From an uncultured Ignavibacteriota bacterium (GTDB lineage Bacteria > Bacteroidota > Ignavibacteria > UBA10030 > UBA8401), in NCBI GenBank assembly GCA_903884005.1, contig CAISDA010000064.1, positions 1 through 64,000 of the forward strand: a stretch of 64,000 bases of DNA, read 5' to 3'. The first letter of the stretch is position 1. Each line of letters begins with the position of its first letter. Shown piece after piece: positions 1 through 64,000 of this stretch. The notes under the pieces were generated by a model that was not told the DNA's origin, ran no database searches, and worked only from the letters and a program-made list of their open reading frames with translations. Made by a program: the position numbers and the translations under genes.

Positions 1-594
1 GCAAAGATCACGGGCTTCGGCTCGGGCACCGCCCTCGGCATCGAGACGAATTTCAACGGCCTGGGCATTCTGAATCTCGGAACGCGGTTCGAACGCCGAT
101 GGCAGGGCTACAAGTATATTCCCACCAACTTCGACGCGTTCTACGAAGTGGACCGCTACAATCTGAACGGCCTCGCGTTTTCAAGCAAGGCGCAAATGCT
201 CAACAAGGTCGTGTCTCCGGGACCCGGCTACTTCGGCGACCTGCTGCTGGACTTCATGGGCTTCACGCAGGTGCGGGGCTGGTATTCGAAATACGACATT
301 GACCCGAACGGCGGCATTCTCCATCTCGGCACGGGGCTCGGCAATAAAATTCCAATGATCCATGCCGAAGCCGGATACGACAAAAAATATATACGGGATG
401 GCAAGGATGTCTTCACGCTGGACGACCGATCGCTCCTCTATGCTGAACTCGGATACAAGCCGTACCCGTTCATGATCATCTCGGCGCTTTACACTTGGAC
501 GTTCAGGCCCGAAAGCGATGCGAGAGGAGAAATCCGTTATGTGCCCGAGAAACGTGTGACGCCGAAAGTCTCGTTCGTCTTCCCGATCAATTGA
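1..594 (+). CDS. C-terminal fragment of a predicted outer-membrane beta-barrel protein
   Basis: The reading frame is open from the first base of the window, so the start lies upstream and 197 C-terminal residues are visible. They alternate aromatic/hydrophobic and polar residues in short strand-like stretches (for example FMIISALYTWTF) broken by Gly/Asn/Asp turns, and the protein ends in a hydrophobic strand, KVSFVFPIN. This is the look of the last strands of an outer-membrane barrel. I recognise no specific family. A palindromic repeat follows the stop. Barrel is an inference from residue pattern; the function is unknown. Confidence 0.55.
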   Translation, partial: AKITGFGSGTALGIETNFNGLGILNLGTRFERRWQGYKYIPTNFDAFYEVDRYNLNGLAFSSKAQMLNKVVSPGPGYFGDLLLDFMGFTQVRGWYSKYDIDPNGGILHLGTGLGNKIPMIHAEAGYDKKYIRDGKDVFTLDDRSLLYAELGYKPYPFMIISALYTWTFRPESDARGEIRYVPEKRVTPKVSFVFPIN

Positions 595-603
595 TCCTTT
601 CGT

Positions 604-675
604 TGTAGGGCGGGATGTTCTCTCATCCGCGTTGAATCGCGGCAGCATTGTAGGGCGAGATGTTATCTCGCCCCG
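604..675. repeat. Two copies of a short palindromic intergenic repeat (family B)
   Basis: Two related units start TGTAGGGCGGGATG (604) and TGTAGGGCGAGATG (649). The second forms a clean hairpin, GGGCGAGAT paired with ATCTCGCCC around a three-base loop. The same unit recurs at 60309-60410, and a variant lies at 24173-24196. It sits between the barrel fragment and the DUF4139 gene and has no T-run for a classical terminator. Confidence 0.7.
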
Positions 676-726
676 AAGGGACGTAGTGCACTGCGCCCTC
701 ACTTCACAATTTTTTCCGGAGGCAGT

Positions 727-2358
727 ATGAAGTATACCATATGTGTTCTCCTTTTTTCGGCGAGCCTTGCACTCGGCGCGCAGATAACACCGCTGGCAAC
801 ATCGATCACGGCAGTGACAGTGTATGGCGACCGCGCTCTGGTGACGCGTGCGGGGAAAATCGCACTGGGCGTCGGCGTTTCTTCGCTCACGATCTCGGGA
901 CTGCCCGCATCGCTCGACGATCGTTCCGTAAAAGTGTCCGGCGAAGCACCTGGAGCACGGATTCTCGACGTGAGCGTCCAGACGATCTATCTTGATGCCG
1001 CTCCCGACGATCGCGTCGCACAGCTCCAGGCGACAATCAACGAATTGAAGCGTCAGCAAAATTCGGCAAAGTTCCGCACGAGCGGCCTCCAGACCGAATC
1101 GCAGTTCCTCCGAGAGATCAAACCGCAGCCGGGCGCCGGCGCCTCGGACGCGAAGTCGCCGAAATACACGGTGGACGATTGGCAGAAATCGCTGGCGTTC
1201 ATCGCCTCGAACATGAAACGTCTCGGGGACGACATCGTGGCCGGAGAAGATGAGATCGCCGTGCTGCAGAAAAAAATTGACGCAGCGCAGAAGCAGTTGA
1301 ACGATATCACATCGCGCCTCCAGCTTGCATCCAAGACGATGACCATCGACATCGAGTGCGTGAAAAGCGGCACTGCGGCGCTCACGGCAGCGTACGTCGT
1401 GTTCAATGCGCGTTGGTCTCCGCAATACGATGTGCGCGCCTCGCGCGATGCCGCCTCCGTGCAACTCGAATACCGCGGCGTTATTCAGCAAAGCACGGGA
1501 GAGGACTGGTCCGCTGTCGACATCGCCCTGTCCACTGCCCGGCCCGATATCGGCGGGGTGAAGCCAGACCTGTCTCCCTGGTTCGTGAACATGGCGCAGC
1601 CCCCGGCCGCCCGTGCAATGCTGCGCAAGAGCTCGGTTCAGACTCACATGATGATGGAAGAAAGCGCCGCTCCGCCCACCTCGGTCGCGGACGCCGCAAT
1701 GGCGCCGATGGAGGAACCCGGTGCCGGGCTCAATGCGGGTATGACATCGGCGATCTATACGATCCCCGTGAAGTCGACGATTCCGTCGGACAATGTTCCG
1801 CATAAGGTCGGGATCGCGATCGAAAAACTCCCCGCGGAGTTTTCATATCTTGCCGCACCCAAATTGTCGCCGTTCGTCTATCTGAAAGGCACTGTGAAAA
1901 ACACGGGCGACTATCCGCTGCTTGCCGGCGCGATGAACGTGTTCGCCGACCGCGAGTTCGTCGCCCAGTCTTCACTGAAGGCCGTCGCACCGAACGAATC
2001 GTTCGACGCGTATTTCGGCGTCGACCCGTCCGTCACGATCGAACGCAAGCTCGTCAATAAAACGACGGAGTATACGGGAACGTTTTCGAAGAACACGAAG
2101 ATCACATACCAGTACCGCCTGACGCTCGAAAACAAGAAGAAGACAGATGCCGTCGTGGGTGTGCAGGACCAGCTCCCCATTTCGCAGAATGAACAGATCG
2201 TCATCGAACAGGTGGAACCGGCTGCCGCCCAGCTCCCGCACGACGCCGAGGGGCTTGTCGCGTTCCGCGCCGTCCTGAAACCGTCGGAAAAAAAAATGTG
2301 GGATTTCACGTTCAGCGTCGAATTCCCCCGCGACATGAAAGTCACAGGAATCGAATAA
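727..2358 (+). CDS. DUF4139 domain protein, mucoidy inhibitor MuiA family
   Basis: A 543-residue exported protein. A Sec signal peptide (MKYTICVLLFSASLALGAQ) is followed by an N-terminal DUF4140-like beta domain with the typical ITAVTVYGDRALVTR motif. Two coiled-coil stretches follow (about residues 95-125 and 175-205), then the large beta-rich DUF4139 domain. Length and order match the MuiA family, named for a mucoidy phenotype but of unknown biochemical function. A GGAGG site 5-9 bases before the ATG supports this start. The downstream gene begins 16 bases after the stop, so the two may be co-transcribed. Family call is firm; function is not. Confidence 0.85.
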   Translation: MKYTICVLLFSASLALGAQITPLATSITAVTVYGDRALVTRAGKIALGVGVSSLTISGLPASLDDRSVKVSGEAPGARILDVSVQTIYLDAAPDDRVAQLQATINELKRQQNSAKFRTSGLQTESQFLREIKPQPGAGASDAKSPKYTVDDWQKSLAFIASNMKRLGDDIVAGEDEIAVLQKKIDAAQKQLNDITSRLQLASKTMTIDIECVKSGTAALTAAYVVFNARWSPQYDVRASRDAASVQLEYRGVIQQSTGEDWSAVDIALSTARPDIGGVKPDLSPWFVNMAQPPAARAMLRKSSVQTHMMMEESAAPPTSVADAAMAPMEEPGAGLNAGMTSAIYTIPVKSTIPSDNVPHKVGIAIEKLPAEFSYLAAPKLSPFVYLKGTVKNTGDYPLLAGAMNVFADREFVAQSSLKAVAPNESFDAYFGVDPSVTIERKLVNKTTEYTGTFSKNTKITYQYRLTLENKKKTDAVVGVQDQLPISQNEQIVIEQVEPAAAQLPHDAEGLVAFRAVLKPSEKKMWDFTFSVEFPRDMKVTGIE

Positions 2359-2374
2359 TCAATACCATCATATT

Positions 2375-3277
2375 ATGACACTGTTCAATAATCTGGTAGC
2401 GGCATCGCTGCCGATCGTTCCGAAACCGATCGTGGCGGCGTTCGCCAAACCCTACATTGCCGGAGAATCGCTCGATGAGGCCATCGGGACAGTCCGGACG
2501 CTCAACGCGATGGGGGCGACGACCACCATCGACGTGCTCGGCGAAGACACAACAAAGAAGGAAGAAGCCGTCGCCGCCCGCGAGCAGGTGAAAGCGGTCC
2601 TGGCTGCAATACGGCAGCATTCACTCGACTCGAATATTTCGATCAAGCTCACACAACTGGGATTGAAGCTCGATCCCGATTTCTGCAAGGCGAATGTTGC
2701 AGAGATCATCGCCGCCGCGAAAGCGCAGAATAATTTCGTACGCATAGACATGGAAAACCATACATGCACCGATGCGACGCTCGGCGTCTATCGGTACGCC
2801 CTGAGCACATACGACAAGGTCGGCATCGTGATCCAGGCATATATGCACCGCAGCGAGGATGACATCAAAAAACTCGCCGCCGAAGGGGCAAGCGTCCGCC
2901 TCTGCAAAGGCATTTATAATGAACCGCCGTCTGTGGCGATCAAGGACAGGCGCGGCATACAGCAGAATTATATCCGTCTCCTGAAAATTCTCACGGCCGC
3001 CGGCTGCCGTGTCGGCATTGCCACGCACGACGAGGTGCTCATCGATGCATCGAAGCAAGTCATAGCGGATTGCAAAGCGTCCAAGGACATGTACGAATTT
3101 CAAATGCTGCTCGGCGTGCGTCCGGAAAAGCGCGCGTCGCTCATCGCCGAGGGGCACCGGCTGCGCGTCTACACGCCGTTCGGAAAGGACTGGTACGGAT
3201 ATTCGGTCCGCCGCCTCAAGGAAAACCCCGAAATGGCGGGACATGTGTTGAAGGCGATTTTCGGCATCGGGAAATAA
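2375..3277 (+). CDS. Proline dehydrogenase (monofunctional)
   Basis: At 300 residues this has the size of monofunctional PRODH enzymes, which oxidise proline to pyrroline-5-carboxylate using FAD and pass electrons to the quinone pool. Family motifs appear in order: SIKLTQLGL, RIDMENHT, VQAYMHRSEDD, RLCKGIYNEPP, GIATHDE and the C-terminal substrate-binding YTPFGKDWYGYSVRRLKENP. No separate P5C dehydrogenase lies nearby. The ATG has only a poor Shine-Dalgarno site, and 16 bases separate it from the DUF4139 gene. The following OPT transporter and dipeptidase fit a role in amino-acid catabolism. Confidence 0.92.
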   Translation: MTLFNNLVAASLPIVPKPIVAAFAKPYIAGESLDEAIGTVRTLNAMGATTTIDVLGEDTTKKEEAVAAREQVKAVLAAIRQHSLDSNISIKLTQLGLKLDPDFCKANVAEIIAAAKAQNNFVRIDMENHTCTDATLGVYRYALSTYDKVGIVIQAYMHRSEDDIKKLAAEGASVRLCKGIYNEPPSVAIKDRRGIQQNYIRLLKILTAAGCRVGIATHDEVLIDASKQVIADCKASKDMYEFQMLLGVRPEKRASLIAEGHRLRVYTPFGKDWYGYSVRRLKENPEMAGHVLKAIFGIGK

Positions 3278-3335
3278 CAACGGAACATATATTATCTCTC
3301 TATTCACTAATCATCTATTTTTTTCGGGAGTTGCT

Positions 3336-5486
3336 ATGACAGAAACACAATCAGGCGGCGGATACAAACCGTTCGTGCCGGTGGAAACCGATATGAAGGA
3401 GTTCACGCTCCGCGCTCTTCTTATCGGTCTTGTGATGGCGGTCGTGCTGGGCGCCGCTAATGCGTATCTGGGATTGAAGGCGGGCATGACCATTGCCGCT
3501 ACCTATCCTGCGGCGGTGATCGGCATGGCTATCCTGCGCCTGATGAAAGGGTCCATCCTCGAAGAGAACATGGCGCGAACGGTGGGCTCCATCGGCGAAT
3601 CGGTTGCAGCCGGCGCCATCTTCACGATCCCCGCATTTTTCATTTCAGGCATCTGGGATACAACGAATCCTGTTGCGTATTATTTTCAGGCGACATCGAT
3701 CATGCTTGTCGGCGGTGTGTTCGGCATTCTGTTCGTCACGCTGCTTCGGCGTGTGATGGTCGAGGATATTTCCCTCCCGTTCCCCGAATCGGTGGCGGCG
3801 TCCGAAATACATAAGGCCGGCCAGAAGGGCGGCGGCGGCGCGGGCACATTGTTCTCCGCAATGGGCATCGGTGCGTTCATCCAGATCCTCGGTTCGCTGA
3901 ATGTGTTCGCCTCGAGCTGGGAAAAATTTGTCTCCTTCGCCCGCGCGGTCGTGCCGGGATCGAAGGCGATCAAAGCGGGCGGCATCGCGGGACAGGGCGG
4001 CACAGTGCTCTCGACACCCGGCGTCAGCCCCGCGTATATCGGCGTCGGATACATCATCGGACCGAAACTCGCTGCGCTCAATTTTTCAGGCGGCCTCCTC
4101 GCGTGGGGATTGTTCGTGCCGCTGCTCATGTTCCTGCTCGGACCCTCGCTCTACGATGCCACGGACTTTGCCAAGATCACGAGCCAGTATACGGCAGTCG
4201 CTGCATCGGTCGACGCCAAAGGCGTCCCGCAGTCGTACACGAAGAACGGCACGCAGGAAGTCATCACCTCGCAGCAATATTTTACGATGATCGATGAGGA
4301 CCAGGAAGGCTGGATCGCCATCGCCACAAAGATCTGGCGGTATTTCGTGCGCCCGATCGCCATCGGCGGCATGCTCGTCTCCGCGGCGAACACGTTGTGG
4401 AAAATGCGGAAGAGCCTGGGCGCAGGCTTGTCTCGCTCCGTCAGCGACGTGAAGAAGGCCGCCCAAGGCGGACCCGCTCACTCGCGCGTGGAACAGGATA
4501 TCGCATTTAAGTTTATATTCCCGGGCATCATCGCTGCCGGTGTCGCGACGTTCTTCATCTATTATTTTTTCAGTCACGATGTCGTCGCCGCACTAGTCGC
4601 AACGGTCTTCATGATCATCGCCGGATTCTTTTTCGCGGCCGTCTCGGGGTATCTCGTCGGCATGATCGGATCGAGCAATAATCCGATCAGCGGGCTCACG
4701 ATTTCCGCGGTCATCATTTCCGCGCTGCTCATGGTCATGCTCGGCATGAAGGGCAAGGAAGGCGTTGCGGCCGTTCTCGCCGTTGCCGCCGTCGTCTGCG
4801 TCTCGGCCGCTGTTGCCGGCGAAATGCTTCAGGACCTGAAGGTCGGCCATCTTCTCGGCGGCACGCCGTGGAAGATGCAGGTCGGCGATCTCATCGGCGT
4901 GATCGTCGCGTCGCTTGTGATGTACTTCCCGCTCATGATCCTCCAGCAGAGCGACATCGCATCGGGCGGCATGGGGTTCGGCGGTAAACTGCTTCCTGCG
5001 CCGCAAGCCGGACTCATGGCGCTATTGTCGCAAGGCATTGTCGGCGGCGAAATGGCGTGGCCCCTCATCATCGTCGGCATGCTCATGGCGGTGTCATTCA
5101 TTCTTATCCAGGTGAAGAGCCCGATGCTTGTCTGCGTCGGCATGTATCTGCCGCTCGAAACCACGTTTGCCATCTTCATCGGCGGACTCATTCGCGGACT
5201 CGTCGAAAAGACCGGCGACAAGCGCAACTACAATCCCGCGCAAAAAACACGCGTCGAAAATGCCGGCGTCCTTGTCGCATCCGGACTCATTGCCGGTGAA
5301 GCGCTCATGGGCCTGGTGTTCGCCGGATTGAAGTTCTTTAAGGTGAATATCCCCCAAGTGTTCGAGCATTCATCGTTCATCACGAGCCTCGGCGTTTTCG
5401 TCGTCATCGCGCTTGTGCTCACGCTGGTTCCGCTCAGGAAAGCAGGCGCGGCGGACGAACCTGCTCCTCCGAGCGCTTCGTTCTAA
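3336..5486 (+). CDS. OPT family oligopeptide transporter
   Basis: A 716-residue integral membrane protein with about 14-16 hydrophobic segments. The N-terminal region contains the conserved stretch NAYLGLKAGMTIAATYPAAV of prokaryotic OPT proteins, and a later segment carries GSSNNPISGLT. Length agrees with the prokaryotic OPT subfamily, proton-coupled importers of short peptides or metal chelates. A GGGAG site precedes the ATG. A strong stem-loop terminator at 5522-5557 ends the transcript. With PepD two genes later, peptide import is the simplest role; siderophore-metal uptake is the alternative. Confidence 0.9.
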   Translation: MTETQSGGGYKPFVPVETDMKEFTLRALLIGLVMAVVLGAANAYLGLKAGMTIAATYPAAVIGMAILRLMKGSILEENMARTVGSIGESVAAGAIFTIPAFFISGIWDTTNPVAYYFQATSIMLVGGVFGILFVTLLRRVMVEDISLPFPESVAASEIHKAGQKGGGGAGTLFSAMGIGAFIQILGSLNVFASSWEKFVSFARAVVPGSKAIKAGGIAGQGGTVLSTPGVSPAYIGVGYIIGPKLAALNFSGGLLAWGLFVPLLMFLLGPSLYDATDFAKITSQYTAVAASVDAKGVPQSYTKNGTQEVITSQQYFTMIDEDQEGWIAIATKIWRYFVRPIAIGGMLVSAANTLWKMRKSLGAGLSRSVSDVKKAAQGGPAHSRVEQDIAFKFIFPGIIAAGVATFFIYYFFSHDVVAALVATVFMIIAGFFFAAVSGYLVGMIGSSNNPISGLTISAVIISALLMVMLGMKGKEGVAAVLAVAAVVCVSAAVAGEMLQDLKVGHLLGGTPWKMQVGDLIGVIVASLVMYFPLMILQQSDIASGGMGFGGKLLPAPQAGLMALLSQGIVGGEMAWPLIIVGMLMAVSFILIQVKSPMLVCVGMYLPLETTFAIFIGGLIRGLVEKTGDKRNYNPAQKTRVENAGVLVASGLIAGEALMGLVFAGLKFFKVNIPQVFEHSSFITSLGVFVVIALVLTLVPLRKAGAADEPAPPSASF

Positions 5487-5521
5487 GTGCTTCTTCCGCA
5501 CTGAATTTGGTTGACTCTGCG

Positions 5522-5557
5522 CGCCGTATCATCAACAGTGATGATACGGCGTTTTTA
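5522..5557 (+). terminator. Rho-independent terminator after the OPT gene
   Basis: A perfect 13-bp stem (CGCCGTATCATCA pairing with TGATGATACGGCG) closes over a four-base loop and is followed directly by TTTTT. It lies 36 bases after the transporter stop codon. Confidence 0.92.
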
Positions 5558-5827
5558 TTCCGATGAGAACCGCCATTTCCCCCGCAGAGTCGTCTCAATA
5601 CATGTCTGTCGTGCCGCCCACGCGGGTCGAACTGTTATTGGGTCCCGCCGGGAATCGGAACATTCAATAGCAGACTACATCTTCCTCGCCCCGTGCCTCG
5701 ATGTGTGAGGGCTGGTGATGTGCAGCATAGTCGGTATTTTATGCTGTTCTCTCCATTTCCGGAATGCTTTTGTAGTGTGAAAATTGTATATTAATGCAAT
5801 TGTTTTTAGATTCACGATAGTATCCGA
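5558..5827. other. Non-coding spacer before the PqqD-like gene
   Basis: The full gap between the OPT stop and the next start is 341 bases. After the terminator I see no convincing gene; a possible 65-codon frame here is rich in Arg/His, lacks a ribosome site and looks random. The last 80 bases are AT-rich and probably hold the promoter for the next gene, but no clear -33/-7 pair can be assigned. Confidence 0.5.
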
Positions 5828-6178
5828 ATGAAAAAACACACGATCGATCCATCCGTCAATTTGTTGGATGTAAAACCGCAGCGCACCGCACAATGGGTCC
5901 AGGAAGACGACGAAATTGTTGTTATCCTCATACCGAAGTTCAACAACCCATTCCTCGTTCGATGGCTGTTGCCGTATTTAAAGAGCCAGAATTTCCGTTT
6001 ATCGTTGGACCGCTATGGAAGCGCACTGTGGAACGCGTGCGATGGCATCACGACGGTGGCCGATATCATCGAGACGATGAAGCGCCGTTTCCCCGATGAA
6101 GCAGGCTCGATCCCCGAACGCGTCATCGGGTTTACACGCCATCTCTTCAGGGAAAATTTTATCCGTCTCGATGTGTGA
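5828..6178 (+). CDS. PqqD family protein (orphan)
   Basis: A 116-residue protein. Its second half shows the PqqD pattern: LDRYGSALWNACDG, then TTVADIIETMKRRFPDE, then a C-terminal helix and a final FIRLDV strand. PqqD-like folds are RiPP recognition elements that present peptides to maturases, but many copies sit in genomes without such partners. The first 50 residues, including VVILIPKFNNPFLVRWLLPYLK, are an extension typical of orphan copies. No radical-SAM maturase or precursor peptide is next to it. The family is likely; the role is unknown. Confidence 0.75.
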   Translation: MKKHTIDPSVNLLDVKPQRTAQWVQEDDEIVVILIPKFNNPFLVRWLLPYLKSQNFRLSLDRYGSALWNACDGITTVADIIETMKRRFPDEAGSIPERVIGFTRHLFRENFIRLDV

Positions 6179-6241
6179 CGCAGATACAGCGTATAACAAC
6201 AACTAGTGCTTCAATAATTTACCACACGAAAGGGTACCTGC

Positions 6242-7699
6242 ATGTCCAAAGCTATCGAAGGCTTGAAACCGGAACGCGTGTTCTACTATTTTGAAGAGAT
6301 CAACAAGATCCCGCGCGGCTCAAAAAATGAAAAGGCCATTTCGAATTACATCGTCGCCACTGCAAAAAAAATGGGCCTCGAAGCCAAACAGGACAAATCG
6401 CTGAACGTCGTCGTGCGCAAACCAGCCACAGCGGGCCGTGAAAACGTGAAGAGCATCTGCCTCCAGGGACATTTGGACATGGTGTGCGAAAAAAATAACG
6501 ACACGGTGCACGACTTCTTGAAAGACCCGATCACGCTCGTGCGCGATGGGAATTTCCTCCGCGCCGCCGGCACCACGCTTGGCGCCGACAACGGGATAGC
6601 CGTTGCCACGAATCTCGCGATCATGGAAGACAAGACGCTCGAACACGGTCCGGTCGAATTCCTGTTCACGACGGACGAGGAAATGGGACTCAACGGCGCC
6701 AATAACCTTGATGCCGATTTCATACAGAGCCGTACATTGTTGAACCTGGACTCGGAAGAAGAGGGCGATCTATTCGTCGGCTGTTCGGGCGGAAAAAATA
6801 CCACGGGCTGGTGGGCGCTTGATACCGAAACGGTTCCCGCGAAGCATACGGCGGTCGTTCTTGCCGTCAAAGGCCTGCGCGGCGGCCATTCCGGACTTGA
6901 GATCGATAAGGGCCGGGGCAATGCGCTGAAAATCGTCAATCGTGTCGTGATCGCGCTTTCCGGTCTCGGAGCCCGCCTCGTTTCCATGAATGGCGGCAAC
7001 AAGAGCAATGCCATTCCCCGCGAAGCGGATGCGGTCGTGTTCGTTCCTGCAAAGAACATCGATGCGGCGAAGGCGTGTGTTGCGGAACTTAATTCCACCA
7101 TCCATGCAGAGCTTGCCACAGTGGAACCCGATCTTTCCATCTCCATTGAAGTGAAGCCGAGAGTGAAATCAGGTAAAGTGCTCAAGAAAAAATTACAGAA
7201 AAAAATCACGCAGACGCTTTCGGCGCTGCCGCACGGCGTGCTCAAAATGAGCGCGGACATTAAAGACCTCGTCGAATCATCGACGAACGTCGCCATCGTC
7301 ACGACGGATAAAAAACGCATCAGCGTCATCACCAGCCAGCGCAGCTCGGTCGCTTCCGAAATTCTGGATGCGTGCGACATGGTCGCCAGCGTGCTCGATC
7401 TCGGCGGCGCGGTTGTGGAACCGTCCGAAGGGTATCCCGGATGGAAGCCGAATCTCGATTCCGCCATTCTGAAACTCGCCAGGGAGACGTACAAGAAACT
7501 CTACGGCACGGACACCAATGTCAAGGCGATCCACGCCGGCCTCGAATGCGGCATCATCGGCGAAAAAATTCCGGGCATGGACATGCTCTCGTTCGGTCCC
7601 ACAATGGAAGGCGTCCATTCGCCGGATGAAAAACTTCACATCGACACGGTCGAGCGTTTCTATACGTATGTGCTCGCAATTTTGAAAAACATTAATTAA
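6242..7699 (+). CDS. pepD: Aminoacyl-histidine dipeptidase (peptidase M20C, PepD-like)
   Basis: 485 residues, the usual length for PepD, a cytoplasmic metallodipeptidase of clan MH that cleaves Xaa-His and other dipeptides. Predicted metal and catalytic residues are visible: GHLDM (His77, Asp79), LGADNGIA (Asp116), TTDEEMGLNGA (Glu146 base, Glu147 metal) and LNLDSEEEG (Asp170). A lid domain follows around GGHSGLEI, and the C-terminal part carries the last ligand region. There is no signal peptide. With the OPT transporter upstream it fits peptide import followed by hydrolysis. Confidence 0.93.
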   Translation: MSKAIEGLKPERVFYYFEEINKIPRGSKNEKAISNYIVATAKKMGLEAKQDKSLNVVVRKPATAGRENVKSICLQGHLDMVCEKNNDTVHDFLKDPITLVRDGNFLRAAGTTLGADNGIAVATNLAIMEDKTLEHGPVEFLFTTDEEMGLNGANNLDADFIQSRTLLNLDSEEEGDLFVGCSGGKNTTGWWALDTETVPAKHTAVVLAVKGLRGGHSGLEIDKGRGNALKIVNRVVIALSGLGARLVSMNGGNKSNAIPREADAVVFVPAKNIDAAKACVAELNSTIHAELATVEPDLSISIEVKPRVKSGKVLKKKLQKKITQTLSALPHGVLKMSADIKDLVESSTNVAIVTTDKKRISVITSQRSSVASEILDACDMVASVLDLGGAVVEPSEGYPGWKPNLDSAILKLARETYKKLYGTDTNVKAIHAGLECGIIGEKIPGMDMLSFGPTMEGVHSPDEKLHIDTVERFYTYVLAILKNIN

Positions 7700-7771
7700 T
7701 CACACACACGCCGCGGAAACACGGACCCGTGTCCGCGGTACACCACCACAATATATTCAGTAAGGAACCCG

Positions 7772-8509
7772 ATGAAATATTTTGCAGTCGTACTACTCGC
7801 ACTTGGTCTGGTCATGTCTTCGTGCTCGAAAAAAAATGAAGGCCCCGCCATGAAATCGCTCACCGACAGCGTCAGCTATGCCATCGGTTTTGATTTCGGC
7901 AAGAATCTCAAATCGCAGGAAGTCGATCTCAATGCGGACATCGTGGCGCAGGCGATCAAAGATGCAAAAGATACAAGCATTCACGTAATGACCGATGAAC
8001 AGATCAAAAGCGTCATGGGGAATTTCCAGAAGCAGGTCATGGCAAAGCAGGAAGAAAAGAACAAGGCACTCGGCGAAAAGAATAAGGCCGATGGCGCCAA
8101 GTTCCTCGCCGAAAATAAGTCGAAAGCCGGCGTTGTCGCGCTGCCGAGCGGCCTGCAGTACAAGGTGATCACCATGGGCACGGGAGCGAAACCCAAAGAA
8201 AGCCAAATGGTCGTCCTGAACTATCGCGGCACGCTTATCGATGGAACGGTATTCGACGATTCGTACAAACGCGGCGAACCGGCAATGTTCCCGGTGAAGG
8301 GAATCATCAAGGGCTTCACCGAAGCACTCCAGTTGATGCCGATCGGATCGAAATGGCAATTGTTCATTCCCGCCGACCTGGCGTACGGTGAACGCGCAGC
8401 GGGCCCGCAGATCGCTCCGTTCGCAACATTGATCTTCGAAGTGGAATTGCTGGATGTGAAGACCATGCCCGAAGGCGCACATCAGATGCCTGCCGGCCAC
8501 GGCAAGTAA
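7772..8509 (+). CDS. FKBP-type peptidyl-prolyl isomerase lipoprotein (Mip/FkpA-like)
   Basis: A 245-residue lipoprotein. The signal ends in LVMSSC with the lipobox cysteine at about residue 18, followed by Ser-Lys-Lys. An N-terminal helical dimerisation domain (residues 30-125, with SVSYAIGFDFGKNL and a Lys/Glu-rich helix) precedes an FKBP catalytic domain from about residue 130 (GLQYKVITMGTG, GTVFDDSY, PADLAYGERA, LIFEVELLDV). Such proteins fold envelope proteins in the periplasm. TAAGGAA lies a few bases before the ATG, and a terminator follows at 8563. Confidence 0.93.
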   Translation: MKYFAVVLLALGLVMSSCSKKNEGPAMKSLTDSVSYAIGFDFGKNLKSQEVDLNADIVAQAIKDAKDTSIHVMTDEQIKSVMGNFQKQVMAKQEEKNKALGEKNKADGAKFLAENKSKAGVVALPSGLQYKVITMGTGAKPKESQMVVLNYRGTLIDGTVFDDSYKRGEPAMFPVKGIIKGFTEALQLMPIGSKWQLFIPADLAYGERAAGPQIAPFATLIFEVELLDVKTMPEGAHQMPAGHGK

Positions 8510-8562
8510 CACCGTCATAGGAACAGGGTGAAATGGCGTTTCTCCCCCTGTCACTGTATCAC

Positions 8563-8600
8563 AAAACCCTCCCGACATCATCGTCGCGAGGGTTTTTTTT
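8563..8600 (+). terminator. Rho-independent terminator after the FKBP gene
   Basis: AAAACCCTC pairs with GAGGGTTTT around a 16-base loop that itself can pair (CGACATCATCGTCG), and the stem ends in a run of eight T. It lies between the convergent FKBP gene and the minus-strand regulator and could serve both strands. Confidence 0.85.
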
Positions 8601-8683
8601 CGTCCGCGGTCCGAGAGAATGCGAAGGTGTGTCTGTGCGTATCCGCCCTTCACACGGGATCCTAGTGCAACGCGGTCGAGACA

Positions 8684-9337
8684 TTATCCGGTATCCATAA
8701 ATCCCAGCCGGTACGCCTGCTGCACGATGCCAATGATGCTCTGCGCTTTCATCTTGCGCTCTATGTTCTCGATGTGATAGTAGACCGCTTTTTCCGTCGA
8801 CCCCGTGTTCCATGCAATGTGCTTCACTGTGTGCCCTTTGGCGAGCGATAAAAATACCCTGAACTCTTTCACGGTCAGCTTTTCCTGCAGGGCCAGCTGC
8901 TCCGCATGTTTTTTCAATTCCGGCGCCATGTCGTATTGACGGCCCACCATTGCATAGATCCACGTATCATCGGCGATCAGTCCGACGGTGTTCACATACC
9001 CTGTTCCGTTATTGTCGGCCGTGTCGTTGCCCGTCCGAAACGTGATAATGTACGGCCGATCGTGATCGTCGTTCTGAATTGTGACATCGTTCACACGATC
9101 GTCGATGATGAAATGATTGATCGCGCGTCCGACGAGCTCCTGCGCCGAGCCGCATCCGCAGCGCAGCGCAAAACTCAGATTGCATTCCTGAAGAATGAGG
9201 TCTGTCGACGAAATGAGATCGTGTATCCGGAATGATTGCCTGAAGATGGGGACGGTGAATTCGGCCTGCCATACGCTGCTATCTTTTTCATGCAGCAACA
9301 GCTGCACAAATATGTCGTACCGGGAATAACGATTCAT
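8684..9337 (-). CDS. LuxR-type helix-turn-helix transcriptional regulator
   Basis: 217 residues. The last 65 form a GerE/LuxR-type domain: LTVKEFRVFLSLAKGHTVKHIA, then STEKAVYYHIENIERKMKA, then an alpha-4 helix ending near the C-terminus. The N-terminal 150 residues form an unassigned input domain. No receiver aspartate pattern is seen, so it is probably a one-component regulator. I start at the ATG at 9337 because GGGGGAG lies 7 bases upstream; an in-frame TTG at 9352 would place that site inside the gene. The upstream minus-strand neighbour is the Sel1 protein, but a 198-base gap suggests its own promoter. Confidence 0.8.
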   Translation of the reverse strand: MNRYSRYDIFVQLLLHEKDSSVWQAEFTVPIFRQSFRIHDLISSTDLILQECNLSFALRCGCGSAQELVGRAINHFIIDDRVNDVTIQNDDHDRPYIITFRTGNDTADNNGTGYVNTVGLIADDTWIYAMVGRQYDMAPELKKHAEQLALQEKLTVKEFRVFLSLAKGHTVKHIAWNTGSTEKAVYYHIENIERKMKAQSIIGIVQQAYRLGFMDTG

Positions 9338-9384
9338 TGGTCTCCCCCACAAAGAGCATGAATGATTATGTCGGTGCTAACGGG

Positions 9385-9412
9385 AAAAAAAGGCTGTATC
9401 GGGAGAAAGCCT
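9385..9412 (-). terminator. Weak terminator-like hairpin on the minus strand
   Basis: Read on the minus strand, AGGCT pairs with AGCCT over a 12-base loop and is followed by six to seven T. It lies about 125 bases after the Sel1 gene and just before the LuxR-type gene. The stem is only 5 bp, so this is tentative. Confidence 0.35.
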
Positions 9413-9535
9413 GATGATTGCGTGTCAGGCATTGGGGAATTGTTCTTTCAGTCATCACCAGAGGTGGTCGTAGGTGGGACTGATCCTCCACCCGCAATAT
9501 ACAGGTGGTGAAAGACGTTGTCAAATTAGAAATTT

Positions 9536-11041
9536 CTAATCGGTAATTTCGAATTCTTTATCGGATGGCCGCAATGCGTCGTAGAGATGCTTTAATTCAT
9601 CATATGCGTTTTTATTTCCCCGCTGGGCGCATGTGCGGTATAATCGGGCGGCTTCCGCCATATTGATCGGCAATCCGATGCCGTTCTGATAACAATAGGC
9701 GAGCGCCAACTGCGACAGCACCGAACCGTTTTCGTCTCCCTCTTTTAATTCGCGTATGGCATTCTGGCCAACGGTTTTCATTTTCAGCACTTGATAGGCC
9801 AGGATGCGCAACCGGGCCTCCCTGCTGCCAAGTTCCGATGCGCGCTCCCAGCACGCCAGTCCCTGTGATGTGTCTCGTGCCGTCCATTGTCCGCGGTAAT
9901 AACAATATCCCAATTCAATGAGCGACGGGCGATAGTCCTCTTTTGCCGCGCGCTGCAGCAGTTTCAACGCCTGCGATTCTGTGATCTGGTAGTCGAATTT
10001 TGCCGCCACGAGCGACGACCAGACATACATCGCCGTTGGGTCATTCTTTTCAACGCGTGCTTTCAGCAGTGGAAAAAATTCCTTCGTGTGTATGAGCTCG
10101 GAGAGGGCCGAGGGCGCCCGAGGCGAATCGAGCCGGAACGCCCGTATGTAGTATTCGGCGGCGGCAACGATATCTTTGCGGACGTAGGTGCCTTTCTCAT
10201 ACCAGTGTCCCAGGAGCGCAAGCGCTTCGGGGCTTCCGATGTTTGCGGCCAGGCGGACCAGCGGAAGGCCGCGCAACGTGTCTTTGCTGCTGTCAGCGAT
10301 CGAGGCCATGCCCAGCGACCGGCGCAGATGGCCGTTGTTTTGCAGGAGGGTGTCGGAGAGCGCCTCATCTTCGATTACGGCGCCCGAATTTTCGCCGAAA
10401 TCCAAAAACACGAGCTGCGATTGGCTGGACATCATGGACACGCTTGAAGTATCTTTACGAGAGCCGTGTTTCGCCGGCTTCGGTTCGGCGAGCCCGCGCC
10501 GATCCATTTCCGCAAGCACTTCTTTTGCCGCTGCATAATCCCTGTCCGCAGCGAACTTCACGAGCCGATACGCTTCTTCCATGTTCCGGTTGACGACCAT
10601 GTTGTCCGTGTATGTCAATCCGAGAAGGAAGATCGCCTCGGTCATTTTTTGGTCCGCCGCCAGACTAATGTACTTATATCCTTCAAACGGATTCCACTCA
10701 ACTCCCCAGCCGTTGTTGAGGAATACTCCGTAATTGTATTGTGCGATCGGCAGCTCATGGTCTGCGGCCTTCTTGATCCAATACACCGCCTTTGCGGTAT
10801 CGCGGGGAAATCCCTGCCCGGTAAAATAGCGTATGCCCAATTCGTGCTGCGCCAGCGGATCGCCTGCGTTCGATTTTTGTATGAGTTGAAATCCCTGCCA
10901 GAGCTGCTGGCCGATGCCGTCGTATGGCGCGTAGAGAATCAGCGGACGGAAGCGTTTGAAGACCGGGCTCGTTGCCGATTGCTGGCCGAAGGAGAGGGAG
11001 GATAATAACAAGAGGAGTGCAATGGCTGAGTATCGTCGCAT
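9536..11041 (-). CDS. Secreted Sel1-like repeat protein
   Basis: 501 residues with a signal peptide (MRRYSAIALLLLLSSLSFGQQ). The mature protein is built from Sel1/TPR-type helical repeats of about 36 residues. Clear units include AQHELGIRYFTGQGFPRDTA, IAQYNYGVFLNNGWGV, ALALLGHWYEKGTYVRKDIV, LIELGYCYYRGQWTARDTS and LALAYCYQNGIGLPINMAEA. Sel1 proteins are scaffolds; nothing shows a partner here. I start at the ATG at 11041; a TTG at 11047 is the only nearby alternative. The stop overlaps a 16-bp AT-rich palindrome at 9525-9540. Confidence 0.85.
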   Translation of the reverse strand: MRRYSAIALLLLLSSLSFGQQSATSPVFKRFRPLILYAPYDGIGQQLWQGFQLIQKSNAGDPLAQHELGIRYFTGQGFPRDTAKAVYWIKKAADHELPIAQYNYGVFLNNGWGVEWNPFEGYKYISLAADQKMTEAIFLLGLTYTDNMVVNRNMEEAYRLVKFAADRDYAAAKEVLAEMDRRGLAEPKPAKHGSRKDTSSVSMMSSQSQLVFLDFGENSGAVIEDEALSDTLLQNNGHLRRSLGMASIADSSKDTLRGLPLVRLAANIGSPEALALLGHWYEKGTYVRKDIVAAAEYYIRAFRLDSPRAPSALSELIHTKEFFPLLKARVEKNDPTAMYVWSSLVAAKFDYQITESQALKLLQRAAKEDYRPSLIELGYCYYRGQWTARDTSQGLACWERASELGSREARLRILAYQVLKMKTVGQNAIRELKEGDENGSVLSQLALAYCYQNGIGLPINMAEAARLYRTCAQRGNKNAYDELKHLYDALRPSDKEFEITD

Positions 11042-11268
11042 GAGCAAATAACGGTTGTCCGATGAGTGAAATCTGTACTGACGCGCCGCCTGGCCGTCTA
11101 TGGATAAAGACGCAACGGCTGCCGCAGAGTTCCACGCCGCACTGGTAATGTACTCTCTTTTTTTGTGAGATGCCCCGCTTTGTTTCCTTTTCGTTTTTTG
11201 AGTATATTTTTTATCCGGGGAGATGCAGGTCCGATTTTTTTTTATTCACTCAGAGGTTCTCACTATAC

Positions 11269-12624
11269 ATGCAAACGACAACAGTTCGGCAACCGCTTCC
11301 GCCGCCGCCCCGCGCATTCCGATGGATCGTCCTTGTTCTCATCAGTCTCGCCATGTTCGGCAATTATTACATCTATGACTGCATCAGTCCGCTGGCCGAT
11401 GTGCTCGCGCTCCAACTGAAATTCTCGGATTCGGATATCGGCATCCTCCAGGCCATCTATAGTTTCCCGAATATCATCATGGTGCTCGTCGGTGGATTCA
11501 TCATCGACCGTCTCGGCACAAAAAAATCGACGCTCATCTTCGCCGTCCTGTGCCTGCTCGGCGCCGTCATTACTGCCTCGTCGGCGACGCTGCCGATGAT
11601 CGTCGCCGGCAAATTCGTGTCGACGACATTCATGCCGGCTTCGTTTGGCGTTGTGGATCCGACATTGATCATGATGGCCGCCGGCCGGCTCGTCTTCGGA
11701 CTCGGCGCCGAATCGCTCATCGTCGCCGTCACTACCGCGATCGCAAAATGGTTCAAAGGCAAAGAACTCAGTTTCGCGTTCGGCATCAACCTCACGATCG
11801 CCCGGCTCGGTTCGTTCGCGGCGCTCAATTCGCCCACGTGGGCAAAACATTATTATGAAAACTGGCAGATGCCCCTCTTGATCTCGGTCGCGGCCGGTGT
11901 CGTGTGCGTTGCCGGTGCGGTGATCTATTGGGTGCTCGAAGACAGCGCCGCAAAGAAATACGATATGGGCGTAGCCAACGAAACCGATAAGGTGGTCTGG
12001 AAGGACCTGCTGAATCTGGGCACGTCGTACTGGTACATCGTCGCGCTCTGCATCACGTTCTATTCCGGTATCTTCCCGTTCCAGACATTTGCGGTGAAAT
12101 TTTTCATGGACGCCCACGGCACCACGCGCGAGTTCGGCGGATTCCTCTCGAGCATCCTCACGCTCTTCGCGATGATCGCCACGCCGCTCTTCGGCCTCAT
12201 GGTCGACAAGATCGGCAAGCGCTCTCTCTTCATGATGTTCGGATCCGTACTCCTGATACCCGTTTATCTTATTATGGCCTATACGCACGTTTCTCTCTAC
12301 GTCCCGATGGCGATGATGGGCATCGCCTTCTCCCTGATCCCCGCGATCATGTGGCCGTCGGTGGCGTATATCGTGGACCAGTCGAAACTCGGCACAGCGT
12401 ACGGATTGATGACGATGATCCAGAACATCGGACTCATGGGATTCAACCTCGTGATCGGGTGGGCGAACGATACATCCGGCGCAGGCGCGGCGAATCCCGG
12501 GGGCTACACGCTTGGCATGCTCATCTTCTCGGTCCTCGGATTTGTGGGATTGCTCTTCGCGTTCCTGCTTCGCCGTTCCGAAATGGGGCCCCACGCGCAC
12601 GGGCTTGAAACGATCAGGGCCTGA
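11269..12624 (+). CDS. Major facilitator superfamily transporter
   Basis: 451 residues with about 12 membrane segments. The first helix pair holds LVGGFIIDRLGTKKST, the MFS loop 2-3 signature (G-x3-D-R-x-G), and a related GLMVDKIGKRSLF sits in the second half after a cytoplasmic linker. The substrate cannot be read from the sequence. An upstream in-frame ATG at 11170 would add 33 residues of non-membrane sequence; I prefer the ATG at 11269 because an amphipathic leader and the first helix follow directly. It is divergent from the Sel1 gene. Confidence 0.85.
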   Translation: MQTTTVRQPLPPPPRAFRWIVLVLISLAMFGNYYIYDCISPLADVLALQLKFSDSDIGILQAIYSFPNIIMVLVGGFIIDRLGTKKSTLIFAVLCLLGAVITASSATLPMIVAGKFVSTTFMPASFGVVDPTLIMMAAGRLVFGLGAESLIVAVTTAIAKWFKGKELSFAFGINLTIARLGSFAALNSPTWAKHYYENWQMPLLISVAAGVVCVAGAVIYWVLEDSAAKKYDMGVANETDKVVWKDLLNLGTSYWYIVALCITFYSGIFPFQTFAVKFFMDAHGTTREFGGFLSSILTLFAMIATPLFGLMVDKIGKRSLFMMFGSVLLIPVYLIMAYTHVSLYVPMAMMGIAFSLIPAIMWPSVAYIVDQSKLGTAYGLMTMIQNIGLMGFNLVIGWANDTSGAGAANPGGYTLGMLIFSVLGFVGLLFAFLLRRSEMGPHAHGLETIRA

Positions 12625-12752
12625 TCCCGGACGATAGGACGTCGGACCGCACATGCACATTTTTTTTCAACGAGAGCATCTCAGTTGAAATATCATCGAC
12701 GCACGTGACGTATTTAAAAGGAAGTACCTACTCACCGACCATCTAAATCACC

Positions 12753-12871
12753 GTCATCCTGAGCGAAGCGAAGGATCTAAAATATTAGTCGCCGGTAGCA
12801 GCTAATAATCGATGCTGCCTGTTGTAATGTGCATTTTAGATTCTTCGGTCGCTGCGCTCCCTCAGAATGAC
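12753..12871. repeat. Dispersed palindromic repeat, family A, copy 1
   Basis: A 119-base imperfect inverted repeat. It begins GTCATCCTGAGCGAAGCGA and ends with a near reverse complement finishing CCTCAGAATGAC. The arms are about 35 bases and the middle about 50. Copy 2 at 25185-25304 matches it closely through the centre as well, so the whole unit was copied. It encodes nothing and fills most of the 296-base gap between the MFS and symporter genes. Confidence 0.85.
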
Positions 12872-12920
12872 ATGGACTTGAGAGAACGGTGAGTAGACAC
12901 AAAAGGAACAGACATACGTG

Positions 12921-14237
12921 ATGGACATAAAAAAACTCAAAATATCGCTCACGCAGCAGATCATTCTCGGCCTCGTCATCGGCGGCATACTGGGATGGCT
13001 GAAACCGGAATGGGGCGTCGAAACAGCCTTCATCCGCACCATCTTCCTCAATATGGTGAAGGCCATCATCGCGCCGCTGATCTTCTCCAGCATCGTGGTC
13101 GGCATTGCCGGCGGCGGTTCGCTTAAAAAGGTCGGCCGCATGGGCGTCAAAGCGCTTGTGTATTTTGAAGTTGTCACGACGGCGGCGCTCTTCATCGGCC
13201 TTGCCGTGGTGAACGTGATGAAGCCGGGATACGGCGTCGTACTCCAGGCGGGAACGGATGAACTCGGGGCATTGGCGGCGAACCATCCCAAAACGCTGAT
13301 CGAAACGATCATCCACATCTTTCCCTCGAGCATCATCGATTCGATGGCGCGCGGCGATGTGCTGCAGATCGTCGCGTTCTCCGTGCTCTTTGCCATGGCC
13401 GTTTCCGCGCTCGGCGAAAAGGGGAAGCCGATGATCGAATGGTGCGACAGCCTTTCGCAGGTGATGTTCAAGTTCACGGGCTATGTGATGATGTTCGCTC
13501 CGTTCGGCGTCGGCGCCGCAATGGCGTCGACGATCGGCCACAAGGGCGTCGGGGTGCTTGTGAATCTCGGCATGCTCATCGGCTCGCTCTATATCGCGCT
13601 CATCGTCTTCGTCGTCGTCGTCCTTGGGTCCGTCGCGTATCTTATCAGGCTCCCGGTCAAACAATTCCTTCGCGCCGTGAAAGAACCGTTCACGATCGCC
13701 TTCGCGACGACATCGAGCGAATCGGCGCTGCCAAAAGCGATGGAAGTGATGGAACGCCTCGGCGTGCCCAAAAAGATCGTCGGCTTCGTCATTCCGACAG
13801 GATACAGTTTCAATCTCGACGGGTCGACGCTCTACCTGGCGGTGGCCTCCGTCTTCGTTGCGCAGGCCGCCGAAACGGCGACCGGCATCCATTTCGGATT
13901 CGAGAAGCAGCTGCTGTTGATGATCACGCTCATGATCACCTCCAAGGGAATCGCCGCAGTGCCTCGCGCCTCGCTCGTGGTGCTGCTTGCCGCGCTGCAT
14001 TCGTTCGGCCTTCCCCCCGAAGGCGTCGTCGTGATCTTTGCGGTGGATGAGGTGATGGACATGGCGCGCACCTCCGTGAACGTCCTGGGCAACTGCCTGG
14101 CGACCGTGGTAGTGGCGCGATGGGAAGGGGAATTCGACGACGAGCGCGCACGGGTCTTCGGCACGCCCGAAGAATATGCGTTCGACGCCGCCGCAGGCGA
14201 ACCGGCGTTCGCACAGGCGGCACTGAAGGGAGAATAA
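12921..14237 (+). CDS. Dicarboxylate/amino acid:cation symporter (DAACS family, GltP-like)
   Basis: 438 residues, typical of sodium- or proton-coupled glutamate/aspartate and C4-dicarboxylate importers. Eight membrane helices and two re-entrant loops are expected. The re-entrant TTSSESALPKAM corresponds to the family serine-rich motif, and PTGYSFNLDGSTLYL contains the transport-site NMDGT-like motif (here NLDGS). AAGGA lies 13 bases before the ATG; a GTG one codon earlier (12918) is equally possible. The next gene begins three bases after the stop, so the two form an operon. Confidence 0.92.
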   Translation: MDIKKLKISLTQQIILGLVIGGILGWLKPEWGVETAFIRTIFLNMVKAIIAPLIFSSIVVGIAGGGSLKKVGRMGVKALVYFEVVTTAALFIGLAVVNVMKPGYGVVLQAGTDELGALAANHPKTLIETIIHIFPSSIIDSMARGDVLQIVAFSVLFAMAVSALGEKGKPMIEWCDSLSQVMFKFTGYVMMFAPFGVGAAMASTIGHKGVGVLVNLGMLIGSLYIALIVFVVVVLGSVAYLIRLPVKQFLRAVKEPFTIAFATTSSESALPKAMEVMERLGVPKKIVGFVIPTGYSFNLDGSTLYLAVASVFVAQAAETATGIHFGFEKQLLLMITLMITSKGIAAVPRASLVVLLAALHSFGLPPEGVVVIFAVDEVMDMARTSVNVLGNCLATVVVARWEGEFDDERARVFGTPEEYAFDAAAGEPAFAQAALKGE

Positions 14238-14240
14238 GCC

Positions 14241-14996
14241 TTGTCGCAGTGGACCATCGTGCTCATCACATTCACGACCGGGCTCGTGGCCGGAGTGCTC
14301 AACACGATCGCCGGCGGCGGCGGACTGATCACCGTGCCCGTGCTCCTGGCCGTGGGACTGCCTCCGCAGTTTGCGCTCGGTACGAATAAATTTCAGGCAA
14401 GCATCGGCAGCTTCACCTCCACCGGATATTTTGTCCGCAAAGGCGTCGTGCGCCTCGGCGAAATTAAATGGGGACTGCTCCTCACGGCGATCGGGGCCGT
14501 GGCCGGTTCCTGGACGGTCCAGCAGATCCATTCCGAACTCCTTGCGGACGTCATACCGTTTCTGCTCTTGAGCATCGCCGTCTATTCCATCTTCTCTCCC
14601 GCGCTCGGTGTGCGCGACGTGCATCCGAAAATTTCAGAAACAAAATTCTACGCGATCTTCGGCTTTGCATTCGGTTTTTACGACGGCTTCTTCGGTCCCG
14701 GCGTCGGCACATTCTGGGCAATGGCCTTCGTGCTGCTGCTCGGGTACAATCTCATGAAAGCCACCGCATACACCAAAGTCGTCAACTTCACGAGCAACCT
14801 CATCTCCTTTTTCATGTTCTGGTACGGCGGATTCGTCCTGTTCGGTTCGGGCATCGCCATGGCCATCGGACAAATGATCGGCTCGCAGATCGGGTCTGTG
14901 CTCGTCCTCAAAAAGGGCACCAATTTTATCCGGCCCATCTTCATCACCATGGTCCTGCTGACGACGCTCAAATTGATCTACGACCGCTATTTTTAA
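14241..14996 (+). CDS. TSUP family (TauE/SafE) anion exporter
   Basis: 251 residues, 7-8 membrane segments. The N-terminal half has the family motif GGGGLITVPVLLAVGLPPQFALGTNK and the second half its repeat YDGFFGPGVGTFW. TSUP proteins move sulfite, sulfoacetate and other organosulfur anions, but the substrate here is unknown. The start is a TTG with GGGAG nine bases upstream, three bases after the symporter stop, which suggests translational coupling. Confidence 0.88.
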   Translation: MSQWTIVLITFTTGLVAGVLNTIAGGGGLITVPVLLAVGLPPQFALGTNKFQASIGSFTSTGYFVRKGVVRLGEIKWGLLLTAIGAVAGSWTVQQIHSELLADVIPFLLLSIAVYSIFSPALGVRDVHPKISETKFYAIFGFAFGFYDGFFGPGVGTFWAMAFVLLLGYNLMKATAYTKVVNFTSNLISFFMFWYGGFVLFGSGIAMAIGQMIGSQIGSVLVLKKGTNFIRPIFITMVLLTTLKLIYDRYF

Positions 14997-15321
14997 CGGT
15001 CCGCCGGATTGTAAGAGCGCATTTTTTACCGTATATTTATTATTCAACCCGTGGCAAATACAGAGCATACCCATTCATTGCTGTCATTGTGATGCTCTCA
15101 TCTTGACCAAGGACAAGAATCTTCATGCATATGACAAACGAACTCCGTCATTCCGAGCGCAAGCGAAGAATCGTGCATCGTGTTGGCAGCCGGCGCGATT
15201 CTTCAGTCGCGTGAACTCCTTCAGAATGGGGGACTACCACTGAAACGCGGTGAACAGCAGCCAACGTCGTGCAACAACTATTTTTTCCGTCCCGAACGGA
15301 CGGCAGCATTAAGGATGAAAC
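14997..15321. other. Intergenic region with one family A repeat
   Basis: The 325-base gap contains the repeat at 15147-15229. An AT-rich stretch (TTTTTTACCGTATATTTATTATTC, about 15020) could hold a promoter, but I cannot assign boxes. No gene is supported. Confidence 0.5.
15147..15229. repeat. Dispersed palindromic repeat, family A, copy 3 (short form)
   Basis: An 83-base imperfect palindrome starting GTCATTCCGAGCGCAAGCGA and ending TCCTTCAGAATG. It matches the reverse complement of the copy at 44308-44389 along its whole length, including the central GCATCGTG and GCAGCCG, so it belongs to the same sub-family in the opposite orientation. Confidence 0.8.
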
Positions 15322-16428
15322 GTGAAAAAATTTGCTATCGTGTTGGCCGTGTGCGTCATGCTCCCGTCAGTTGTGTGGGCGTGGGGCGCAACCGGACATA
15401 AAATTATCAATCGTAATGCGGTGATCCATCTGCCCGCGTCGATGAAACAATTCATCGACTTGCAGGCGTTTTTCGAATTGCATGCGTCGGATGCGGACAA
15501 TCGGAAAAATACCGATCCGACCGAGGGTGACAAACATTTTATCGACATCGATACGTATCCGAATTTTCAGAATAAGATCCTGAGTTACGATTCGCTCAAG
15601 ACCATCTATGGTGTGAGCAGTGTTACTACGATCGGAACGCTCCCATGGGTCACAGTGACCACACTCGATTCGCTCACGGCACAGCTCAGGCGCAGCGACA
15701 CCACCAAGGCGTTTCTGACGGCGAGCGATTTGGGCCATTATATCGGCGACGGACATCAGCCGCTGCATTTGACGAAAAACTATGACGGCGGTTTGACGGG
15801 CAATTCGGGAATTCACTCGCGATACGAAACATCGATGCTCGGTGCGTATCAATCGTCGATCATTGTGGTGAAAGATTCGGTACGTTATGTGACCAATCCG
15901 CTTGCGTATGTGTTCCGGTATGTCGATTTCGCGAACGTGTTCGTCGATTCTATCATGATCGCAGATACACAATCGAAGGCGATCGCAAGCAGCACCAGCT
16001 CGACGCTCTATCTCTCCTCCATGTGGGCACGGGCGGGCGCCTATACCACGCAGCTTATTCAATCGGCAACGGTGGACCTTGCGAGTTTCTGGTACACGGC
16101 ATGGGTGAATGCCGGGTTATTGTTGAAAATAACGGATGTCGCCGAAGGTGCCGCCGCGATTCCCGAACAATTCACCCTGATGCCGAATTATCCGAATCCG
16201 TTCAATCCATCGACGACGCTGCAATTCACGATCGGTTCGCGTCAGCGCGTTACGCTCACGATCTATGATATGCTCGGACGCACCACGGCGTCCCTCGTCA
16301 ACGGCGAACTCGCCGCCGGCACGTACGCGATCCAATGGAACGCCTCCACTGCTCCCAGCGGCGTCTATTACTGCCGCATGACAGCGGGCGCGTCGTCGGC
16401 TGTGCAAAAAATGATCCTTCAAAAATAA
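15322..16428 (+). CDS. Secreted S1/P1-type nuclease with T9SS sorting domain
   Basis: 368 residues. After the signal peptide the mature protein starts at WGATGH, the conserved N-terminal Trp-His of zinc-dependent S1/P1 nucleases and phospholipase C-like enzymes. DLGHYIGDGHQPLH supplies the central zinc ligands. The final 85 residues are a type A T9SS domain (NYPNPFNPSTTLQF, ending KMILQK), so the enzyme should be exported to the surface or medium, where it could harvest phosphate or nucleotides. It starts at GTG with AAGGATG upstream. Confidence 0.88.
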   Translation: MKKFAIVLAVCVMLPSVVWAWGATGHKIINRNAVIHLPASMKQFIDLQAFFELHASDADNRKNTDPTEGDKHFIDIDTYPNFQNKILSYDSLKTIYGVSSVTTIGTLPWVTVTTLDSLTAQLRRSDTTKAFLTASDLGHYIGDGHQPLHLTKNYDGGLTGNSGIHSRYETSMLGAYQSSIIVVKDSVRYVTNPLAYVFRYVDFANVFVDSIMIADTQSKAIASSTSSTLYLSSMWARAGAYTTQLIQSATVDLASFWYTAWVNAGLLLKITDVAEGAAAIPEQFTLMPNYPNPFNPSTTLQFTIGSRQRVTLTIYDMLGRTTASLVNGELAAGTYAIQWNASTAPSGVYYCRMTAGASSAVQKMILQK

Positions 16429-16459
16429 CGGCAGGTTGCATCACGATCGATGGCAAACG

Positions 16460-17095
16460 ATGAAAAAAAATACCGTTCTGTGGTCTGCTGACGAACAAAA
16501 AATATTGTCGCAGCTGAAAACCCCGAAAAAAATTCAGGACTATCTGGACGCGGTCGACTACAGTGCCGAATCGGTCTATCGGTCTCCGCGCTCGGTCATG
16601 CGCGACCGAAAGGCGCACTGCTTCGACGGCGCAGTCTTCGCTGCGGCCGCCTTGCGCACGATCGGCTTTCCGCCGCTCATTCTGGACATGCAGGCGGTAC
16701 GGGACGACGACCACGTGCTGGCCGTCTTCAAACGGAACGGATGCTGGGGCGCGATAGCAAAATCGAACTTTGCGGGACTCCGGTTCCGCGAACCGATCCA
16801 CCGCACGCTCCGCGAGCTCGTGATGACCTATTTCGAGCCATTCTACAACCTCAACCGGGAAAAAACGCTGCGCCAATACACCGTGCCGGTGAATCTGTCC
16901 GCCTACGACAGGCTCTCCTGGACGACAAACGACGCCGCCATGGATCCGATCGGCGAACGATTGGGCACGGTGAAGATCCACAAGCTTATGACACCGGCAA
17001 TGATCCGCGGGCTCCATCCGGTCGATCTGCGCGCGTACGAGGCGGGAATGCTCGGAGCGAATATGGCGGGCATCTACGATCCGAATAAAAAATAA
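16460..17095 (+). CDS. Transglutaminase-like cysteine protein, cytoplasmic
   Basis: 211 residues without a signal peptide. The core shows a transglutaminase-like arrangement: Cys54 at the start of a helix (KAHCFDGAVFAAAAL), His85 in DDDHVLAVF and Asn103 in AIAKSNFAGL. The rest is unfamiliar. It begins 31 bases after the nuclease. I choose the ATG at 16460 over a TTG at 16436, which lacks a ribosome site. The catalytic assignment is an inference from residue order; the substrate is unknown. Confidence 0.6.
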   Translation: MKKNTVLWSADEQKILSQLKTPKKIQDYLDAVDYSAESVYRSPRSVMRDRKAHCFDGAVFAAAALRTIGFPPLILDMQAVRDDDHVLAVFKRNGCWGAIAKSNFAGLRFREPIHRTLRELVMTYFEPFYNLNREKTLRQYTVPVNLSAYDRLSWTTNDAAMDPIGERLGTVKIHKLMTPAMIRGLHPVDLRAYEAGMLGANMAGIYDPNKK

Positions 17096-17242
17096 GTGCA
17101 CGTGTGCCGGTTCTGCTCCTGCGGACCCCGCTGGCGTGATACGCTTCGCGCTTCGGTGCGCCGGCGACATGCACGCCGTGCTGCAGTGAACTGTTGAAAC
17201 TCGAATGTCTGTTTAGTATGTTTGTATCAGAGGCGGCACACT

Positions 17243-19258
17243 ATGGCATTCACATTAGTATCGGAATATACGCCGCAAGGCGACCAGCCTCAGGCTATCC
17301 ATGAATTGCAGGAAGGCCTGGCGCGGGGCGATCAGTATCAGACGCTGCTTGGCGTCACCGGCAGCGGCAAGACGTTCACCGTCTCGAATGTGATCGCCAA
17401 GCGCGACAAGCCCGTGCTTATCATGTCTCACAACAAGACGCTCGCCGCACAACTCTATGCTGAATTCAAGAGCTTCTTCCCGAACGATCACGTCGAATTT
17501 TTCATCAGCTATTACGATTACTACCAGCCCGAGGCGTACGTTCCGTCCACCGACACGTACATCCAAAAGGATTCGTCGGTGAACGAAGAGATAGACAGGC
17601 TCCGATTGCGCGCGACGAGCGCGCTCCTGAGCGGTGCCCCCAATGTCATCGTGGTGGCCTCGGTGAGCTGCATCTATGGGATCGGCGCGCCCGATGAATG
17701 GCTGCAGCAGATGGTTGTCATCAAGAAGGGCGACCGCATCGAGCGGAACAAACTCCTGAGAAAACTGCTCGATATTTTTTATGCGCGCAACGACTATGAA
17801 TTCACGCGGGGAACATTCCGCGTCCGCGGCGATGTGGTCGAGATCATTCCCGCCTACGAAAACGAAGAGGCGGTCCGCATCGAATTTTTCGGCGACGAGA
17901 TCGAACGGATCTCCTACATCAACAAACTCGACGGCGCCATTCTCGGCGAGGCCGATTTCGACGTCATCTATCCCGCCAAACAGTTTGTCACGACGCGCGA
18001 ATCGCTCGAACGCGGCATCATCTCCATCGATATCGAACTCAAAGAACGCCTTGCGGAATTGAGGAGCCTAGAAAAATTCGTCGAAGCGCAGCGGCTCGAA
18101 CAGCGCACCCGGTTCGACATTGAAATGATGCGCGAGGTGGGCTACTGCTCGGGCATCGAAAATTATTCGCGCCACCTGGCCGCCCGCCCGCCGGGCTCGA
18201 GGCCGTACTGCCTGTTCGATTATTTCCCCAAGGACTTTCTGCTCGTCATCGACGAGTCGCATGTGACCGTGCCGCAGATCGGAGGCATGTATTTCGGCGA
18301 CCGCTCGCGGAAGGAAATGCTCGTGGAGCACGGTTTCCGGCTCCCGTCGGCGCTGGACAACCGTCCGCTGAAATTCGACGAGTGGGAAAAAATGGTGGGG
18401 CAGGTCATCTTCGTGAGCGCCACGCCCGGCGATTATGAAATGGAAAAATGCAAGGGCATCTTCGTCGAACAGGTCATTCGCCCGACGGGCCTCGTCGATC
18501 CGGAGATCGTCGTCCACCCGGTGAAGAACCAGATCGACGACCTCATCGCGGAGATACGCGAACGCACCGCTCGGTCCGAGCGTATTCTCGTCACGACACT
18601 CACCAAGCGCATGGCTGAGGACCTCACGGATTACCTCGAGAATATCGGCATCAAGGTTCAATACATCCATTCGGAAGTGGACGCGCTGGCGCGGGTGGAA
18701 GTGCTCCGCAACCTTCGTCTCGGCCACTGCGATGTGCTCATCGGCGTCAACCTGCTGCGCGAAGGCCTCGATTTGCCTGAAGTATCGCTCGTTGCCATAC
18801 TGGACGCGGACAAAGAAGGCTTCCTCCGCTCTGAACGCTCGCTCATACAAACCGCCGGGCGCACGGCCCGCAACGCCCGTGGTAAAGTGATCCTCTACGC
18901 CGATGTCATCACCAAGTCCATGAAGCGGATGATGGACGAAACATCCCGGCGGCGCGAGAAGCAGGTCGCCTACAACACCGAGCACGGCATCACTCCCACG
19001 ACGATCTATAAATCGTATGACGAGGTGATGAGCTCCACGTCCATCGCGGACGTCAAATCGTCCCGCGACCAGCGTCGCGAGCGCGAGCGTCTGCCTCTGG
19101 TGGAAGAATCCATCGCCCGGTATCTCACTCCGGAGCAGAGGGCCGATCTGCTCGAGGATCTGAAGCAGCAAATGATGCAGGCGTCACGCGATCTTGAGTT
19201 CGAGCGCGCCGCCCAGCTCCGCGACGAGATACAGCACCTCTCCGGAGAAAAGCTGTAA
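17243..19258 (+). CDS. uvrB: Excinuclease ABC subunit B (UvrB)
   Basis: 671 residues, the normal UvrB length. This ATP-dependent subunit verifies damage in nucleotide excision repair and loads UvrC. Walker A is GVTGSGKT (residues 37-44), and the damage-probing beta-hairpin is [10 protein letters not shown] (about 90-99). Later come DESH, the helicase motifs [23 protein letters not shown] and QTAGRTARN, and a C-terminal UVR domain ([17 protein letters not shown]) that contacts UvrC. I start at the ATG 17243; an in-frame TTG at 17222 is unlikely. ComF follows after 41 bases. Confidence 0.97.
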
Positions 19259-19299
19259 ATCGTTCGACTCCACACGCACTCTCTCTGAGGGGGGAGACA

Positions 19300-20037
19300 A
19301 TGACCAGCGCATTTTCCCGTTCCATCGTCCAACCCGTGAAGGATTTTCTGTTCCCGCCGCTGTGCCTCTCATGCCGCGAGCGGCTTGCCTCAGCCGACCG
19401 GTACCTGTGCGCGCACTGCTCACGGTCCCTGGTGCGCGTGGACGAAACGGATTTCACGATGGCGGTGCTGAAAGACCGCTTCAAGGGTTCGGACATTATT
19501 TCCTCATTTTTTCCACTCTATTATTTCGAAGAAGAAGGCGTCTTGCAGCACGTGATCCATGCGCTCAAGTACGAAGAAATGACGGCGCTCGGCGAGATGT
19601 ACGGTGAAACGATCGGCGCCGCTCTCCGCGAACACCCGGACTATGCCGATATCCGAGTCATCGTTCCCGTTCCGCTGCACGCACAAAAGGAGCGCGAACG
19701 CGGATATAATCAAAGCGCGTGGATCTGCAATGGCATTGCGCGCGCGATGGGCCTTCCCGTCACGGCCGGTGTTGTGCGCAGGCGGAAGAATACGCGTTCG
19801 CAGACCAAGCTCTCTGCGGCCCTCCGCCTGGACAATGTGAAAGACGCCTTCGAGGCAAACGCAGCTTCGGCCGGCACGATCCGCGATGCAAAAATTCTTC
19901 TTGTCGACGATGTCATTACCACCGGTGCGACGATTCATTCCTGTGCCCTGCCTCTGCGCTCGGCCGGCGCCGCAGCGGTCGTCTGCGCTTCGATCGGCAT
20001 CGCGAAATTGAACGCTCCTCCCACGGCGGGTCTATGA
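19300..20037 (+). CDS. ComF family protein (phosphoribosyltransferase fold)
   Basis: 245 residues. An N-terminal four-cysteine zinc ribbon (CLSC...CAHC) leads into a type I phosphoribosyltransferase domain whose PRPP-binding loop is ILLVDDVITTGATIHSC. This matches ComF/GntX-like proteins; in competent bacteria ComF helps single-stranded DNA uptake, elsewhere the role is unclear. A GGGGGGAG site lies six bases upstream. Being just downstream of uvrB suggests a DNA-related role, but no competence genes are in the window. Confidence 0.88.
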   Translation: MTSAFSRSIVQPVKDFLFPPLCLSCRERLASADRYLCAHCSRSLVRVDETDFTMAVLKDRFKGSDIISSFFPLYYFEEEGVLQHVIHALKYEEMTALGEMYGETIGAALREHPDYADIRVIVPVPLHAQKERERGYNQSAWICNGIARAMGLPVTAGVVRRRKNTRSQTKLSAALRLDNVKDAFEANAASAGTIRDAKILLVDDVITTGATIHSCALPLRSAGAAAVVCASIGIAKLNAPPTAGL

Positions 20038-20130
20038 ATGCGCCTCTAAATTACGTCATAGTGGGAATTGATAAAATTTTTACCGTTATTAAAGGTTGTC
20101 CGATTACTTTTTTTATTGAGGAATATACAC

Positions 20131-21156
20131 ATGCAGCAGCCCAGCGAAGAACACAAAGCACACACAGCACCACAAAAAACTGTCACGCCCGGCGTCCCGG
20201 CCGATGAAGATGGCGGAAACAACCTGCCGCCCATTGCCAACCCGACGGTGCGCAAATTCAAAATATTCATTCCGTTATTCCTCGTCGTGGCGCTGATCGC
20301 GTTTGTGTCGTGGAAGTATTATGTGGACGCGCGGGATTATATCTCGACCGACGACGCCTATGTGGACGGCAACCGCGTCTCTATCAGCTCAAAGATCCTG
20401 GGCCGCATCACCATGCTCGCCGCTGCCGAAGGTGATACCGTGCACGCGGGCGGGGTTGTGGTCCGTCTGGACGACACCGATCTGCGCGCGCAACTGGCCC
20501 AGTCACAGTCGGCTCTGGCGCTGGCGAAGGAAAATATCCGCCTCGCCCAGGTGATCCTGGACAAGGCGCAATCGGATTTTCAACGGACATCTGTGCAGTT
20601 CAAGGAGACCATCATCCCCAAGGAGCAATTCGACCATGCTCAGGCAGAATTGGATGCGGCCAAGGCCCGCCTGACGATCGCCTATGCGCAGGTCAACGCA
20701 GCGAAAGCCCAGGAAGGCATCATCGAGGCGCAGCTGCTCAATACAACGATCATCGCACCGATGACCGGCGTGGTGGCGAAGCGATGGCTCCTCGAAGGAG
20801 ACATTGCCCAACCCGGACAGGCGATCTATTCGGTCTACGACCTGCAGCATATTTGGGTGACGGCTAATTACGAGGAGACGAAACTCGGGTTCATCGCCCT
20901 CGGCGATTCGGTTGATATCGCCCTCGACTCGTATCCCGATGCGAAGTTTCACGGCGTCGTGATACAGAAAGGGACATATACGGCGTCTCAATTCGCGCTC
21001 ATCCCGCCCAACAATGCGTCCGGCAACTTCACAAAAATAACGCAGCGCGTGCCGGTGAAAATTTCGATCGAGCAGCAGGCGTCCCCGACCCTCCAGCCGC
21101 GCCTCGATCTGCTCATGGGCATGAGTGTTGAAGTGAAAATAAAGGTCCGGAAATAA
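20131..21156 (+). CDS. HlyD/EmrA-type membrane fusion protein
   Basis: 341 residues: a short N-terminal cytoplasmic tail, one membrane helix (about 33-52, IFIPLFLVVALIAFVSW), the lipoyl/barrel signature STDDAYVDGNRVSISSK, an alpha-helical hairpin around residues 110-205, and the second lipoyl half (TGVVAKRWLLEGDIAQPGQ). It bridges the inner-membrane pump and outer-membrane channel of a tripartite exporter. TGAGGAA supports the ATG at 20131. Its stop overlaps the next start (TAATG), so the two are translationally coupled. Confidence 0.92.
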   Translation: MQQPSEEHKAHTAPQKTVTPGVPADEDGGNNLPPIANPTVRKFKIFIPLFLVVALIAFVSWKYYVDARDYISTDDAYVDGNRVSISSKILGRITMLAAAEGDTVHAGGVVVRLDDTDLRAQLAQSQSALALAKENIRLAQVILDKAQSDFQRTSVQFKETIIPKEQFDHAQAELDAAKARLTIAYAQVNAAKAQEGIIEAQLLNTTIIAPMTGVVAKRWLLEGDIAQPGQAIYSVYDLQHIWVTANYEETKLGFIALGDSVDIALDSYPDAKFHGVVIQKGTYTASQFALIPPNNASGNFTKITQRVPVKISIEQQASPTLQPRLDLLMGMSVEVKIKVRK

Positions 21157-22775
21157 TGGCGGATTTTTCAACACATACGCTGAAGCAGTTGTTCATCGGC
21201 CGTGTGCCCTCGCTTCATCACGAACATTCTTCGTATAAGTGGTGGGTGCTCATCAATGTCATGATCGGCACATTCATGGCAGTGCTCGACGCCACGATCG
21301 TGAATGTCGCGCTCCCCAAGCTCATGGCATCGTTCGGCGCCGATATCGACAAGGCCGAGTGGATCATCACCGCCTATATGCTCGTGTTCGCCGTAATGCT
21401 GCCGACTTCGGGATGGGTGGCCGATCATCTCGGATATAAGAGAACATATTTCATGGCGCTCTTCCTGTTCACGTTCGGATCGTTTTTATGCGGCCTGGCC
21501 TGGAACGAAGACGTGCTCATCGCCTTTCGCGTTGTGCAGGCCATGGGCGCCGGCTTCCTTATGCCGGTCGGCATGGCGATCGTCATCCGCGAATTTCCGC
21601 CTCGGCAGCGGGGCGTCGCCCTCGGCTTCTGGGCAATCGCGGCCGCCGCATCCGTCTCGCTCGGCCCGCTCATCGGCGGGTACCTCGTCGATCATATCAG
21701 CTGGAACGCCATTTTTGATGTCAACATACCGGTCGGGCTCCTGGGACTCTTTGCCACGGCCGTCATTCAGCGCGAGTATAAGACCGAACACACGCGTTCG
21801 TTCGACTTCATCGGCTTCATTTCTATGACCGTGTTCCTTGTGGCGCTGCTGCTCGCCTTATCGGATGGCAACGCGGCATGGAATACCGGAGGCTGGACGT
21901 CGCCTTTTATTCTCGGCTGTTTTGCACTGGCGGCATTGTGCTTCACGATTTTTCTCACGGTGGAACTCACGATCGAACACCCGCTCATCGAGCTCGGCCT
22001 TTTTCGGAATTTCAATTTTGCGGTCACCAACGGCATCCTCTTCATCTTCGGGCTCGGCATGTTCGGCAGTACTTTTTTGCTCCCCCTCTATCTCCAGAAT
22101 TCGATGGGATATACCGCGCTCCAGACAGGCGTGATGTTCCTGCCGGTGGGGATCCTCCAGGCGATCTCGTCTCCGATCGCCGGGTATATATCGGACAAGG
22201 CCAATCCGAAGATCCCTGCCATCATCGGGATCTCACTGCTCGGCGTCAGCCTCTATCTCAACGGCTGGCTGTCTCTCTATTCGGAACATGTTCAACTCAT
22301 CGTGCCGTTGTATCTGCGCGGTTTCGCGATGGGATTGCTCTTTACGCCGCTGACAACGCTTGCACAGTCCGAGATCCCGCGTCACAAGATCGCGCAATCC
22401 TCTGGATTGTTCAATGTGATCCGGCAGTTGGGCGGAAGTTTTGGCGTCGCCATCATGGGCGCGCTCCTGACGCGGCGGACGCTCTACCATGCATCGATGT
22501 ACGGACAAATGGTTGATCTCCACTCGCCGACGACCCAGGCTGTTGCGGTGCATCTTACGGGATTCAGCCACGCCATACTCGGGAATTCACAAGGATTATC
22601 ATTAATGCAGGCGAGGGGGCTGATGCTCTCGCACGTTATGAAGCAGGCGTTTGTGCGTGCCGTGTCCGACGATTTTCTTGTGGCGGCGGCGATCACGATC
22701 GTTGGCGTGCTGCCCATCCTTTTTCTCAAAACGCATAAGGCCGAGGCGCACGAGCACGCTGCACCGATGGAATGA
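21156..22775 (+). CDS. DHA2 family drug:proton antiporter (EmrB/QacA type)
   Basis: 539 residues with 14 predicted helices. The early signature is LDATIVNVALPKLMASFG, followed by TAYMLVFAVMLPTSGWVADHLG and the motif C region ALGFWAIAAAASVSLGPLIGG. These mark the 14-helix DHA2 subfamily that expels drugs or other amphipathic compounds with the EmrA-type adaptor. The ATG overlaps the upstream stop by one base, and the outer-membrane channel gene follows. Confidence 0.92.
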   Translation: MADFSTHTLKQLFIGRVPSLHHEHSSYKWWVLINVMIGTFMAVLDATIVNVALPKLMASFGADIDKAEWIITAYMLVFAVMLPTSGWVADHLGYKRTYFMALFLFTFGSFLCGLAWNEDVLIAFRVVQAMGAGFLMPVGMAIVIREFPPRQRGVALGFWAIAAAASVSLGPLIGGYLVDHISWNAIFDVNIPVGLLGLFATAVIQREYKTEHTRSFDFIGFISMTVFLVALLLALSDGNAAWNTGGWTSPFILGCFALAALCFTIFLTVELTIEHPLIELGLFRNFNFAVTNGILFIFGLGMFGSTFLLPLYLQNSMGYTALQTGVMFLPVGILQAISSPIAGYISDKANPKIPAIIGISLLGVSLYLNGWLSLYSEHVQLIVPLYLRGFAMGLLFTPLTTLAQSEIPRHKIAQSSGLFNVIRQLGGSFGVAIMGALLTRRTLYHASMYGQMVDLHSPTTQAVAVHLTGFSHAILGNSQGLSLMQARGLMLSHVMKQAFVRAVSDDFLVAAAITIVGVLPILFLKTHKAEAHEHAAPME

Positions 22776-22855
22776 CGCCGCACATGGTATGCGCATTCGT
22801 AGTCATCACTCACAATCATTCGCTTCATTCGAATACACGTAAACGTCCATTCATC

Positions 22856-24148
22856 ATGAAAAAACTCTCTCTTCTTATTGTCTGTTGTTCCGCCTTTGCG
22901 GCGCAGTCCGGCAGCGCTCAGCAGGATTCGCTCACCGTGGATGCTGCCGTGCAGCGGGTCCTGACCACGCATCCGGTGCTCGATCAATCGGCGGCCGCAG
23001 TCCGCATCGCCGAGGCCCGCGTCTCTCAGGCCGAGAATGCGCGGAACCTGGATGTAACAGCCGAAGCGGGATACATGCGCCTCGACCCGATCTCCGAATT
23101 TTCAATACCGGGTCTCGGATCGCTCCCGGTGTTCACGCCGAATAATTTCGACGCGCATATCATCGCAAAGTACACACTCTATGATTTTGGGAAAGCTTCG
23201 TCGGCCATCAGCCTCAGCCGGTCGCGCGTGCAGACGTCGACGGACGTGCTCGGACTGACGAAGAGCGCACTGGCCGTCCAAACCCGGCGCATCTTCTATT
23301 CGATCCTCCTTCTGCAAAAAAGCATTCTGGTGCAGGATGAGCAGCTTCGCGCATTGGACCAGCATCTCCTTGTCACGCAGAAACGCCTGGCATCGGGAAC
23401 AGCAACAACATTCGACGTGCTGACGACGCAGGTGCGCATTGCAGCCGCATCCAATCAGCGCGTCGATATCCTCAATGCCCTGGAAAAACAAGAGACAATG
23501 TTCCGGCAGCTGCTGGCGTTGAGCTCCGGCGCGCCGGTCGCGCTCCGGGGTGATTTTTCCTGCGGGATGGCGGACTACGGCGTCGACTCGCTCATGCAGC
23601 TCGCGGTGCAGCAGCGGATGGAGGTTCGGCTTGTCGGGGATGCACAGGAAACGGCCCGGTTTCAGAAGATCGCTGCGGAATTTGGCACAGCTCCCGCGGT
23701 GAAAGCGATGATCAATTACGGATTTAAAAACGGATTTGAACCGAATTTCGATGTGCTCAGGGGGAACTGGGTTGCCGGCATTAAAATAGAAGTTCCTGTT
23801 TACGACGGAGGCCGAACCGCAGCGCAGGTGGAAGAAGCCGATGCGGCGATCATCGGCGAGCAGGCGCACCGCAATGATGTGGTGAGGCAGATCCGTTCGG
23901 ACATCGAGCAGGTGCTTGCCGACGTCCATGCTGCCACCGAAAAGGTGAGAATTTCAGACGTGCAACTGCAGCAGGCCCGCGAGGCGGTGGACATCGCTGT
24001 GAAGAGGTACGATACGGGGTCCGTGACGAATCTCGATGTGCTCGATGCCGAAACGGCGCGGACTGTGGCGGAATTTGCACGGCTGCAGGCGCTCTACAAA
24101 TACGTGATGAGCACCGTTGAACTCGGCCGGGCCCTCGGTACGCAATAA
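22856..24148 (+). CDS. TolC family outer-membrane efflux channel
   Basis: 430 residues with a signal peptide (MKKLSLLIVCCSAFAAQSGSAQ). Two OEP repeats are visible: the first around SLTVDAAVQRVLTTHPVLDQS and the second around VADGGRTAAQVEE-type sequence near residue 320, each leading into long coiled-coil helices. A VTNLDVLDAE motif near the end is typical of the family. It completes the efflux system begun by the two upstream genes. I use the ATG before the signal peptide, not the ATG at 22772 inside the upstream gene. Confidence 0.92.
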   Translation: MKKLSLLIVCCSAFAAQSGSAQQDSLTVDAAVQRVLTTHPVLDQSAAAVRIAEARVSQAENARNLDVTAEAGYMRLDPISEFSIPGLGSLPVFTPNNFDAHIIAKYTLYDFGKASSAISLSRSRVQTSTDVLGLTKSALAVQTRRIFYSILLLQKSILVQDEQLRALDQHLLVTQKRLASGTATTFDVLTTQVRIAAASNQRVDILNALEKQETMFRQLLALSSGAPVALRGDFSCGMADYGVDSLMQLAVQQRMEVRLVGDAQETARFQKIAAEFGTAPAVKAMINYGFKNGFEPNFDVLRGNWVAGIKIEVPVYDGGRTAAQVEEADAAIIGEQAHRNDVVRQIRSDIEQVLADVHAATEKVRISDVQLQQAREAVDIAVKRYDTGSVTNLDVLDAETARTVAEFARLQALYKYVMSTVELGRALGTQ

Positions 24149-24172
24149 CGGATATCCAGCATTGTAGTGCGT

Positions 24173-24196
24173 GTAGGACGAGCTGTTAGCCCGTCC
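24173..24196. repeat. Short palindromic repeat, family B variant
   Basis: GTAGGACGAGCTGTTAGC followed by CCGTCC forms a small hairpin in the 105-base gap between two convergent genes. The stem sequence GGACGAGCT also occurs at 60331-60351. It may act as a bidirectional transcript end, though it lacks a T-run. Confidence 0.55.
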
Positions 24197-24253
24197 AGGG
24201 CTGGATACGATCTCGCACCGCTGAGGCCATCGTGACTGCCTGGTGCCGGTGGA

Positions 24254-25009
24254 CTATTTCAATGCGGAGGCGGGCGTGTTCAGCAATGCCGCGAAATTCG
24301 ATTGTATGTATTGCAGTATCTTCTCCGCGATCACCTTATGCCCGTCCTTGTTGGGGTGTATCCCGTCGCCGCAGATCAATGTTGTGTAATCCTCGTTCTC
24401 CAAAAATGCCGACCGTATGTCTATCAGCCGCGTCTTTGTTTCTTCGGCAACACGAAGGACCGCTGCGTTGTAGCGTTCATGCCACGCGTAAATATGCGAG
24501 ACGCTTCCGATGAACTGCAAAATGTTGTTCTTTGCCTGTTCGCTGTTATGACTGATCCATGTGAGGTACTTATCCGGGTCGAGCGGAGGGAGCGTGACCA
24601 GCACCGGCACGATCTGCATCGTCTGTAATTTCACGACAAGCCCCGAGAGCAATTCATGAAACGTCGAACATTCGGTGTTCGGATGAAACTCCCGCGAAGG
24701 GTCTTGGGCTATCTCATCCCAGCGGTAATCGCAGTCGTTGCCTCCGAATTCGATCAGCACGATATCCGGTTTCCGTCGCAGCACATCGTTCTGCAACCGC
24801 TGCAATCCTTCCACCAGCGTGCTGCCGAATTTTGCGGCATTATACACGACGCCTTTCAGATGCTCGCGCACCAGGTTCGTGAAGCTCTCAAGAAGCAATG
24901 CGTGTTTCTGTTTGATGTCGTCAAAAATAATTCCACGGGAAATTGAATCGCCATAGACCACGATCGTGTACGCGTCCTTCGTTGTGCCCGTATCCTGCGT
25001 TGTTTCCAT
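24254..25009 (-). CDS. SGNH/GDSL hydrolase
   Basis: 251 residues without a signal peptide. The catalytic Ser is in VVYGDSISRG (Ser22), block III is IEFGGNDCDYRW, and the Asp-His pair is in DGIHPNKDGH near residue 215. This is the esterase/lipase or acyl-thioesterase fold; the substrate is not evident. The gene is convergent with the tolC-like gene and has an AT-rich upstream region carrying a family A repeat. Confidence 0.88.
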   Translation of the reverse strand: METTQDTGTTKDAYTIVVYGDSISRGIIFDDIKQKHALLLESFTNLVREHLKGVVYNAAKFGSTLVEGLQRLQNDVLRRKPDIVLIEFGGNDCDYRWDEIAQDPSREFHPNTECSTFHELLSGLVVKLQTMQIVPVLVTLPPLDPDKYLTWISHNSEQAKNNILQFIGSVSHIYAWHERYNAAVLRVAEETKTRLIDIRSAFLENEDYTTLICGDGIHPNKDGHKVIAEKILQYIQSNFAALLNTPASALK

Positions 25010-25358
25010 ACCCTGTCCTCTGAAATAAAAAATACACCTACGCTTCCTCTAATATACAAAAATATCGAATGCAATGGGAAATCGCCCTATGTGCGATTGA
25101 CAGAATTCTCATCTCCTTTCTTCGTATCTTATTCCCGTGCGTTCCTTCATTTATTGTAACTACGGAGTGTGCACCAACATCATTGTCATCCTGAGCGAAG
25201 CGAAGGATCTAAAACGTTAGTCGTCGGTCGCAGCACATAATCGATGCCGCCTGTTGTCGTAGGCATTTTAGATTCTTCGGTCGCTCGAGCTCCCTCAGAA
25301 TGACAGGGATTATTGATTACGTTGAGCTGTTGCCATCTACTTTCGAAAGCAATGCTGT
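25010..25358. other. Intergenic region with one family A repeat
   Basis: This 349-base divergent gap between the SGNH hydrolase and CotH genes holds the repeat at 25185-25304. The stretch next to the hydrolase is AT-rich (ATATACAAAAATATCGAATG) and probably contains its promoter. No gene is supported. Confidence 0.5.
25185..25304. repeat. Dispersed palindromic repeat, family A, copy 2
   Basis: A 120-base element starting GTCATCCTGAGCGAAGCGA and ending CCTCAGAATGAC. By eye it differs from copy 1 (12753-12871) at only a modest number of positions and lies in the same orientation. The arms form a long imperfect stem. Confidence 0.85.
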
Positions 25359-27869
25359 ATGAACCTCTTCACTCCGGCCCGGTGCCTGACGGCCTTTCTG
25401 TTCGTTCTTGCGTGCAGCCTGCCGCTTTCCGCTCAGCAGCTGTGCATCAATGAATTCATGGCTGCCAATGCTGGCGCGGTCACCGATCCGGACTATCATG
25501 ATTATGCCGACTGGATAGAGCTCTATAATCCGGGCACGGTGCCGGTGAATATCAAAGGCTGGTCCATTACCGATCTTCTGTCGCAGCCTAAAAAATATGT
25601 GTTCGCGGCCGATCTCATTGTTCCGCCGCAGGGATACCTGCTGATATGGGCAGACGACAAGGCTGTTGCGAACCATGCGAACTTTAAATTGAGCGCGTCG
25701 GGCGAAAGCATCGGTCTTTTTAATCCTGGTGGCGCGGTGATAGACTCTCTCTCTTTCGGCGCCCAGCAGAACGATATTTCATTCGGCCGCGTCCCGAACG
25801 GATCGCCGGCCTGGTCGAAACTCTCTCCCGCTTCACCCGGAACGGCGAATCTGGAGTCGCAGGTGTTCAACAAGCTTGCCGTCCCGGCGCTCTCGCGCCC
25901 AAGCGGATTTTTCGACGCGCCAGTGCTCGTCACGGTCACGCATCCCGTCACGGACGCTGTGCTGCGGTACACCAGGGACGGCCATACGCCCGGCCCCGCC
26001 AGCGCCGTCTACTCGGTGCCGATCCGAATCGATTCGACCACAGTGCTGCGCGTGAGCGCGTTCAAGAACGGATTCGTTCCGAGCACCGTTGTGACCGCGT
26101 CATATTTTATCGGCGAGCACACCGAGCTTCCGGTGTTTTCGCTCGTCACGGATCCCGAAAATTTTTTCAGCGATACCTCGGGCATTTATGTTGAAGGCAC
26201 AAACGGCACGATCGATAATTGCAGCACGGCAAAACGCAATTGGAATCAGGACTGGGAACGTCCCGTCGATCTGGAATTTTTTGAAAAGAACAGAACAACG
26301 GCGTTCAAAGTCGCAACAGGCGTTAAAATTTACGGAGGCTGCTCGCGGCTCTATCCCGAAAAATCGCTCGCATTTTATTTCCGCAGCGAGTACGGAGCGG
26401 ACAAGCTTCCGTACCAATTGTTTCCCGATATGCCGGTGACCGAATTCAACAATTTTATGCTTCGCAGTTCCGGCCAGGATTGGTGGCGCACGATGTTCAG
26501 GGACGGCATGGCGCAGACGCTCATCGAACAGGGAATGAAAATCGACGATCAAAATTACCGTTCCTCAGTGCTTTTTATCAACGGCCTGTACTGGGGCATT
26601 CACAATATTGGGGAAAAATTGAATGAACATTATATCCATTCACACTATGGCGTAAACGTCGACAGCGTGGACCTTGTGGAATTGAGCAAAGGGATAGTGG
26701 CGAATAACGGCGATATGATCGCGTACAACGCCATGACGGCGTACATCGGCGACAACGCGCTGTCGCTTCCGGAAAACTATGCATATCTCAAATCGATCGT
26801 GGACATGGACGAGTACATCGATTACGAGATTGCGCAGATCTATGCTGCCAATGGCGACTGGCCCGGGTCAAATACAAAGGTATGGCGCGAGCGGACGCCG
26901 GGGGCGAAATGGCGATGGATGGTCTACGACCTGGATTTTACGTTCGGAGGAAACGCCGAGGGCCAGTACTACACCAACACACTGGAACAGGCGACAGCGG
27001 TGAACGGACCGAACTGGCCCAATCCGCCCTGGGCAACGCTCATGCTGCGTAAACTGCTGGAGAACACCGAGTTTAAAAACGAATTCATACAGCGTTTCGC
27101 GGTCCATATGAACACGACGTTCGAAAAAGGCCATGTTGCCGCGGTGATCGACTCTCTGGCCCTGGGCATTGCCTCGGAGATCCCGCGCCACAAGCAGCGC
27201 TGGCCGCAATCGGTGTCGTTCACTCCAACATGGCAGGCAGGCGTCGATATCATGCGCACCTTCGCGGCGATGAGGCCCGATACGGCGCGCAAGCATTTCA
27301 TGAAGAAGTTTGCAATCGCGGGCACGAATACCCTCGTCATTTCGCGCAGCAATCCCGACTACGGGAAAATTTATACGCATGGGGTCGAAGCGGCGAAGAA
27401 CGGATTCACGCATGTCTTCTTCAGGAACATTCCCTTGACCATCAAAGCGGTCGCAGCGCCCGGCTGTCGGTTTGTGCGCTGGCAGGGAGTGATCGCCACG
27501 GCAGTTCCCGAAACCACTATTCTGCTCAGCAGCAATTCCACAGTAACGGCGGTGTTCGCGTCTGCGGGCGTCGAAGGGATCTCGTCCTCCTCCGCTTCCG
27601 CACCCGGGGAATACATACTATACGATAATTTTCCGAACCCGTTCAATCCGTCAACAACGATCAGGTTCAGTATACCCACAGCGGATGACGTTTCGGTGAA
27701 GGTGTTCGATATGCTCGGGCAGGAAATTGAATCGCTCGCCGATGGCCATTTCACGCCCGGCATATACAGCGTCAGATGGAACACTCAGGGACTGTCCAGC
27801 GGTGTATATTTTTGTCGTCTGCGATCGTCTCGCGGCACCGAATCGCGGAAGATGCTGCTGACGAAGTAA
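25359..27869 (+). CDS. Secreted CotH kinase-family protein with lamin-tail and T9SS domains
   Basis: 836 residues. In order: signal peptide; a lamin-tail domain from about residue 28 (LCINEFMAANAG, DWIELYNPG); a chitobiase C-terminal-like domain (about 175-245, LRYTRDGHTPG); a CotH domain (about 255-620, NWNQDWERPVDLEFFE, GIHNIGEKLNEHYI, WMVYDLDFTFGG); a bacterial-repeat beta domain around 655-735; and a type A T9SS domain (NFPNPFNPSTTIRF, ending KMLLTK). CotH domains are atypical protein kinases in spore coats, but secreted versions have unknown targets. The gene stands alone and ends 24 bases from the convergent regulator. Confidence 0.88.
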   Translation: MNLFTPARCLTAFLFVLACSLPLSAQQLCINEFMAANAGAVTDPDYHDYADWIELYNPGTVPVNIKGWSITDLLSQPKKYVFAADLIVPPQGYLLIWADDKAVANHANFKLSASGESIGLFNPGGAVIDSLSFGAQQNDISFGRVPNGSPAWSKLSPASPGTANLESQVFNKLAVPALSRPSGFFDAPVLVTVTHPVTDAVLRYTRDGHTPGPASAVYSVPIRIDSTTVLRVSAFKNGFVPSTVVTASYFIGEHTELPVFSLVTDPENFFSDTSGIYVEGTNGTIDNCSTAKRNWNQDWERPVDLEFFEKNRTTAFKVATGVKIYGGCSRLYPEKSLAFYFRSEYGADKLPYQLFPDMPVTEFNNFMLRSSGQDWWRTMFRDGMAQTLIEQGMKIDDQNYRSSVLFINGLYWGIHNIGEKLNEHYIHSHYGVNVDSVDLVELSKGIVANNGDMIAYNAMTAYIGDNALSLPENYAYLKSIVDMDEYIDYEIAQIYAANGDWPGSNTKVWRERTPGAKWRWMVYDLDFTFGGNAEGQYYTNTLEQATAVNGPNWPNPPWATLMLRKLLENTEFKNEFIQRFAVHMNTTFEKGHVAAVIDSLALGIASEIPRHKQRWPQSVSFTPTWQAGVDIMRTFAAMRPDTARKHFMKKFAIAGTNTLVISRSNPDYGKIYTHGVEAAKNGFTHVFFRNIPLTIKAVAAPGCRFVRWQGVIATAVPETTILLSSNSTVTAVFASAGVEGISSSSASAPGEYILYDNFPNPFNPSTTIRFSIPTADDVSVKVFDMLGQEIESLADGHFTPGIYSVRWNTQGLSSGVYFCRLRSSRGTESRKMLLTK

Positions 27870-27893
27870 GCAATAACGAATGCCGGGTCGCCG

Positions 27894-29129
27894 TCATTCG
27901 CCTTTCTTCGTCGCAGCCGGCAGGAGGGAAAAATATTTGATTTCCGAGCGGAACACTGTGTGCCGCACGCCTTCGGTTTCGGAAACCAGTTCGAACAGAA
28001 ACGGGGACTGGTCGATGCTCAGCGGTGAAAATTTATTGATCCTGGAGACCAGTGCCGGATCCACCGATGCCTTCACAGACTCCATCACTCCCACCTCGCT
28101 GAACCCCGTCAAAAACACGATCGAGTTGTTCTTCGATCCGCGAAGCTTCACGAGAACGCTGTAGTCCTTCTGGTAATTCCCGCCACGCCAATCGAGCGGG
28201 AATGAGAGGAGCGAATCGGTTCGCATATCCCGGATTGCCAGTCCGTTCGGCCTCAGGCTGTAATGCAGATTCGTTCTCGAAAACAACGTATCGAACTCGC
28301 CGAGTGTTTTCAGTGTGCCGATATAAATGATGTTGTTGTTGTCGAAGTCGTCCCATTTCAGCTCCGACGAGAGTTTAACCGAAATAGGTTTCGGCGAATT
28401 TACGAGGACTTTCATGATGTGCCAGAGGCCCAACGACGTGGCGGCCCCGACGTACGTCACATCTGAAATAACATAACCCTTGTATTTATTCGGTTCCGCT
28501 TTTGTCGATTCGCGCAGTTCGCCTTCGCTGTTGATATTAGGGTCCCTCAGAAATGTCCTTCCGGATGTCTTTCCTTTTTCCGAGAGCACAAGATAATCCC
28601 CAAGGACGATCAGCGTCGGCTGGTTGTTATTTTCGACAAATTCCTTCCATATCGGATTGACCGGAGTTGGATTCACCAGTAGGGGCGTCTTGCCATTGTA
28701 TCCAAATTCCACAACGATGAACAGAAGAATCACGCATGCAATGATGCCGGGATAGATAATGTGCACGTACGATCGGCGAGCTTTCGGAACGGTGACCTTC
28801 GCGGCATGCGAGTACTTGACTAAATACTGTCCTTTCGGAATGTCCATCTTATAATCGAATGTGTTTCCAGTCGTCAGGTAGTAATGTTCAAGTTTTTTCC
28901 TGAGATTGCTGATGTACGATCGGATGAGGGGGTCGGTCGAAGGATCGAACTTTGAATCCTTCCCGAACACATCATGGGCTATCTCGGTTTCCTTGAGCGT
29001 GATAACTTTTGATGACTTTTCGACAAGGTATCGCAGCAATTCCTGATACCGCGAGGAGTCATGAAATTCGGGGCTGTCTAAGATTTGAGCAAGTAATGCG
29101 TTCTTTTCGAGATCGCTGGGTTGCGTCAT
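27894..29129 (-). CDS. Membrane-bound winged-helix transcriptional regulator
   Basis: 411 residues. The N-terminal 105 form an OmpR-type winged helix with a flanking helical region; LKETEIAHDVFGKDSKFDP, LIRSYISNLRKKLEHYY and IPKGQYLVKY are typical of regulators common in Acidobacteria and related phyla. A basic stretch precedes one membrane helix at about 122-143, and the remaining 265 residues should face the periplasm, giving a ToxR/CadC-like layout. The ATG at 29129 is chosen over an upstream in-frame start because the DNA-binding domain begins right after it. It is divergent from the TonB receptor and is the obvious candidate regulator of the glycan locus. Confidence 0.8.
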   Translation of the reverse strand: MTQPSDLEKNALLAQILDSPEFHDSSRYQELLRYLVEKSSKVITLKETEIAHDVFGKDSKFDPSTDPLIRSYISNLRKKLEHYYLTTGNTFDYKMDIPKGQYLVKYSHAAKVTVPKARRSYVHIIYPGIIACVILLFIVVEFGYNGKTPLLVNPTPVNPIWKEFVENNNQPTLIVLGDYLVLSEKGKTSGRTFLRDPNINSEGELRESTKAEPNKYKGYVISDVTYVGAATSLGLWHIMKVLVNSPKPISVKLSSELKWDDFDNNNIIYIGTLKTLGEFDTLFSRTNLHYSLRPNGLAIRDMRTDSLLSFPLDWRGGNYQKDYSVLVKLRGSKNNSIVFLTGFSEVGVMESVKASVDPALVSRINKFSPLSIDQSPFLFELVSETEGVRHTVFRSEIKYFSLLPAATKKGE

Positions 29130-29177
29130 AACACTGTAAATAATATTAAATTGTATTGAGGAAATTCGTAAAAATGG

Positions 29178-29201
29178 AGGCAATCCACAGGTGGATTGCC
29201 T
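29178..29201. promoter_or_regulatory. Perfect inverted repeat in the divergent regulator/receptor spacer
   Basis: AGGCAATCCAC and its exact reverse complement GTGGATTGCCT are separated by two bases. It lies about 48 bases upstream of the regulator start and 139 bases upstream of the receptor start. No T-run follows, so a terminator is unlikely; an operator or a structured leader fits better. Confidence 0.55.
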
Positions 29202-29340
29202 GAAATTTACTGCCTTTTACTGAAAATCACTCTTAATAATGTTTATTATGGTGAAAATAAATGAAGAATTCAACTCCCGTGTCAAACTTTATCGCCTCCA
29301 GAATGAATGATGTCCCTCCAATATCTGAAAGGTATGGTTC

Positions 29341-32232
29341 ATGAAAAAAATCTCTACTCTTGCTGTTTCATTACTTGCCTTCCTTTTACTCCCGATTGTA
29401 TCATTCGGCCAAACGACGCTCAGCGGAGTCATCACGGATAAATCTTCCGGTGAGCCGTTGATCGGAGCGAATGTGTTTGTGACCGGTTCTTCCTTCGGCG
29501 GCGTATCGGATCTGTATGGAAAATTCAGGATCGTCAATATTCCTGAAGGCGAATATAAGGTGCGAATATCGTATATCAGTTACACAACGCAAGTCAAAGA
29601 TATCTCGATTAAAAAGAATGCGGATGTCAACCTTGCTATTCAATTGTCGCCGGAGGCGCTGCAGGGCGAAGAGGTCGTCATCACCGCCCAGAGGCGCGGT
29701 CAGGTTGCAGCAATCAACCAGCAGATCACGTCTCAGACCATGGTCAATGTGGTGTCGGCCGACCGCATCAAGGAACTTCCCGATGCGAATGCGGCCGAGG
29801 CCGTCGGTCGCCTTCCCGGGATCTCGCTCATTCGAAGCGCTGGCGAAGCCAGCAAGATCGTCATCCGCGGCATGGAACCGAAACTGAATGCCATTACGGT
29901 GAACGGTATCAAAATTCCGTCGACTTCTTCGACTGACCGCTCAGTCGATCTGAGTATGATCTCCTCAGAATCGCTCGAAGGGATAGAGGTGTTCAAGGCA
30001 ACCACACCGGATATGGACGCCGAAGCTGTCGGCGGCGTCGTGAACCTCAAGATCAAAAAGGCGCCTGAAGAACAAAAGATCCGGCTCAGGCTGACCCCCG
30101 GCTATAATCAACTTGCGAAGAGCTTCGGCGATTATAAAGGCTCGGCAGAATTCAGCGACCGGTATTTCGGCAACGCGATCGGTGTCGTTCTCACAGGGAA
30201 TTACGAAAAAGTGAACCGAGGCTCCGAAAGTTTCAGCGGCACACACAGCGTGAGCGGGCTGAAAGATACCGTGACGGGCATCGTGCCGGTCCGCGACAAC
30301 GATCTGTCCATTGCGAACACAATCGAAATGAGAAAACGGTATGGCGGCAGTTTGACGCTCGACTATGTCTTCGACCAGGGAACCATCTGGCTGACCAATT
30401 TCTACAGCTCCACAGATCGTAATCCGTTCAATATAACCAAAAAATACGACCCGACGAGCTCCGACAAAATCATCTTTACGCTCCGTGATCAGAAGATCAA
30501 ACTAGACGGCCTCTCGAATGCATTGAACGGCGAACTCGCCGTCTGGGGAATGAACATGGACTGGGTGCTCTCTTCCTATCGCATCGTCAATGATAATTCG
30601 TACGATTTTTCAATGACGTTATGGCAGGGATCGCCCTTCAATAATTCAATTTTAAGATCGGCAGATCTGTCAACGTATATCCCGGCTGCGACCGACGACA
30701 TCACGAAGACCTATGTGCGCGACAACTATAACGAGCCGAATAAAATGGTGCAAACCGATTATGTCGGACAATATAATCTTAAAATTCCCTGGCATCTCAG
30801 CGACAATCTTTCCGGAACCGTGAAATCTGGTTATAAATTTTCACAGTCGAAAAGGGATAACAGCGCAACCGGATTCGGGCAGGGGCAGTATTATCAGGGC
30901 GGATCGTTTGTCTCAGCAGCTCAAAAATACTACGACCGGCCGTTGGTACTGACCTCCTTCGGAATGATCTCGGGGCAAAATTTTATTAATTCCATGACAG
31001 ATTACGCAAATGTTGTGAATAATAAATACAAACTCTATCCGGTATTCGACAGGAATATTCTTGAAAATTGGGACGCACAGCAAAGTGTCGGGAATTATTT
31101 GTTCGACCGAAACACACTTGCGGATAGTTACAATCTGACGGAAGCGCTGACAGCAGGCTATTTGATGACGGACATAAAATTAGGCAGCATCATCACCATC
31201 ATCACCGGCGCGCGGTACGAACACGAGAACAACAGCTATGCATCGGTCTGGACCTCGGCATATGAGGTCTATGGCAGACAGGGTATCATGAGGGATACGA
31301 CAACGACGCGTGTGACCGATCGCTGGTTCCCCCACCTCCATGTGAAGGTCCAGGCGATGGAAGGACTGGATTTCCGCGCTTCGGCGAACAAGACTGTGGC
31401 GCGACCAGACTATTACTGGATCTCGCCATGGGTCCGCTTCAACCAGCAGGACAATCAATTGGCAGCCGGTAATCCTTCGCTCAAAGAAACGAAAATATCA
31501 AACTATAATCTTACCGCATCAGTCTACACCAACGTCATCGGACTCTTTTCCATCAGCGGATATTACAAAGACCTGACGGATATTTTCTATAAAAAATTCA
31601 CCACGGCATTCAGGCCGGAAGACTATGTTTCCGTCGGACTGCCGGCGGCGAAGGCTGAACCGGTGAAGTGGACGACGTATGAAAACGGTGACCGGGCGCA
31701 GGTCAGGGGGATCGAAGTCGAATGGCAGACACAATTGGCATTGTATCCGGGCATGCCCGATATCTTAAAGGGATTCGTCTTCAATGCGAACTATTCCCGG
31801 ATATGGTCGTCAACAAATTTCCCGTTCTATAATTTTACCGCCGTCAATTTAGGCACACCTCGCGCACCGAACATCGTCAAGACATTGACGCTATCGTCGC
31901 GTGAAGCACCGATGCCGGGTCAATCCGATAAGATCATCAATACCTCACTTGGGTATGATATCGGAAAATTGTCGACACGCGTCTCATTCGCATATCAGGG
32001 GTCGAGCATCAGCACCGTCGGCCAGGTTGCCGAAGAGGACATATGGAACAAGGAATTCACACGCTGGGATGCGACGGTCAAATATAAATTCACCGATTGG
32101 ATAAGTCTTAATGTCAATCTTGTGAATATTTCGAATCAGCCGGATCAGGCATATTTTGGTTCAACTCCGTATCCCACAAGCGAAGTCTATTATGGTATGA
32201 CGGGAAGTGCCAGTCTTGAGATCGTGTTTTAG
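29341..32232 (+). CDS. TonB-dependent outer-membrane receptor
   Basis: 963 residues. A signal peptide ends near FGQ (residue 23). A carboxypeptidase-regulatory-like domain (about 25-105, LSGVITDKSSGEPLIGANV) is followed by a plug domain (about 125-235) with ELPDANAAEAVGRLPGI and DAEAVGGVVNLKI, then a 22-strand barrel ending in SLEIVF. The plug motifs resemble the Caulobacter/Xanthomonas-type receptors that import carbohydrates, more than SusC. No SusD-like partner is nearby. It heads the glycan locus and probably imports oligosaccharides released at the surface. Confidence 0.92.
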   Translation: MKKISTLAVSLLAFLLLPIVSFGQTTLSGVITDKSSGEPLIGANVFVTGSSFGGVSDLYGKFRIVNIPEGEYKVRISYISYTTQVKDISIKKNADVNLAIQLSPEALQGEEVVITAQRRGQVAAINQQITSQTMVNVVSADRIKELPDANAAEAVGRLPGISLIRSAGEASKIVIRGMEPKLNAITVNGIKIPSTSSTDRSVDLSMISSESLEGIEVFKATTPDMDAEAVGGVVNLKIKKAPEEQKIRLRLTPGYNQLAKSFGDYKGSAEFSDRYFGNAIGVVLTGNYEKVNRGSESFSGTHSVSGLKDTVTGIVPVRDNDLSIANTIEMRKRYGGSLTLDYVFDQGTIWLTNFYSSTDRNPFNITKKYDPTSSDKIIFTLRDQKIKLDGLSNALNGELAVWGMNMDWVLSSYRIVNDNSYDFSMTLWQGSPFNNSILRSADLSTYIPAATDDITKTYVRDNYNEPNKMVQTDYVGQYNLKIPWHLSDNLSGTVKSGYKFSQSKRDNSATGFGQGQYYQGGSFVSAAQKYYDRPLVLTSFGMISGQNFINSMTDYANVVNNKYKLYPVFDRNILENWDAQQSVGNYLFDRNTLADSYNLTEALTAGYLMTDIKLGSIITIITGARYEHENNSYASVWTSAYEVYGRQGIMRDTTTTRVTDRWFPHLHVKVQAMEGLDFRASANKTVARPDYYWISPWVRFNQQDNQLAAGNPSLKETKISNYNLTASVYTNVIGLFSISGYYKDLTDIFYKKFTTAFRPEDYVSVGLPAAKAEPVKWTTYENGDRAQVRGIEVEWQTQLALYPGMPDILKGFVFNANYSRIWSSTNFPFYNFTAVNLGTPRAPNIVKTLTLSSREAPMPGQSDKIINTSLGYDIGKLSTRVSFAYQGSSISTVGQVAEEDIWNKEFTRWDATVKYKFTDWISLNVNLVNISNQPDQAYFGSTPYPTSEVYYGMTGSASLEIVF

Positions 32233-32326
32233 CATGACGGATGATCCCATACAAGGTGAAGAAGGTCAGACACACAATTCATTGTTCAATTAACAGATTC
32301 AGTCACCACTCATTTGAGGAGTACAC

Positions 32327-33901
32327 ATGAGAAGATCCATTTACATTTTTTCCATGCTTCTTGTTTTGGCCGGCCTTACCTCGGCACAGCGTATCATAAA
32401 GATTGCGCCGGGAGTCGACGATATCATTGCCACAACCATTAAAGCCGATTCTGTTGCACGAACGGCTGCGCTGCCGGCGACAACGGTCTACGAATTGCAG
32501 CGGGACGGAATTTATAACCTGGTTTCGATCATCGAGAACAATGGCTTCTATCTGTACATCCGAGCGGCAAGCGGAACCGGATATAAGCCGTTCCTCATCT
32601 CGAAAGAGAATGCGGCAGCCAAAGTCGCACAGGCGATAAATTTCAGATTCAACGGCAAATTGGAAGGATTGACGATCGACCAGACATCATTGGCGGGCAT
32701 CGTCGGCAACAGATTGATCAATGTCTACGCCGGAGCAAGTGTGTGGTTTAAGAATTGCGAAATTATGCATGACCGGGGCGGCATCATCGCCATTCAAAGC
32801 GACAGCTGCAGCGTCTACATGGACGATTGCTTCGTCCACAGCTCCGGACATCCGAAATCCATGGGCGGCAACGGAAGAGTCATCGATATCAGGCCTACCG
32901 TCATTCAGGATACGATCATTGTGAGGAACACGACATTCTTTAATATGACGGATCGAATTCTCAGAAATATGGGAACAGTCGTCAATTATATGAAATTCGA
33001 CCATAATACATCGTTTACGACGCAGGGATATCATGGTGGTTTGCAGGCTGGAAAAACAAAAGAACTCGTTATCACGAACAACATATTTTACAACGTCATC
33101 GCGGACGGATCGTGGAAGACGCGCACCGCTCCCTTTGTCAACGAGCAGTCCCAGCCGGAGAATACCCGGATGTACGTCGTGACGCTCGATACATCGTATT
33201 TAGTGCCGAACCCCAAAGTGACTGTGAGAAATAACGATGTGTGGTGGGATAAAAAATACACGGACCTGTGGGTGAAGTATAAAGACTCTACAACGGCCCC
33301 GGGAATCTTCACGCCCACGATCATGAAAAAACTTGGTGCCGATTCGACAAAGGCCTATACCACCGAAGAATTGGTGTTCCAGGCGCCCCCGCCGTCGATC
33401 TATAATTTTATCGATTCATCGTTCCAGTTCCCCAACTCGCTGACACTGCCGCAGAACTGGCTGTTCACGTATCAGGAAGCCGACGGAATGTCGCCCGTCA
33501 ATGGTTCGTATCCCACCACGGCAAAAGCATACACAGGCGGTGACAACGCATTACCGATTGGGGATCTGAATTGGTTCCCGACGAAGAAGACGGCGTGGCT
33601 CTTGACCGATGTGAAAACAACCGCAGCCGGTATTCCTGAAAATTATTCGCTCTCGCAGAATTATCCGAACCCGTTCAACCCGAGCACGACGTTCACCTTC
33701 GCGATGAGCAAAGCGGGCTTTGTGACGCTGTCTGTCTACGATATCCTCGGCCGTGAAGTCGCATCGCTGATCAATAATGTGGCGGAAGCAGGAACGCATT
33801 CGGTGACGTGGAATGCAGCCGGCATGACGAGCGGCGTGTACTTCTACAAAATGCAGACCGGTTCGTTTACATCGTTGAAGAAAATGATACTCGTAAAATA
33901 A
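32327..33901 (+). CDS. Secreted right-handed beta-helix protein with T9SS domain
   Basis: 524 residues. A signal peptide (MRRSIYIFSMLLVLAGLTSAQ) precedes about 300 residues of short repeating strands (INFRFNGKLEGLTID, VWFKNCEIMHD, IIVRNTTFFNM, LVITNNIFYNVI), the look of a pectate-lyase-like parallel beta-helix related to DUF4957/DUF5123 proteins. The end is a type A T9SS domain (NYPNPFNPSTTFTF, ending KMILVK). It follows the TonB receptor by 94 bases with GAGGAG upstream. Surface glycan binding or lyase activity is likely, but no catalytic residues can be assigned. Confidence 0.8.
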   Translation: MRRSIYIFSMLLVLAGLTSAQRIIKIAPGVDDIIATTIKADSVARTAALPATTVYELQRDGIYNLVSIIENNGFYLYIRAASGTGYKPFLISKENAAAKVAQAINFRFNGKLEGLTIDQTSLAGIVGNRLINVYAGASVWFKNCEIMHDRGGIIAIQSDSCSVYMDDCFVHSSGHPKSMGGNGRVIDIRPTVIQDTIIVRNTTFFNMTDRILRNMGTVVNYMKFDHNTSFTTQGYHGGLQAGKTKELVITNNIFYNVIADGSWKTRTAPFVNEQSQPENTRMYVVTLDTSYLVPNPKVTVRNNDVWWDKKYTDLWVKYKDSTTAPGIFTPTIMKKLGADSTKAYTTEELVFQAPPPSIYNFIDSSFQFPNSLTLPQNWLFTYQEADGMSPVNGSYPTTAKAYTGGDNALPIGDLNWFPTKKTAWLLTDVKTTAAGIPENYSLSQNYPNPFNPSTTFTFAMSKAGFVTLSVYDILGREVASLINNVAEAGTHSVTWNAAGMTSGVYFYKMQTGSFTSLKKMILVK

Positions 33902-33932
33902 CGTTCATCAATTTGTGAAGAGATGGAACATC

Positions 33933-33968
33933 ACTCCGACTCCGGTACATCGGGGTCGGAGTTTTTTT
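33933..33968 (+). terminator. Rho-independent terminator after the first beta-helix gene
   Basis: ACTCCGAC pairs with GTCGGAGT over a 14-base loop and is followed by seven T. It lies 32 bases after the stop and could separate the receptor and first beta-helix gene from the rest of the locus, as a full or partial terminator. Confidence 0.8.
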
Positions 33969-33976
33969 CTTGCGGC

Positions 33977-34015
33977 ATGAAAACTGCCCAATACAAAAAC
34001 GATACGATCAATTGA
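33977..34015 (+). other. Possible 12-codon leader whose stop overlaps the next start
   Basis: ATG AAA ACT begins a 12-codon frame ending in TGA at 34013-34015, which overlaps the TTG start of the next gene at 34012-34014. It may couple translation of the TTG-started gene, or mark a one-base indel that broke a longer ATG-started frame. No ribosome site is evident. Confidence 0.3.
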
Positions 34016-36441
34016 CGAAAATATTTCCGCTTTCTTTGCTCATCACACTGGCCGGCCTGTCGGGTTCATCCATCGCACAGAAGAGCAGCCTTGTTTCGCT
34101 TGGCGCTTCGGGGAAGCTCGACTATGCGCCCTACGCTAATGTCGGCCAGACGAACGCGGTCAATATCATCCCCGATTTTTCCTTCGCCGGATACAAGGGC
34201 GGCGGCATACCGCTTCCCTTCGTGCCTGTGGCCGAAACCGTGAGCCCGGTAACGGGGGATGCGCGTGCGGTTATACAGGCTGCGATCGACCGCGTTTCGC
34301 TGCTGCCGCAGGACGCGAAAGGGTTCCGTGGAGCGGTGCTCCTGAAATCCGGCCGCTACGAAGTGAACGGCTCGCTCCATATTAAAGCAAGCGGCGTTGT
34401 GCTCAGAGGCGAGGGGCAGAACACTCCCGACAAGGGAGGAACGGAACTGGTTGCAACGGCAAAGACGCAGCACGATTTCCTTCTTGTCGAAGGAAACGCG
34501 ACGTCGTCCGAACCCACATCCGAAACAGTGCTGGATACAAAATTATTTCCCCCCGCCCGCACATGGCAGCAGTTCAATGTGCTTAAGGCTGCGGCCGAAG
34601 AATTGGAAGGCGACAAGATCCTTTCATTCCATTGCATGGCGGATGCCAATCAATATGTGAATTTTTCAAGCAGGGAGGACAGTGTCATCTACCGGCCGCT
34701 TTTGGATATCTCCATACGGTCACGGTTTTCCGGCACAGACAGTGTCGTGTCGCTGCAGCCCGTTGCCGATACGTACGTGCAAGGCGGGACAAGTGCAAAA
34801 TCGAATTTCGGAGCAGACATATCACTGGCGATAAAAAACTCCGGCGTTAATAATAGCGTCACACGGGAAGCGTATCTCAAGTTCGATCTGTCCTCGGTGA
34901 AGGACAGCGTGACATCGGCCGTGCTGAAACTCTACGCCAAAAAAGACCTTGCGGGCGATGCCGCCGCTTTAAAAATCGTGTATATTTCCGTCTCTTCCAT
35001 TGCATTCGATGCGTGGGATGAAATGACGCTCACATATGAGACACGGCCGCAGGCGGGCGGGGCCGCCGGTTCGCGGCGGATCACGACGGCGTACGTGCCC
35101 TCCGGCGCAAAAAGTTTTGATGTGGATAGTTCGGCCGGCTTTGCCGTGGGGGATACGATCAATGTCACGCGGACACCGAACGATGCGTGGATCACCGCGC
35201 TCGACATGGCGCAGTATGGCTGGGTGGCATCGGAATATCGGATCTCGTATGAACGCATCATCACCGGCGTGAGTGGCAGGACCATCACTGTCAATATTCC
35301 GCTGGTCCAGGCGCTCGAAAATGGATATGGCGGCGGCGAGATCATTAAATCGTCGGTGAAGGGAAGGATCAGCAATTGCGGCGTTGAGAATATGTTGATC
35401 TCTTCCTATTACGCGAGCGATGAAGACGAAAGCCATGGATGGGCGGCCGTCACACTGTCTGAGACGATGCACAGCTGGGTCCGCCGGGTCACCGCACGAT
35501 ATTTCGGGTATTCCTGCGTGTCGCTGAGCCAGGCCTTTAACAGCACGATCGAGGAATGCGCTCAGCTCGATCCGAAATCCATCACCACCGGTTCGCGCAA
35601 ATATTCGTTTTATATAGACAAGGGTTCGTTCAATCTCTTTCAGCGATGCTTTGCCCGCGGAGGCAGGCACGATTTTGTCACCGGTTCCCGCGTTGCCGGG
35701 CCGAACGTGTTCGTCGACGGCTACTCGACGCAAACATATGCCGATATCGGCCCCCACCACCGCTATGCGACGGGATTGCTGTTCGACAATATTCAGGGCG
35801 GAGAAACACGCGTGCAAAACCGCGGCGCCATGGGCTCGGGCCATGGCTGGGCCGGCGCCCAAACATTGTTTTGGAACTGCATCTCGAACACAAGCGAATT
35901 TAAGGTGGAAAGTCCAACCGGGGCCATGAATTGGGGCATCGGCTGCAAGGGGATTGTTCAAAATGGCGCCGGATTCTGGGAAAGCTGGGGTGCTCCGGTC
36001 ACGCCGCGCAGCCTGTATTTCCAGCAATTGCGCGACCGTCTCGGCGCAGCTGCGGTCGAAAATGTGTCAGTACCCGAACAGCGCACAGGCGCGATCTGGA
36101 CGCTGCTCGCGCAATGGGCCGGCTTCGGCAGCTTGACCGCTGCGACAGGCATCACTCCACATACCGAAGGCATGCCCCGTCAGTATTCCCTGTCTCAAAA
36201 TTTTCCGAACCCGTTCAACCCTGCAACGACGATCGGATATGAAGTGCCTGTGCGAACCACTGTCGTCCTTACAGTCTACGACGTTCTTGGGCATGAAATT
36301 CAAACGCTCGTGAACGACACGCAGGACGCCGGTGCGTATTCCGTCCGGTTCGATGTATCGTCCCTCTCATCGGGAGTGTATTTTTATTCCATGCGCGCGG
36401 CGGACTATGTCTCGAATAAAAAAATGACGGTGATCAAATGA
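34012..36441 (+). CDS. Secreted beta-helix protein with inserted CBM96-like domain and T9SS domain
   Basis: 809 residues from the TTG at 34012, which gives a clean signal peptide (TKIFPLSLLITLAGLSGSS). The N-terminus has the pectate-lyase-3-like DFSFAGYKGGGIPLP and a coil region (GRYEVNGSLHIKASGVVLRGEG). At about residues 240-350 lies a DNRLRE/disaggregatase-type beta-sandwich (VADTYVQGGTS, AYLKFDLSSV, DEMTLTYETRP), a fold now classed as CBM96. The helix then resumes (GPNVFVDGY, GSGHGW, MNWGIGCKG), followed by a T9SS domain (NFPNPFNPATTIGY). An upstream TTG at 33970 overlaps the terminator and is unlikely. It is a paralogue of the gene at 52660, which lacks the insert. Confidence 0.78.
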   Translation: MTKIFPLSLLITLAGLSGSSIAQKSSLVSLGASGKLDYAPYANVGQTNAVNIIPDFSFAGYKGGGIPLPFVPVAETVSPVTGDARAVIQAAIDRVSLLPQDAKGFRGAVLLKSGRYEVNGSLHIKASGVVLRGEGQNTPDKGGTELVATAKTQHDFLLVEGNATSSEPTSETVLDTKLFPPARTWQQFNVLKAAAEELEGDKILSFHCMADANQYVNFSSREDSVIYRPLLDISIRSRFSGTDSVVSLQPVADTYVQGGTSAKSNFGADISLAIKNSGVNNSVTREAYLKFDLSSVKDSVTSAVLKLYAKKDLAGDAAALKIVYISVSSIAFDAWDEMTLTYETRPQAGGAAGSRRITTAYVPSGAKSFDVDSSAGFAVGDTINVTRTPNDAWITALDMAQYGWVASEYRISYERIITGVSGRTITVNIPLVQALENGYGGGEIIKSSVKGRISNCGVENMLISSYYASDEDESHGWAAVTLSETMHSWVRRVTARYFGYSCVSLSQAFNSTIEECAQLDPKSITTGSRKYSFYIDKGSFNLFQRCFARGGRHDFVTGSRVAGPNVFVDGYSTQTYADIGPHHRYATGLLFDNIQGGETRVQNRGAMGSGHGWAGAQTLFWNCISNTSEFKVESPTGAMNWGIGCKGIVQNGAGFWESWGAPVTPRSLYFQQLRDRLGAAAVENVSVPEQRTGAIWTLLAQWAGFGSLTAATGITPHTEGMPRQYSLSQNFPNPFNPATTIGYEVPVRTTVVLTVYDVLGHEIQTLVNDTQDAGAYSVRFDVSSLSSGVYFYSMRAADYVSNKKMTVIK

Positions 36442-37529
36442 CGTTTCATACGGGTCCTCTGAAAAAGATTCTATTGGCGCTCTGCATCGTATCATTTGGA
36501 AGTGCAGTTCATGCGCAGCCGAAGATCGTCATCAAGCTGGATGACCTGGACGCTTCAAGCTCTTTCACTGTCATGGTACCGACGTTCGACTTTCTTGCCG
36601 CGAACAATATCAAGGCTGGGTTTGGGGCGAAGGCGCTCCTTACTATTTCCGTTTCCCAAATTGCTGCGATAAAAAACTACCTGCAAAAAACAAATGCCAA
36701 AGGCGAGGCGCTCTTCGAGATCTGGAACCACGGGCTCGACCATACACAGAACAACCCCGCAGGCACATGGGAATTCTCGGGAACCTCGTATGCCTATCAG
36801 AAGATGCACCTCGATAGCGCCTGCAGTCTGTTGAAAAGTAAACTTGGTGTTACGGCGCATGCCTTCGGGGCGCCATACAATCAGAACGACACGACGTTCA
36901 TGCGTGTGATGAGTGAAAACCCGGATATGAAAGTGATCATGTTCAGTCAGCAAACTCCGTCCGCAGCCTCCGGCATCATGAATTTGAAGAACCGCGTCAA
37001 CATGGAGAGCGCTACAGGCGTCGTCGGCTATGCCTATTTCGTCGGCAACTACAATGCGCAAAAAACAGCCTATAGGGATTACATGGTGCTTCAGGGACAT
37101 CCCGGCCAGTGGACCACCGATTCTCTGAAAAATGAATTTAAAAAAATCGTCGCCTTCCTGACCGCCGAAGGGTGCGAGTTTGTCACGCCATACGGATATT
37201 ACTGCACCGTCAATAACATCACGACGGCGCCGCCTGAGCCCGGATCCTTCCATGCAGCACCCCGGTCGTATGAACTCCTCCGGAACTATCCCAACCCGTT
37301 CAATCCGGAAACGACAATTCAATTCTCGGTCCCGACCACGGGGCATGCACTGCTGAAAATTTATAACGTGCTCGGGCGGGAAACCGCGACGCTGTATAAT
37401 GCTGAAACGAAAGCGGGAATACTGCAGACGGTGAAATTCGAAGCGTCGGGCTTGGCGGGCGGAATTTATTTCTCGCGCCTGGAATGTACCGCCGGCGTGC
37501 AATGCAATAGAATGGTTCTTCTCAAATGA
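36438..37529 (+). CDS. Secreted polysaccharide deacetylase-like protein with T9SS domain
   Basis: 363 residues. The signal peptide ends at AHAQ. The core looks like a NodB/CE4-type barrel: motif 1 VIKLDDLD supplies the paired aspartates and motif 2 IWNHGLDHT the metal-binding histidines; GAPYNQND and GHPGQW follow. The C-terminus is a T9SS domain (NYPNPFNPETTIQF, ending RMVLLK). CE4-type enzymes remove N- or O-acetyl groups from glycans. The start overlaps the preceding stop by four bases (ATGA), as does its own stop with the next gene. Confidence 0.75.
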   Translation: MTFHTGPLKKILLALCIVSFGSAVHAQPKIVIKLDDLDASSSFTVMVPTFDFLAANNIKAGFGAKALLTISVSQIAAIKNYLQKTNAKGEALFEIWNHGLDHTQNNPAGTWEFSGTSYAYQKMHLDSACSLLKSKLGVTAHAFGAPYNQNDTTFMRVMSENPDMKVIMFSQQTPSAASGIMNLKNRVNMESATGVVGYAYFVGNYNAQKTAYRDYMVLQGHPGQWTTDSLKNEFKKIVAFLTAEGCEFVTPYGYYCTVNNITTAPPEPGSFHAAPRSYELLRNYPNPFNPETTIQFSVPTTGHALLKIYNVLGRETATLYNAETKAGILQTVKFEASGLAGGIYFSRLECTAGVQCNRMVLLK

Positions 37530-38950
37530 AATCACACCATGCTGCACTCATCAGCGTCATCGCTTTGATTATGATACTACATACAGATGCGAAAGCAATT
37601 CAGTACGACACGTTCGTCTACGTTTCGGTCGACAGCCAACAGCTCATTGCCGTGTACGGCATGGACACGGCGACCGGTGACCTTGCATTCGTGAAGGCGG
37701 TTCCGGTGCAGGGGCAGCCTGGAGCGCTCGCGGTCGATCCGACGCGCCGGTATCTGTATGCGGCCATCCGATCGACGAACAGCGTCGCGTCGTTTCGCAT
37801 CGACGCCGCTACGGGAGACCTGACGCTTCTCGGCTCGGTCAGCGTCGGCTGGAACCCGGTCTATCTCGGCACGGACCGGACGGGCAAGTACCTTTTTACA
37901 GCGCATTTTGCAGATTCCAGGGCTGCCGTCTACGGCATCGGAACTGACGGCGCCGTGCTCAGCTCAGCGCTGCATGTGCTCACGACACCAACGAATCCGC
38001 ATTCCATACAGACGGACAGAAGCAACCGGTTCCTGTTCGTTCCGTGCAGGACAGGCGAGGCGATCCTCCAATACAGATTTGGTGAATCATCCGGCTCACT
38101 GACGCCGAACGCGCCGGACCGCATCGGAACTCCAGACAGCACAGGTCCGCGCCATATGGCGTTTCATCCGCTGCTGAACGTCGCATACGTGGCCAACGAG
38201 TTTGGGCGCAGCGTCACTGCGTTCCGCATCGACACATCGAAGGGAACCCTCGCCCCGATGCAGACGCTGTCCATGCAGCCGGGTGATCCTCACGGACTCG
38301 CAATCGCCGCCAACACCGGCGGCGCCGATGTGCATCTGACTCCGGACGGCCGGTTTCTCTACGCGACGAACCGCGGTCCAGACAGCATTGCCGCATGCGG
38401 ACTCGATCCGGCAACGGGGGCGATGACATCCATCGCGCAGTATCCGACGGAAAAAATGCCGCGCTCGTTCGCCATCGACCCGGCCGGAAATTTTCTCTAT
38501 GCGGGCGGGCAGACATCCGGAAAGGTGTCAGCCTACCGGATAGACACGGTCACCGGCCGGTTGTCATTCCTGAAGTCGTACACCATCGGCAGCAATCCGG
38601 TCTGGGTCCTCATTGTGCGCACGAATGCCCAGGGCGCGCAAAGCGTAGGAGACAATGCGGGCTCCGGTGCCAAAGATTTTTTTCTCGGCCAAAATTTCCC
38701 GAATCCGTTCAATCCTGAAACCACGATCCCGTATTCGCTCCCAAAGGACAGCCACGCAACACTTCAGGTGTTCGATGCGGCCGGTCGGATGGTGGCACTC
38801 CTGGCCGACGAACATCAGAGCGCTGGCCGGCACGTTGCCGCATTTCAGCCCGGACGGAACGGTTCCGCCGGTCTCGCAAGCGGGACATATTTTTATCGGC
38901 TGCAATACAGTGATGCTGTTGAAACACACAGCATGTCGTTCATCAAATAA
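37526..38950 (+). CDS. Secreted beta-propeller lactonase-like protein with T9SS domain
   Basis: 474 residues. After a signal peptide (to about residue 24) come seven blade-like repeats with the YVTN/lactonase pattern: YVSVDSQQLIAVYGMDTATGD, ALAVDPTRRYLYAAIRSTNSV, HLTPDGRFLYATNRGPDSI and FAIDPAGNFLYAGGQTSG. This matches the 6-phosphogluconolactonase-like family, whose surface members are poorly known. A T9SS domain follows (NFPNPFNPETTIPY, ending SMSFIK). Translation is coupled to the deacetylase by an ATGA overlap. Lactone hydrolysis on an aldonate or uronate end is possible; a purely structural role is the alternative. Confidence 0.78.
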   Translation: MKSHHAALISVIALIMILHTDAKAIQYDTFVYVSVDSQQLIAVYGMDTATGDLAFVKAVPVQGQPGALAVDPTRRYLYAAIRSTNSVASFRIDAATGDLTLLGSVSVGWNPVYLGTDRTGKYLFTAHFADSRAAVYGIGTDGAVLSSALHVLTTPTNPHSIQTDRSNRFLFVPCRTGEAILQYRFGESSGSLTPNAPDRIGTPDSTGPRHMAFHPLLNVAYVANEFGRSVTAFRIDTSKGTLAPMQTLSMQPGDPHGLAIAANTGGADVHLTPDGRFLYATNRGPDSIAACGLDPATGAMTSIAQYPTEKMPRSFAIDPAGNFLYAGGQTSGKVSAYRIDTVTGRLSFLKSYTIGSNPVWVLIVRTNAQGAQSVGDNAGSGAKDFFLGQNFPNPFNPETTIPYSLPKDSHATLQVFDAAGRMVALLADEHQSAGRHVAAFQPGRNGSAGLASGTYFYRLQYSDAVETHSMSFIK

Positions 38951-38959
38951 GAATAACCT

Positions 38960-41900
38960 ATGAACAATGTACATGTGCGGTGGATGCTTCGCGTGTCGAT
39001 AGTTTGTCTGTTCGCACTTATGGCGGGAACCGGAAGTACGCACGCTCTACCCAATCGTGCGTCGTATCAGAACCCGATCGTCCCGGGATTCAATCCCGAT
39101 CCCAGCATCTGCCGTGTCGGGGAGGATTATTATCTGGTCACATCGACGTTCGAATATTTCCCCGGCGTTCCCGTTTATCACAGCCGCGACCTTGTCCATT
39201 GGACGATGATCGGTCACGTGCTCGACCGTCCGTCGCAGCTGGACTTGGACAGCATTGCATGTTCCGGCGGCATCTATGCTCCGACCATCCGCTATCATAA
39301 CGGCACGTTCTATATGATCACGACCCTGGTGGGGCAGACGAGAACGCCTCAGCATCGCAATTTTATCGTCACGGCCACAAACCCGGCCGGTCCCTGGTCC
39401 GAGCCCCATTGGATCGCCGATGCGCCGGGCATCGACCCGTCGCTGTTTTTCGATGACAACGGCAAGGTCTACTATTCCGGAAACGATTCACCGAAACTGA
39501 AACTGTGGGACAAGCACCGCAACATCTGGCTGCAGGAATTGGATGTCAAGACATGGACGCTCGTCGGAAAAAGAGTCGATGTGCTGGACGGCGGCGAATA
39601 TTATAAAAAAGGAACGCTCGACGGCGGCATCGAATCGGGCGTGAACAACTATGAAGCGTCTCATCTTTATAAGAAGGATGGAACATATTATCTGCTCATC
39701 GCGCACGGCGGCACGAGCCAGAACCATGCCGTCTCCATCTGGCGAAGCGAACATGTGTTCGGCCCGTACGAGATGAATCCCTCGAACCCGATCCTCACAC
39801 ACCGCGATCTGCCCAGAGACCATGCGTTCACCTCCACCGGTCACGCAGATCTTGTGCAGACGCTACACGGGGATTGGTGGATCGTGTATCTCGCAAAGCG
39901 TCCGTACGGCGGGGAGAATTTTATTTTAGGCCGGGAGACGTTCATGTCTCCTGTCGATTGGAGCGGCGTGTGGCCCGTGGTGAATCCGAAGGGAACACGT
40001 GGGCGCGGCGAGCCGACTCATGCGGCACCGTCACTGAAGGCGGGCACATTCACGCCCGAAAGCCCGAAGGATGATTTCACAGCACCCGCCTTGCGCCCGT
40101 CGTGGACGTTCATTCGTACCCCGCGCTCGCAGTGGTGGTCGCTCACGCGGCGCACAGGGTTCCTCCGCATCGATCTCCGTCCCGAAACGATCTCGCAACA
40201 GGCCAATCCTTCGTTCATCGGCAGGCGGCAGGAACAGAAGAATTTTTCGGCGGCGGTGAACATGGAGTTCACCCCCCGCTCCGACAATGAAGAAGCCGGC
40301 CTGGTCGTTGAACGCGACAGGGATTATTATTTGAAGCTCACGCTCGGCATGAACAATGGGAAACGTGTGCTGCGCCTGACACAAAAGAGCGGCGCCGGAA
40401 GCACCGATTCCCTCCTGGCGCAAACCGTGATTGATCCAGGCGTGCACGTGCTGAGAATTTCCGCCGAGGGCACCAACTATACTTTTTCGTACTCGGTCAA
40501 TGGTAATGAATGGAAGACGCTGCAAAAAAACGTCGACGGCCGATTGCTGGGAGTCGCCAACGCCGGCCGGTTCACGGGAACATTCATCGGCATGTACGCG
40601 TCGTCCAACGGCGCCGCGTCTGCGAATTACGCCGATGTCGACTGGTTCAGCTGCGAGGCGGCGCACGACCCGCTCGAACTGCCGCGCTTCATCGGCGACG
40701 GCATGGTGCTGCAGCGCAACATGCCCATCCCGATCTGGGGCTGGGCCGAGCCCGGCGAAAAAGTGCTAATATCCTTTCTGAGCAAAAAATACACGGCCGA
40801 GGCAGGGGCGGATGGAAAATGGTATGCCAAGCTGCAAGCGGCCAAACCCGGCGGTCCGTTCGACATGACCATTCAAGGCGGCAACCGGATCACCATTAAA
40901 AATATTTTGATCGGCGACGTCTGGTTCTGTTCGGGCCAGTCGAATATGGAATTTGAAATGTCGAAGGCACGCGAAAAATATGCAGACGTCATCAGCGCGT
41001 CCGCCAACGATCGCATCCGGCAGTTCCTCGTGAAACGCCGCATCAGCTTCACCCAGTACCGGGACGTCGAATCGGACGAGAGCTGGCAGGCCGCAACTCC
41101 CGCATCGGTCCTGAAATTTACCGCGGTCGGATATTTTTTCGCAAAAAATCTCTACGCTCACTATCATGTGCCGATCGGTCTCATCAATTGCAGCTATGGC
41201 GGCACTCCGGCGGAAGCATGGATGAGCGACGATGCCGTGAAGGAGTTTCCGGCGCACTACGCCAAAGCGATGGAATTCAAAGACACGGCAAAAGTGAACA
41301 GCATCACCGCATCCGATATTCGGAAGGCCGCCGACTGGTACAGCCGTGTCAACCGGAGCGACAGCGGATTGGTTCAGCGCTGGTATTCTTCCGCGTACGA
41401 CGCCTCTGAGTGGAAGACCATGCCCATGCCGAATTACTGGCAGGACCAGGGCCTGAAGGATGTGGACGGCGGCGTGGTCTGGTTTAAAAAAGAGATCGAT
41501 GTGCCGGCATCACTGGCCGGAAAACAAGCGACGCTGCGTTTGGGAAATATCGTCATGCGCGATTCCACATTCATCAATGGCGTGTGTGTGGGAAGCACGA
41601 CAAATAAATATCCGGCGAGAAAATATGTTGTCGGCGCCTCGCTCCTGAAGGCGGGGGCGAACACCATTACCGTTCGCGTTCTCAATGAAAGCGGCGACGG
41701 CGGCTTCATCAAAGACAAGCCGTACCGGCTGGAGATCGGCGACAAGAGCATCGACCTTTCGGGGGAATGGAAATATAAACTCGCTGTCAAATCCCCGCCG
41801 CTCAAGAGGGATGATGTCACTCGGTTTCAGGTGCAGCCCACGGCGATGTATCACGGCATGCTCTCGCCGCTCATCGGAGCCGGCATCAAAGGCGTCATCT

Positions 41901-42541
41901 GGTACCAGGGCGAAACGAATGTCGGCCGGGCCAAGGATTACCGGACGCTTTTCCCCGCGCTCATTAACAGCTGGCGCAAGGAATGGAAGCAGGGCGAGGT
42001 GCCGTTTCTCTTCGTGCAGCTGGCAAACATCAACAAGCCAAAACCCGAGCCGGCGGAAAGTAAACTTGCCGAACTGCAGGAAGCCCAGGCTCTCGCACTT
42101 TCTCTGCCGAATACCGGAATGGCCGTCGCCAACGACATCGGCGAGTGGAACGACGTGCATCCGCTCAACAAGGCGGAAGTCGGGCGGCGTCTGGCCCTGG
42201 CCGCACGAAAAGTCGCCTACGGCGAAAAAAATATCGTATCATCCGGCCCGCTCTACCGGTCCATGACGATCCACGGCAGCACAATCACACTCACGTTTTC
42301 AAACGTCGGCACCGGACTCGCGGCGAAGGACGGCGCCGAACTGAAATATTTTTCCATCGCCGGCGCCGATAAAAAATTCGTGTGGGCACAGGCAAAAATT
42401 GTCGGCCGCACTGTCGTGGTGTGGAGCGACTCCGTCACCGCCCCCGTCGCGGTCCGCTATGCCTGGGCGGACAACCCCGTCTGTGCGAACCTGGCGAACA
42501 AAGAGGGACTGCCGGCCTCATGCTTCCGGACGGATCAATAA
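38960..42541 (+). CDS. GH43 glycosidase fused to a sialate O-acetylesterase-type domain
   Basis: 1193 residues with a signal peptide (to about residue 29) and no T9SS tag. The N-terminal GH43 five-bladed propeller starts YQNPIVPGFNPDPS; predicted base Asp47, pKa modulator Asp159 (GIDPS) and acid Glu232, which sits in EASH where most relatives have EGPH. A GH43 C-terminal beta-sandwich (about 360-565) follows. From about 580 a SASA esterase domain has GQSNM (nucleophile Ser661), IWYQGETN and DVHP (His1067), with a jelly-roll insert around 800-930. Expected activities are arabinofuranosidase or xylosidase plus deacetylation. Confidence 0.9.
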   Translation: MNNVHVRWMLRVSIVCLFALMAGTGSTHALPNRASYQNPIVPGFNPDPSICRVGEDYYLVTSTFEYFPGVPVYHSRDLVHWTMIGHVLDRPSQLDLDSIACSGGIYAPTIRYHNGTFYMITTLVGQTRTPQHRNFIVTATNPAGPWSEPHWIADAPGIDPSLFFDDNGKVYYSGNDSPKLKLWDKHRNIWLQELDVKTWTLVGKRVDVLDGGEYYKKGTLDGGIESGVNNYEASHLYKKDGTYYLLIAHGGTSQNHAVSIWRSEHVFGPYEMNPSNPILTHRDLPRDHAFTSTGHADLVQTLHGDWWIVYLAKRPYGGENFILGRETFMSPVDWSGVWPVVNPKGTRGRGEPTHAAPSLKAGTFTPESPKDDFTAPALRPSWTFIRTPRSQWWSLTRRTGFLRIDLRPETISQQANPSFIGRRQEQKNFSAAVNMEFTPRSDNEEAGLVVERDRDYYLKLTLGMNNGKRVLRLTQKSGAGSTDSLLAQTVIDPGVHVLRISAEGTNYTFSYSVNGNEWKTLQKNVDGRLLGVANAGRFTGTFIGMYASSNGAASANYADVDWFSCEAAHDPLELPRFIGDGMVLQRNMPIPIWGWAEPGEKVLISFLSKKYTAEAGADGKWYAKLQAAKPGGPFDMTIQGGNRITIKNILIGDVWFCSGQSNMEFEMSKAREKYADVISASANDRIRQFLVKRRISFTQYRDVESDESWQAATPASVLKFTAVGYFFAKNLYAHYHVPIGLINCSYGGTPAEAWMSDDAVKEFPAHYAKAMEFKDTAKVNSITASDIRKAADWYSRVNRSDSGLVQRWYSSAYDASEWKTMPMPNYWQDQGLKDVDGGVVWFKKEIDVPASLAGKQATLRLGNIVMRDSTFINGVCVGSTTNKYPARKYVVGASLLKAGANTITVRVLNESGDGGFIKDKPYRLEIGDKSIDLSGEWKYKLAVKSPPLKRDDVTRFQVQPTAMYHGMLSPLIGAGIKGVIWYQGETNVGRAKDYRTLFPALINSWRKEWKQGEVPFLFVQLANINKPKPEPAESKLAELQEAQALALSLPNTGMAVANDIGEWNDVHPLNKAEVGRRLALAARKVAYGEKNIVSSGPLYRSMTIHGSTITLTFSNVGTGLAAKDGAELKYFSIAGADKKFVWAQAKIVGRTVVVWSDSVTAPVAVRYAWADNPVCANLANKEGLPASCFRTDQ

Positions 42542-42563
42542 CAACATTATCAAGAGGCAATGA

Positions 42564-43241
42564 ATGAAACCGATGTTTACCGCTGGCATAGGTGTGTTGT
42601 GTGCAGTGATGTTTGCCGTATCGTATGGGTACGCATCGTCGCCGCTTCAGTATGGAGCCGGCATGGAAGATGTTAAGCATTCGGATTCGGTTGCGCTGGA
42701 CAATGACTACGTCCGTGTCATGCGCAATTCCGCCGCCTGCACGGCAGCGCATACGCCCGCCTTTGGCACGCGCGTGATCGTTGCCCTGGCGCATGTGACC
42801 GTACGAAGCACCAGGGATACGGTCGAGCTCGAACGCGGAGGCGTCCGCGTGTTCCGTGCGGAGGAATCGTATGCACTGCCGATCGGCGAATATTTTGAAG
42901 TGGCATTCAAGTTACACCATCCGCCTCTCACACAGCCGGAAGAATGGATCGAGCCGGTAAAGAACAACTTCGTCTACGAGGACGATCACATTCGGGTGTT
43001 CGAAGAACGGCTCGGTCCCGGAGACGAACGCCCGCTGCACAGTCATGCGCAGAGGGTCGTCGTCCGCCTCAATGGCGTGCAGTTGACCGATCCGAGAATG
43101 TTTCCGATTCCCAAACCGGGAACCGGCATTCAGGTGCCCAACACGGTGAAATTCGCCGAACCGATGGTCCATGTCGTTCGCAATTGCAGCACGACAACTC
43201 CATTGTTCAATATCGTCATCGAATATAAGATTCCGCATTGA
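42564..43241 (+). CDS. Secreted cupin-domain protein
   Basis: 225 residues with a signal peptide (to about residue 25). Two cupin-like halves are visible. The second holds a recognisable metal motif, GDERPLHSHAQRVVV, while the first (about 50-120) has lost the histidine pair. Periplasmic cupins in glycan loci may bind or isomerise sugars; KdgF-like linearisation of unsaturated uronates is one possibility, but that enzyme is normally smaller and cytoplasmic. It lies 22 bases after the GH43 fusion gene and ends 62 bases before the SDR gene. Confidence 0.65.
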   Translation: MKPMFTAGIGVLCAVMFAVSYGYASSPLQYGAGMEDVKHSDSVALDNDYVRVMRNSAACTAAHTPAFGTRVIVALAHVTVRSTRDTVELERGGVRVFRAEESYALPIGEYFEVAFKLHHPPLTQPEEWIEPVKNNFVYEDDHIRVFEERLGPGDERPLHSHAQRVVVRLNGVQLTDPRMFPIPKPGTGIQVPNTVKFAEPMVHVVRNCSTTTPLFNIVIEYKIPH

Positions 43242-43303
43242 GACTTCCCGCGGCCAGCGGGGAGGGCAGTCAGTCAATCGCATCAGGACACAGGATAGAC
43301 CGT

Positions 43304-44284
43304 ATGAAAATTCTTTTTATCGGCGGTACAGGAGTGATCAGCGCGTCGTGCACCGAATTGTGCGTCGCGCGCGGCATGGATGTCTATGTGCTCAATCGAG
43401 GTACATCACCGCGAATTCCGCCCGCAGGCGCTCGAGTGTTGACGGGGGATATCAACGACGCGGAGCGCATCAGACACATTCTGCGCGGTCACTCGTTCGA
43501 CGTGGTCGTGAATTGGATCGCCTATACACAAAAAGATGTGGAACGGGATTATGCATTGTTCCGGGAGATGACGTCACAGTATATTTTCATCAGTTCAGCC
43601 TCCGTCTATCAGAAGCCCATACCAAAAATCCCGATCACGGAAGACACACCGCTGTATAATCCGGGATGGGAGTATGCTCAGGCGAAAATCGACTGTGAAC
43701 GCTATGTGATGGCACAGTGCACGGAACGCCGGTTCCCTGCGACCATTGTGCGGCCGTCCCATACGTACGACAAAACCCGGACGCCAATCCGGCTCGATTA
43801 TACGCTGCTTCACAGGCTGAAGCACGGGAAAAAAATTCTGCTGCATGACGACGGGACGTCTGTCTGGACGCTGACGCATGCGCAAGATTTTGCGAGGGGA
43901 TTTATCGGCCTTCTCGGGAACAGCGCAACGATCGGAGAAGCCTATCATATCACGTCCGATGAAGTGCTCACGTGGAATCAGATCGCACACATACTCGCAG
44001 ACAACGCGCATGTGACACCAAACATCGGATACATTCCGGCCGAGTTTGTCGTTGCATACGACGCCGCGTGGGGCAAAAATTTACTGTGGGATAAACGCCA
44101 TCCGGGAGTCTTCGATAATGCAAAGATCAGATCCATCGTGCCGGAGTATAAGGCATCCATACCCTTTGCACAGGGTGCGCAAGAGATCGTTGAATGGTAC
44201 GATACACATCCCGAACAGCAAATCGTGAACAAGGAATTTGATGCCATGCTCGATACGATATTTAAAGATTATGATGCGATGTAA
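43304..44284 (+). CDS. NAD-dependent epimerase/dehydratase (extended SDR)
   Basis: 326 residues, cytoplasmic. The NAD-binding loop is ILFIGGTGVIS at the N-terminus, FISSASVY follows, and YAQAK carries the catalytic Tyr-x3-Lys, all typical of extended SDRs acting on nucleotide sugars or free sugars. I choose the ATG at 43304, because the Rossmann strand starts immediately; an earlier in-frame start would overlap the cupin gene. Within a catabolic locus it may oxidise or epimerise a released sugar. The substrate is unknown. A family A repeat follows the stop. Confidence 0.85.
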   Translation: MKILFIGGTGVISASCTELCVARGMDVYVLNRGTSPRIPPAGARVLTGDINDAERIRHILRGHSFDVVVNWIAYTQKDVERDYALFREMTSQYIFISSASVYQKPIPKIPITEDTPLYNPGWEYAQAKIDCERYVMAQCTERRFPATIVRPSHTYDKTRTPIRLDYTLLHRLKHGKKILLHDDGTSVWTLTHAQDFARGFIGLLGNSATIGEAYHITSDEVLTWNQIAHILADNAHVTPNIGYIPAEFVVAYDAAWGKNLLWDKRHPGVFDNAKIRSIVPEYKASIPFAQGAQEIVEWYDTHPEQQIVNKEFDAMLDTIFKDYDAM

Positions 44285-44307
44285 CTCCTCACCGAAACAC
44301 AGTCTCT

Positions 44308-44389
44308 GTCATTCTGAAGGAGCGTAGCGACTGAAGAATCTCGTCGGCTGCTAGCACGATGCAAGATTCTTCGCTTCGCTCAGAATGAC
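44308..44389. repeat. Dispersed palindromic repeat, family A, copy 4 (short form)
   Basis: An 82-base palindrome beginning GTCATTCTGAAGGAGCGTAG and ending GCTCAGAATGAC. Its reverse complement matches the copy at 15147-15229. It lies inside the glycan locus between the SDR and GH79-like genes and could fold into a long hairpin in the mRNA. Confidence 0.82.
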
Positions 44390-44450
44390 GGGTAATAAAT
44401 AGTACGCCGAGTAGTTACGATGCGATAAATTATACAGGAGAGGCTGCGCA

Positions 44451-45899
44451 ATGAAATTCACATCAAGATATTTTGAAATCGTTCTGCTGACTGTGGTGAT
44501 TGTGTGCGCGTTGTCGGGCTCACGTGCAATCGCACAGTCGCCTGTCGCTGTCACGCTCGGCACTGGTCATCCGGGCAGTGTGATACCGCGTGATTTCTGC
44601 GGGCTCAGCTATGAAACCAAACTCGCAATGCCCGATTCGGCGACGGGAAGACGGTATTTCAGTCCGGGCAATGCGCCGCTTATTGCAGCATTTAAAACGC
44701 TGGGCATTAAACATCTTCGTATCGGCGGCAATACGGCAGAGCGGCCGACCGTTGCTATTCCGAACAGAGCCGATATAGACAGCGTCTTCGCGTTCGCCGA
44801 ATCGGCGGGCGTGAAAGTGATATACACGGTGCGCATGCAGGGCAACACGCCTGATGCCGCGGCAGAGATCGTCAAGTATATCATGGACAACTACAAAAAA
44901 CTTGTGTCCTGTTTTATCGTTGGCAATGAACCGGATAAGGATTATACCTATGCTCAGTGGCTGGAAGAATGGAAAATTTTTACCGGTGTCATCACTTCCA
45001 AAAAATATGCGCCGGAAGCAAAATTCCTGGCTCCGGCCACCACAGGCAGGGCGCCCGATTGGGCAAGAAATATCGCACAGGATATGGGTGCATCGGGTTT
45101 GATCGCCATGATCGGACAGCATGATTATCCCGGAAAATCCGGCCGAGTCGTTACCGATCAGCCAAAGGCGAGAGCCGACATGCTCTCAGACGCATGGCTG
45201 AAGCACTGCCAGGATTTTCACGATGTGTTTGCGCCGGCAGCGCTGGCCAACAAATTGCCTTTCCGCCTCAATGAAACCAACAATTTTTCCAACGGCGGCG
45301 CACTCGGCGCGAGCGATACGTACACCGCTTCGCTCTGGGCGCTAGATTATTTGTATTGGTGGGCATATCATGACGCGGCCGGACTGAATTTCCATACTGG
45401 CCAAAAAGTGCTACCCAATACCACCGGTCCCGATCGGCCCAATGTCTATACCGCCCTGACATCATCTCCGAATGGATATACGGTGCTGCCTTCCGGATAC
45501 GGGATAACAGCATTCGATCTGGGAAGCCATGGAAACATGCTGCCTGTTACTGTGTCGTCAAACAAGGACAGCGTGAACCTTCGTGTGTATGGCGTCGCAT
45601 CGGCCGATAAAAAATATTTCATCACAGTCATTAACAAAGAACATGGCCCGGCCGGGCGTGCCGCACTTGTACGGATTGAAACCGGGCTGGCCTTGACAAC
45701 AGGGGAAAGCATCACGCTTTCATCTGCTGACGGCGACGTCTCGCGCGTTGCAGGAACCACCATCGGCGGTGCCGGCATACGGGAAGACGGCAGTTGGAAT
45801 GGAACATGGACCGCACTCGGCGTCCAACCCGCCAACGGCATCGTCACCATTTCAGTGCCGGCAGCAACGGCGGTGATCGTGAAAGTATACGCCAAATAA
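44451..45899 (+). CDS. Secreted GH79-like glycosidase (beta-glucuronidase type)
   Basis: 482 residues with a signal peptide (to AIAQ, about residue 29). The layout is a TIM barrel plus a C-terminal beta domain. Motifs are LRIGGNTAE, CFIVGNEPD (acid/base Glu160) and FRLNETNNFSNGG (nucleophile Glu275), as in clan A GH79 enzymes, which include beta-glucuronidases and heparanase-like enzymes. AGGAGAGG precedes the ATG. It has no T9SS tag, so the periplasm is likely. Whether it removes glucuronate, 4-O-methylglucuronate or another uronic acid cannot be read here. Confidence 0.82.
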   Translation: MKFTSRYFEIVLLTVVIVCALSGSRAIAQSPVAVTLGTGHPGSVIPRDFCGLSYETKLAMPDSATGRRYFSPGNAPLIAAFKTLGIKHLRIGGNTAERPTVAIPNRADIDSVFAFAESAGVKVIYTVRMQGNTPDAAAEIVKYIMDNYKKLVSCFIVGNEPDKDYTYAQWLEEWKIFTGVITSKKYAPEAKFLAPATTGRAPDWARNIAQDMGASGLIAMIGQHDYPGKSGRVVTDQPKARADMLSDAWLKHCQDFHDVFAPAALANKLPFRLNETNNFSNGGALGASDTYTASLWALDYLYWWAYHDAAGLNFHTGQKVLPNTTGPDRPNVYTALTSSPNGYTVLPSGYGITAFDLGSHGNMLPVTVSSNKDSVNLRVYGVASADKKYFITVINKEHGPAGRAALVRIETGLALTTGESITLSSADGDVSRVAGTTIGGAGIREDGSWNGTWTALGVQPANGIVTISVPAATAVIVKVYAK

Positions 45900-45993
45900 C
45901 AACATCGAAGGGCACAAGACGCCGGGCGATGTTGATAAAAATTATTGATGACCATAACCATTTCACCATACCAATTATAGGAGCGGTTGAATC

Positions 45994-47742
45994 ATGAAAA
46001 AAGAACCTTGGATTGAAGCCATACTCAGCTCAATGACCCTCGAACAGAAGATCGGACAGTGCGTCGTGGTTGGCATGTCCGGCACCGTGATTACGAACGA
46101 CTTGCGCGAGGCGATCCTCCGTTATCATTGCGGCGGCATCCGCCTCTCGTCGTTCATGCGCATGTTTAAATATTTCAGCGATGATAAAGCAAAAAAACAG
46201 GAAATGGGTGCCGGCTTTGTTCCCTCACAGCAAAAAATCGCCGGCGCCGGCCTGCCGCCGTATGCAACCCCTGAACAATTCGCTGAAATGCTCAATGAGC
46301 TGAGGACATTGGCCGCCACACGCACGCCGGCAATTCCGCTGCATATGGTGATCGATCAGGAAGGCGACGTGAGCAAGGATTTTTCCCGGGGCGGTGTCGT
46401 TCAATTTCCCTCGAACATGGGCCTGGTTGCAAGCAAGAGTCCGAAGCTGGCGTACGAAGTGGCAAAGGCGATCGCCAAACAGATGAAGGCATCGGGATTG
46501 GATATGATCCACTCGCCTGTCGTGGATGTGAATATCAATCCCAATAATCCCGAGATCGGCCATCGTGCATTCAGCGACGATCCGGAAGTGACGGCGCAAT
46601 ATGCGATCGCGATGCTCAAGGGCTACAAGGAAGAGGGCGTGATCGCGGCGGCGAAGCACTTCCCGGGACGAGGAGATTCCGCCACCGATGCGCATCATGC
46701 ATGCCCGATGCTGACGGTGGACAGCGAGCGGTTCAATAAAATCGAACTCTATCCGTACAAACGGCTCATCGAAGCCGGCATCGATTCCATCATGGTTGCT
46801 CATTGTATCTATCCTCATATCGATCCGGACAATATTTCCACCGTGTCGCGGAAAGTCATCACCGGCATTTTGCGCGACCAGCTGGGCTTTGAAGGGATGA
46901 TCACCACAGACAGCATCACGATGGGCGCGCTGATCGACCGGTATGGCATCGGCGAAGCGTGCGCGCGGTCGCTCCATGCCGGCGCCGATGTGATACTGAT
47001 GAAGGCGGAAAATCAATGGCGCGGCGAAATGTTCCATACGATTAAACAATGGGTGGAGGCCGGAAAGATCAGTTCCGACGAACTCGACGACAAGGTGCGA
47101 CGGATCATTACGATCAAAAAAAAATACGGCATGTTCAAAAAAATGGGCATGGTCAATGCGGCGAAGGCGGCCGTTCCGTACAGGGATACAGTGATCGTGC
47201 AGACGTCCCAAAAAGCCGCGCAAAAAGCGATCATGGTCATTAAAGACGAACTGCACGCATTGCCGGTGAAAAAAGACAAAAAAGTGCTTCTCATCAACCA
47301 GCAAAATTCCATCAAGTCACCGAACGACGTGTACGATCACCCCGCATTGTTCCAGCAGCTCATGGAAGAGGGCTGGCCCTCGCTGCAGACATTTGAAACG
47401 CAGTTCGGCTTCGGCGAAAAAGAAGACGCACAGGTCGTACAATTCGTCGAAGACAACAACTTCGATCTTATCATCTGCACGAATTTTTACGACCGCCAGG
47501 AAAAACCGCACACGTATCCCAAGACACTCATCGATAAGGGATACCCCGTGATCCTGATCACCAATACTCCATACTGCATCAAGGAGATCGGCGGATTAAT
47601 TCCCTCCGCAAAAACGTCCATCTTGAATATGAATCTGACTCCAGAAGGATTGCGTACCACGAAAGCTGTATTGCTTGGCAAGAAGAAGGCCCAGGGTTCA
47701 TGGCCGCTCTCGAATTACGATCCATTTAAATTGAAGGGCTAA
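45994..47742 (+). CDS. GH3 family glycosidase with NagZ-type Asp-His dyad, cytoplasmic
   Basis: 582 residues, no signal peptide. KHFPGRGDSATDAHH contains the Asp232/His234 pair that acts as acid/base in NagZ-like GH3 enzymes, and TTDSITMGAL holds the nucleophile Asp306. The barrel is followed by a second alpha/beta domain (to the C-terminus), longer than in classic NagZ. NagZ-like enzymes cleave beta-N-acetylhexosaminides, but some close relatives act on other sugars. TAGGAG supports the start. The next gene begins 5 bases downstream, giving a tight operon with the DUF2264 gene. Confidence 0.85.
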   Translation: MKKEPWIEAILSSMTLEQKIGQCVVVGMSGTVITNDLREAILRYHCGGIRLSSFMRMFKYFSDDKAKKQEMGAGFVPSQQKIAGAGLPPYATPEQFAEMLNELRTLAATRTPAIPLHMVIDQEGDVSKDFSRGGVVQFPSNMGLVASKSPKLAYEVAKAIAKQMKASGLDMIHSPVVDVNINPNNPEIGHRAFSDDPEVTAQYAIAMLKGYKEEGVIAAAKHFPGRGDSATDAHHACPMLTVDSERFNKIELYPYKRLIEAGIDSIMVAHCIYPHIDPDNISTVSRKVITGILRDQLGFEGMITTDSITMGALIDRYGIGEACARSLHAGADVILMKAENQWRGEMFHTIKQWVEAGKISSDELDDKVRRIITIKKKYGMFKKMGMVNAAKAAVPYRDTVIVQTSQKAAQKAIMVIKDELHALPVKKDKKVLLINQQNSIKSPNDVYDHPALFQQLMEEGWPSLQTFETQFGFGEKEDAQVVQFVEDNNFDLIICTNFYDRQEKPHTYPKTLIDKGYPVILITNTPYCIKEIGGLIPSAKTSILNMNLTPEGLRTTKAVLLGKKKAQGSWPLSNYDPFKLKG

Positions 47743-47747
47743 GGCGT

Positions 47748-49778
47748 ATGAAAAGGCTAATACTTCAAACCCCGCTGAACAAAACGGTTTCTCCGATCAC
47801 GGGGTGGACCAGGAAGCATTGGGAAGAAACATTCTTCGCACTGATGAAAGGAATCGTGGACAGCGCGTCTCCGGCGTGTGCGCGCCAAAGAATCCCGGGT
47901 CCGCGGAGCCATCACGGCCTCCTGGCCGATGAACTGGAAGGATTCACGCGCTCCATGATCATGGCTGGCCCCTGGCTCAAGAGTTCGAAAAATGGGATCT
48001 ATGCGTGGCAGGGCGACAAGGTCGATGTTGCCGGATTCTACGGCAAAGGAATTCTCGCAGGAACCGACCCGAAACATCCCGAGTATTGGGGCGACATTGT
48101 CGACTACGCCCAGCATCTGGTCGAGATGGCGGCGCTCTCCTGGGGATTGTACTTGTCCAAAGAGTTGATCTGGGATAAGTTTTCAGAGAGTGAGAAGCAG
48201 CAGGTCGCCGGCTACATGTATCAATGCACGAAGGTGAAGTATCACCAGAACAACTGGCTCCTGTTCAATGTCATCACCAACACCGTCCTCAAAAAACTCG
48301 GGATGCCGTACTCGCAGGAACAGATCGATACGAATCTGCAGGCGTGCGACCATATGTATCTCGGCGAGGGATGGTATAGGGACGGGAACATCAACCGGAT
48401 CGACTATTATAATTCCTGGGCCTTCCTCTATTATTACCTCCAATGGGTCATACTCGACGGAGACTCAAAACCGGACGTTGCAGAGACTCACAAGGAACGC
48501 GCCCGCTTGTTCGCACGCGACTTCCGGTATTTCTTTTCCGGCGACGGGAGCACTCCGTGTTTCGGGAGGTCCATGATCTACCGGTTCGGTTCTCTTGCCC
48601 CGCTCGCGCTCGGTCAGCAGCTCGGCTGTCTGGATATTTCGGCGGGCGAAGTGAAGACGATGTGTAACAGTCTGATGAAGTTCTATTTCAGCAACGAAAT
48701 TTTGACGGAGCAGAACCACCTGTCCATGGGATTCCTGCGCCCGTGCGCAGATATGCTCGAGCATTATTCGTGCGGCGGGTCGCCGTACTGGTCGACGAAG
48801 GCGTTCAATATTCTGTCGATCCCCCCAAGTGACGCGTTCTGGAAAACGAAAGAAGAAAAGCTGCCCATCCACCGGCAAAGCTTTTCCGTGCCGTTGCGCA
48901 AGGCGGGACTCCTGTTGGTCGGGGATAAGAAAACAGGCCATGTGCAGTTGATCAATCAGAAGTCCTATCACGACAAACCCGAGTATAACGACAAGTATAC
49001 GAAGTTTGCGTATTCATCCATCTTCAGTTACGATGCGAGGCCGGTCTATAAGAACATCAACTGCGACAACATTCTTCAGTTCTCCGAAGACGGCATCAAC
49101 TTCCGCCAGCGCTGGGAAATGCAGCACCTGTACAGCGAGAAGGATTTTGCCGCGTCGAAGTATGCATTGCACGACGTCGATGCCGAAGGCACAATCCATA
49201 CGTCCGTGATCGTGAAGAACGATGTCATGATCAATATTCATCTGGTGGAAACGAAAAAATCGCTCGTGTTCAAGGAAGGCGGCTATCCGCTCGGCTTCGA
49301 CGACGGCAAGGCAAAAACCGTCTCCGTCAACGGCGCCGAAGCGGCGTACAAGGATGGCAAGCTCACATTCATACGCAACCTTCACGGCTATACGAAGCAA
49401 TTCAAGGCCCTTCAATTTGCCGATGACGTGAACGGTTCCAATGTGCGCTATCGCCAGAGCGTTGTTCCGGTGTTGGGACACGAGAATGGAACGGAGCACA
49501 AGTTCACTCTCGCGTCCATGGTATGCGGCAGGGTCGGTTCCGATACGGTGAAACAACTGATGGGGCTGGTGAAAAAATTCACCGTCACCGATAACGTGAT
49601 CGACATACTGTTTCAGGATGGAGAACGTGTCTTCCTGCAGATGGGGAGTATTCAGGACATTGCTGTCTCGCTCAACGGTAAGAAAATATCCGGACCGATC
49701 GTGATGGCCCGAGTTTCCGCCGCTGGCAAAAAATGGTCCGTCCTGGATAGCACGGGACATGTGGATTGTAAGGAATAG
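47748..49778 (+). CDS. DUF2264 family glycoside hydrolase (GH154), cytoplasmic
   Basis: 676 residues without a signal peptide. The N-terminal 380 form the alpha-helical barrel of DUF2264: PGPRSHHGLLADELEGFTR, NNWLLFNVITNT, GWYRDGN and FGRSMIYRFGSLAP. A beta-rich C-terminal domain follows. DUF2264 is GH154 in CAZy, where I recall characterised beta-glucuronidases. Its position right after the GH3 gene and before the symporter suggests action on imported uronate-containing oligosaccharides. Confidence 0.85.
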   Translation: MKRLILQTPLNKTVSPITGWTRKHWEETFFALMKGIVDSASPACARQRIPGPRSHHGLLADELEGFTRSMIMAGPWLKSSKNGIYAWQGDKVDVAGFYGKGILAGTDPKHPEYWGDIVDYAQHLVEMAALSWGLYLSKELIWDKFSESEKQQVAGYMYQCTKVKYHQNNWLLFNVITNTVLKKLGMPYSQEQIDTNLQACDHMYLGEGWYRDGNINRIDYYNSWAFLYYYLQWVILDGDSKPDVAETHKERARLFARDFRYFFSGDGSTPCFGRSMIYRFGSLAPLALGQQLGCLDISAGEVKTMCNSLMKFYFSNEILTEQNHLSMGFLRPCADMLEHYSCGGSPYWSTKAFNILSIPPSDAFWKTKEEKLPIHRQSFSVPLRKAGLLLVGDKKTGHVQLINQKSYHDKPEYNDKYTKFAYSSIFSYDARPVYKNINCDNILQFSEDGINFRQRWEMQHLYSEKDFAASKYALHDVDAEGTIHTSVIVKNDVMINIHLVETKKSLVFKEGGYPLGFDDGKAKTVSVNGAEAAYKDGKLTFIRNLHGYTKQFKALQFADDVNGSNVRYRQSVVPVLGHENGTEHKFTLASMVCGRVGSDTVKQLMGLVKKFTVTDNVIDILFQDGERVFLQMGSIQDIAVSLNGKKISGPIVMARVSAAGKKWSVLDSTGHVDCKE

Positions 49779-49841
49779 ATCGTGCCGGTTGATTCTTGCT
49801 GGAAAAATTTCCGCACTCATTTAATGTGAAGGTGTTAACTC

Positions 49842-51626
49842 ATGGGAATTTATGATTATGGCGTCATTGTAATCTATTTTTTATTCATCATTATCATCGG
49901 TATCGTCTTCCATAAATTCAGCAAGGATTCGAGCGACTATTTCAGAGGCGGCGGACACATGCTGTGGTGGCTCGTGGGTGCCACCGCATTTATGTCCCAG
50001 TTCAGCGCGTGGACATTCATCGGCGCTGCGGGAAAAGCCTATCGGGAAGGGTTTCTCATTCTTGCCATTTTTTTTGGAAACGCACTCGGATACTTTGTCA
50101 CGTATTTTGTGTCCGGGGCGAAGTTCCGGCAGTTGCGTGCGGTGACGACGATGGAAATTGTCCGCGACCGGTTTGGCCGGGCGAACGAACAATTTTTTAC
50201 ATGGCTTAATATTCCGGCAAACATCATGTATGCGGCCATCTGGTTATTCTCTATCAGCACGTTCGTGTCCGTTGTTTTCGGATGGAATATATTGCTGTGT
50301 ATCATCTGTATCGGCATCGTCGTCATTTTGTTATCGTCCGTCGGCGGAGCATGGGCTGTGTCTGCGTCCGATTTTATGCAGATGATGATACTGATGCCGA
50401 TTACGATCGTGTCGGCAATCGTCGCGCTTGCGGCTGTTGGAGGTGGGAATTTTTTACATGGCGTCACCAGCTTTGTCGGTCAACTGCCTGTGAATCACAC
50501 CAACTGGTCGGCGGTGTTCAGTCCCCAGCTCGTGTATCTGTGGATATTCGCCGCCGTCATCAAACAGATCATCAATGTCAACAATCCATCCGAATCGTAT
50601 CGATTCCTGTTTGCGAAGGATTCGGACAATGCCAGGAAAGGCGGGCTGCTGGCGGCCATTCTGTTCCTGTTCGGGCCGGTATTATGGTTTATTCCGCCAA
50701 TGGTTGCCGCAATATTGTATCCGGACTTGAATGTCATTGAATCGCTGAGACCGCTAGGCGGAAGGATCTCCGAGGGCGCGTACGTCGGCATGGGCCTCAT
50801 GCATATGCCTCAGGGAATGGTCGGCCTCATGGTGACTGCGATGTTCGCCTGCACGATCTCGAATATGGATACTGGATTAAATAAAAATTCCGGATTTTTC
50901 ATGCGGAGTTTTTACATGAGCATTCTCCGAAAAGGCCGCCCTGAAAAAGAATACATGATCGCAAGCCGGATCACGACCATCGTGTTGGGATTTTTCATCA
51001 TTGTGACCGCCATTGGGTTGAATGAATTGAAGGGACTCAGTCTGTTCGCGCTGATGATCAATTTTAGCAGTCTGGTCGCCATTCCGATCGCCATTCCGCT
51101 TATTATGGGACTCTTTTTCAAGAGGGCTCCCAAATGGTCGGGGTGGAGCACAACAGTGGTGGGGTTACTCGTGTCCATGGCCATCTATAACAACGCGGTG
51201 GATCCGTTGACCGTCGTAAAATTCCTGGGAATTGGCATACCGTTCACCGAGTATATGAAAACGGAATTTTATATGCTCATCGTATCGATGTTTTTTGGCG
51301 TTACAATAATGTCGTTATGGTTTTTGGGAACGCTCTTCTTCAGCAAATACAACTCATCAGATTACAATACTCAGGTCGATGCCGTCTTTGCGAACATGCA
51401 CATGCCGGTCATCACGGATCCCGAAAAAACGAAGGCGATGGATTATGCGCAGCTGAGAATGCTTGCCCGGCTTGCATTCCCGTACGGTGTGTTCGTCTTT
51501 TTGCTGGCGCTGATCCCCAATGGCATCGGCGGGCGTCTGTGTTTCACCTTCATCGGCACGATGATCGCCGGTGTGGGCTGGCTGCTGCATCGGGCGGCAC
51601 AGAAAAAAGCCCCGGCCGCCGCGTAA
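49842..51626 (+). CDS. Sodium:solute symporter (SSS family)
   Basis: 594 residues with about 13-14 membrane helices. Early motifs are DYFRGGGHMLWWLVGATAF and SAWTFIGAAGKAYREG, typical of SSS carriers for sugars, organic acids or nucleosides; QIINVNNPSESYRFLFAKD lies in the central region. It follows two cytoplasmic glycosidases and precedes a HAD hydrolase, so it probably imports mono- or short oligosaccharides, perhaps uronates, across the inner membrane. GAAGGTG lies upstream of the ATG. Confidence 0.92.
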   Translation: MGIYDYGVIVIYFLFIIIIGIVFHKFSKDSSDYFRGGGHMLWWLVGATAFMSQFSAWTFIGAAGKAYREGFLILAIFFGNALGYFVTYFVSGAKFRQLRAVTTMEIVRDRFGRANEQFFTWLNIPANIMYAAIWLFSISTFVSVVFGWNILLCIICIGIVVILLSSVGGAWAVSASDFMQMMILMPITIVSAIVALAAVGGGNFLHGVTSFVGQLPVNHTNWSAVFSPQLVYLWIFAAVIKQIINVNNPSESYRFLFAKDSDNARKGGLLAAILFLFGPVLWFIPPMVAAILYPDLNVIESLRPLGGRISEGAYVGMGLMHMPQGMVGLMVTAMFACTISNMDTGLNKNSGFFMRSFYMSILRKGRPEKEYMIASRITTIVLGFFIIVTAIGLNELKGLSLFALMINFSSLVAIPIAIPLIMGLFFKRAPKWSGWSTTVVGLLVSMAIYNNAVDPLTVVKFLGIGIPFTEYMKTEFYMLIVSMFFGVTIMSLWFLGTLFFSKYNSSDYNTQVDAVFANMHMPVITDPEKTKAMDYAQLRMLARLAFPYGVFVFLLALIPNGIGGRLCFTFIGTMIAGVGWLLHRAAQKKAPAAA

Positions 51627-51712
51627 GTGCATCACGCAGTGCCATGTTGAATTCCCCGACGGTGCGGCGGGGAGCCACAATCATTTGTTACTACATTTAG
51701 AAAGGTCGTACG

Positions 51713-52600
51713 ATGTCTCAGGATTCACATCAGGTTCTTATCGACATGCAACCCACGAAACTTTTTTTTGTGGGAATAGATTCCGACGGGTGCGTCTTCG
51801 ACTCGATGGAGATCAAACACAAGGAATGTTTCTGCCCGAATTTTATTCGCTATTGGGAATTGCAAAATGTGTCCACGTACGCGCGCGAGACATGGGACTT
51901 CGTAAATTTGTATTCTCAGACACGAGGGTGCAACCGCTTCCATGCCGTTATCGAAGCGATGCGGCTGCTGAGCGAGCGGAAGGAAGTGCTGGCGCGGGGT
52001 GCGATCCTGCCGGATCTTGCGCCGCTGATCGAATGGGTGAAGAAAGAAACAAAGCTTGGCAATCCGGCATTGGAACGCTATGCGAAGGAAGTGAACGATC
52101 CGATCATCGATAAAGCGCTCGCCTGGACGAGAGGGGTCAACAAGTCCGTCGAAGAAATTGTCTATGGCATACCGCCGCTGCCGTGGGTGAAGGAATCGCT
52201 CGCGAAGTTTAATGAACAGGCCGACGTGATCGTTGTGTCTCAGACTCCCGGCGATGCATTGAACCGCGAATGGGCGGAACATGATATAGACCGGTACGTG
52301 CGCATTATCTGCGGACAGGAATTCGGAACGAAGGCCGAACACATTCAGTTTGCCGCCGGCGGAAAATATCCGACCGATAAGATGTTGATGATCGGCGATG
52401 CTCCCGGAGACATGAAGGCGGCGAAATCGAACAATGCGCTGTTTTATCCGATCAACCCCGGACACGAGGTGGATTCGTGGGAGCGCTTATACAAGGAAGG
52501 GATCGACCGCTTCTTTAACGGGTCGTTTGCGGGCGAGTATGAGAGAGCGCTCATCGAGGAATTTAATAAGTGTCTTCCCAAAACGCCGAATTGGGCGTAG
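51713..52600 (+). CDS. HAD superfamily hydrolase
   Basis: 295 residues, cytoplasmic. Motif I is GIDSDGCVFDSM with the nucleophile Asp in position 23, motif II lies in VIVVSQTPGD, and motif IV is MIGDAPGDMKAAK. A helical cap lies between motifs I and II (about 30-190). The fold is a phosphatase of the phosphoglycolate type; sugar phosphates are plausible given the locus, but the substrate is unknown. AAAGGT precedes the ATG. Confidence 0.82.
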   Translation: MSQDSHQVLIDMQPTKLFFVGIDSDGCVFDSMEIKHKECFCPNFIRYWELQNVSTYARETWDFVNLYSQTRGCNRFHAVIEAMRLLSERKEVLARGAILPDLAPLIEWVKKETKLGNPALERYAKEVNDPIIDKALAWTRGVNKSVEEIVYGIPPLPWVKESLAKFNEQADVIVVSQTPGDALNREWAEHDIDRYVRIICGQEFGTKAEHIQFAAGGKYPTDKMLMIGDAPGDMKAAKSNNALFYPINPGHEVDSWERLYKEGIDRFFNGSFAGEYERALIEEFNKCLPKTPNWA

Positions 52601-52659
52601 CAACCGAATGCGATCGTGGGATATCTGTGTGGTCAACCATTCATCTATCGACTGGCAAA

Positions 52660-54723
52660 ATGAATACATATCGATTTATCGTTTCATGTTCCATTGCGTT
52701 AGCCCTGGCTGCAAGCGCGAATGCGAAGACAACAACTGCACGGGCGCGGGCTCAGAGTGAATGGGTGCACCCCGGTTCCGACGGCCGCCTGGTGTATAAG
52801 TCGACGCCTCGAGGCGATAGGATACTTGATTTTTCGTTTGCAGGCTACATGGGCGGAGGCGTGGCACTGCCCGATGTTCCAGTGAAGCGGACGGTGCAGC
52901 CCGCAGCCGATGCGGACAACACGGCCGCGATACAGTCTGCCATTAACGACGTGGCGGCGATGCCCATCGTGAACGGCTTCCGCGGGGCGGTTGTGCTCTC
53001 TCCGGGCATGTTTGCCTGCTCGGGTTCGATCGCGATTCCTGCGAGCGGCATCGTGCTGCGCGGCAGCGGTGTGGGCGCCACGACAATTCGCATGTCTGGC
53101 GGGAAGCATTGCGCGATCGTGATCGGCAGCGAAAAGGATAACAGATCGGCTCGCCCTTCCGCTTCGGCGGACCGGGCACTGAGTACGTCCATCGCCGATC
53201 GGTATATTCCCTTCGGTGCCACGGTGTTCACTGTGGCCGATGCCGGCGGATTGAAAACCGGCGATCTCATCGAGATCAAACGTCCGGTGACGCAGGCGTG
53301 GATCCATCTGATGGAAATGGATAATATGTATCGCGAGGGCAAACTGCAGACGTGGATACCCACGACGAGAAACAGCGTCATGCAGCGCACGATCACGGGA
53401 ATTGCGGGGAACACGATCACGATCGATATCCCGTTGTCCGATTCTTTCGATGCGAACTATCTTTATCCCACGGGGACGATCGTTGCCACAGTTCAGCCTG
53501 CGTCGCGCATCACACAGGCCGGCGTGGAGTCGCTCCACATTCAGTGTCCTCCCGCCGAAATGGCATATTCCGAGGCCCCGTATTCGGCGATCGATATCTT
53601 TGGAGACGATTGCTGGGTGAAGGATGTGTCGTGCGAAGAGACGATGAACAGCACGACGCTTGCAGGCAGGCGCATCACCGTTCAACAGGTCGTGGTCAGT
53701 CATACCTTCCCGAACTTGGGCGGCTCGAAGCCGTCGGATTTTAGCATCCAAGGCAGTCAGATACTGGTCGACCGGTGCCGTGTGACGGGCGATAACGAAT
53801 ATGATGTATGGACGGGAAGCCTGGTGACCGGACCGAACGTAGTGCTCAACTCGACGTTCCTCGGCCTGGGCAGCCGCCTGCAGCCGCATCAGCGCTGGTC
53901 GTCGGGATTGCTTATCGACAACTGCACCGTTCCCAACGGAGGGATCGATTACATGAACAGAGGCATTGCCGGTTCGGGCCATGGGTGGACGATGGGGTGG
54001 GGCGTGGTCTGGAATTCTATCGCCAAAACATTCATCATTCAAAATCCGCCGGGCGTGCTCAACTGGGCGATAGGGTGCACCGGCAGGCGCGAACAGACAG
54101 CGCGGTTGTTCGATACTCATCCGATCCTTTCGGAAGGTGTGTTCGAATCGCACGGTACCCCTGTCGCCATGCAGAGCTTATACCTGGCTCAACTCGCGGA
54201 TCGGTTGGGGCCTGAGGCGGTTCGCGCGATCGGCTATGCGTCGAACTCGGAAATCTCCTTTCCCAATAAATCTATCCCGCCTCTGCGCGAGGTGCGTCCC
54301 ATGGCCGATGGAGGACGCGGCGCCGATCTTGCGTTCCATCGTCCTGTCGACACCAAAAATGCGCCGCGCATTGTCGGCTCACCCTTCAGCGCTGAAAAAG
54401 CTGTGGACGGAAACGACACGACATACTGGTCTCCGACAACGGATTCCCTGCCCGCCGTTCTGGACATAGACATGGAGGGGCCGGTGGAAATAACGTCGCT
54501 CGAGATCCGCGAGGCACTGAACGCCGGGTCTCATATAGAGGAATATACGGTTGAAGGACAGGCCGACGCCGACTACATCATGCTTGCGCGCGGCACGACG
54601 ATCGGAAACCGCATTGCGGTGCGCTTTCCGGCGGTCACCGTGTGGAAAGTGCGGTTGACGATCCTCAAGGAGAAGACGCACGCCGCCATCAGCAAAGTCG
54701 GCCTGTTTCGTGAAAGCAAGTGA
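52660..54723 (+). CDS. Secreted beta-helix protein with C-terminal F5/8-type (CBM32-like) domain
   Basis: 687 residues from the ATG at 52660, which starts a signal peptide (MNTYRFIVSCSIALALAASA). The N-terminal ILDFSFAGYMGGGVALP and the helix body (MFACSGSIAIPASGIVLRG, GPNVVLNS, GSGHGW, LNWAIGCTG) mirror the protein at 34012, but without the inserted CBM96-like module. The end (about 560-687) is a discoidin-like jelly roll (AEKAVDGNDTTYWSP) instead of a T9SS tag. It probably acts in the periplasm or outside. Glycan lyase or hydrolase activity is inferred from the fold only. Confidence 0.8.
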   Translation: MNTYRFIVSCSIALALAASANAKTTTARARAQSEWVHPGSDGRLVYKSTPRGDRILDFSFAGYMGGGVALPDVPVKRTVQPAADADNTAAIQSAINDVAAMPIVNGFRGAVVLSPGMFACSGSIAIPASGIVLRGSGVGATTIRMSGGKHCAIVIGSEKDNRSARPSASADRALSTSIADRYIPFGATVFTVADAGGLKTGDLIEIKRPVTQAWIHLMEMDNMYREGKLQTWIPTTRNSVMQRTITGIAGNTITIDIPLSDSFDANYLYPTGTIVATVQPASRITQAGVESLHIQCPPAEMAYSEAPYSAIDIFGDDCWVKDVSCEETMNSTTLAGRRITVQQVVVSHTFPNLGGSKPSDFSIQGSQILVDRCRVTGDNEYDVWTGSLVTGPNVVLNSTFLGLGSRLQPHQRWSSGLLIDNCTVPNGGIDYMNRGIAGSGHGWTMGWGVVWNSIAKTFIIQNPPGVLNWAIGCTGRREQTARLFDTHPILSEGVFESHGTPVAMQSLYLAQLADRLGPEAVRAIGYASNSEISFPNKSIPPLREVRPMADGGRGADLAFHRPVDTKNAPRIVGSPFSAEKAVDGNDTTYWSPTTDSLPAVLDIDMEGPVEITSLEIREALNAGSHIEEYTVEGQADADYIMLARGTTIGNRIAVRFPAVTVWKVRLTILKEKTHAAISKVGLFRESK

Positions 54724-54847
54724 CGATATATGAGCATCGATCGGCGGTGTGTACGAATTCACGCCGCCATTTTCTCTCAGCAAGAACGAAATTGAACGTA
54801 TCACATGCTCCATCGGTCTGAATGGCAATGGTGGGAGGAATAGGACA

Positions 54848-56686
54848 ATGAAAAATTTGTTTGTCTACCTGTGTGTGTGCTGCGGCTTCACCATGCAGGC
54901 GCAAAGCTGGAAGCCTGCCGGAGATAAAATAACAACAGTATGGGCGGAGAAGGTGGATCCGGCCAATCCGCTTCCTGACTATCCGCGTCCCATCCTGGCA
55001 CGCACTCGGTGGCGGAGTCTGAATGGATTGTGGGACTATGCGATCGCACCCAGGGGCGGCACGATTCCGCAGACGTATGACGGAAAAATTCTTGTTCCCT
55101 TCGCCGTCGAATCTGCGTTGTCGGGAGTTCAAAAAACCGTAGGGGAAGCGCATGAACTGTGGTATCACCGGACATTTTCACTTCCGCCGGAATGGAAAAA
55201 CAACCGCGTCCTCCTGAATTTTGGCGCGGTTGATTGGAAAGCGGATGTATGGATCAACGGAATAAAAATCGGGTCGCACACGGGAGGGTTTACACCGTTT
55301 AGTTTTGACATTTCACCGTATGTTGGAAACGATTCAAATCAAACGCTGACTGTCCGCGTGTTCGATCCGGCAGACAAAGGGTATCAACCGCGCGGCAAAC
55401 AGGTCGACAGCCCGGGCGGGATCCATTACACATCGGTGACGGGCATTTGGCAGACAGTGTGGGTCGAACCGGTGAATGCCGATTTTATTACATCGGTGAA
55501 GACCGTGCCGAATTGTGCCGGGAATAATTTTTCGATGGCCGTGGAAACCGATGGCTCCCGGTCATCCGACATCATCGAAGTGAAAGTCATCGATCGTGGC
55601 TCAGTGATCAGCACGGCTAAAGCCATTCCCGGCCAGGCGTTGATTGCAGCCGCCACCTCCGCCAAACGATGGAGCCCCGAGTCTCCCTTTTTATACTCGT
55701 TCGAAATATCCTTGATACGAAACGGGATTGTGATCGACACCGTGACAAGCTACGGCGCCCTGAGAAAAATTTCAACGAAGCGGGATGAGTCGGGGATCGT
55801 CCGCCTTCAGCTCAACGATCACGATCAATTTCAGTTCGGTCTGCTGGATCAGGGGTGGTGGCCCGACGGGCTCTATACCGCCCCCACGGATGAAGCATTA
55901 TTGTTCGATATTAAAAAAACAAAAGACCTGGGCTTCAACCTGATACGGAAGCACGTCAAAGTTGAACCGGCCCGATGGTACTATCACTGCGACCGCGAAG
56001 GCGTTCTCGTGTGGCAGGATATGCCCAGCGGAGACAGGCTCGTGTCGTCGCGGGGCGAACGCACGCCGCAATGGCAGACACGAAATTTTTATTCGGGCGT
56101 TGAATTGCAGCGCTCGCAGGCATCGGAAGAAGATTTCAGGCGCGAGTGGAAGGACATCATGGACCTGTTGTACTCGAATCCGTGTGTTGTCATGTGGGTG
56201 CCGTTCAATGAGGCGTGGGGACAATTCAAGACCGCCGACATTGCGGAGTGGACCAAGACCTACGATCCGTCGCGTCTCGTCAATTCGGCAAGCGGCGGCA
56301 ATCATTATCAGTCGGTCGGTGATATTACCGACACTCATAAATATCCCGAACCTGACTTTCCCATGTTCGACGGCTCGAAGGCAAGCGTGCTGGGCGAATA
56401 CGGCGGGATCGCACTCGTGCTCGACGGCCATCTCTGGTCGAAAGAAAAAAACTTCGGCTACATTCAGTACAAAACCGCCGACGAGGTCACCGATGCGTAT
56501 ATTACGTTTGCCGAAAAGTTGAAAAAAATGATCACCGCCGGGTTTACCGCTGCGATCTACACGCAAACCACCGATGTTGAAGTGGAAGTCAATGGGTTGA
56601 TGACATACGACCGCAAAGTGGTGAAGGTGAATGAAGACCGGGTGAGAACAATAAATCGTGAAGTGTGTGCGTCCCTGAACCGGTGA
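54848..56686 (+). CDS. Secreted GH2 family glycosidase
   Basis: 612 residues with a signal peptide (MKNLFVYLCVCCGFTMQAQ). A sugar-binding jelly roll (LNGLWDYAI, VLLNFGAVDWKADVWING) and an immunoglobulin-like domain precede the TIM barrel. The acid/base is Glu455 in MWVPFNEAWGQF and the nucleophile Glu517 in VLGEYGGI. GH2 covers beta-galactosidases, beta-glucuronidases and others; nothing here fixes the sugar. GGGAGGAATAGG before the ATG supports the start. It is shorter than most GH2 enzymes. Confidence 0.9.
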   Translation: MKNLFVYLCVCCGFTMQAQSWKPAGDKITTVWAEKVDPANPLPDYPRPILARTRWRSLNGLWDYAIAPRGGTIPQTYDGKILVPFAVESALSGVQKTVGEAHELWYHRTFSLPPEWKNNRVLLNFGAVDWKADVWINGIKIGSHTGGFTPFSFDISPYVGNDSNQTLTVRVFDPADKGYQPRGKQVDSPGGIHYTSVTGIWQTVWVEPVNADFITSVKTVPNCAGNNFSMAVETDGSRSSDIIEVKVIDRGSVISTAKAIPGQALIAAATSAKRWSPESPFLYSFEISLIRNGIVIDTVTSYGALRKISTKRDESGIVRLQLNDHDQFQFGLLDQGWWPDGLYTAPTDEALLFDIKKTKDLGFNLIRKHVKVEPARWYYHCDREGVLVWQDMPSGDRLVSSRGERTPQWQTRNFYSGVELQRSQASEEDFRREWKDIMDLLYSNPCVVMWVPFNEAWGQFKTADIAEWTKTYDPSRLVNSASGGNHYQSVGDITDTHKYPEPDFPMFDGSKASVLGEYGGIALVLDGHLWSKEKNFGYIQYKTADEVTDAYITFAEKLKKMITAGFTAAIYTQTTDVEVEVNGLMTYDRKVVKVNEDRVRTINREVCASLNR

Positions 56687-56723
56687 AGAAAACCTGCACG
56701 ATGCAACAGTAGCAGAATATTTT

Positions 56724-58700
56724 ATGAACAGACAAACCCCTCTATTTATTCCGGTTTTCCTTGCGGTAATTGCCAGTGCATCATTTGGCCAGCAGTATTC
56801 CATAACAGTGATGGCGGACAAACCCGGAGCCTCCATTCAACCCACGATGTGGGGCATTTTTTTCGAAGACATCAACTTTGCGGCCGATGGCGGTATCTAT
56901 GCCGAATTGGTGAAAAACCGTTCATTCGAATTTGCCGATCCATTGATGGGGTGGAAGGCCATAAAAACAACCGATACTCGAAGCCGCATCCAAATCATCA
57001 ATCGCGAATCGGAAAATCCAAATAACCCTCGATGTGCGCGAATCATATCAACATCGCACGAGGAAATTTTCGGCCTTTCCAATGACGGGTTTCGGGGGAT
57101 GGGGATCAAGAAAGACAATCACTATCGATTCAGCGTTGTGGCCCGGAAAATGGACGGAGAACCTGTCGCCGTCAACATCGACTTGATTGATTCCAACGGA
57201 GTAAAAATTGGCGGGGGCTCCATTGTTGTCAATGGCACTGAATGGAAAAAATATGAAGTGATCATGACGGCGACCGGAACTGAACCAAAAGCAAAAATGA
57301 ATGTACTGTTTTCCGGTAACGGCACCATCGAAGCGGACATGGTTTCGTTGTTCCCTCTCGCGACATGGAAAAGTCGCGAAAACGGTTTGCGGGCAGACCT
57401 GGTGCAATTGTTGGCTGACATGAAACCCGGTTTCATACGGTTCCCCGGCGGATGCATTGTAGAAGGGAGAGATCTGCACAACCGTTATCAGTGGAAAAAC
57501 ACCGTTGGCGACATCGATGGCCGCAAACAAATTGTTAACCTGTGGAACTACGCCTCCCGCAATACCGTGGCTTCCGACTATTACCAATCCTACGGCTTGG
57601 GCTTTTTCGAATATTTTCAACTGGCTGAAGACATAGGTGCTGAACCGCTGCCCATTCTCAACTGCGGGATGGCGTGTCAGTTCCGTGCAAATGAATTGGT
57701 GCCGCTGGAAGATCTCGGCCCGTACGTTCAGGACGCCCTCGATCTGATCGAGTTTGCCAACGGAAGCACCGCCACACAATGGGGAAAAATGAGGGCCGAC
57801 ATGGGACACCCGGCCCCATTCCATCTCAAATATATCGGCATTGGAAACGAACAATGGGATGTTCAGTACATCGAACGGAGCAATGTCTTTGTAAAAGCAT
57901 TGAGAGAAAAGCATCCAGAAATAAAAATAGTCGGAACCGCCGGAGCTGCGTCGGGCGGTCCCTTGTTTGAATACCAATGGAATGAGCACAGAAAGTCGAA
58001 TATCGATGTGGTCGACGAGCATTATTACCAGAGTCCATCCTGGTTCTTCACCAATGCGACGCGGTACGATATGTACGATAGGAAAGGACCCAAAGTATTC
58101 GCCGGCGAGTATGCCGCACAAAGCGTGAAGACGGGACAGCCCGACAATAGTAATAATTGGCTCTGCGCACTTTCGGAAGCCGCCTTCATGACCGGCTTGG
58201 AGCGGAATGCTGATGTTGTCGCGATGGCTTCGTATGCACCGCTGTTTGCTCATGTGGACGCATTTCAGTGGAAACCGGATCTGATCTGGTTCGATAATCT
58301 GCGTTCGGCCGGCACCCCAAGTTATTACGTTCAAAAACTATTCTCGCTTTTTAAAGGATCCTACGTCGTTCCCGTATCGCTCGACGGAAAACCGTTAACT
58401 GGACAAGAGGGCCTGTACGCTTCTTCCTGTCTTGATTCGAACAATGACGAGGTCATCCTGAAAATTGTCAACAGTACATCCGCGGCGAAGTCTTGCCATA
58501 TATCGTTCGAAGGGGCGGCAATTCATTCCTCAAATGCCGACATCATCATTATCGCCGATGACAATCTCAATGCCTTCAATACAGTGGATGTTCCATTCTT
58601 GATACATCCTATAGAAGAAAAAGCGGCATTGCATGGCAGGATGTTGGATCTTCAGCTGAGAGCGCAGTCGCTGACCATCGCGAGGATCAAAAAAAAATAA
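56724..58700 (+). CDS. Secreted GH51 alpha-L-arabinofuranosidase
   Basis: 658 residues with a signal peptide (to FGQQ, about residue 23). The order is an N-terminal catalytic-domain start (MWGIFFEDINFAADGGIYAE), a carbohydrate-binding-like insert (about 75-215), the TIM barrel, and a C-terminal beta domain. The acid/base is Glu376 in IGIGNEQW and the nucleophile Glu462 in VFAGEYAAQ. GH51 enzymes release arabinofuranose from arabinoxylan, arabinan or arabinogalactan; a minority are endoglucanases. It starts 37 bases after the GH2 gene. Confidence 0.92.
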   Translation: MNRQTPLFIPVFLAVIASASFGQQYSITVMADKPGASIQPTMWGIFFEDINFAADGGIYAELVKNRSFEFADPLMGWKAIKTTDTRSRIQIINRESENPNNPRCARIISTSHEEIFGLSNDGFRGMGIKKDNHYRFSVVARKMDGEPVAVNIDLIDSNGVKIGGGSIVVNGTEWKKYEVIMTATGTEPKAKMNVLFSGNGTIEADMVSLFPLATWKSRENGLRADLVQLLADMKPGFIRFPGGCIVEGRDLHNRYQWKNTVGDIDGRKQIVNLWNYASRNTVASDYYQSYGLGFFEYFQLAEDIGAEPLPILNCGMACQFRANELVPLEDLGPYVQDALDLIEFANGSTATQWGKMRADMGHPAPFHLKYIGIGNEQWDVQYIERSNVFVKALREKHPEIKIVGTAGAASGGPLFEYQWNEHRKSNIDVVDEHYYQSPSWFFTNATRYDMYDRKGPKVFAGEYAAQSVKTGQPDNSNNWLCALSEAAFMTGLERNADVVAMASYAPLFAHVDAFQWKPDLIWFDNLRSAGTPSYYVQKLFSLFKGSYVVPVSLDGKPLTGQEGLYASSCLDSNNDEVILKIVNSTSAAKSCHISFEGAAIHSSNADIIIIADDNLNAFNTVDVPFLIHPIEEKAALHGRMLDLQLRAQSLTIARIKKK

Positions 58701-58834
58701 TAAATTCCGGGTACGTTGTGCTTTCGTCTAAGAATGATGCGATTCAAAGATAAAGTGCAGTCACACGCGTCAACACTGTGTCGGAAGGTTTTTACAACGG
58801 TTCAAACAGATATCATAAAAACAGGGAGCTGTTC

Positions 58835-60184
58835 ATGACAATCGAAAAAAAATCACGCAGAACGTTTCTTAAAACTGCTGCCATTGGCGTGGGCGGTATT
58901 GCGCTCGGAGGATTGGGATCCAGCGCTAAAAGTTATGCCCGAATTATCGGCGCCAACGATCGGCTCAATATTGCCATCATCGGCCTTGGCCGCCGCATGA
59001 GCGCCTATTACGAACCGATCGCCGACAAGAACAGCAACGTGCAGCTCATGTACCTCTGCGACGTGATGCAGAGCCAGATGGTCAAAGCGGCGGCCAATTT
59101 TTCAAAACATATCGACTACAAGCCCAAACTGGAGGGAGATTTCTTTAAGGTCATTGCAGACCCGGCGGTCGATGCGATCATCAACGCAACACCGGACCAT
59201 TGGCATGCGCCCGGCACCTGGCTGGCAACGGCGGCCGGTAAACATGTGTATGTGGAAAAACCATGCAGCCATAATCCGTACGAGGGCGAGATCCTCATCA
59301 AAGCCCAGAAAAAATTCGGCAAGATCATACAAATGGGAAATCAACAGCGCTCGGCTCCCGAGTCGATAGAAATAATCGGAAAAATCCACGAGGGCATCAT
59401 CGGTACTGCCTATCTTGCAAAAGCCTTCTATACGAATGACCGCGGGCGCGTTGTCAATCCGAAACCGGCCGCCGTGCCAGAGGGCCTCAACTGGGATCTC
59501 TGGCAGGGACCCGCCCCGCGCAAGGCGTACGAGCACGACACGTGGAACTACAATTGGCACTGGTATGGATGGGACTACGGCACCGCCGAGACCGGCAACA
59601 ACGCGACGCATGAATACGACATTGCCCGCTGGGCATTGCAGGTAGAGTTTCCCGAGACAGTCATTGTTGATGCCGAAAAATATCACTGGAGCGACGACGG
59701 CTGGACGATGTACGACACGATGGATGCGACGTTCAAATTCTCGGGCAACAAGACCATCAAGTGGGACGGGAAAAGCCGTAACAACTACGAGACGTATAAG
59801 GCAGGGCGGGGCACGATCATCTATGGAACCGAGGGTTCCGTATGGGTCGACCGCAGCGGCTATATCGTCTATGACCGCAGCGGCAAAGAGACGAAGAGGA
59901 ACATGTCGGCGGGTAGAGAAGGCGGTACGCAATTGGGCGGCGGAGGCGACATGTCCACGCTCCATGTGCAGAATTTCTTTCAAGCCATTCGCGGCAAAGA
60001 GAAGCAGCGTTCCCCGATCGACGAAGGCGCAACAAGCACCCTCCTCTGCCATTTGTCGAACATCGCATACCGCACCGGCAAGGTTCTGTTGTGCGATCCC
60101 AAGAACGGACACATCACCAACAGCACAAAGGCGATGAGCCTGTGGAAACGCGATTACGCAAAAGGATGGGAACCAAAGTTTTAA
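58835..60184 (+). CDS. Tat-exported Gfo/Idh/MocA family protein
   Basis: 449 residues. The N-terminus is a twin-arginine signal (KKSRRTFLKTAAIGVGG). A Rossmann domain follows (LNIAIIGLGRRMSAYY, INATPDHWHAPG), then EKPCSHNPYEGEIL with the conserved Lys-Pro, and a C-terminal alpha/beta domain with THEYDIARWAL. Tat-exported members include GH109-type NAD-dependent glycosidases as well as oxidoreductases; cofactor is loaded before export. GGGAG precedes the ATG at 58835. A hairpin cluster follows the stop. Confidence 0.88.
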   Translation: MTIEKKSRRTFLKTAAIGVGGIALGGLGSSAKSYARIIGANDRLNIAIIGLGRRMSAYYEPIADKNSNVQLMYLCDVMQSQMVKAAANFSKHIDYKPKLEGDFFKVIADPAVDAIINATPDHWHAPGTWLATAAGKHVYVEKPCSHNPYEGEILIKAQKKFGKIIQMGNQQRSAPESIEIIGKIHEGIIGTAYLAKAFYTNDRGRVVNPKPAAVPEGLNWDLWQGPAPRKAYEHDTWNYNWHWYGWDYGTAETGNNATHEYDIARWALQVEFPETVIVDAEKYHWSDDGWTMYDTMDATFKFSGNKTIKWDGKSRNNYETYKAGRGTIIYGTEGSVWVDRSGYIVYDRSGKETKRNMSAGREGGTQLGGGGDMSTLHVQNFFQAIRGKEKQRSPIDEGATSTLLCHLSNIAYRTGKVLLCDPKNGHITNSTKAMSLWKRDYAKGWEPKF

Positions 60185-60499
60185 TACGATCAATGCAGTT
60201 ACTCGCGGCCATTCGTCGATCGTTGCTGAATCGGCGCATTGTTGCGTTCATGAATGTGGGGTTCGCCACCCCGCATGAAAATACCGGTTTCACAGACGCA
60301 GCATTGTAGGGCGAGATGGTATCTCGCCCTGGACGAGCTAACAGCTCGTCCTGCACGCACCACATATGCCTCCGAGTATTTTCATAGCAGGGCGAGATGG
60401 TATCTCGCCCGCTCTAGCGAAGCGGTACATGTTTTTGTGGGTTACTATGAAGCGCGGTCTGTGCGCCTGCAGTGTATTTTTTTATGAGGAGTTCCTTCA
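60185..60499. other. Intergenic region with three family B hairpins
   Basis: This 315-base gap within the glycan locus holds the hairpin cluster at 60309-60410 and a ribosome site (GAGGAG) for the next gene. I see no gene in it. Confidence 0.55.
60309..60410. repeat. Cluster of three palindromic units (family B)
   Basis: Three perfect 9-bp hairpins lie at 60309-60329 (GGGCGAGAT/ATCTCGCCC), 60331-60351 (GGACGAGCT/AGCTCGTCC) and 60390-60410 (same stem as the first), each with a three-base loop. Units 1 and 3 match the unit at 649. Confidence 0.85.
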
Positions 60500-61819
60500 A
60501 TGCGTGTCTTATGCTTGTGCTTCACGGTCATAATCACTTTTTTCCCCGTACTGTCTCAAACTGAAAAAGGGAACACCGGTGCCACGTGGAATATCGATGA
60601 TCTGTCCGCTATTGGCGGATATCCCGTAACAGTGTTTGGACATCCCACCGTGAAAGAATTTCCCGACGGCAAAGCAATGGTGTTCAATGGTGTTGACGAC
60701 GGATTGATCGTGCAGGGGTGCCCTCTCAACAAGAGCGCTGACTTTACCATCGAGATCATCTTTAAACCGGATGTGTCGTTTCCGAACAATGTCGAACAAC
60801 GGTATCTTCACATACAAAAACCCGGCGCTGAAAATCGCCGTATGCTTTTGGAACTGAGATTGAACGACAAGAACGAATGGTTCATCGACACTCACATCCG
60901 GGCGGATTCAGCCAAATTGACCAGTCTTGCAAAAGACTATTCGCATCCTGTCGGTCGATGGTATCACATTGCCTTCGTGTACAGTCATGGAACCGCCGAG
61001 CACTATATCAACGGTGTCAAAGAAATGAGCGGCCATATCAACTACATTCCCGTGGACAGCGCATGTGTGTCGCTTGGAATGAGAATGGACCATAGATCCT
61101 ATTTCAAAGGTGCGATCAAAACCGTTCGCCTCACACCCCGGGCGTTATCACAATCGGAGTTCCTGTCCTTTACATCGCCGGCACCGAATGCCGGAAGCAG
61201 GTCCGATGAACTGTTCTTTGCCGACGATTTTGAAAAACAGGATAGCAACTGGGTGGCGGAATGTGAACAGCCGGCGACGTCGTCCGTCTCGGTGAAGAAC
61301 GGCAGGCTGGACATCAACACATCGGCCGGCGCCACGGTGTGGTGTACACAAAAACTCTCAGGCAGTATCAAGATCACGTATGATGCGATCGTTACCGATG
61401 ACGGCGGAGCCAATGACCGCGTCTCGGACCTGAATATGTTCTGGATGGCCGCCGATCCGAAAAATGACAACCTGTTCACCCGCTCGGGAAAATTCACGGC
61501 CTACGACGATCTGAATCTCTATTATGCAGGCATCGGCGGCCACGATAATACGACCACGAGATTTAGAAAATATCAGAGTACCGGCGAAAAACCTGTGCTG
61601 AAGGAATACATCGATAAAGAACATTTGCTGAAAGGCAACACCCTGTACAAGGCCGCCATCATCGTTCAGGACGGCCGGACTCGATGCTATCTCAACGATG
61701 TGCTCTATTTTGATTATACGGACGCACAGCCGTACACAGAAGGATATTTCGGTTTCAGAACAACAACAAGCCATCAGCTGATGGATAATTTCAAAATCTA
61801 CCGTTTATCAAAGGAATAA
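60500..61819 (+). CDS. Secreted LamG-type protein with DUF6250-like C-terminal domain
   Basis: 439 residues with a signal peptide (MRVLCLCFTVIITFFPVLSQ). Residues about 35-220 are a concanavalin-like LamG sandwich (MVFNGVDDGLIVQG, FTIEIIFKPDV, GRWYHIAFVYSHG). Residues 235-439 are a second beta-sandwich (FFADDFEKQDSNWV, LNMFWMAADPK, LYYAGIGGHDN, GYFGFRTTTSHQ) resembling DUF6250, found with uronate-glycan enzymes. No catalytic site is known to me. It probably binds, or possibly cleaves, the target polysaccharide. GAGGAG precedes the ATG. Confidence 0.7.
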   Translation: MRVLCLCFTVIITFFPVLSQTEKGNTGATWNIDDLSAIGGYPVTVFGHPTVKEFPDGKAMVFNGVDDGLIVQGCPLNKSADFTIEIIFKPDVSFPNNVEQRYLHIQKPGAENRRMLLELRLNDKNEWFIDTHIRADSAKLTSLAKDYSHPVGRWYHIAFVYSHGTAEHYINGVKEMSGHINYIPVDSACVSLGMRMDHRSYFKGAIKTVRLTPRALSQSEFLSFTSPAPNAGSRSDELFFADDFEKQDSNWVAECEQPATSSVSVKNGRLDINTSAGATVWCTQKLSGSIKITYDAIVTDDGGANDRVSDLNMFWMAADPKNDNLFTRSGKFTAYDDLNLYYAGIGGHDNTTTRFRKYQSTGEKPVLKEYIDKEHLLKGNTLYKAAIIVQDGRTRCYLNDVLYFDYTDAQPYTEGYFGFRTTTSHQLMDNFKIYRLSKE

Positions 61820-61826
61820 TGTTGTA

Positions 61827-63044
61827 ATGAAAACATCAATCAGATCGATCATCGTCGCGGCTGTGTGTGTGCTCGTTGTCGTGCCAACGTACGTCTTGCA
61901 TGCGCAGCACGCACAGTGTACACCGGTATTTCTCGATACAGCACAACTAGCAACGTTGCATACGGCGTATCTGTCAAAAACTCCGGAGTCGGCATCGCAA
62001 TTGCATACGCTTCTTCGCAATGCGGATTCGCTGCTCGCAATGAAGCCCCTCTCCGTCATGGACAAAACGCAGACGCCGCCGAGCGGGTCTAAGCACGACT
62101 ATTTGAGCATGGGTCCGTATTGGTGGCCCGATACGAGCAAGCCCGACGGCCTGCCGTACATCAGAAAAGACGGCCGGCGAAATCCCGAATACAATACGTT
62201 TACGGATCCGGACTATTTCGAACGCATGGCGATGGCCGTGGAGAAGCTGTCGTTGTCGTTCGCCATTACATCCGATGCACGATACTCGGCAAAGGCCGCC
62301 GAACTTCTGCGCGTATGGTTCCTGGACGAGAACACGAAAATGAATCCGAACATGAACCATGCGCAATTCATCCCCGGCATCAACTCGGGCAGAGGCATCG
62401 GGATCATCGAAACCCGCCGCATCTATAAAATACTCGACGCCCTCTGTCTGCTTGAAACATCCCGGGAGTGGAAAAAACTGGATGATGAACAAATGCGAGC
62501 ATGGTTGGGCGAATATTTCCGGTGGTTGACCACCAGCCCATACGGTATCGACGAATCGAACGAAAAGAACAACCATGGCACATGGTACAACGTTCAGGTC
62601 GTATCGCTGTCGTTGTTCCTTGGAAAGACTGAACTTGCCGGACATTATCTCGACAGCGCAAAAATCAAGCGGATCACTCCTCAAATCGAACCGGACGGAA
62701 AACAGCCGCTTGAACTGGCGAGGACCAATTCCTGGAGCTACAGCGTGATGAATCTGTCCGCTTTTTTTCATCTGGCAACAGCGGCCGACCGGGCGGGCAT
62801 CGATCTCTGGCACTATGAAAGCCCCCGCGGCGGATCGATCCGAAAGGCGCTGGAATATCTTCTGCCGTTTACCGTGAATCCCGAGAAATGGACGTACGGG
62901 CTGCTGCATCCGATCGAACCGGCCTCCCTGTACCCCTTGCTGCTCCAGGCTCGACAACACATCGACAAAACAAAATATTCCGGATGGCTGAAACAATTGC
63001 ACCGAAAAAGTACCAATGAAGTCATTGAAGGTCTGCTCGATTAA
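61827..63044 (+). CDS. Secreted alginate-lyase-family polysaccharide lyase (PL38-like)
   Basis: 405 residues with a signal peptide (to about residue 29). The alpha/alpha barrel shows the PF05426 motifs: SMGPYWWPDTSKPDGLPYI, DPDYFERMAMAVEKLSLSF, FIPGINSGRGIGIIETRR and KNNHGTWYNVQVVSLSLF with the catalytic Asn249/His250 region. This arrangement is PL5/PL38-like; PL38 enzymes act on glucuronan or mannuronan. It begins 7 bases after the LamG gene, with the heparinase-like gene 51 bases after it. Confidence 0.82.
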   Translation: MKTSIRSIIVAAVCVLVVVPTYVLHAQHAQCTPVFLDTAQLATLHTAYLSKTPESASQLHTLLRNADSLLAMKPLSVMDKTQTPPSGSKHDYLSMGPYWWPDTSKPDGLPYIRKDGRRNPEYNTFTDPDYFERMAMAVEKLSLSFAITSDARYSAKAAELLRVWFLDENTKMNPNMNHAQFIPGINSGRGIGIIETRRIYKILDALCLLETSREWKKLDDEQMRAWLGEYFRWLTTSPYGIDESNEKNNHGTWYNVQVVSLSLFLGKTELAGHYLDSAKIKRITPQIEPDGKQPLELARTNSWSYSVMNLSAFFHLATAADRAGIDLWHYESPRGGSIRKALEYLLPFTVNPEKWTYGLLHPIEPASLYPLLLQARQHIDKTKYSGWLKQLHRKSTNEVIEGLLD

Positions 63045-63095
63045 TTCGAAGCCGTTGCGCTGGTGCGACGGATCAATTGGAAAAAAGGAACCATA

Positions 63096-64000
63096 ATGAA
63101 ACTATCCAGCTTCCGGCGTATCGTCTCTGTCGTTTTTTTCTCATGCATCGGCGCGCTTCCGTCGTCTGCTCAAATTACCAAAGAGGATATCACATCGCGT
63201 ATCAACATCCATGACTTGCGGCATCCCTATTTGTTCTTTTCGAATGAGGAAAAACCGGAGATCCGGAAGAGAATACAATCCGATCCCGAAAGCAGGAATA
63301 TCATGAAGCGGCTTGTGGCGGAGGGGAACCGGTTTCTGCGAAGGCCGTTCCAAAAAAAAGTTCTGTACCAACCTGCACATCCGCGGTTCGAAACTGAGAA
63401 CGACGCGCTGCCCTATCTGACGGATATATCGGATGGAGCGGTCACGCTGGCGTTTCTCTACCAAATGACCGGCGATGAAAAATACACACAGCGTGCGATC
63501 GAGTATGCCGAGGCGATCTGTGATGTGCCCGAGTGGAAAAATGCGGCTCACGCGTTCGACATCATTTATCCGAGGGTCTGGCCGTGGAACGTTCCGAACG
63601 ATCAGGTCGTCTTTTCCTATGATATCTATGCCGCGAGAATCGCCCGGACGCTGTCTACAGCGTATGATTGGCTGTACCCGGCGATGACGATGCAGCAGCG
63701 GGATAAAATTCGGAATGGACTGCTCGAGAAGGCCGTCACGCGCGTGAGGGGCAATTACGAATTTTTTTGGTGGTCGTCCGCCTATAAATGCAATTGGTCG
63801 GTTATTTGTTACAGCGGACTGGGAGTGTCGGCGCTGGCATTGCTGACGGAAAGCCCGCAGTTGGCCGATGTCGTCGCAGAATCTTATAACCGCATCGGCC
63901 TTACCTACGATCAGATCGGAGAGGAAGGCGGCTGGCAGGAGGGACGGGGCTACAGTGAATATATGCTGACAAGCGGCGCGTATTTCATGGACGCGCTCAA
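63096..64000 (+). CDS. Heparinase II/III-like polysaccharide lyase, 3' truncated
   Basis: 301 residues are visible before the window ends. A signal peptide (MKLSSFRRIVSVVFFSCIGAL) is followed by an alpha-helical toroid typical of heparinase II/III-type lyases: HPYLFFSNEEKPEIRKRI, YTQRAIEYAEAICDV, NWSVICYSGLGVSALALL and EGGWQEGRGYSEYML. The beta-sandwich domain would lie beyond the edge. Members cleave heparin-like, alginate or other uronate polymers. AAAAGGAA lies six bases before the ATG. Confidence 0.8.
   Translation, partial: MKLSSFRRIVSVVFFSCIGALPSSAQITKEDITSRINIHDLRHPYLFFSNEEKPEIRKRIQSDPESRNIMKRLVAEGNRFLRRPFQKKVLYQPAHPRFETENDALPYLTDISDGAVTLAFLYQMTGDEKYTQRAIEYAEAICDVPEWKNAAHAFDIIYPRVWPWNVPNDQVVFSYDIYAARIARTLSTAYDWLYPAMTMQQRDKIRNGLLEKAVTRVRGNYEFFWWSSAYKCNWSVICYSGLGVSALALLTESPQLADVVAESYNRIGLTYDQIGEEGGWQEGRGYSEYMLTSGAYFMDAL

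Follow-up and report, generated by a model that had tools for sequence, protein, structure and literature searches.

The locus and its two beta-helix proteins

The window analyzed here, a stretch of 64,000 nucleotides from an uncultured Ignavibacteriota bacterium, contains on its forward strand a gene at 34012–36441 (P0001) that we identified from the open reading frame listing and the sequence, and that encodes a beta-helix protein with an insert that we read as permuted. Translation probably starts at a TTG codon at 34012, in a reading frame that is open from 33970. Just 5' of the gene, positions 33932–33967 hold a GC-rich inverted repeat and, after it, a run of T, which together look like a terminator when read by eye; because of this repeat, a longer product starting at the TTG at 33970 is unlikely and the start at 34012 is favored.

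P0001 consists of the N-terminal part of a right-handed beta-helix (residues ~64–176; 34159–34497), an insert of ~187 amino acids as measured against insertless relatives (residues ~177–363; 34498–35058), the rest of the helix (residues 369–705; 35074–36084), and a T9SS C-terminal sorting domain (36202–36429), all on the forward strand. A second forward-strand gene at 52660–54723 encodes an insertless paralog (P0002), found by BLASTP and profile search, in which an F5/8 type C domain (54385–54693) accompanies the beta-helix. Outside the insert the two proteins align by BLASTP with 47% identity over 113 amino acids, in the N-terminal part of the helix, and 31% over 378 amino acids in the remainder (E 5e-44), which bears out the original prediction that they are homologous. 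P0002 contains no CBM96/DNRLRE segment, and its loop at the insertion site is ~7 residues long.

The C-terminal modules differ, as had also been proposed, with a T9SS tail in P0001 (E 7e-9) and an F5/8 type C domain in P0002 (E 5e-10). Scores for the P0001 tail lie above the cut-offs of both T9SS type A cargo models (36.2 bits vs 27 for PF18962; 31.4 vs 23 for TIGR04183). Such a tail is a secretion signal and not a targeting module. The earlier idea of one scaffold fitted with two different targeting modules thus comes down to a permuted CBM96 inserted in P0001 and a discoidin domain at the C-terminus of P0002, which in the scaffold tree is no sister of P0001 but a distant paralog. Tails like that of P0001 occur at ~150 places in its own 4.5 Mb genome (G000). 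In another genome (G460) a P0002-type gene with 57% identity lies directly upstream of a P0001-type gene (L175, 4496–6592 and 6348–9101), unlike the arrangement in the window, where the two genes are ~16 kb apart.

Domain order and predicted fold of the insert

The inserted segment belongs to the CBM96 (DNRLRE) family, as first proposed: P0001 scored 99.2 bits against PF24517 (curated cut-off 26) and 71 bits against NF033679 (cut-off 34). What was said of a CBM96-family module inserted into a beta-helix scaffold common to P0002, which has none, is therefore upheld. Two stretches of P0001 match CBM96 in Pfam. Of these, the annotated stretch (34747–35055; 83.6 bits, E 1.8e-23) spans profile positions 3–98 of 164, with its end at the ...LTYETRP loop. 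Directly before it, residues 182–245 (34513–34704) match positions 96–160 when searched alone (E 2.6e-4), and in the alignments a linker of ~14 amino acids (34705–34746), ~4 shorter in the ortholog L055, joins the canonical C-terminus to the canonical N-terminus. Reordering the two halves in silico yielded one full-length PF24517 match (positions 3–160 of 164, 106 bits). The native order, 96–160 and then 3–98, departs from the canonical N-to-C order of the profile, and for this reason we classify the insert as a circular permutant of CBM96 and not as a standard member.

Taken alone, the C-terminal part scores 21.3 bits, under the 26-bit family cut-off, and its significance comes from the complementary order together with the orthologs. 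The curated PF24517 profile found positions 94–163 followed by 3–102 in G003, 94–163 followed by 5–101 in G016, and 95–163 followed by 3–120 in G460, the C-terminal parts scoring 29.8, 30.4, and 27.7 bits. An HMM that we built from canonical CBM96 domains only gave 94–160 (E 4e-11) then 3–114 (E 1e-23) in L176, 94–161 then 2–115 in L175, and 96–162 (E 0.003) then 3–117 in L055. We exclude an assembly artifact or a frameshift, as the layout is identical in six species. The L176 ortholog is interrupted by N in its assembly, solely downstream of the insert. Judged by its sequence, then, the insert of the 34012 protein is a complete CBM96 domain in circularly permuted order, placed inside a loop of the beta-helix.

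An AlphaFold2 model of P0001 residues 37–735, made with 56 sequences, shows the helix at pLDDT ~98 before and after the insert; the insert itself, a region covered by two sequences only, is below 60. With the helix confident on both sides, and with relatives that close the same loop with 0–20 residues, we rejected the possibility that the insert is part of the helix. The helix fold matches solved beta-helices including the AlgE4/AlgE6 epimerases, GH28, PL9, and others (VIA Z 22–28). Predicted alone from 15 sequences, the insert forms one beta-sandwich of 11 strands with medium confidence (pTM 0.77, pLDDT 76). These sequences include array slices cut in the same phase, which inform each half of the model and not their packing, because in the arrays the halves belong to neighboring domains. 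The two parts are predicted, at the level of a model, to fold as a single CBM96 sandwich. A fold search with the insert model returned generic sandwiches (8pxu, Z 8.0) and concanavalin-type lectins, without the CBM96 structure 7VBO; as the aligners keep sequence order, this absence may be expected for a permutant and speaks neither for nor against the assignment. The new termini of the insert should adjoin each other, since both are ends of one native loop, and such side-by-side termini would fit a helix loop.

The original prediction was of a CBM96 in normal order, ~110 residues long and bounded at 34735 and 35060. Its end is right to within about one codon, and the N-terminal part alone is indeed the strongest match, but the insert starts at ~34498, and the match stops at profile position ~98 of 164 while the missing 96–160 sits immediately upstream across six species. 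The 77 overlooked residues make up the C-terminal part of this CBM96 domain, which here comes first; with this missing third found, we rule out a normal 110-residue domain and leave it practically no probability. Another reading takes the parts for two broken halves of different CBM96 domains, left by a deletion within a tandem array and either unfolded together or paired in a domain-swapped dimer. A slice of an array has exactly such a layout, and the parts would stem from neighboring repeats if the slice model discussed below is right. Against this, the parts complement each other with hardly any overlap or gap (96–160, 3–98), they are kept in six species and under purifying selection, and AlphaFold2 predicts one compact sandwich (pTM 0.77), so that we regard broken halves as very improbable and retain the complete, permuted domain.

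Distribution and possible origin of the insert

We compared the scaffold with ~100 relatives from Bacteroidota, Planctomycetota, Verrucomicrobiota, Pseudomonadota, and others. The permuted insert is present in six species, which belong to two families of a single order. The six scaffolds that carry it make up one clade (support 0.998) within ~98 insertless scaffolds with 0–20 residues at the insertion loop. The insertion therefore arose once, in a common ancestor of this clade, which spans the two families. In a comparison of L016 with L018, the insert has a dN/dS of 0.075 and the helix one of 0.106; the value of 0.075 indicates that the permuted module is maintained by purifying selection.

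In its own 4.5 Mb genome, the P0001 insert is the sole CBM96 detected. We recognized no other permuted CBM96 in 395 genomes of the phylum (26 with CBM96), where matches were checked with our own HMM, or in 391 genomes of the class (40 with CBM96), where they were judged from profile ranges only. A non-exhaustive search of the open-access literature likewise returned no natural circularly permuted CBM96.

Some insertless relatives, from Flavilitoribacter nigricans (L057) and Aquimarina (L067, L068), carry tandem CBM96 repeats C-terminal to the helix. When one repeat period of these arrays is cut at the loop where the insert has its ends, it can be aligned with the insert over the full length. 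A CBM96 domain tree places the reordered inserts with the L057 array and a Halomicrobium PL8 array, at moderate support (0.73). As far as alignments and tree can tell, the most economical source of the insert would thus be a slice taken out of phase from a tandem CBM96 array. We put forward more tentatively, and rate at somewhat below an even chance, that all of this happened in one event, in which exactly one repeat period was lifted out of phase into a loop of the catalytic helix, giving an insertion-ready permutant with adjacent termini and turning a flexible tail module into one held rigidly in the substrate cleft. Because arrays, insertless scaffolds, and permuted inserts all occur in related proteins, the idea that permutation came about through tandem repeats is open to testing.

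Possible role and relation to known systems

In the window, the P0001 locus also encodes GH43, SASA esterase, lactonase, GH3, GH2, and GH51 proteins, a TonB-dependent receptor, and an SSF transporter. In the ortholog loci, the TonB receptor and/or GH43 are retained and are joined by a GH88 protein (L047, 7336–8622), a chondroitinase-B-like protein with a T9SS tail (L046, 6229–7977), and a GH29 fucosidase (L047, 1389–2852). These three additions suggest a uronic-acid polysaccharide, and the substrate is likely a uronic-acid-containing polysaccharide of plant, algal, or microbial origin. At 38960–42538 of the window, GH43 and a C2 domain are fused to a SASA-type esterase in one protein of 1193 amino acids; L046 and L047, two ortholog loci, instead encode the GH43 part on its own, in a gene for 574–593 amino acids. 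For the helix itself, Pfam and NCBIfam gave sub-threshold matches only, the best curated one being a weak local similarity to the PL29 model NF058554 (BT3328, a hyaluronan/chondroitin lyase), and we ruled out PL29 membership on its score of 30.8 bits against a cut-off of 1100.

The most likely role of the insert would be that of a carbohydrate-binding module mounted rigidly near the helix cleft and holding the enzyme onto its polysaccharide. It might instead be a structural spacer or a stabilizer of the helix cap that has lost sugar binding. In favor of a spacer, many DNRLRE domains have no known ligand, and most alginate contacts of the founding CBM96 are gone from the insert. This founding member, TM6-N4 of the alginate lyase Dp0100 (PDB 7VBO), binds alginate through Lys10, Lys22, Lys25, Lys27, Lys31, and Arg36 in its N-terminal part and through Tyr159, Lys27 and Arg36 both being essential (PMC9971899). 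The equivalents of these two, K289 and R299, are kept in all six inserts, and relatives append CBM96 to polysaccharide lyases as an accessory array; both points speak against a mere spacer, to which we give a minor but real chance. Alginate targeting we consider unlikely. The family's founder does bind this polymer, and the helix resembles AlgE epimerase and lyase structures (Z 28), but it resembles many other beta-helix enzymes too. Among the six N-terminal contacts, Lys27 and Arg36 alone have kept equivalents, those of Lys10, Lys22, Lys25, and Lys31 being replaced in every one of the six inserts, and the neighboring genes (GH43, GH3, GH2, GH51, and SASA in the window; GH88, GH29, and chondroitinase-B-like in the orthologs) are no alginate-specific set. 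The ligand of the insert is thus probably other than alginate, and the statement in the original prediction that CBM96 members bind alginate holds for one characterized member (PMC9971899) without carrying over to the inserts, with four of the six N-terminal contacts lost.

Our preferred explanation, in which we have high confidence as a whole, is that of a secreted helix protein with a complete, permuted CBM96 in one loop, inserted once, probably from an array, and presumably used to grip a polysaccharide. P0001 is a T9SS-secreted right-handed beta-helix, probably an enzyme whose substrate is a uronic-acid-containing polysaccharide, and a single loop of its helix took in a whole CBM96 (DNRLRE) beta-sandwich as a circular permutant: profile positions 96–160 first, a short linker between the old termini, and positions 3–98 last. 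The new termini are the ends of one native loop after the ...LTYETRP strand and should therefore suit a hairpin-like insertion point that leaves the helix unbroken. The likely source is an out-of-phase repeat period of a tandem CBM96 array of the kind that some related scaffolds carry C-terminally. Fixed rigidly alongside the helix, the module may grip the polysaccharide chain, and we infer that binding and cleavage would then act together.

The insert represents a rare natural case in which circular permutation is joined with domain insertion, a combination that, to our knowledge, is seldom caught with its likely source still visible. Profile searches bound to sequence order label permuted modules as partial, as happened in the original prediction, and the P0001 insert also warns against taking alginate as the ligand of every CBM96. 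Laboratory circular permutation is used to improve carbohydrate-binding modules and to build insertion fusions.

The insert resembles the CBM96/DNRLRE family (PF24517, NF033679; TM6-N4, 7VBO) in that it is homologous along the entire domain, keeps the counterparts of Lys27 and Arg36, and is predicted to form a beta-sandwich. It differs from TM6-N4 in being permuted and lodged within another domain instead of appended, and in the replacement of four of the six N-terminal alginate contacts. Its nearest CBM96 relatives in the tree are the tandem arrays of L057 and of Halomicrobium PL8 (L053/L054); those of L057, L067, and L068 sit on the same beta-helix scaffold, with one repeat period that aligns with the insert. 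In all of these arrays (L057, L067/L068, L053/L054), the repeats are in canonical phase and C-terminal, unlike the insert. An engineered parallel is CP90, a circular permutant of the starch-binding domain RoCBM21, which folds and has a raised affinity for long chains (PMC3511584). The insert is likewise a carbohydrate-binding module with relocated termini, but a natural one, from another family and inserted into a probable enzyme, whereas CP90 is a laboratory construct.
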